Shown here in pieces: positions 1 through 32,919 of a stretch of 32,919 bases of DNA. The notes beneath the pieces are model-generated. The model saw only the letters and a program-made list of their open reading frames with translations, was not told the DNA's origin and made no database searches. Location of the stretch: positions 1 to 32,919 of the forward strand of contig CAIQBC010000073.1 of NCBI GenBank assembly GCA_903869955.1, in the 5' to 3' direction. A program made the translations under genes and the position numbers. Source of the DNA: an uncultured Opitutia bacterium. Lineage in GTDB: Bacteria; Verrucomicrobiota; Verrucomicrobiia; Opitutales; Opitutaceae. Every line of letters starts with the position of its first letter. Positions within the stretch are counted from its first letter, which is position 1.

Positions 1-87
1 GCGATGACGTGGGCCGATGTGCTGCGGGCGCATGCGTTTTTCACGAGGCTGGAGCAGACACCGGCGGATGAGGCGGATGCGGCGTGA
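1..87 (+). CDS. C-terminal fragment of an unidentified CDS running in from the left edge (…AMTWADVLRAHAFFTRLEQTPADEADAA*)
   Basis: Open frame 1 from base 1 to TGA at 85-87; too short to identify. Confidence 0.4.
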   Translation, partial: AMTWADVLRAHAFFTRLEQTPADEADAA

Positions 88-496
88 TCGGGGCGAGGGG
101 CGCGGTGTTGGCCTCGGTGGGTGGGGCGGCGGGGGAAATGGGCGTGCAGGGGCCTTGCAGCGGGCGTGTGCGGGGCTTGCACGGGGGTATGCACGGCCGG
201 GTGGCGTTTAGGAGGCACGAAGGGCGAGCGTGGGGCGGCTTAAGCCGCGATTCATCTCAAACCTTTGGCACAAAGCCCGGTTTTTGGCGGATTTTACTCA
301 AACCAAGATGGCGTTGATTTCGCCCACGTAAGTCTTTGCTTGTCGGGGTTATTCGGGCTAATTCGGGGTTTTTCGGGGTTTCTCAAACCTCGTGGCAATC
401 TTCAGAATGTGGTCTCCTGAATTTTCCTGGGTTCCTGGCTTCCGGCTTCAACTCTATTTTAGTGCCGTGCGCCCTTGCGCTTAAGGATTGGGTCCC

Positions 497-1651
497 TCAG
501 AAAAACTTCTTCGCCTTCTCGAAGAAGCCCTTCGACGTGGGCTCGGCGGCGTCGCCGCTCACGCGGGCAAAGTCCTCCAGGATTTTCCGCTGCTCGGCGC
601 TCAGGCTTGACGGCACCTCGACGTGGACCCGCACGAGCTGATCGCCCTGCCGGCCGCCACGCAGACTCGCCATCCCTTTTTCGCGCAGGCGGAAGGTCGT
701 GCCGCTCTGCGTGCCGGCGGGAACCTTGAGCGACGCCTTGCCGAACAGCGTCGGCACCTCGAGGCTGCCGCCGAGGGTCGCGAGCGTAAACTTTACCGGG
801 ATCTCGCAGAACAGGTCGTCGCCCTGCCGCTCGAACAGCTCATGATTTTTCACCGTGAGCACGATGTAGAGGTCGCCAGCCGCGCCGCCGGCCAGCCCGG
901 CCTCCCCGTTGCCCGACGAGCGCAGCCGCGAGCCGGTGTCCACGCCGGGCGGGATTTTCACCGTGAGCTTCGTCGTCTGCGGCACACGGCCCTCGCCGCG
1001 GCACGCCGTGCAGACCTTCTCGATGCGCTGCCCGGCGCCCCCGCACGACGGACACGTCTGTGTGAACGTGATGATGCCGCCGCTGCGCCGCACCTGGCCC
1101 GCGCCCTTGCAGGTCGGGCAGTTCGTGCGTTTCGAGCCGGGCTCGGCCCCGCTGCCGTGGCAGCGCTCGCAGCCCATGTTTTTGCGAAACGAGATCTCCC
1201 GCTCGAAGCCGCGCGCCGCCTCTTCCAGCGTGATTTCAAGGTCGTAGCGAAGGTCGGCCCCGTCGCGGCTGCCGTCGTCGCCGCCCCCGCCGCCGAACAT
1301 CTGGTCGAAAATTCCGCCGCCTCCACCGCCGCCGCGTCCGAAGACCTCGCGGAAAATGTCCGCCGGGTCGTGGAAACCGCCCCCGCCGGCAAAGCCGCCC
1401 GGCCCGCGCGGGCCCGCGCCGCCGCCCTCGAACGCCGCCGCGCCGTAGCGGTCGTAGGCCGCGCGTTTCTCCGCGTCGCTCAGCACCTCGTAGGCGTGCG
1501 AGACTTTCTTGAACATCTCCTCGGCCTCCTTGTTGCCGGGATTTTTGTCCGGGTGAAATTGCACCGCCTTCTTGCGGTAGGCTTTTTTCAGCTCCTCCGC
1601 CGTGACGGTTTTCTCGACGCCGAGCAGCGCATAGTAGTCTTCTTGGGCCAT
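497..1651 (-). CDS. dnaJ: Chaperone DnaJ
   Basis: J-domain [39 protein letters not shown], Gly-rich region, four CxxCxGxG zinc motifs, C-terminal substrate domain. Confidence 0.97.
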
Positions 1652-1670
1652 GATAGTTTTATGAAATCAG

Positions 1671-1761
1671 TTTTTAGACCAAGGTCGCAAAAGAACGCGA
1701 AGGTTTGGCCGGCTCAAAATCTTTTCCGATCTTCGCGGCCATTGCGACCTTGGTGTAAAAA
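1671..1761. repeat. Imperfect palindromic element between grpE and dnaJ (REP/MITE-like or structured intergenic RNA)
   Basis: TTTTTAGACCAAGGTCGCAA (1671-1690) is the reverse complement of TTGCGACCTTGGTGTAAAAA (1742-1761) with 19/20 matches; nested inner pair CGCGAAG (1696-1702)/CTTCGCG (1731-1737). Confidence 0.75.
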
Positions 1762-1796
1762 TCCTTGGATTGAAATTTATGCGCGCGCGAGGCCAG

Positions 1797-2417
1797 TTAA
1801 ATCACTTTCTCCCCCTGTTTCGCCTTGCCGCTGGAAACCACCACGCTGGCCGGGCGCAACAGGCGGCCGTTGAGCGAGTAGCCGGTGCGCACGACCGTGA
1901 GGACGTGCTCCGCCTTCACGTCGGCGCTGGGCGCGTGCGAAATGGCCTCGTGCTGATGAGGGTCAAACGTTTGTCCCGCAGGGCAGATCTCCTTGAGGCC
2001 GTGGTTGGCCAGCGCGGATTTAAGCTGGGCGAGCACCAGCTCGACGCCGCCCGCGAGGGTCTTGAGGTCGGCGTTGGGTGCCTTGGTGGCGGCGAGGCCG
2101 AGGGCAAGGTTGTCGAGCGCGGGCAACAGGTCCTCCAGCACGCGCGACGCGGCGAACTGCCTCAGCTCGTCTTTCTCCCGCACGGTGCGACGGCGGAAAT
2201 TCTCGAGGTCGGCCGCGAGGCGCAGGTAACGGTCGTGGTTGTCGGCCGCTTCCTTTTTCGCAACGGTGAGCGCGTCGGCTGCCGGCTCGGCGGCGGGGGC
2301 GGACGCAGCTTCAGGCATGGGCGCGTTCGAGTCGGAAGCAGGCTGGTTTTCGGCGGAGAGGTCGGCAGGTTCAGGCATGAGAGGCGCGAACCATGCAAGG
2401 CTGGCGGGATTCTTCAA
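1797..2417 (-). CDS. grpE: Nucleotide exchange factor GrpE (start may be the internal ATG at 2378, MPEPADLS…)
   Basis: GrpE-like core: DHNDRYLRLAADLENFRRRTVREKDELRQFAASRVLEDLLPALDNL…FDPHQHEAI…VLTVVRTGYSLNGRLLRPASVVV; upstream of dnaJ. Confidence 0.93.
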   Translation of the reverse strand: MKNPASLAWFAPLMPEPADLSAENQPASDSNAPMPEAASAPAAEPAADALTVAKKEAADNHDRYLRLAADLENFRRRTVREKDELRQFAASRVLEDLLPALDNLALGLAATKAPNADLKTLAGGVELVLAQLKSALANHGLKEICPAGQTFDPHQHEAISHAPSADVKAEHVLTVVRTGYSLNGRLLRPASVVVSSGKAKQGEKVI

Positions 2418-2486
2418 GCTCCGCGATACGGAGGTGGTGGGATTCGGCCTGCGAGACGATAAACACCCGCACGACAGTTGGGCGCA

Positions 2487-3431
2487 TTATGCGAAGCGAT
2501 CCGTCACCAGCACAAGGGCCTCTCCCGTCGCCGTGAGGACAAAATCGCCCGCGTAAGGCAGCACGGCATTTTCGCCGCTCGCCAGTTCTCCGCACTCCGA
2601 CGCAAGCCGGCCTTCGACCACGCTCAGGATGCGCGGCTGTTCGGCCGCCACGAAGCGTAGCGTTTCACCCGCCGCCAGCGGCACGCGGCGGATTTGGAAC
2701 TCGGATGCCTCGGCAAGCACGGCGGCGGCGCGCGCGGCCTTCACCACTGGCGGCGGCGGGGCGTCCCAGAGGATGGACTGCAGCGACTCGGCGACGTGGA
2801 GCTGACGCGGTTTGCCGTCGAGGCCCATGCGGCCCCAGTCGTCCACGCGGTAGGTCGTGTCGGAGTTCTGCTGGATCTCGAGGATGAGGTTGCCGCCGTC
2901 AATCGCGTGGACCAGCCCGCTGCGCACGAGCACCGAGTCGCCCGCCGCGACCGGGAAACGGTTCACGCACGCCTCCGCCGTGCCGGCGGCGACGGCCGCC
3001 TCGAATTTTGCCCGCGTCATCCCTGGCTTCAGCCCAACGATGAGGTGGGCGCCCGGCACGGCGGCGGCGACATACCAGTTCTCCGTCTTCGGCTCACCAC
3101 CGAGGCTCGCGGCGACGGCGGCGGGCGGGTGAACCTGCAAGGACAGGCGCTCGCGGCAGTCGAGCCACTTCACGAGGATGGGAAACGGTTTTTCCTTGGG
3201 CCAGCGCGGGCCCATCACGGCGGCGGAATGCTGCCCGATCACCTGCCGCAACGTCAGCCCGGCAAATGAGCCGCCCACGACCACGGACTGCGCTTCAGGG
3301 CGGTCCACGATCTCCCAGCTTTCGCCGACGGGCCCGCCCGGCGGCAGCGCGCGGCCGAGTGCGGTCTCGAGGGCACGGCCCCCCCAGACGCGGGATTGCA
3401 GGAGCGGGGCAAAGCGGAGAAATTCATTCAT
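2487..3431 (-). CDS. Class I mannose-6-phosphate isomerase-like protein
   Basis: MNEFLRFAPLLQSRVWGGRALETALG…GESWEIVDRPE…FPILVKWLDCRERLSLQVHP…GDSVLVRSGLVHAIDGGNLILEIQQNSDTTYRVDDWGR, typical of ManA/YvyI-type PMI; start ATG at 3431 preferred. Confidence 0.85.
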   Translation of the reverse strand: MNEFLRFAPLLQSRVWGGRALETALGRALPPGGPVGESWEIVDRPEAQSVVVGGSFAGLTLRQVIGQHSAAVMGPRWPKEKPFPILVKWLDCRERLSLQVHPPAAVAASLGGEPKTENWYVAAAVPGAHLIVGLKPGMTRAKFEAAVAAGTAEACVNRFPVAAGDSVLVRSGLVHAIDGGNLILEIQQNSDTTYRVDDWGRMGLDGKPRQLHVAESLQSILWDAPPPPVVKAARAAAVLAEASEFQIRRVPLAAGETLRFVAAEQPRILSVVEGRLASECGELASGENAVLPYAGDFVLTATGEALVLVTDRFA

Positions 3432-3547
3432 GCGGGTGGAAATGATGGGTGAAAAATCCGCCGCGCGCGCGGCGAGGACATATTGCGTTGACCGGAAAAA
3501 GCGTTGCCGTGGAATAGGCGGCAGGCCGAGTGGCCGCCGCACCATCC

Positions 3548-5980
3548 ATGCCCAAGCCCGTGAGTTCAAACCCAATTGACGAGCCGTTCGGCCACGCGCC
3601 GCGTTTCCGGCCCAACTGGCTGGCGGCGCTGACCGGCCTGCTGGCAGGCGTCTGGCTGCTGGTGGCGATGGCCGACTTCGACCCGCGGCAGACGGGCTGG
3701 CTGCTGCCGAACTCCACGACGCTGAAGGTGGCGGACAACTTCATGGGCCGCCTCGGGACGGATTTTGCGCGGCTCGGCCTCATCTGGCTCGGCGCGGCGG
3801 CGTGGCTGCTGCCGGCCTTCTGCCTCTGGTCGGTGTGGCTCGCGGTGTGCCACGCCCGCCGGCTCGTCGCCACGCGGTTCACGGCGATGGTGCTCGCCGT
3901 CATCGCCGGCAGCGGGCTGGCGGCGATGACGGGCCTCAAGCCGAGCGACTATTTCCCCTCCGGGCTGGGCGGCGGGCTAGGCGGGTGGCTCTACGGCACG
4001 GCGCTGGAAAAGACCATCGGGGTATTCGGCGCGGCCTCGCTGCTGCTGTGCGTGTATGGCGCGGCGCTGGTGTTCATTTTCACGCGCGACATCGGCAAGG
4101 CGTTTGAGGCGCTGCTGCAACGCCTGCGCAACTGGCGCGCGGCACGCGCGCTGGCTCGCACCACCGACGGACGGACGACGGCAGTCGGGCCGAAGGCATC
4201 GTCGCCGCCCCCCGTCGTGCCAGCGCCGGCGAAGGCCGCCCCGCCACCGGCGGCCAACACGGGGACAACGCTCGTGCCGGCGTCAGGCGTGTTTCCCGCA
4301 ACGACCGTTTCCGCCGCACGCCCGCCCGAAGCAAAAGCACCGCCCACGCTCAAGCTCGTGCGCCACCCCACGCCGACCGCCGAGACCGGGCCGCCGCCTG
4401 AAAAGGAAAAAATCCCGCCCGCGACGGCCGCCACGAAGGACGGCCTCGCCATCGTCAAGCCGGCTGAGCCGAAGAAGGCCGCCAAGATCATCCTGCCGCA
4501 AAGTGACGACGCGAACTACAAGTTCCCCCCGCTCACCCTGCTCAAGGAGCAGGCCCGCGCCGCCGCCGACAGCGACGAGGAATACAAGCGCAACATGGCC
4601 GACCTCGTCCGGATCCTCGGCGAGTTCGACGTGGCCGTGACGCCGGGCGAAATTCACGTCGGGCCCGTCATCACGCGCTACGAGCTCGCGCCGGCTGCGG
4701 GCGTGCGCGTCGAGAAAATCGCCGGACTCGACAAGAACATCGCGCTCGGCATGAAGGCGCAGTCGGTGCGCATCCTCGCGCCCATCCCCGGCAAGGCCGC
4801 CGTGGGCGTCGAGGTGCCGAACCTGCATCCCACGCCCGTGGGCCTGCGGGAAATCCTGGAGAGCGAGGACTGGGCGGGGGCGAAGGCCGACCTGCCGATC
4901 GCGCTCGGCAAGGATGTGTCGGGCAAGCCGCTTGTCTCCGACCTCGCGAAGATGCCCCACCTCCTCATCGCCGGCGCGACCGGATCGGGAAAATCCGTCT
5001 GCATCAACGCCATCATCGCCTCGCTGCTCTACTCGAAAAGCCCGAAGGACGTGCGCCTCATCATGGTGGACCCCAAGGTGGTGGAGCTGAAAATTTTCAA
5101 CACGCTCCCGCACATGCTGATTCCCGTGGTGACGGAGCCGAAGAAGGTGCCCGCCGCGCTCAAGTGGCTGCTCAACGAGATGGAGCAGCGCTACCAGATG
5201 TTTGCCCGCGAAAACGTCCGCAATATCACCGGCTTCAACGCCCGCAAAAAATCCGCCGGCCCCGCCGCCCCCGACCCGCAGGCCGCGTTTGCCGGCGTGG
5301 ACCCGCTCGACGGCCTCGAGATTCCCGCGCGGCTCCCCTACATCGTCGCGATCATTGACGAGCTCGCCGACCTGATGATGGTCGCGCCCGCCGAGATTGA
5401 GACCAGCATCGCGCGCCTCGCGCAGATCGCACGCGCCGCCGGCATCCATCTCATCATCGCCACCCAACGCCCGTCGGTCAACGTCATCACCGGCGTCATC
5501 AAGGCCAACCTCCCCTCACGCATCGCGTTCCAGGTCGCCTCGCAGGTGGACTCGCGCACCATTCTCGACGGCAAGGGCGCCGACACGCTCATCGGGCGCG
5601 GCGACATGCTGTTCTCGCCGCCCGGCACGTCGCGGCTCGTGCGGGCACAAGGGGCGTTTGTCGCCGACGAGGAGGTGCAGGCGATGGTGGAGTTTCTCCA
5701 GCAAAACGGACCGCCCCAATACGCCCACGCCGTGCAGGAGCAGATTGACCGCGCCGCCGCCGAGGACAACTCCGACCTCGATGACGAGGCGCTCCTCAAG
5801 AAGGCGCTCGACGTGCTCCGCTCGACCAAACGCGCCTCGACCTCGATGATCCAGCGCCGCCTCCGCATCGGTTACAACCGCGCCGCCCGCCTCGTGGACC
5901 TGATGGAGGAGCGCGGCATTGTCGGCCCCGAGAACGGCTCCAGCCCGAGGGAAATTTTGAAAGATTTGGACAGCCTCTGA
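3548..5980 (+). CDS. ftsK: DNA translocase FtsK/SpoIIIE
   Basis: N-terminal TM helices, linker, Walker A GATGSGKS, DPKVVEL, IIDELADLMM, C-terminal winged-helix gamma domain (DEALLKKALDVLRSTKRASTSMIQRRLRIGYNRAARLVDLMEERGIVGP). ORF track starts at GTG 3530; ATG at 3548. Confidence 0.95.
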   Translation: MPKPVSSNPIDEPFGHAPRFRPNWLAALTGLLAGVWLLVAMADFDPRQTGWLLPNSTTLKVADNFMGRLGTDFARLGLIWLGAAAWLLPAFCLWSVWLAVCHARRLVATRFTAMVLAVIAGSGLAAMTGLKPSDYFPSGLGGGLGGWLYGTALEKTIGVFGAASLLLCVYGAALVFIFTRDIGKAFEALLQRLRNWRAARALARTTDGRTTAVGPKASSPPPVVPAPAKAAPPPAANTGTTLVPASGVFPATTVSAARPPEAKAPPTLKLVRHPTPTAETGPPPEKEKIPPATAATKDGLAIVKPAEPKKAAKIILPQSDDANYKFPPLTLLKEQARAAADSDEEYKRNMADLVRILGEFDVAVTPGEIHVGPVITRYELAPAAGVRVEKIAGLDKNIALGMKAQSVRILAPIPGKAAVGVEVPNLHPTPVGLREILESEDWAGAKADLPIALGKDVSGKPLVSDLAKMPHLLIAGATGSGKSVCINAIIASLLYSKSPKDVRLIMVDPKVVELKIFNTLPHMLIPVVTEPKKVPAALKWLLNEMEQRYQMFARENVRNITGFNARKKSAGPAAPDPQAAFAGVDPLDGLEIPARLPYIVAIIDELADLMMVAPAEIETSIARLAQIARAAGIHLIIATQRPSVNVITGVIKANLPSRIAFQVASQVDSRTILDGKGADTLIGRGDMLFSPPGTSRLVRAQGAFVADEEVQAMVEFLQQNGPPQYAHAVQEQIDRAAAEDNSDLDDEALLKKALDVLRSTKRASTSMIQRRLRIGYNRAARLVDLMEERGIVGPENGSSPREILKDLDSL

Positions 5981-6106
5981 AGCTGAAATCTGGCACTCAG
6001 GAAATCAGGATTTCCTAACCGGTCTGCTTCCTGATGCCTTGAGCTCCAGATTCGCCCATAAAAGACTTCTTTCCCTTCCCCTCAAATTTCCCCAACTTCC
6101 CACCCC

Positions 6107-6976
6107 ATGCAGACCATCGGCGAACGCCTTGAAGAAGCCCGCAAGCGCAAGGGCGTCTCCCTCCGCGAGGCGGCGGAGGCGACCAAGATCCGCAGCGACT
6201 ATCTCCAGAAACTCGAGGCCAACAAATTCGACCTCGGCCTCTCCCCCATCTATCTGCGCGGCTTCCTGCGCGGCTATGCCCTCTACCTCAAGCTGCCCGC
6301 CGACAAGCTCGTCAACGACTTCGACGACCTCGATCCCGACAGCCCGCGCGCCGGCCGCCCTGTCAACCGCGAGGTCTATGGCCGCATGGAATTTGGCGCG
6401 GCCGAGGCCGCCCCGTCGCGGACCGAACCGCCCGCGCTCCCCACCGCCACCGAGGCCGGCCACAAGCCGCCCGCACCCCGCGGCCCGCGCCTGCCGCCGA
6501 AAAATTTCAACCCGCGACTCGCCGGCGACTCCGCATCGAACCGCGACTCGCCGGTCCAGCTTCTGGCGCTCGTCGGCGGCGGCCTGCTGGTCATCGCGCT
6601 CGCGGTCTGGGCCCTGAGCGGATTTTTCGGCGGAAAGCCAAAGGTCCCCGCCCCGGCGCCCGTCGCCGAACGCACCATCCCGCCCGACGCGCCCGCCGTG
6701 CAGCCCCCCGTCCCCGCCAACCTGGCGGTCATCACCGCGCTCGATGCCGTGCATGTGCAGGTCTGGGTGAAAAATCCCGACGGCAAATACGGTGCCGTGC
6801 TGCTTCCCGACACGCTCCTCGCGCGCAACGAAACCGCCACCGTGCCGAAAACCGGACCCATCTACATTCAGGCGACGGCGGCTGAAAAAATCCAGATTGA
6901 CGTCACCGGCGAGCGCATCCTGCCCGGCACCGGCAAAAACGCCATCAAGGGCAACCAAGCGTTCGAGCTGCACTGA
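6107..6976 (+). CDS. RodZ-like helix-turn-helix membrane protein (DUF4115-type C-terminus)
   Basis: MQTIGERLEEARKRKGVSLREAAEATKIRSDYLQKLEANKFDLGLSPIYLRGFLRGYALYLKLP, one TM helix, C-terminal β-rich domain. Confidence 0.85.
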   Translation: MQTIGERLEEARKRKGVSLREAAEATKIRSDYLQKLEANKFDLGLSPIYLRGFLRGYALYLKLPADKLVNDFDDLDPDSPRAGRPVNREVYGRMEFGAAEAAPSRTEPPALPTATEAGHKPPAPRGPRLPPKNFNPRLAGDSASNRDSPVQLLALVGGGLLVIALAVWALSGFFGGKPKVPAPAPVAERTIPPDAPAVQPPVPANLAVITALDAVHVQVWVKNPDGKYGAVLLPDTLLARNETATVPKTGPIYIQATAAEKIQIDVTGERILPGTGKNAIKGNQAFELH

Positions 6977-7076
6977 GCCCCCGGCTCCGCGCGATGGGCC
7001 GGGCCCGGGCAACCGGATCCGGACTGATGCCAGGCCTCGGCCGCGAGAGGTGAACCGGGGCCGGACGCAGCCGCAC

Positions 7077-7661
7077 TCAACGCAGCGCCGCCGGCGGGCC
7101 GAGCACCTCGCGGAGCACCATCGCCCGCCGCAAATTGCCCGCACCCCGCAGATCTTTCCGCCACGCCGGCGGGCCGGACGCAGGCGGAACCGCCTCCGCC
7201 CAATTCGACCCGGTCACGCGGGCCACCGCCATCGTCCCGGCCTTCGCCGGTGCTTCCGCCAGCGCCGCGAACCGGGCGGCGAGTCCGGCCTGACGCGCCA
7301 GCTCCGCTTGCAGTTCCGACTCACGCTGCGCGGCCTCACGTTCCTGCCACGACTCCGGCTCCGGACGGTCAAACGGCCGGACCACCGGCTCAAGCGGCCG
7401 GGGGAAATTCTCGGCGTCGCCCAGCTCAGCCTCCGTCATCGGGGCCGCCAGTTCCTCCTCCGGTGGTGCCATCGGGTCGCGCCGCCCGGCGATTTTCCGG
7501 CGAATCTCCTCCTGGATGCGCCGCGTGCGCGCGGCCTGTTCCGGGTCGTCCGGCGGCACAGCGCGCGTCCGCTTCGCCTCATCGGCCTCCTTCGCCTTCG
7601 ACAGCAGGTTGCTGACGACGGCGACGATGATAAAAATTATGAAGGCAGGGAGACCGTTCAT
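7077..7661 (-). CDS. Hypothetical membrane-anchored protein downstream of floA
   Basis: N-terminal TM (MNGLPAFIIFIIVAVVSNLLSKAKEADEAKRT), charged coiled region; same strand and close to floA. Confidence 0.7.
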   Translation of the reverse strand: MNGLPAFIIFIIVAVVSNLLSKAKEADEAKRTRAVPPDDPEQAARTRRIQEEIRRKIAGRRDPMAPPEEELAAPMTEAELGDAENFPRPLEPVVRPFDRPEPESWQEREAAQRESELQAELARQAGLAARFAALAEAPAKAGTMAVARVTGSNWAEAVPPASGPPAWRKDLRGAGNLRRAMVLREVLGPPAALR

Positions 7662-7697
7662 CGGGAAAATGGGCGGCGGGCGTCCTGCGGGATGCGG

Positions 7698-8732
7698 TTA
7701 TTTCTTCTCGTCGGGCTGCGCGATGGATTTTCTCATGCCGGTGTCGGCCTGGATGTTTTCCATCTTGTAATAGTCCATCACGCCGAGCCGGCCGCTGCGG
7801 AATGCCTCGGCCATCGCCAGCGGCACCTGCGCCTGCGCCTCGACCACCTTGGCCTGCATTTCCTGCACGCGCGCCCGCATCTCCTGCTCGACCGCCACGG
7901 CGGCGGCGCGCCGGATCTCGGCCTGCGCCTGCGCAATGCTCTTATTGGCCTCGGCCTGGTCCTGTTGGAGCTTCGCGCCGATGTTTGCGCCGGGATCCAC
8001 GTCGGCGATGTCAATGGAGAGGATTTCAAACGCCGTGCCCACGTCGAGGCCGCGGGCGAGCACGGTCTTGGAGATGCTGTCCGGTGCCTCGAGCACATGC
8101 TTGTAGGTCTCGGCCATGCCGATGGTCGCCACAATGCCCTCGCCCACCCGCGCGATGATGGTGTCCTCCTTGGCGCCGCCAACAAAGCGCTCCAAATGCG
8201 TGCGCACGGTCACGCGCGCCTTCACCTTCACCTGGATGCCGTCCTTCGCCACGCCGTCAATGGTGGTGCGGCCGCTCGCGGGGTTGGGGCAGTCAATGAC
8301 CTTCGGGTCCACGGAGGTCCGCACCGCCTCGACGACGGATTTGCCGGAGCCTTTGGTCGCGAGGTCAATCGCACACGCCTGCTTCCAGTCGAGCGTGAGG
8401 TTGGCCTTCTGCGCGGCGATGAGCGCCTGGATCGTCAGCACGACATTGCCGCCCGCGAGGTAATGCGCCTCAATGTCGTCCACGGGAATGGGGATGCCCG
8501 CCTTGCGCGCGGTGACGCGCGCGTCCACGATCAGGCTGTAGGGCACCTGCCGCAGCTTCATCGCGAGCAGGTTCAGCATTCCAACGGGCGCGCCGGCCAG
8601 CGAGGCCCGGAGCCAGACACTAAAGAACGAGAAAATGATCGCGGCAACGACCAGGACAAAGACGCCGATGATAAGATAGACGATGGTGGACTTATCCAAC
8701 TCGGCGAAGAGGACAGGGAAGGGAGCATTCAT
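7698..8732 (-). CDS. floA: Flotillin-like protein FloA (UPF0365)
   Basis: N-terminal TM then …[44 protein letters not shown]…, [78 protein letters not shown]. Confidence 0.95.
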
Positions 8733-9196
8733 GGGAGTTTGGTGACGGTGAGGGAAAAATTTTGCGCGCCCACCACCCTGAGCCGGGCACCCTTCTCGGC
8801 ATGACCGTCGAGCGAGCGCGCCTCGTGGCGCTCCCCGTCAACCTCCACCTGCCCCGTCGGCATGAGCGGCGTGAGCGCGACGCATTCCTTGCCGGTGAGC
8901 GCGGCGGCGGCGGTCACGGCCTGGCTCGCGCCGTGCTCGGGCGTGTGCAGGAAAAATCGCCGGCCAAAACGCGTCTTCGGCAGCAGGCCGTATTCAACGT
9001 AGAGCGCGATGGTCAGCAGCGCCGCCCCGGCCGCGAACGCCAGCAGCCCGCCGCCCACGCCAAACTCGTCAAACGCCTGCTTCGTGGCCCCGAGAAACGC
9101 GAGCACCCCGCCGACCGCGAGGATGATGCCCGGCGTGAACAGGTCGAGCACGAGGAGCACGATGCCGAGCACGAAAAGAAGGAGGATGGTCTGCAT
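8729..9196 (-). CDS. NfeD-like membrane protein
   Basis: [42 protein letters not shown]… with C-terminal OB-like segment ([27 protein letters not shown]); 4-bp overlap with floA start. Confidence 0.88.
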
Positions 9197-9457
9197 GGCG
9201 GAGGGGGGACGGCGGGACGGTCGCAGCCCGAGGCCCCTGCCACAAGCACGAACGCACTGGAAAGCAGGGCGGCGTTTCCAACGCACGCTGTGGCGATGAA
9301 AAAACTTTGCCCACCCCGGGTTGGAATCAGCCCTTGAAGCCAAGGCTCAAATCTCCCGGGGGCCGCGCGATTTCGCGCATTGCGCCACCCGATGGTTTCT
9401 CCTTCGCTGCGGTTATACCATGATCGGACGCCACCCGCCGCCCGCCCGGCCTGCCCC

Positions 9458-11347
9458 ATGAGCCTCAGCCTTCTCCTGCTGGCCTACGCGCTTGGCCTGG
9501 TCGCACCCGGCTGGCTGGTCGCGCGGCTGCTCGGCGCAAAGCAGCCCTGGGCCATGGCCGGGCCGCTCTCGATGCTGGTTTTGTTGTTCGGCGTGGAGCT
9601 GTTCGACGCGGCCGGCATCCCGCTGCGCGCCGGGCCGATGTTCGCTTGGGAGCTCGCCGTCTGCGCCGCCCTGGCCGTCGCGCTCAGGAAATGGCCGCCG
9701 CGCGCCGGGCCGCCGGCAGTGGAAGCCTCCGGTGCCGCCATTCCGCCGGCGGCGGACGAACGCTGGCAAAATCGATTGCTGCTCGGCGGAATCGCGCTGC
9801 TCGGGCTGCTGGCGATCGCGCGCGGGTTCATGGCGCCACTGACCGGCTTCGACACGCTGTTCCGCTGGGACTTTCTCGCGCGCCAGGTGCTGAAGGAGCA
9901 CTCGCTCGCGTTTTACCCGCCGCTGAGTGCGGCGGATTTTCACGTTTATTTTCACCCCGACGGCTTCGCGCCGCTCGTGGCGATGAGCCACTGGTGGATT
10001 TACGCGGTGTCCGGCCAGACTGCGCCCGAGGCCGTGATGCCGCTGGCGATGGCCCAATACGTTGGCGCGCTCGCGCTGGCCTATCAGCTCGCGGCGCACC
10101 TGGCGGGCAGCCGGCGCGCGGGCGTGCTGGCGGCGGCGGTGCTCGCGGGCACGCCGCTGTTTTTCCGCTCCGTGATGATCGGGCAGGAGACGGGGCTGAC
10201 CGCCGTCGGCGTGGCCGGTATGGCGCTCGCCTTGTACACGGCGGCCGGGGCGAAGGACACCCGCGCCCTCGTGCTCGCCGGCCTGCTCGGCGGCGGCGTC
10301 GCCGGACTGGCGCGCGAATACGGCCCGGCCTTCGTGGCGGTCGGCATGCTCGTGCTGCTGTGGCGGCGGCTGGGCTGGCGGGCGGCCTTGGTTTTTGGCG
10401 GTGTGGCGGCACTGTCGCTCCTGCCCTGGCACCTGCGAAACTGGCTGCGCGGCGGCAACCCGCTCTACGGCCACGCGCCCGGCCTGTTTCCCGTCAATCC
10501 TGTCGCCGAGGCGCTGATGCGAAAATATCAGGCCCTGTTTGGCCTGCAAACCTACGACGCGGCGAAGTGGCGCGCGCTGGGCGGGCATCTGTTGCTTGAG
10601 GCGGGCGTGGTGGTGCTCGCCGGCCTCCCGGCCGCCGTCTGGCTGACGCGACGCGCGGGCTGGCTGCTGGCTGGCGCGGCGGGCGCGGGCGCGCTCTGGC
10701 TCGCGTCGGTCGGCTACACATCGGGCGGCCCGGACTACGCGGCGCGGGTGCTCAGCCCTGCGCTCGTGCTGCTCGCGGTCGCGGCGGCGGCGGGGCTGGA
10801 GCGGGTGTCACGCGGGCCGGTACGACGGTGGGCTGTCACGGGGCTGGTGCTCGCGGCAGCACTTTATGGCGCGGCCTGCGCGGAGGCGTTTCCCGGAGTG
10901 CCGTCCCTCGCCGGCGGCTGGGAGCAGGCGTGGGCGATGGCGAAAAACCGCTGGCCGTCCGGCGGCGCCGAGCAGGTGCTGCTCAGCCCCGACCTGCCAA
11001 AGGCGCTGCCGCCCGGCACACGCATCCTCACCGAGAACGCCTACGCCCACGCCGTGGTCGCGAATGCCGGCGCGGGCTACGACCTCGTGCCGGTCTGGAG
11101 CCCGGAGGTGGCGTTTCTCTTCGACAAGTCCCTCGGCGCGACGGAGCAGCGGCGCCGGCTGCGAGTGCTCAATATCACCGCGCTGCTGCTGTATCAGAAC
11201 AGCCCCAACACCAGGTTTCTCATGGAGAGCTCGCCTTTTTACACGGACGGGGTGCGCGAGCCCGAGCCGGGAAAACTCGCCGTCGCGTGGCCGATCCTCT
11301 GGCAAGGCCCCGTCTTCGCCATCTGCCTGATTCCAGCAGCGGACTGA
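9458..11347 (+). CDS. Polytopic membrane protein, putative GT-C-type glycosyltransferase
   Basis: MSLSLLLLAYALGLVAPGWLVARLLG…, many TM helices; FDTLFRWDFLARQVL and LPWHLRNWLRGGNPLYG resemble GT-C (PMT/ArnT-like) loops. Confidence 0.7.
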   Translation: MSLSLLLLAYALGLVAPGWLVARLLGAKQPWAMAGPLSMLVLLFGVELFDAAGIPLRAGPMFAWELAVCAALAVALRKWPPRAGPPAVEASGAAIPPAADERWQNRLLLGGIALLGLLAIARGFMAPLTGFDTLFRWDFLARQVLKEHSLAFYPPLSAADFHVYFHPDGFAPLVAMSHWWIYAVSGQTAPEAVMPLAMAQYVGALALAYQLAAHLAGSRRAGVLAAAVLAGTPLFFRSVMIGQETGLTAVGVAGMALALYTAAGAKDTRALVLAGLLGGGVAGLAREYGPAFVAVGMLVLLWRRLGWRAALVFGGVAALSLLPWHLRNWLRGGNPLYGHAPGLFPVNPVAEALMRKYQALFGLQTYDAAKWRALGGHLLLEAGVVVLAGLPAAVWLTRRAGWLLAGAAGAGALWLASVGYTSGGPDYAARVLSPALVLLAVAAAAGLERVSRGPVRRWAVTGLVLAAALYGAACAEAFPGVPSLAGGWEQAWAMAKNRWPSGGAEQVLLSPDLPKALPPGTRILTENAYAHAVVANAGAGYDLVPVWSPEVAFLFDKSLGATEQRRRLRVLNITALLLYQNSPNTRFLMESSPFYTDGVREPEPGKLAVAWPILWQGPVFAICLIPAAD

Positions 11348-11412
11348 ACCGTGCGCGCGCCCCATTTCCCGCTTTGCGCCGCCGGGCAATTTCCCCTTGC
11401 CTGAGCGCATCC

Positions 11413-14247
11413 ATGACCGGACGCATCCAGAAACACGCGCGCTCGCGCCTCGACTTCACCGGCGAGGTGCCCGTCGCCAGACGCCTCGCCGCCTGCAAGA
11501 CCTTTCTCCGCCTGGAAAGCGCCATGATCCGCATGCGCCACGACGCGGGCGAACCGGGCCTCGCCGTCACCAAGGCACGGGCCGACATGGTGGACGCGCT
11601 GCTCGCGCACCTCTTTGACTACGCACTTGCGGACTACGCGCGGAAGCGCGGCGTGCCGCCGTCGCCGGTGGCGCTGCTCGCGCTCGGCGGCTATGGGCGG
11701 GCCGAGCTGTCGCCGCTCAGCGATGTGGACATCATGTTTTTGTTCCCCTCGAAAGCGAAACCGGCCGCGATCAAGCCGCTGCAGGAGCATCTGGTGAACG
11801 AGATCCTTTACCCGCTCTGGGACTGCGGTCTGAAGGTCGGCCACTCGACGCGCACAGTCGAGGAGGCCTTCGCCGAAGCGCGCAAGGACATCCAGACCAA
11901 GACCGCGCTGCTGGAGGCGCGGCTCGTCGCCGGCACCGCGTCGCTGTTCGAAGGCTTTGCGACGGCTTTCCGGACTTTTTACACCACGGACAAACCGCTC
12001 GAATACATCGCCGCACGTCTGGCCGACCAAGCTGACCGGCGGATGAAGCACGGCGGCACGGTCTTCTTGCAGGAACCCGACATCAAAAACGGCGTCGGCG
12101 GCCTGCGCGACTTCCAAAACGCCCTCTGGATGGCGCGGGTGAAGTTCGGTGTCGCCGGTCTCGACGAGCTGGCGGCACAAAATTATCTGCGCAAAAATGA
12201 GCTGCGCGATTTCCAGCGCGCCTACGACTTTCTTCTGCGCGCGCGCAACGAGCTGCATTTCCTCAGCAAGCGCGCCACCGATCTGCTCGACCTCGAGGCC
12301 CAGCCGCGCGTCGCCGCCGGCCTCGGCTACACGCACCGCAGCGTGCTGGGGCGCGTCGAGCAGTTCATGCACGATTACTACCGGGCGGCGCAGACCATTC
12401 ACCGCATCGCCAAGATCGCCGAGCACCGGCTCGCCCTGGCGGCCGCCCCGGCAGCGGGCGAGGGCAAATTTTCCTTCCGCGCGCTCGTGCGCTCCACGCG
12501 GTTTCAAAAGACCAAGCGGGTGGACGGCTTCCTCCTGCGCGGCAGCGAGCTCAGCGCGGAGACGGAGGACGTATTTCACACCGATCCGGTGCGGCTTATC
12601 CGCGTGTTTCGCCACTGCCAGCAGCTCCAGGCCCAGCCTGATTTCGCGCTCCAGACACTTATCCATGACTCGCTGCCGCTCATCACGCGCAGGGTCGGCC
12701 AGTCACCCGACGCGTGCATCAGCTTCCGCGCCATCCTCGACGAGGTCGGCGCGGTGTTTCCCACGCTCAACCTCATGCATGAGCTCGGCGTGCTCGGGCG
12801 CTTCATCCCCGAGTTTCGCGCGCTCACCTGTCTCGTGCAGCACGAGTTCTACCACCGCTACACGGCTGACATCCACACGCTGAACACCATCCGCGAGCTC
12901 GACCTGGTTTTCACCGAACCCGGCCCGCCACAGCTCAAATACCGCGCCGCGCTGCACGAGACGGCCCGCCCCGCACTGCTCTACGTCACCCTCCTGCTGC
13001 ACGACATCGGCAAGGCCCGCGGCATCCAGGGCCACGCCGAGAGCGGCGTCGAGATCGCCCGCCCGCTCCTCGCCCGGCTCAACGTGAATCCCGACGAGGT
13101 CGAGACAGTGATTTTTCTCATCAAAAATCATCTCCTGATGGCACGCTTCTGGCAGAAGCGGGACGTGGATGATCCCAACACCGCCGCGGCCTTCGCGGCG
13201 CTCGTGCCCGACGCCGAGCGCCTCCGCTTCCTCTACGTCCATACGTTTTGCGACGCACGGGGCACCGCTGCGGGCCTGTGGAACGACTACAAGGATACGC
13301 TCCACACCACCCTCTGCCGCGCCACGCTCGAACACCTGACGCACGGGGCGGCCATCGCCGCCCGCCATACCCAGCGCCTCCACATGCTCCAACAGGACCT
13401 CCTCACCCAAAAAATCCCCGGCATCAGCGCGGAGGAAATTGACGCGCACTTCCACCTCCTGCCTGAGCGTTACTTTATCCAGACCGAACCCACCGAGATC
13501 GCGCTGCACCTCCGCATGGTCCACCGCCTGCTTGCCGCCATCGCCACCGCCGACTCCGTCGGCTCGCTCAAGCCCGTCATCGAGTGGCACGACGACCTCA
13601 ACCGCTCACTGACTGTCGTCCACGTCGTCACCTGGGACCGCGCCGGCCTCTTCTACCGGCTCGCCGGCGCGTTCGGTGTCGCCGGGCTTTCCATCCTCGG
13701 CGCCAAGGTCGTCTCGCGCAGCGACCACATCGCCATTGACACCTTTCACGTCGTGGATCCCGCCCGGGGCGGCCCCGTCCAAAACGCCAAGGCACAGGAA
13801 ACCTTTGCCCGCACCGTCGAAGAAGCCCTCGTCCACCAGCGCGACCTGCTCCCCGACATCGTCGCGCAGGCCAGGAAACATGCCGCGAGCCGCCTCCTCG
13901 CCACGCCCGGTGGGGACAGCCTTCACGGCTCCTTCCCGCCCACGGCGGACGTGTATCATGAGCTCTCGATGCAACGCACCATCGTCGAGATCCAAGCTCG
14001 CGACGAGATCGGCCTGCTCTTCCGCCTGGCGAAGACCATTTCCGACCACCACTTCGACATCACCTTCGCCCGCATCGGCACCGAGCGGGGCGTAGCCATA
14101 GACACCTTTTACATCGAGGACGAAAACAACGCCCCCGTGTCCGACGCCACCCGCCTCCCCGCCCTCCGCGCTGCGCTCCAGCAAATCATCGCCCCCGCGC
14201 CAGTCGAGGCCGTGCCCACTGCGCTCGCCCTCGCCGAACGTGGGTGA
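11413..14247 (+). CDS. glnD: [Protein-PII] uridylyltransferase / uridylyl-removing enzyme
   Basis: Nucleotidyltransferase motif GGYGRAELSPLSDVDIMFLF, HD motif LLLHDIGKARGIQGHAESG, two C-terminal ACT domains (VVTWDRAGLFYRLAGAF…, VEIQARDEIGLLFRLAKTI…). Confidence 0.94.
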   Translation: MTGRIQKHARSRLDFTGEVPVARRLAACKTFLRLESAMIRMRHDAGEPGLAVTKARADMVDALLAHLFDYALADYARKRGVPPSPVALLALGGYGRAELSPLSDVDIMFLFPSKAKPAAIKPLQEHLVNEILYPLWDCGLKVGHSTRTVEEAFAEARKDIQTKTALLEARLVAGTASLFEGFATAFRTFYTTDKPLEYIAARLADQADRRMKHGGTVFLQEPDIKNGVGGLRDFQNALWMARVKFGVAGLDELAAQNYLRKNELRDFQRAYDFLLRARNELHFLSKRATDLLDLEAQPRVAAGLGYTHRSVLGRVEQFMHDYYRAAQTIHRIAKIAEHRLALAAAPAAGEGKFSFRALVRSTRFQKTKRVDGFLLRGSELSAETEDVFHTDPVRLIRVFRHCQQLQAQPDFALQTLIHDSLPLITRRVGQSPDACISFRAILDEVGAVFPTLNLMHELGVLGRFIPEFRALTCLVQHEFYHRYTADIHTLNTIRELDLVFTEPGPPQLKYRAALHETARPALLYVTLLLHDIGKARGIQGHAESGVEIARPLLARLNVNPDEVETVIFLIKNHLLMARFWQKRDVDDPNTAAAFAALVPDAERLRFLYVHTFCDARGTAAGLWNDYKDTLHTTLCRATLEHLTHGAAIAARHTQRLHMLQQDLLTQKIPGISAEEIDAHFHLLPERYFIQTEPTEIALHLRMVHRLLAAIATADSVGSLKPVIEWHDDLNRSLTVVHVVTWDRAGLFYRLAGAFGVAGLSILGAKVVSRSDHIAIDTFHVVDPARGGPVQNAKAQETFARTVEEALVHQRDLLPDIVAQARKHAASRLLATPGGDSLHGSFPPTADVYHELSMQRTIVEIQARDEIGLLFRLAKTISDHHFDITFARIGTERGVAIDTFYIEDENNAPVSDATRLPALRAALQQIIAPAPVEAVPTALALAERG

Positions 14248-14436
14248 AACATTTCGTCGGGGCGGGCGCATCCATCGGAATACCCGCCGCCCCCGCACCC
14301 TTCGGGTGGTGACGCGAGTTTTCCCGTCGTTTCCCGTTTACCCCCGACCGTAATGGCAGCGCGACCGGGCCGGCCGGCATTTATTTTTTTGCCAAAGGCG
14401 GTTTCCTGCGAACACCCTTCGCGCCCACCCCTCCCC

Positions 14437-17016
14437 ATGCCCTCCACCGTCAACGGAATCGGAACCCATTATTACGGCCAGAAAAACCTCCAGCGTCGCC
14501 CCGGCCCCTGCCCGCATTGCGGCCGCGCGGTCGAGCTGACCTCCTACGACACCCGCCTCTGGTTCGTCGTGGTGTTCATCCCCGTGATTCCGCTGGGGCG
14601 CAAACGCATCATTGATAAATGCCCCTCCTGCACGCGCCATTTTGCGGTGGATGCGGACAAATGGGAGACTTCCAAGCAGCTCGAGGTCTCCGGTGCCGAG
14701 GAAAAATTCCGCACCAACCCCACGCCGGAGAATGCCGCCACCGTCCATCAGCAGTTGGTCAATTTTCACCAGTTCGACGAGGCCGCCGCCTTCCGCCAAA
14801 AGACCGGCGAACAGTTTCCCGACAGCGCGATGCTGCAGGCGTATTTTGGCGACGCGCTCACGCACTTTGGCAAGCTGGACGAAGCCGCGCCCTACTACGC
14901 CCGCGCTCTCGCGCTGCGCCCCGACCTGCCGGCGGCGCGCGCCGGCGTGGCCGACGGGCACATTCGCGCCGGCCGGCTCGATGAGGCCGGCCCGTTGCTC
15001 GAATTTCTTGCGAAACCGGGCGCGGCACAGCTTTACCCGCTCGCGCCGCTGGAGCGGCTCGGCCTCGCCTACCAAAAGGCCGGCCGTCACGCCGACGCGC
15101 TGGCCGTGTTCACCAAGCTGCTGGAGGCGTTGCCCAAGCTTTCCGACCACAAGGGCTTCCGCGCCATGGTGCAAAAGTCGGAAAAGGCGCTCGGCCGGAA
15201 GGACACCATGCTGCCCAAGAAAAAATTCAGCTGGCGCGGCCTGTTCTCCCGCTCCGCCACGCCGGCCCGGTCCGGCACCGTGTCGGGCGCGCGCGCCCTG
15301 TTCATCCTGGGCGTGCTGCTCGCCCTGCTCGCACTCGGCTTTACCATCGGCAACGAATACATCCGCCGCCACCGCACGCTGCACTTCGTCAACGCCTACG
15401 CCCAGCCCGCCACGGTAGAGATCGTCGGCACCGGCGTGAGCCAAAAAGTCGGCCGGCACGAGTCGGTCGTCCTGCCCGAGGGCAAATACCACGCGCTCAT
15501 CTCCGGGCCCGTGAAACAGGAGCTGGATTTCGAGGTGAGCGCCCCCTACTTCAGCCGCTGGTCCGACGACCCCGCGTGGGTACTGAACATCGGGGGCGAC
15601 GCCGTCCTTTTGCGCCGCGCGGTAACTTACCGCCACGACCCGCCGCCCGCGTCGCTCGAATTCCACTTCGGCCAGCCGTTCGAGCTGATTGCGAACGTCA
15701 CCCATCCGTTCACCGGCCTGCCCGAAACGGTACAAATGAAGGAGGGGGAATCGCGCATCCTCGTGGACCTGCAGCTCTATGAGGGCGACGGGGCCAGCCT
15801 CCTTGGCTATTTCCTTGACCAGAAGGACCCGGGTCGCGCGCTGGATGTGGCCGAGCACTGGCTGCGCCCGCACCTGGAGGACGAGACCGTGCTGCGCCTC
15901 TATGTCGCGACCGCCCAGCGCGAGAAAGCCGCCGCGCGCGCCGACGCCTACCTGGGCGACGGCCTCGCCGCACGGCCCGTCCGCACCGCGTGGCACCGCG
16001 TGTACCAAGGCCTGCATGACACGACCGCCGGACATGCGGCGCTCCTCGCCAAATACGACGCGCTCCTCGCCGCCGCCCCCGCTGACTCCGCGCTGCTCTA
16101 CCTGCGCGGACGCATTGACGGCAACCGCGCCGCCACCCGCGATTTCTTCGAGCGCGCCGCGCGCGCCGACGCGCGCAACCCCTACCCGGTGTTCGGCCTG
16201 GCCTTCGACCGCATGGCCGCCGGCGACTGGGCCGGCGCCCGGCCCCTGTTCGCCCAAGTCCTCGCGCTCCAGCCCAAGGACCTGGGTTACGAAAATTCGC
16301 TCGTGCTCGCGCGGCTCGCCTTGGGTGAGGCCGCCGCCGTCGAGCAGGAGACCCGGGAGCGTCTGCGGCACGACGCCACCAGCATCCTGCTTGTCGTCCG
16401 GCTCGTGGACGCGCTCGCGGCCCAGGACCACCGCGCCGAGGCGCTGCAGGCGTGCGACGCCTTCGCGCAGGTTGCGGCCAAGCACGGCGCCAGCGGCCAG
16501 ACGGCCGCCGCCGCCGTGCGCCGTCACGCGCTGTATGCACTCGGGGATTTTGCCGCACTGGAAAAAGCCGCCGGCGGCGGCTCGGCCCCGGAAAAAACCG
16601 ACCGCACGCTGGCACTCATCGAGCAAGGCCGCCTCGCCGAGGCCGTGAAGGCGCTGCCCGCTTCCGCCAACGACGACGAACCGCTCGTCCTTGCGCTCGC
16701 GCTCGCCGCCGCGTGGCGGCAGACGGGCGACACGACCGAGGCCGACCGCTGGCTCGCCCAGGCGAGGAATATATTGGCGGCCGGCAACCCCGACTATGTC
16801 CAGGCCGCCGCCTGGCTTGGCGCCGCCGCACCGCCCACCGCCGCAGCGGCGCAGGACGTGGCCGTTTCCCCCAACCTCAAGGCCCTCCTGCTCGTCGCCG
16901 TCATCGCGTGGCACCCCGAGGCCCGCGCCGAGCTTGCCCCGCTGGCCCGCCGGCTAAACGTAGAGCGCGCGTTCCCGTTTCATTTCGTCCAGCGCGCCAC
17001 CACCCCCGCGCCCTGA
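14437..17016 (+). CDS. Zinc-ribbon + TPR + single-TM protein
   Basis: N-terminal CPHCGRAVELTSYDTRLWFVVVFIPVIPLGRKRIIDKCPSCTRHFAV (CxxC…CxxC), TPR-like repeats either side of TM ALFILGVLLALLALGFTI. Confidence 0.8.
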   Translation: MPSTVNGIGTHYYGQKNLQRRPGPCPHCGRAVELTSYDTRLWFVVVFIPVIPLGRKRIIDKCPSCTRHFAVDADKWETSKQLEVSGAEEKFRTNPTPENAATVHQQLVNFHQFDEAAAFRQKTGEQFPDSAMLQAYFGDALTHFGKLDEAAPYYARALALRPDLPAARAGVADGHIRAGRLDEAGPLLEFLAKPGAAQLYPLAPLERLGLAYQKAGRHADALAVFTKLLEALPKLSDHKGFRAMVQKSEKALGRKDTMLPKKKFSWRGLFSRSATPARSGTVSGARALFILGVLLALLALGFTIGNEYIRRHRTLHFVNAYAQPATVEIVGTGVSQKVGRHESVVLPEGKYHALISGPVKQELDFEVSAPYFSRWSDDPAWVLNIGGDAVLLRRAVTYRHDPPPASLEFHFGQPFELIANVTHPFTGLPETVQMKEGESRILVDLQLYEGDGASLLGYFLDQKDPGRALDVAEHWLRPHLEDETVLRLYVATAQREKAAARADAYLGDGLAARPVRTAWHRVYQGLHDTTAGHAALLAKYDALLAAAPADSALLYLRGRIDGNRAATRDFFERAARADARNPYPVFGLAFDRMAAGDWAGARPLFAQVLALQPKDLGYENSLVLARLALGEAAAVEQETRERLRHDATSILLVVRLVDALAAQDHRAEALQACDAFAQVAAKHGASGQTAAAAVRRHALYALGDFAALEKAAGGGSAPEKTDRTLALIEQGRLAEAVKALPASANDDEPLVLALALAAAWRQTGDTTEADRWLAQARNILAAGNPDYVQAAAWLGAAAPPTAAAAQDVAVSPNLKALLLVAVIAWHPEARAELAPLARRLNVERAFPFHFVQRATTPAP

Positions 17017-17020
17017 CCGC

Positions 17021-18925
17021 ATGATGAACCGCGAGGAGTTCGACCGGCTGGTCCGCCAAGTCGAGGCGGGGGTCGGCCGCAATCACGCGGCGCTGCGCCG
17101 GCGCGCGGCGGGGCTGGCGTTCCTCGGCTATGCCGGGCTGCTCACCTGGCTGCTGCTGGTGCTGCTGATCGCCGCCGGCTTTTTCTCCGGCCTGGTCTGG
17201 GCCGACGCGGAGGGGAAAATTTTCTGCGGGCTCGCCGGCCTGCTCGTGCTCGGGCTCGGCGGCTGGGCGTCGTTGCGCATCCTGCTGGTGCGGCTGACGC
17301 CACCCAAGGGCCGGGCCATCACACGCGCAGAGGCACCCGCGCTGTTCGCCGAGCTCGACGACCTGCGGGCGCGGCTCCGGGCCGCGCCGTTTCACGAGGT
17401 GCTGCTCTCGGCGGAGTTCAACGCCGGCGTGGTCCAGATGCCGCGCCTCGGCGTGCTCGGCTGGCCACGCAACTGTCTCATCCTCGGCCTGCCGCTGCTC
17501 GACGCGCTCTCGCCCGCCGAGATGCGCGCCGTGCTCGCCCACGAATTCGCCCACCTCTCGCGCGCGCATGGCCGCCTTTCACACTGGCTCTACCGGCTGC
17601 GCCGCTCATGGGAGGAAACGTTCCGGCAATTCGCCCGCCCCCAGGTCCGTGGCACCCTCTCGCTGCGCCCGCTGACCGCAAAGTTCGTGGACTGGTTCTG
17701 GCCGCGCTTCAACGCCCACGCCTTTGTGCTCTCACGCGCCAACGAATATGAGGCCGATGCCCATGCCGCCCGCCTCGCCGGCGCGCCGCATCTCGCCGCC
17801 GCGCTCGTGCGCCTGCAAACCCTCACCCGCCTGCTCGACCAGCGGCTCTGGCCCGGCCTGTGGCAGCTCACTCACACGCTCCCCGCCCCGCCGGACGACC
17901 TGCTCGCGCGTCTGCGCGACGGCTTGCGCGCCGGCGCGACGCCGGAGGATCGCGCCCGCTGGACCGAGGAGGCGTTTCGCACCGCCTCGACCAACAGTGA
18001 CACCCACCCGTGCCTGAGCGAACGGCTGAGCGCGCTACAGGTGCCGCCCGTGCCGCCTGCCGACACCGCTGCCGCCGCCTCCCCCTCGGCGGCGGAGACC
18101 CTGCTCGGCCCTGCGCTCGACGGCCTCCGGCGCGACGTGCAGGAATTTTGGCGCAAGGAGGCCGGGCCGCAGTGGCGTGAGCAGCACGCGCGCGCCGCCG
18201 CGTTTTCGGACCGCCTCGCCTCGCTCGACCGCGCCGTGCCGGCCGCCGCCGTCAACCTCGAAAGCCTCTGGGACAAGGCCCACGCGCTCCTCAGCCTGCG
18301 CGACCACGCCGCCGCCGCACCGCTCCTCCGCGAGATTCTCGCGCGACGCGCCGACCACGCCCCGGCGAATTTCCAGCTTGGCCGCCTGCTGCTCGACGCC
18401 GGCGACGCCGAAGGTGTGGCGCACCTTGAGCGCGCGATGGCCGCCAACGAGGAGCTCGTGCCGGAGGCCTGTGGGCTGCTGCACCACCACCACCGCCAGC
18501 TTGGCCACACCGACCGGCTCCACGCGCTCGCCGTGCGCCTCGACCGCCACGAAAAGGAACTGGCTGCGTCGCGCGCCGAGCGCACGGCGGTCACGGCGGC
18601 GGACACGTTTCTCCCCCACGGCCTCGCCGCGCCCGAGCTGGAGGCGCTACGGCGCACGTTCGCTGCCGAGCCGGAACTGGCCCGGGCCGAGCTGGCGCAG
18701 AAGGAGCTGAAACACTTCACCCACCAGCGGCTGTTCGTGCTCTGCGTCCGCCGCCAGCCGGCGTGGCACCGGCTCCAGGATGCGGAGCAGGACCGCGCGC
18801 TCACCCGTCGCCTAACGCAAGGCGTGCGGCTGCCCGGCCGCGTGCTGGTGTTCCCCCCGACGGGCGGATTCCGCGCGCTCGCCCGCAAGCTGCGCCACGT
18901 CGCGGGCTCCGCCGTGTGGCCGTGA
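17021..18925 (+). CDS. M48-family membrane metallopeptidase with C-terminal TPR-like region
   Basis: Two TM helices, HEFAHLSRAHG (HExxH), downstream NEYEADAHAARLAG glutamate motif; 4 bp after the preceding stop. Confidence 0.87.
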   Translation: MMNREEFDRLVRQVEAGVGRNHAALRRRAAGLAFLGYAGLLTWLLLVLLIAAGFFSGLVWADAEGKIFCGLAGLLVLGLGGWASLRILLVRLTPPKGRAITRAEAPALFAELDDLRARLRAAPFHEVLLSAEFNAGVVQMPRLGVLGWPRNCLILGLPLLDALSPAEMRAVLAHEFAHLSRAHGRLSHWLYRLRRSWEETFRQFARPQVRGTLSLRPLTAKFVDWFWPRFNAHAFVLSRANEYEADAHAARLAGAPHLAAALVRLQTLTRLLDQRLWPGLWQLTHTLPAPPDDLLARLRDGLRAGATPEDRARWTEEAFRTASTNSDTHPCLSERLSALQVPPVPPADTAAAASPSAAETLLGPALDGLRRDVQEFWRKEAGPQWREQHARAAAFSDRLASLDRAVPAAAVNLESLWDKAHALLSLRDHAAAAPLLREILARRADHAPANFQLGRLLLDAGDAEGVAHLERAMAANEELVPEACGLLHHHHRQLGHTDRLHALAVRLDRHEKELAASRAERTAVTAADTFLPHGLAAPELEALRRTFAAEPELARAELAQKELKHFTHQRLFVLCVRRQPAWHRLQDAEQDRALTRRLTQGVRLPGRVLVFPPTGGFRALARKLRHVAGSAVWP

Positions 18926-19080
18926 ACCTGGCAGACTGTCGCTAATACGGGAACGACGAAGCGATGGTTACGCGCGGGGGCAGCAGCGGCGGATGAGCAC
19001 ATCCTTGGAAGGGAGGGACGCATGCCGCTTACCTTCTTCAAACCCCGGCTCTGCTTCCGCAAAAAATTCTCACCCGATCG

Positions 19081-19107
19081 CAGCCCCGGCACCCGGGCTG
19101 AGTTTTT
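19081..19107 (+). terminator. Possible intrinsic terminator after the M48 gene
   Basis: CAGCCC-cggcaccc-GGGCTG hairpin followed by agTTTTT. Confidence 0.4.
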
Positions 19108-19156
19108 GAGAAACTCCTTCCGCTAGTAGCTGCGCGGCGAGATTGGGGCGGCCCGT

Positions 19157-19969
19157 TCAGCCTGCCCCGCCGCCGCCGGCAGACGTGGGCCGGAAGGCGG
19201 CGCGGACGGTGGCCGTGAGATAGTCGCGGTTCAGGCGGGCGATAAAGTCTTGCGAGATGAGCTTGGGGCAGACGGCGCTGCATTCATATTGGTTGGTGCA
19301 GTTGCCGAAGCCGGCGGCGTCCATCGTCTGCACCATCGCGAGCACACGCCGGTCGCGCTCGGGCTGGCCCTGCGGCAGGAGGCCGAGATGCGAGACCTTG
19401 GCGGCGACAAAGAGCATGGCGCTGGCATTCTTGCATGCGGCCACGCACGCGCCGCAGCCGATGCAAGCGGCGGCATCCATCGCAAGGTCGGCGTCGGCCT
19501 TCGGCACGGGCAGCGTGTTGGCGTCGGGGGCCGCGCCGGTGCGGACCGAGATGAAGCCGCCGGCCTGCTGGATTTGGTCGAAGGCCGCGCGATCCGTGAC
19601 GAGATCCTTCACCAGCGGGAAAGCGCGCGCGCGGAACGGCTCGACCACGATGGTGTCGCCATCGGCGAAGCTGCGCAGGTAGAGCTGGCAGGTGGCGATG
19701 CCCTTGCCGGGACCGTGAGGCTTCCCGTTGATCGTGCAGGAGCAGGTGCCGCAGATGCCCTCGCGGCAGTCGTGCGCAAACGCGATCGGCTCGCCGCCGG
19801 TTTTGGTCAGCCCGTCGTTCACCATGTCGAGCAGCTCGAGGAACGACATATCGGGGCTCACCCCGGCCGCCGGATAATCAACAAACCGGCCGGGTTCCTG
19901 CGGGCCGGCCTGACGCCAGACCCGCAGGGTGACGGAGAGGAGCTGCTTGGACGGAGTGGATGCGGCCAT
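19157..19969 (-). CDS. sdhB: Succinate dehydrogenase/fumarate reductase iron-sulfur subunit
   Basis: [11 protein letters not shown]…C (2Fe-2S) and [19 protein letters not shown] / C…CSAVCP cluster motifs. Confidence 0.94.
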
Positions 19970-19986
19970 GATGGATTCCTCGCGGC

Positions 19987-21909
<1,923 letters not shown>

Positions 21910-21923
21910 GGCGCGCGGGAAAG

Positions 21924-22709
21924 CTACTTGGTCACGCCCGCCGGGACGACGGCCGCGGGGTTGGCAGGGGAGCGGGGGGAGAGCACGCCCGTGAGCACCG
22001 CGCCGGGAATGGCGAGGTTGCCGAGGAAATAAAGCGCGCACGCAAGCGCGACGGCGGCGCGCAACGGGCGCGACCAGCGGGCGTTGCGCCACCCAAACGT
22101 CTGAAACAGGCTCTCTGCACCGTGGAGCAAGTGCAGCGAGAGCAGCCCGACCGCGATGATGTAGAACGCCGCGACGAGGCGGTTTTGAAAACCCAGCACC
22201 ACCATGCTATGCACGTCGAGCACCTCGGCCCCCGCCCGCACAACGGTGAAGCCGAGAATGCGATAGTCGCCCTGCATGGTGTAGGGCCGGAGATTTTCCT
22301 TGAACGTCTCCGACTGCGCCGCACCAAGCGTGAAGTGCGCGAGGTGATAACAAATAAACGCGAGCACGATGTAGCCCGTCCAGCGCATGGCGCGCGAAGC
22401 GAGGGTGGCCTGGATGGTGTGCCTGAAGCCATGGTCGCGGCCGCGCGCCTGATTGTTTTCCAGCGTCAGCACGGTCGCCGCCCAGACGTGGATGGCCACG
22501 CACGCGAGCAGCCCGAGACGCACGGCCCAGAGCGCCGGGCCGAGCGACTGGAGAAAATGGGCGTAGCCGTTGAGCTTGTCCGGGTGCTCAAAGACCTGCA
22601 GGTTGCCGGCGAGGTGGCCGACGACGAAGCCGATCAAAACCAAACCGGTCGCCGCCATCAGGAATTTTCGACCGATGGACGAGGTGAAAAGAGAAACGAC
22701 GGGTTTCAT
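21924..22709 (-). CDS. sdhC: Succinate dehydrogenase cytochrome b subunit (single-polypeptide, type B)
   Basis: [40 protein letters not shown]…GYAHFLQSL; five TM; upstream of sdhA. Confidence 0.93.
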
Positions 22710-22874
22710 CGCGGACGGGGGGAGGAAATGGCCGCCAACTGAAACAGCAGCAGGGGCCGCGCGCAACAGACCAGAGCGCGGGTGCAAAGTAAAGACAGGC
22801 GGGCGCAACGCGGCGCAGCCGGCGGGCTTATTAGCGAGCCTAACCCGGCGGAGAAGTCCGGCACGGCGCGCGGC

Positions 22875-24587
22875 TCAGGGGCGGGTGGCCGGCGGTGGCG
22901 CCGCCGCCGGCCCGCGACCGGCATTGGGGCCGGTCCCCGCGCGGGCCCGATCGAGCAGGGCGCGTTCCTTGGGCAGCAGCTTCACCGCGGCGGCCAGGTC
23001 CAGCCAGCGGGCGGCCTCGCCCGGCGGACCGGCGACCGCGAGCACGTAGCCATAGGCGAGTGCGGCGCGCGGCGAAGTGGCCAAGGCGGCCTCGTGCGGC
23101 TTCAACGCGGCGAGCGCGCCAGCGGGGTTGCCGGCACCGAGGAGCAGGAGCGCACCGGCGGCGAGGGACTCGGGCGGGGCGGCGGGTTGCGCCAGCGCGG
23201 CGAGCGCAGCGGCTTGCAGCTCCGCGTCAACCTTGCCGCCGAGCACCACGCCGAGCCATTGCGCATGGGCCTGTGCCGCCGGCTCGGCGGGGCGCGCGCG
23301 CGCCCAGGACTGCGCGACTTCCCACGCCTCGGCACTGTCGCCCTCCGCCTCGGCCCCGGCGGCGAGCGCGCGCCAGGCGGAGGCCTCGGCGGGAAAATTT
23401 CGGGCGACGCGCCAGAGCGCGGCCTTCGTGGCGTCGGACCAGGTCCACGCCTCGGCCAGCCGGACGAGGACGTGCAACGCGGACAACTGCGCCGTGGCGA
23501 GGTCCAGCGCATCGTCCCAGGTGGCGCGGGCATGAACCGAGCCGGGGCCCTCGTGCTGCGCGCGCGCGGCAAAGGCGAGTGTGACGACATCCGCAGTGAC
23601 ATGGCCCCATGCGCTGTCCTGCACGAGCGGTTGCAGCCGCCGCCAATCATGCGCGCGGGCGGCGAGATCGGCGTGCGCGGTCATCACGGCGGGCGCGGTG
23701 CGCACGGCGGGGTCGAGGCCGTCGAGCCAGGCGAGCACCTCACGCGCCAGCCCGAGCTCACCGAGCCAGGCGACCAGCACGGCCGCATCACCCGCCACGG
23801 GTGCGGGCTGCGCCTGGGCATGGCGCGCAAGCGCCAGACGGCCGACGTGGCTGTCGGCCAGCTCTGGCGCGACCTCGTGCGCGAGGCGGTCCCACTCGGG
23901 CTCCGCCGACGGGGCACGGCGGCCGGCCCGCATCAGCTCCACCGTGGCGCGAATCGTCAGCGGGCCGCTGCGCGCCAGCTCGACGAGCACGGCCCGGCCG
24001 GCGGCGGCGACGGGGGCGGCGGCCGAGGTGAACTGCAAGGCGGCCAGGTTGAAACGCGCGCGAACGTCGCCCGGATCGAGCTGCGCGACGCGCGCCAGCG
24101 CATGCTCCAGGCCCGCGCGGTCGTCGGTCAGCAGGGCGAGGCCGGCGGCCAGCCGTTGGTACTCGATCAGCTCGCGTCCCGGCGCGGACACGCCGGCGAG
24201 CGCCTCGCGCGCGGCCGCCTGCTCGCCCAGCCGCAGGGCGCAGCCCGCCAGCCCAAAGCGGGCCTCGTCGCGCTCCGGCTCGAGCACCACGGCCTCGCGC
24301 CAGCGCGCCAGCGCGAGGGTCGGGTCGGCGCGCTCGTAAAATTCGGCGAGCTGGCGGCGCGCGTCGAGGTCGCGGGGGTTGACCTGCACGGCCTGCTCAA
24401 GCAACAGCCGCGTGCGCTGGAAATCGTGTTCCAGAAACGCCGCCTCGGCCTGTTGTTCGTTGTGGTGCTTGCTCCAAGCCTCCCACCGCACCACCCCGGC
24501 ATAAGCCGCGACCAACAGCCCCAGCACCGCAGCCCCGCCGAACAACCACCGGCGGCGGCGCTGGCTCGGCTCCGGCGCGCGGGCCAT
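22875..24587 (-). CDS. TPR-repeat protein with N-terminal TM anchor
   Basis: MARAPEPSQRRRRWLFGGAAVLGLLVAAYAGVVRWEAW then Ala-rich helical repeats (AAFLEHDFQRTRLLLEQAVQVNPRDLDARRQLAEFYERA…). Confidence 0.8.
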   Translation of the reverse strand: MARAPEPSQRRRRWLFGGAAVLGLLVAAYAGVVRWEAWSKHHNEQQAEAAFLEHDFQRTRLLLEQAVQVNPRDLDARRQLAEFYERADPTLALARWREAVVLEPERDEARFGLAGCALRLGEQAAAREALAGVSAPGRELIEYQRLAAGLALLTDDRAGLEHALARVAQLDPGDVRARFNLAALQFTSAAAPVAAAGRAVLVELARSGPLTIRATVELMRAGRRAPSAEPEWDRLAHEVAPELADSHVGRLALARHAQAQPAPVAGDAAVLVAWLGELGLAREVLAWLDGLDPAVRTAPAVMTAHADLAARAHDWRRLQPLVQDSAWGHVTADVVTLAFAARAQHEGPGSVHARATWDDALDLATAQLSALHVLVRLAEAWTWSDATKAALWRVARNFPAEASAWRALAAGAEAEGDSAEAWEVAQSWARARPAEPAAQAHAQWLGVVLGGKVDAELQAAALAALAQPAAPPESLAAGALLLLGAGNPAGALAALKPHEAALATSPRAALAYGYVLAVAGPPGEAARWLDLAAAVKLLPKERALLDRARAGTGPNAGRGPAAAPPPATRP

Positions 24588-24666
24588 GCTGGGAAAGCGC
24601 GACCAAGGAAATTGGGATAGGCCCATGGGGAGGATGAAAATATTATTGACTGAAGCCAAACTTATC

Positions 24667-24684
24667 CTAGGGTTATCACCCTAG
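24667..24684. promoter_or_regulatory. Palindromic motif CTAGGGT-TATC-ACCCTAG upstream of PEP-CTERM gene 1
   Basis: Perfect 7-bp arms, 4-bp spacer; same core TAGGGTN4ACCCTA as at 27316-27331; abuts ATG 24685. Confidence 0.7.
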
Positions 24685-25914
24685 ATGAAGCGAGCTTCAA
24701 AAGTCAAAGCAGATTTACGTCTAGCCCTCGGGCTAGCCGCCGGACTGCTCTGCTTTTCTCCGGGACGGGCGCAGACCGCGATCACGGCCGTCACCACCAC
24801 GACCGCCACCGAGTCCCACACCACTGACGCCAACATTTTGACCGGCAGCCTTTCGTCCGGCACCGCCGCTGCCAGCGCCACGTTTGCGGCTACCAGCAAC
24901 GACCTGCAGGTTTCCACTTTCACCGCCGGCACCGGCACCCAAAGCGCCCAATACCTCTATTCGGCGACCAGCAGCGCCAACGCCACGGCCTCCATTGTGC
25001 GTCGCAACACCACCGGCATCACCGGCGGCGGCGCCCTTGCGAATGAAAATGGCTTCTCCACCTGGTATGCAAACACCTCGACCTTCAGCCTGAAGTCCGG
25101 CTACGACACCAGCGCCAACGATGTGCTGCTCGGCAACAACCTTTACCGCGGCTCCGACAATCTTTTTGTCAACAACAACGGCCAGACCACGACCCCGAAC
25201 CAGAGCAACATCGAACGGATTGACTTTCTTTTCGGCTCCCTGAGCACCCTCGGGGGCAATACCATCAGCGCCGGCATCACGGCCAACGCCGCCCTCGCGC
25301 TGGCCGTGTTTGACCGCGGGGTCGTCAATGCCCACGACCCCTTCCATATCGCCCTCATCACCGGCTACGACGGCAGCGGCAACCCCATTTATACCAGCGC
25401 CAACATCCCAGCGCTCACGGCGCTCGCGACCACCTCCGCCAGCTATGGCACGGTCAATCCGGTCAGCACTTTCAGCTACACCCTGTTCCGCGACGACAAC
25501 AACGAGGGCAACAACCTCGCCACGTGGGATGCCAACACCGAGACCTCCTCCCAAGGCATCGGCGGCGTCGTGTTCACGCTGGCGGATTTTGGCATCACCG
25601 GCGCCGAGATCAACGCCGGCCTGACCATCTATGGCTACTCCGTCATGGGTGCCGACGTGACCACCACCCTCTCCAACCTCGGCGGGACGAACTACACCAA
25701 CCCCACCTTTTATCCGACGGCCTCCACCGACGCGAGCGGCAGCAACGTGGGCGGCATTGATTTGGTCGCCGTCAACGGCATCGGTTTTACCAAAAACCCC
25801 GCCCCCGAGCCCGCCACCTACGGCGCCTGGCTGATGGGCGGTGGCTTGGGGCTGACGGGCTGGCGAAACTGGCGCCGCCGCCGCTCCGTGGCGGTCACTT
25901 CGCCAGCGGCTTGA
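24685..25914 (+). CDS. PEP-CTERM sorting domain protein (paralog 1)
   Basis: Signal peptide MKRASKVKADLRLALGLAAGLLCFSPGRAQ; C-terminal PEPATYGAWLMGGGLGLTGWRNWRRRR. Confidence 0.9.
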   Translation: MKRASKVKADLRLALGLAAGLLCFSPGRAQTAITAVTTTTATESHTTDANILTGSLSSGTAAASATFAATSNDLQVSTFTAGTGTQSAQYLYSATSSANATASIVRRNTTGITGGGALANENGFSTWYANTSTFSLKSGYDTSANDVLLGNNLYRGSDNLFVNNNGQTTTPNQSNIERIDFLFGSLSTLGGNTISAGITANAALALAVFDRGVVNAHDPFHIALITGYDGSGNPIYTSANIPALTALATTSASYGTVNPVSTFSYTLFRDDNNEGNNLATWDANTETSSQGIGGVVFTLADFGITGAEINAGLTIYGYSVMGADVTTTLSNLGGTNYTNPTFYPTASTDASGSNVGGIDLVAVNGIGFTKNPAPEPATYGAWLMGGGLGLTGWRNWRRRRSVAVTSPAA

Positions 25915-27181
25915 GCAGGGCAAATTTCCCGCTCGCAGCCGGCGCGACGGTCTTGCGGCGGAAGGCCGCCACGCGTGCGGACCCGCCGAGCAGCCGGGCC
26001 AGTGTGGCCTCGATCCCGGCCTGCGCCGCCGTCTCGTCGGCGACATAGTGGAAATCCCACCGGGTCTCACCGGTCTGCACGAGCGACCAGTGCCAGCAGG
26101 CGAAATTTTCCGGCAGCGCAGCGTCCACCTCCGTCGGCGAGACGAGCGTGCCGTCGGGGCGAAAAAACAGGCCGCTCTCGCGGCCGAGCAGCCGGAAGCC
26201 ATTCGGAAATTTTTGCACGATGTCGCCTGTGCGGTAGCGCAGCAAAGGCATCGCTGCGCGGTCGCGTGTGGTGAGGTGGATTTGGAAAACGTTGTCCGGT
26301 CGCGCCGCAGCCCCAAGGCCGGTCGCAGGGTGCCAGGGCACGAGCTCGACAAAGGCGTTGCCATCAATCACCCGCGAGTCGTCCGCAAACGCGTCGCCGA
26401 CGAAAATGTAACCCGCCTCGGTCGAGCCGTAGAGATCCACCTGCATCGCACCCGGGAACGCCTCCGCGATGCGCCGCCCGTGCTGCGCGCTGGCCTTGCC
26501 ATAGGTCAGGATCACGGCGCGGACGCTGGGCACGGCGACGTGGCGCTGGCGGAGGGCGCGCGCGAGCAGCGAGAGATAGACCGGCTCGCCCTCCAGCACC
26601 TCCGGCTGCACGGCCTGCAACTCGACCACGATGCGATCCCACTCGGCCTCGGGAAATGCAAAAGGGTCGCTGGAGAGATTGAGATAGACCGTGCCGTCGA
26701 ACCAGCGGTGCGGAAAGGGATGATCCTCGTAGGGACAAAGGTTGCTTGAGCACCCGACCGGCGCGAGCACGCACTTGCGGTGGGCGCGGTCGGCGTAGGG
26801 GGCAAGCACGGGGTGGGCGCGGTAGGCACGGCGGGTCTGGGCGTTCCACCATCCGTCCTCCATGATGACGGTCATCGGCCCGCCCGTGGTGCCGGAGGTG
26901 TGCTCGTATTCAAACCGCTTCGCGGCAAACCCGCGCTCAATCTCGGCGTAGTCCGCAAAGAATGCCTGATGGCCGCGCGCGATGATCTCGGGCTTGGTCA
27001 GCGCGGGAATCTCACGGTAACACGACCAACGCAGAGGATCGGCGTGGAGCGGAAAGCGTTGGGCGTAAAGCGGACTACGCGCATAGATGGCACGGACTTC
27101 CGACTCCAGCGATCCCGGTAAAAAATCGGCCACGGCAGGGCCGAGGGCTTCGGGGGCGTTGGCAAAAATCGGCGCGGACAT
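25895..27181 (-). CDS. Adenylate-forming enzyme, F390 synthetase / phenylacetate-CoA ligase-like
   Basis: P-loop YEHTSGTTGGPMTV, YGSTEAGYIF, LLRYRTGDIV; about 430 aa as in PaaK/F390-synthetase-related proteins. Confidence 0.82.
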   Translation of the reverse strand: MSAPIFANAPEALGPAVADFLPGSLESEVRAIYARSPLYAQRFPLHADPLRWSCYREIPALTKPEIIARGHQAFFADYAEIERGFAAKRFEYEHTSGTTGGPMTVIMEDGWWNAQTRRAYRAHPVLAPYADRAHRKCVLAPVGCSSNLCPYEDHPFPHRWFDGTVYLNLSSDPFAFPEAEWDRIVVELQAVQPEVLEGEPVYLSLLARALRQRHVAVPSVRAVILTYGKASAQHGRRIAEAFPGAMQVDLYGSTEAGYIFVGDAFADDSRVIDGNAFVELVPWHPATGLGAAARPDNVFQIHLTTRDRAAMPLLRYRTGDIVQKFPNGFRLLGRESGLFFRPDGTLVSPTEVDAALPENFACWHWSLVQTGETRWDFHYVADETAAQAGIEATLARLLGGSARVAAFRRKTVAPAASGKFALLKPLAK

Positions 27182-27315
27182 GCGATGTAAGCACGGAGCG
27201 AAACGCAGCCGCAGGCGATGTCAAACGGCACCGAAAGGCGTCCTCTTATATCGATCCCCCGACGGCGGGGAAACGGGTGCAATCAACAATTTATTCATAA
27301 GCTACTTATGAAACA

Positions 27316-27331
27316 TAGGGTAAACACCCTA
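27316..27331. promoter_or_regulatory. Palindromic motif TAGGGT-AAAC-ACCCTA upstream of PEP-CTERM gene 2
   Basis: Perfect 6-bp arms, 4-bp spacer; followed 7 bp later by TTGACC (27339-27344)-N16-GATAGT (27361-27366), a possible promoter. Confidence 0.7.
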
Positions 27332-27391
27332 ATTTCTGTTGACCCGCCTCGAAAAAAGCCGATAGTGAGGGGAGAAACCGCGCTGCCTCCC

Positions 27392-28516
27392 ATGAACCTC
27401 GCCCACCCACTTGCTCTGCTGAAAACTGCCTTGCGGCAGGTTTTTGCGCTGGCATTGCTGGCCATGGCTCTCAGCCCTGAGGTGCACGGCCAGATGGCGA
27501 TCACCTCTTGGACTACAACCACCGTCTCAGACAGTGCGAACCAAACCGTCAACGGCATCACCTATGAGAACCAGTATACGACGGTGAACACCTTCACGAC
27601 GGCGAACGGCAGCACTTATTACGCGTTGTCTTCAGCCGTTCAGGCCGACCAGGCCTATGTGCGTCGGAACACCACTGCGGAGCCAAATGGGATCGGCTGG
27701 ATGTCCGTCCGCAACGGGGCCGACGACAGCGTGGCCGGCACCTACTATCCGACCGAGCGAGCCATGCTGCTCTCGGGCAACCTCTACAACTCGACTTTCG
27801 ACACCTTTACCAACAACACCGGCACGCTGTCGGGTCAGCAGACCAATGTCGAGCGCATCGACTTCGTGTGGTCGGCGGGCTACAAGGTTCTCTCGGGCGA
27901 TGTGCTTTCGGTCTTCAACATTGATCCCGCCACCTCGCAGGACTCCTTCCGCATTGCCGTGTTCACCGGCTGGGACTCCGTTCATAACAAGCCCACCAGC
28001 TACGCCACCACCGGGGTCGTCATCGGCCAAGGCGCCTATGGTGGTCTGCTGCCGCTGAGTTACCCGGCCGGCACTTCCACCACGAGCACCTGGAACGCCG
28101 ATACCTTCAGCAATGGCAACAGCCTGTCGGGCACCGGCTCGTTTGTTTTCACCCAATCCCCCCAAGGTATCGGCGGGGCCGCCATCAACCTCACCGACCT
28201 CGGGATCGCCAACGGCCAGACGATCTACGGCTACTCCATCATGGGGCCCGACGTGAACCCGGCCACCGCGTCGGACTTGGTGGACTGGACGAACAGCACG
28301 GTGTATCCCACCGACACGAGCCAAGTGGACGGCACCGCTGATTTCTCCTCGTTCGGCGGCCGCTTCATCCGCCCGGTGCCCGAGCCTGCGGCCTACGGCG
28401 CGCTCCTGCTGGGCGCGGGCCTCGGTCTCCTCGGGCTGCGGCGGCTCAACCGCCGGGCGGACGCCGCAAACGGCGCCGCTCCGCCCACACCGGCTCGAAG
28501 AGAAACAGCGCGTTGA
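27392..28516 (+). CDS. PEP-CTERM sorting domain protein (paralog 2)
   Basis: Signal peptide MNLAHPLALLKTALRQVFALALLAMALSPEVHGQ; C-terminal PEPAAYGALLLGAGLGLLGLRRLNRR; shares VRRNTT, LL.GNLY, N.ERIDF, D.F.IA..TG.D, QGIGG, IYGYS.MG.DV with paralog 1. ORF could extend to 27308 or 27218. Confidence 0.9.
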   Translation: MNLAHPLALLKTALRQVFALALLAMALSPEVHGQMAITSWTTTTVSDSANQTVNGITYENQYTTVNTFTTANGSTYYALSSAVQADQAYVRRNTTAEPNGIGWMSVRNGADDSVAGTYYPTERAMLLSGNLYNSTFDTFTNNTGTLSGQQTNVERIDFVWSAGYKVLSGDVLSVFNIDPATSQDSFRIAVFTGWDSVHNKPTSYATTGVVIGQGAYGGLLPLSYPAGTSTTSTWNADTFSNGNSLSGTGSFVFTQSPQGIGGAAINLTDLGIANGQTIYGYSIMGPDVNPATASDLVDWTNSTVYPTDTSQVDGTADFSSFGGRFIRPVPEPAAYGALLLGAGLGLLGLRRLNRRADAANGAAPPTPARRETAR

Positions 28517-29039
28517 GCACCAACGCGTGCGTGATGCGCCCGCTGCGCGCCGCCGCCAGCACCTCGTCCACCGGCACGGTCGTCACCTCGATCTCCTCGT
28601 CTGCGTCCCACTCCTGGGCCGCCGTGCTCGCCGCGTCCTCGACAAGCACGAGATGGCAGCGGTTTGACTGGATTGCAGGATTGGGATGAACCGTGCCGAG
28701 CAGGCGCGCGTGCGCGCCGGTGAAGCCCGTCTCCTCGCGCAGCTCTCGCACGGCGGCGGCCACGGGATCTTCGCCGGGATCCATCACGCCGCCGGGAATC
28801 TCCAGCGAAAAATCGCCGAGGCCGAAGCGAAACTGCCGCACGAGCACGAGCTCGCCCGCTGGCGTGACGGCCAGGACGTTGCACCAGCTTGGCGCGTCCA
28901 TCACCACAAACTCTTTCTCCGTGCCGCGGGCCGGATGGCGGTAGCGCGCCGCCCGCAGCTCAAGGACGCGCGTGCTCGCGAGCGAACGCTCGCCAAGTTT
29001 TTCCCAGCGCGCAGGCGGGCCGTGGTGCGGGGTGCACAT
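28446..29039 (-). CDS. NUDIX hydrolase (ADP-ribose pyrophosphatase-like)
   Basis: Nudix box GGVMDPGEDPVAAAVRELREETGF; start ATG 29039 (MCTPHHGPPARWEKLGERS). Confidence 0.9.
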   Translation of the reverse strand: MCTPHHGPPARWEKLGERSLASTRVLELRAARYRHPARGTEKEFVVMDAPSWCNVLAVTPAGELVLVRQFRFGLGDFSLEIPGGVMDPGEDPVAAAVRELREETGFTGAHARLLGTVHPNPAIQSNRCHLVLVEDAASTAAQEWDADEEIEVTTVPVDEVLAAARSGRITHALVLNALFLFEPVWAERRRLRRPPGG

Positions 29040-29046
29040 GTGGGCG

Positions 29047-29084
29047 AAAATAAAACGCCTCCCGACCATGGCGGCGGGGAGGCG
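29047..29084 (-). terminator. Intrinsic terminator of the LysM gene
   Basis: CGCCTCCC (29056-29063)/GGGAGGCG (29077-29084); on the minus strand followed by TTTTATTTT. Confidence 0.7.
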
Positions 29085-29115
29085 GAGAATCAAAATCGAA
29101 CTGGCGGGCGAAAAG

Positions 29116-29631
29116 TTATTTCTTCGCGGGGAGCTTGAGCTTCTGGCCGATCTTGAGCTTGGTCCAGTCAACCGAGGGGTTGACCGCCATGAGGTCGGCC
29201 AGCTTCACCCCGTTGGCATCCGCGATCTTCTTGCCGCTGGTATCGCCCGCTTTGACGATGTATTCGTCCTTGCCGGCCACAACGTTCTCGCTCGGCTTGC
29301 TGTTGTTGACGACCGGCTTTTTGGCCGCTTCCTGCAGGGTCTTGATGTCTCCCGCCAGCGTGGTGATGTAGTCTTGGATGGCCTTGAAATTTCCGTTGTT
29401 GGTGGCCTGGTCGCGCTGCAGCGACTTCACGGCGGTGCCCGCCTCGGTGGCGGCGCGCGAGGCGGCGGTGGCGTTGTCGTTGGCCGTGGCAATTTCGGTG
29501 TTCAGATCCGTTTTGGCCGTGCTGATTTTGGCCAGCGCGACGGCAGAGAGGATGAGGGCGAGCACGCCCACAATCACACCCGCCATGGGCAGCATGCTGC
29601 CGTTGTTGTTTTCACGAGAAAGATTATCCAT
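29116..29631 (-). CDS. LysM domain protein with N-terminal TM and coiled coil
   Basis: TM MLPMAGVIVGVLALILSAVALA; LysM-like YIVKAGDTSGKKIADANGVKLADLMAVNPSVDWTKLKIGQKLKLP. Confidence 0.88.
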   Translation of the reverse strand: MDNLSRENNNGSMLPMAGVIVGVLALILSAVALAKISTAKTDLNTEIATANDNATAASRAATEAGTAVKSLQRDQATNNGNFKAIQDYITTLAGDIKTLQEAAKKPVVNNSKPSENVVAGKDEYIVKAGDTSGKKIADANGVKLADLMAVNPSVDWTKLKIGQKLKLPAKK

Positions 29632-29784
29632 GTAAGTTTAAGGTTAGGCCGGCGATGCTGAGAGGAAAAAGGCGCGATGCAAGCAGAGATTGACACGAGT
29701 TCTTCACAATCGCCCGGGCGTGCCGGGGCGACGGCAAGGAGGGATTGACAGCCGGTCGGCAGCCGTGAGGCTGCGGGCGGTCGG

Positions 29785-29861
29785 CGGGGTGTAGCTTAGC
29801 CTGGTAGAGCGCCTGGTTTGGGACCAGGAGGTCGCGAGTTCGAATCTCGCCGCCCCGACCA
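29785..29861 (+). tRNA. tRNA-Pro (anticodon UGG), CCA encoded
   Basis: Acceptor CGGGGTG/CGCCCCG, anticodon stem-loop CCTGG-TTTGGGA-CCAGG, T-loop GTTCGAATC, 3' ACCA; 77 nt. Confidence 0.95.
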
Positions 29862-29888
29862 TCTTCCCGCGCCGCAACGCGGACCAGC

Positions 29889-30674
29889 TCACTTGGCCGG
29901 CGCGGCGGGCGGCACGGGAAACACCAGCGTGGGGGCCGCGTCGGTCTTCGGCGGCGTGGCTGCCGGGGCGGACACGACCGGGGCCGCACTCGCGGCCGGG
30001 CGGGACTGCAACGACCGCAGGCGCTCCACCCAGGGTCCGTTCGGATTCGGGTCCATCGTCATGATTTGCCGCGTGAGGATCGTGACCTCGTCCGTCCGGC
30101 CGGCGTCGGCGGCCTGCACGGCGAGATCGTAGGCGGCCTCGGCGCGGACTGCCCGGGGCAGGCTGGCATCTGCGGCGATTTTTTTCAGCGCGTCGGCGGC
30201 CTCGGCCGTCTGGCCGGCGAGCAGGCTGGCCACGGCCGAGCCGAGCCTGGCGCGGGCGGCAAATGGCGCGCCGACGGGCTGCGCCGCGAGACGGACCACG
30301 GCCTGCTCATACGCGGTATGCGCGGCGGCATAGTTGCCCGCGTTGTAGGCGTCGTCGGCCAGCCGGAGCTGGGCCAGGCCGGCCTGCGGCTCGTCGGGAT
30401 GGGCGGCGAGGAAATTGGTCAGCGCGGCGGGGGTGGTCGCGGTGCCATAGGCAGCGGCGACCTCCTCGTCGTGCTGGGCGGCGAGGTATTTGCGGCCTTC
30501 GTTGACCAGCAGCACGAGCACGACCGCCGCGACGGCGGCGATCACGAGCCGGGAGTTTTTCTCCCAGAACAGGCGCAACTGGTCCTCCAAGCCGGGGGCA
30601 AGGTAGTTCTCATCCACGGTGACGAGGTTGCGGTCGTCGCCGGCGGCTTTCGGTTTGTTGGGGAGGGCGGGCAT
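29889..30674 (-). CDS. TPR/YfgM-like membrane-anchored tetratricopeptide protein
   Basis: MPALPNKPKAAGDD…LEDQLRLFWEKNSRLVIAAVAAVVLVLLVNEGRKYLAAQ, then TPR-like repeats. Confidence 0.8.
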   Translation of the reverse strand: MPALPNKPKAAGDDRNLVTVDENYLAPGLEDQLRLFWEKNSRLVIAAVAAVVLVLLVNEGRKYLAAQHDEEVAAAYGTATTPAALTNFLAAHPDEPQAGLAQLRLADDAYNAGNYAAAHTAYEQAVVRLAAQPVGAPFAARARLGSAVASLLAGQTAEAADALKKIAADASLPRAVRAEAAYDLAVQAADAGRTDEVTILTRQIMTMDPNPNGPWVERLRSLQSRPAASAAPVVSAPAATPPKTDAAPTLVFPVPPAAPAK

Positions 30675-30868
30675 GGTCGGAGGCGGAGGGTGTTGGACTT
30701 GGAAAACGACCACGAGAGCAAAAGCGGGCGGCTCTGTCCATGCCGGAAATTGGGAACGGCCGCGCCGGCAAAACCGGCACTTGACCACGGATCCTGCCGC
30801 CGGACCCGGGGCAGGAAAATTTTCTCCAGGCACCCGCCCGTGCGATCCGCCGCCCGGCCGTTTCTGGC

Positions 30869-31726
30869 TCAGTCGAAGACCACGGTCTTGTTGCCATAGA
30901 CCAGCACCCGGTTTTCGAGGTGCCAGCGCACGGCCTGCGCGAGCACGGTTTTCTCCAGGTCGCGGCCTTTGCGGATGAGATCCTCCACGCCGTGCCGGTG
31001 TGTCACGCGCGCCACATCCTGCTGGATGATCGGGCCGTCGTCGAGCACCGCCGTGGCGTAGTGCGCCGTCGCGCCGATGAGTTTCACCCCGCGCGTGGCG
31101 GCCTGGTGATAGGGCTTGCCGCCGGCGAACGCGGGCAGGAACGAGTGGTGGATGTTGATCACAGGCCGGCCGATTTTTTCCAAAAAATCCGCCGAAAGCA
31201 CCTGCATGTAGCGGGCGAGCACCACCAGCCCGATGTCGAGCTGGCGCAGGAGCGCGAGCTGCCGCGCCTCGTCGGCCGGTTTCGTGGCGGCGGTCACGGG
31301 GATGAGGTGAAACGGCAACCCGTAGCCGCGCGCGGCGGCCTCCAGGTCGGGATGGTTGGAGACGATGGCCGCAATGTCGCCGGCCAGCTCGCCTGCCTTC
31401 CCCCGCAGCACGAGGTCGTGGAAGCAGTGGTCGAATTTCGATACAAACACCGCCACGCGCGGCCGCTGGGCGGAGATCGCGACGCGGGCCTGCATGCCCA
31501 GCGACTCCGCAAACGGGCGGAAGGCCGCCGCCTCGGCGGCGGCGTCACCTTGGGCGGGCGCCCATTCGACCCGCTGGAAAAAAATCCCCGCGTCGGTGTC
31601 GCTGTGCTGGTCAGCATGGAGGATGTTGCCGCGGCGCTCGAAAATCCACCCGGCCACGCGCGCGACGAGGCCGGGCCGGTCGGGGCCGTGCAGGAGTGCG
31701 ACAAGGGAAGCTTGTGTTGAAGCCAT
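30869..31726 (-). CDS. purU: Formyltetrahydrofolate deformylase
   Basis: ACT domain LLHGPDRPGLVARVAGWIFERRGNILHADQHSD; formyltransferase core VFVSKFDHCFHDLVLRGKAGEL…LARYMQVLSADFLEKIGRPVINIHHSFLPAFAGGKPYHQAATRGVKLIGATAHYATAVLDDGPIIQQDVARV. Confidence 0.95.
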   Translation of the reverse strand: MASTQASLVALLHGPDRPGLVARVAGWIFERRGNILHADQHSDTDAGIFFQRVEWAPAQGDAAAEAAAFRPFAESLGMQARVAISAQRPRVAVFVSKFDHCFHDLVLRGKAGELAGDIAAIVSNHPDLEAAARGYGLPFHLIPVTAATKPADEARQLALLRQLDIGLVVLARYMQVLSADFLEKIGRPVINIHHSFLPAFAGGKPYHQAATRGVKLIGATAHYATAVLDDGPIIQQDVARVTHRHGVEDLIRKGRDLEKTVLAQAVRWHLENRVLVYGNKTVVFD

Positions 31727-31902
31727 GGCCCGCCACGTCTGTCGCACCCGATGACAGCCGACAACAGAAAACATTGGTCCCCTTGCGCGGCTCCCCTCCG
31801 GTTTTCAACGCGAGTCAGCCATAATCCGGCCAAACCGGTTAGCGCCCGGTCTCGTCGCCTTCCATTTGCGCCGGTCTCCCTGGCACGCGTACGCCTGCCA
31901 CC

Positions 31903-31935
31903 AAAAAAACGCGCCCGGCGTTTCGGCCGGGCGCG
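31903..31935 (-). terminator. Intrinsic terminator of rpsA
   Basis: CGCGCCCGGC-GTTTCG-GCCGGGCGCG stem-loop; seven T's on the minus strand (AAAAAAA at 31903-31909). Confidence 0.85.
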
Positions 31936-31974
31936 GAGAGTAGCGTGGTTTGTGCGGGGCTGCGTCGGACGCGG

Positions 31975-32919
31975 TCACTCCTTCTTCGCGGCCTCGTCGA
32001 GGATGTCGCCGAGGTTCATCATGTCGTTGCCGGCGCTGCGGTTCATCTGCTCATACGCCGAGGTCTCGGCGGCGAGCTGGTCGGCGCTGTAGTTGGCGGC
32101 CTTGATCGAGAGGCCGAGGCGGCGCTCCTCGCGGTCAATCTTGATGACGCGCGCGCTGACGGCCTGGCCGGGCTTGAGCACGTCCTTGATCTTCTCGATG
32201 CGCTCCTCGCTGATCTGCGAGATGTGGACGAGCCCATCAATCCCGTCCTTGAGGTCGAGGAACGCGCCAAACGACGTGATCTTCGTGACGGTGCCCTGCA
32301 CGACGTCGCCGATCTTGAAGTGGGCGTCAATGTCGGCCCACGGGTCGGTGGCGAGCTGTTTCATGCCGAGGCTGATGCGCTGCTGGCTGGGATCCACGTC
32401 GAGCACGAGCGCGTCCACTTCGTCGCCCTTCTTGAGGACTTCGGAGGGGTGGTTGACCTTGCGGGTCCAGCTCATGTCGGAGACATGCACCATGCCGTCT
32501 ATGCCTTCCTCCAGTTCGATAAACGCGCCGTAGGTGGTCATGTTGCGCACCTTGCCGCGCACGCGGGCGCCGGTCGGGTAGTTGTGGCGGACCATGTCCC
32601 ACGGGTTGGGCTCGAGCTGGCGCAGGCCGAGGGAGATTTTCTGGTCGTCCTTCTGGATGCCGAGGACCACCGCGTCCACTTCCTGGCCGACCTTGAGCAG
32701 CTCGGAAGGCTTGGTGATGCGCTTGGTCCAGGACATCTCGGTGATATGGACGAGCCCCTCGACGCCGGGCTCGAGTTCGACGAACGCGCCGTAGGGCACG
32801 AGATTGACGACTTTGCCGCGGACCTTGGCGCCGACCGGGTACTTGCGGTCGATTTCGTCCCAGGGGTTGCGGGTGGTCTGCTTGAGGCCGAGGGAAACGC
32901 GCTCTTTCTCGCGGTTCAC
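31975..32919 (-). CDS. rpsA: 30S ribosomal protein S1 (partial; N-terminal part lies beyond the right edge)
   Basis: Tandem S1 repeats: GAKVRGKVVNLVPYGAFVELEPGVEGLVHITEMSWTKR…, GARVRGKVRNMTTYGAFIELEEGIDGMVHVSDMSW…, GDVVQGTVTKITSFGAFLDLKDGIDGLVHISQIS…. Confidence 0.95.
   Translation of the reverse strand: MNREKERVSLGLKQTTRNPWDEIDRKYPVGAKVRGKVVNLVPYGAFVELEPGVEGLVHITEMSWTKRITKPSELLKVGQEVDAVVLGIQKDDQKISLGLRQLEPNPWDMVRHNYPTGARVRGKVRNMTTYGAFIELEEGIDGMVHVSDMSWTRKVNHPSEVLKKGDEVDALVLDVDPSQQRISLGMKQLATDPWADIDAHFKIGDVVQGTVTKITSFGAFLDLKDGIDGLVHISQISEERIEKIKDVLKPGQAVSARVIKIDREERRLGLSIKAANYSADQLAAETSAYEQMNRSAGNDMMNLGDILDEAAKKE

Follow-up and report, generated by a model that had tools for sequence, protein, structure and literature searches.

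In Proteobacteria, PEP-CTERM genes are preceded by a shared upstream motif that is tied to a two-component system, PrsK/PrsR, and that includes a sigma-54 −24/−12 element (Haft 2006, PMC1569441). This motif has been reported only in Proteobacteria; when the system was described, the regulation of PEP-CTERM/exosortase genes elsewhere was left open and the motifs outside Proteobacteria were still to be found (PMC1569441). Here we analyze a 16-bp palindrome, TAGGGT-N4-ACCCTA, that stands before two PEP-CTERM genes in a 32,919-nucleotide stretch of DNA (hereafter the window) from an uncultured Opitutia bacterium of the Opitutaceae (the host), and that provides a testable handle on this regulation in Verrucomicrobia. 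Like the PrsK/PrsR motif, it is a common upstream DNA motif before PEP-CTERM genes; the difference is that it overlaps or adjoins sigma-70-like promoters, stands before few PEP-CTERM genes and has a wider range of targets.

In its architecture the palindrome can be compared with two other boxes. The ComA box, TTGCGG-N4-CCGCAA, consists of inverted hexamers four bases apart; our palindrome shares the inverted hexamers and the four-base gap with this NarL/FixJ-type site but differs from it in sequence. The arms TAGG/CCTA are also superficially like those of the DtxR box, TTAGGT...ACCTAA, which is set apart by its consensus, a longer palindrome with another spacing. The DNA motifs of ComA have been treated elsewhere (PMC4797271). 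Among the titles and abstracts that we found on the motif or on a verrucomicrobial regulon, there was no description of the palindrome. An operator with its regulon is a well-known kind of element, and the TAGGGT-N4-ACCCTA example appears to be new.

We propose, with a probability of roughly 0.7, that TAGGGT-N4-ACCCTA is the predicted operator of a conserved, sequence-specific and dimeric transcription factor in the verrucomicrobial family of the host, acting by repression from the promoter spacer or the −10 region and having in addition a small class of sites upstream of the promoter. From the palindrome one can predict which genes for surface, matrix and signalling functions are regulated together, in a family for which genetic tools are scarce, and the site could serve as bait for the regulator.

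Palindromes in the window and in the host genome

Both palindromes lie exactly where a previous sequence-only reading had placed them, with the candidate operator 1, TAGGGTTATCACCCTA, at 24668–24683 and the candidate operator 2, TAGGGTAAACACCCTA, at 27316–27331, neither being assigned a strand. That reading had seen no other copy by eye, and the window indeed contains no further match with up to 2 mismatches; when the window was shuffled with dinucleotides preserved, 1 of 100 shuffles yielded two matches at this threshold. The AT-rich patches in GC-rich DNA and the divergent intergenic setting that it had described for both sites were also confirmed. The local GC content is 38% and 40%, compared with 68% window-wide. 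Site 1 is located between a TPR-repeat gene (22875–24626, minus strand, with the start at ATG 24626 inferred) and PEP-CTERM gene 1 (24685–25914, plus strand), and site 2 is located between an AMP-binding-like gene (25895–27181, minus strand; PF00501 weak, E 1e-4) and PEP-CTERM gene 2 (27392–28516, plus strand), the start of which is most likely 27392. The placement of the site relative to the gene is unlike in the two cases, since 1 bp separates the end of site 1 from the gene 1 ATG.

Gene 1 encodes a protein of 409 aa with PF07589 at residues 372–398, and gene 2, a paralogue of gene 1 with 39% identity over the aligned part, encodes one of 374 aa. The PF07589 score was 19.5 bits for gene 1 scanned alone (21.1 bits with its neighbours in the frame) and 18.9 bits for gene 2, so that both genes, scanned singly, fall just short of the Pfam cut-off for PEP-CTERM, 20.7 bits. 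A homologue of the TPR gene divergent from gene 1 adjoins an exosortase gene in another genome (G090, locus L094), where a site is found between a PEP-CTERM gene and this TPR gene, in the intergenic region common to both. Homologues of the AMP-binding-like gene adjoin PEP-CTERM genes in three loci (L050, L239 and L248).

In the host genome (2.84 Mb in 323 contigs, 89% complete), the exact palindrome was observed twice, both times in the window, compared with 0.08 copies expected from base composition. A search allowing one mismatch detected two further copies, one of them 93 bp before the gene of a FecR-like secreted protein downstream of leuS and the other in the gap between an IHF-like gene and ubiE. 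In relatives, both the FecR gene and the IHF/ubiE gap have a site that is exact or has one mismatch, so that the host genome probably holds four working sites.

Enrichment and conservation in the family

We searched 200 genomes of the family for the exact palindrome and, as a control, for the palindrome letters read backwards, which have equal composition and hairpin strength. The palindrome was found in about 105 copies in 66 genomes, whereas the control gave 25 copies in 24 genomes. Judged by the control, about a quarter of the exact sites may be due to chance, and several exact sites adjoin unrelated genes. Of 100 fetched sites, 92 had an ORF downstream within 200 bp and 5 were deep inside one, whereas 17 of 24 control copies (71%) were inside ORFs (Fisher p 2e-11 for the difference, with gene calls from a crude ORF chooser and with sites from related genomes that are not independent). 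The spacer also differed, its GC content being 23.5% in the sites and 51% in the control. The palindrome is therefore an inverted repeat with fixed arms and a free spacer that is enriched over a matched control, as is characteristic of the operator of a dimeric transcription factor. Among 162 genomes of the same order outside the family, exact sites were at about the control level (about 14 vs 15 copies). One exact site outside the family precedes a pilin-like gene, like a family target (L207, L093).

The sites are also retained by orthologous genes. The orthologues of gene 1 in two congeneric genomes, 73% and 65% identical, have TAGGGGTATTACCCTA and TAGGGGTATACCCCTA, respectively, where the host has TAGGGTTATCACCCTA, and each of the three sites is separated from the ATG by 1 bp. 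For gene 2, the host site TAGGGTAAACACCCTA is matched by TAGGGTATAGCCCCTA in the G001 orthologue and by TAGGTAAAACACCCTA in the G102 one. In the gap between leuS and the FecR gene, a site with at most 3 mismatches was present in 16 of the 18 family loci where both genes adjoin, the exceptions being G004 and G021; in two further families that share this gene order, the gap contained no such site. Upstream of asnB of the XrtA/PEP-CTERM system the site is kept in several genera, and in three genera it stands immediately upstream of a hybrid histidine kinase gene, the G050 copy of which encodes CHASE, PAS, HisKA and HATPase domains. The flanks are unrelated between non-orthologous sites, and orthologous positions keep the site while their flanks diverge, which argues against a dispersed repeat. 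Such conservation at the promoters of orthologous genes is the behaviour of a transcription-factor operator.

Targets of the palindrome

The targets were surveyed at about 100 sites, with 5 kb on each side, by clustering and scanning the neighbouring genes. The most conserved target is the FecR/beta-barrel operon: about 20 sites belong to the gene of the FecR-like secreted protein downstream of leuS, after which a BBP2-type beta-barrel gene comes wherever it was read. Further targets are the genes of giant passenger-repeat (autotransporter-repeat) proteins (15, several with a C-terminal PEP-CTERM signal), histidine kinases (about eight), the XrtA/PEP-CTERM system amidotransferase (NCBIfam TIGR03108; 7), DUF4097 proteins (about 6), MscS channels divergent from ksgA (three) and DUF481 outer-membrane proteins (two), together with single PEP-CTERM genes. 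These computations show an enriched, intergenic site that orthologous promoters retain and that goes with genes for the surface, the matrix and signalling.

The sequence-only reading had taken the palindrome for a candidate operator of a PEP-CTERM regulon and had suggested a scan for enrichment before PEP-CTERM genes. The part of this claim that held is that the site serves a regulon as its conserved operator and that PEP-CTERM genes are over-represented among the targets, since they were found at 4–6 of 37 sites in 12 genomes with Pfam scans but account for about 0.5% of the genes (p ranging from 4e-8 to 6e-4, depending on the choices made). What did not hold is a PEP-CTERM regulon as such, because PEP-CTERM genes are a minority of the site targets and most of them have no site. 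In the host, at least 10 genes pass the PEP-CTERM cut-off, and exact sites stand only at the window pair; 11 relatives have 2–61 PEP-CTERM genes, yet at most 5 exact sites each; and one genome without any PEP-CTERM match carries three sites. A dedicated PEP-CTERM regulon, with a site before most PEP-CTERM genes, was ruled out by the target survey and these counts. The regulon is wider than PEP-CTERM and comprises surface, matrix and signalling genes.

Since three genera keep the hybrid histidine kinase gene as a target, it would be plausible for a phosphorelay to act on a response regulator. The sequence-only reading had offered a LuxR/FixJ-type HTH protein as one reasonable guess. The regulator might be a NarL/FixJ-type response regulator, a proposal on its identity that is drawn from geometry and is compatible with the operator reading, although we consider the odds to be somewhat against it. 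The 6-N4-6 inverted repeat resembles the ComA box, sites are found before several histidine kinases, and at L078, L070 and L139 the site adjoins a gene for a NarL-type regulator. However, the proteins of these three loci appeared by inspection to be of different subfamilies, and similar operators are used by other HTH families. When the fetched loci were scanned for NarL-type domains with a regular expression, which missed the L070 and L139 proteins, no regulator recurred with the sites.

Two features of the target proteins were seen in passing. The FecR-like secreted protein and the BBP2-type outer-membrane barrel form a conserved family pair after leuS, as in L200 (151–2305) and L274 (1501–3553), and a PEP-CTERM signal at G001:C10 52523–52597 terminates an open frame of 8781 residues.

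Promoter geometry and mode of action

The upstream sequences that we inspected show sigma-70-like hexamers. At gene 1, a probable −35, TTGACT (24646–24651, plus strand), is separated by N16 from the operator and puts its TAGGGT at −10. The two orthologues have TTGACC at N17 and N16, and across the three genomes TTGAC precedes the site by 16–17 bp. At gene 1, then, the operator itself probably occupies the −10 position. At gene 2, the pair TTGACC-N16-GATAGT that had been noted 7 bp after site 2 is present, with the candidate −35 at 27339–27344 and the candidate −10 at 27361–27366 (both plus strand). This TTGACC is kept in G102, whereas in G001 there is no TTGACC after the site but a TTGACG 3 bp before it. 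An alternative gene 2 promoter, TTATGA-N18-TAATTT (27306–27335, plus strand), has a weaker −35 and would enclose operator 2.

Two classes of sites were distinguished by their position. Among 83 oriented sites, we counted 31 cases of a TTG beginning 8–13 bp before the site, and no shuffle exceeded 19; part of this signal is due to the relatedness of genomes and to the coding ends of leuS, which makes the counts non-independent. TAnnnT begins at site offsets 9 and 14 more than elsewhere. The modal −35/−10 spacing in this class is 16 bp (TTG at −8, TAnnnT at +14), and in this commonest class the palindrome appears to lie inside the core promoter, within the −35/−10 spacer. The second class, which includes gene 2 and consists mostly of surface-protein genes, has TTGAC 7–9 bp downstream of the site, in 8 cases compared with a mean of 0.34 and a maximum of 4 in shuffles. 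The distance from the site to the start codon varies widely, from 1 to about 230 bp, and start codons 10–12 bp after the site would fit leaderless starts from spacer-class promoters. An operator of the MerR type, in which a −35/−10 spacing of 19–20 bp surrounds the dyad, was rejected, the modal spacing being 16 bp.

These positions suggest that at most targets, among them gene 1, a dimeric HTH protein would bind over the −10 region or the −35/−10 spacer, and that the bound dimer would exclude RNA polymerase at gene 1 and in the spacer class. Repression is indicated for gene 1 and the commonest class, where the site is within the core promoter. In the smaller class, including gene 2, the dimer would be placed 7–9 bp upstream of a TTGAC −35 and may activate, or may repress by another route; because this position suits activation, a dual regulator is possible. 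For the surface and matrix genes, the most likely regulator, as far as site positions can tell, is a dimeric repressor or a dual regulator, and a single mode of action is uncertain, given the two site classes. More speculatively, and less likely than not, a hitherto undescribed regulator of the verrucomicrobial cell surface might serve the whole family through a single palindrome, repressing some promoters and activating others according to where the site lies; it would co-switch the FecR/porin genes, the matrix amidotransferase, the adhesin giants and the PEP-CTERM proteins, with the hybrid kinase, itself under its control, as feedback.

The sequence-only reading had favoured an activator bound just upstream of −35. 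The geometry at gene 2 and in the small class like it, which is far above shuffles, accords with this, and so does TTGACCCG, which follows the site in both the host and G102. However, for gene 1 and both of its orthologues the TTGAC upstream means that the site covers −10, the larger class has TTG before the site and TAnnnT from 9 or 14 bases into it, and gene 2 of G001 has its TTGACG before the site. A pure activator box is improbable in view of these positions, and repression from within the core promoter remains the preferred reading for gene 1 and the larger class.

It is far less probable that the palindrome works as an RNA hairpin in the 5′ leader, acting on translation or RNA stability. 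At many genes, 1–12 bp separate the end of the palindrome from the start codon, and a 6-bp stem with a 4-base loop would form. What is kept, however, is the sequence and not just the pairing: one-arm mismatches are tolerated at orthologous sites, and only the forward sequence is enriched and not the equally stable reversal, which argues against a hairpin. In addition, the inferred promoters place most sites at or upstream of the transcription start. Chance or a dispersed mobile repeat can practically be dismissed, since, although there are only two exact host copies and the control turned up 25 times by chance in the 200 genomes, the sites are enriched with an intergenic bias and stay at orthologous positions, with unrelated flanks at non-orthologous ones.

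Operator copies were also seen in pairs. In L050 (4775–4806), two of them, TAGGGTCAACACCCCA and TAGGGTCTTAACCCTA, stand head to tail with no gap, before a PEP-CTERM gene that is syntenic with gene 2 of the window. Paired operators with one mismatch, 43 and 60 bp apart, are present in L215 (3157–3215) and L225 (3193–3268), with a pilin-like gene and a passenger-repeat gene downstream. In L201 (1501–1560), which belongs to another family of the order, an exact site is followed by an imperfect second copy, AAGGTAAACACCCTA, right before a start codon.
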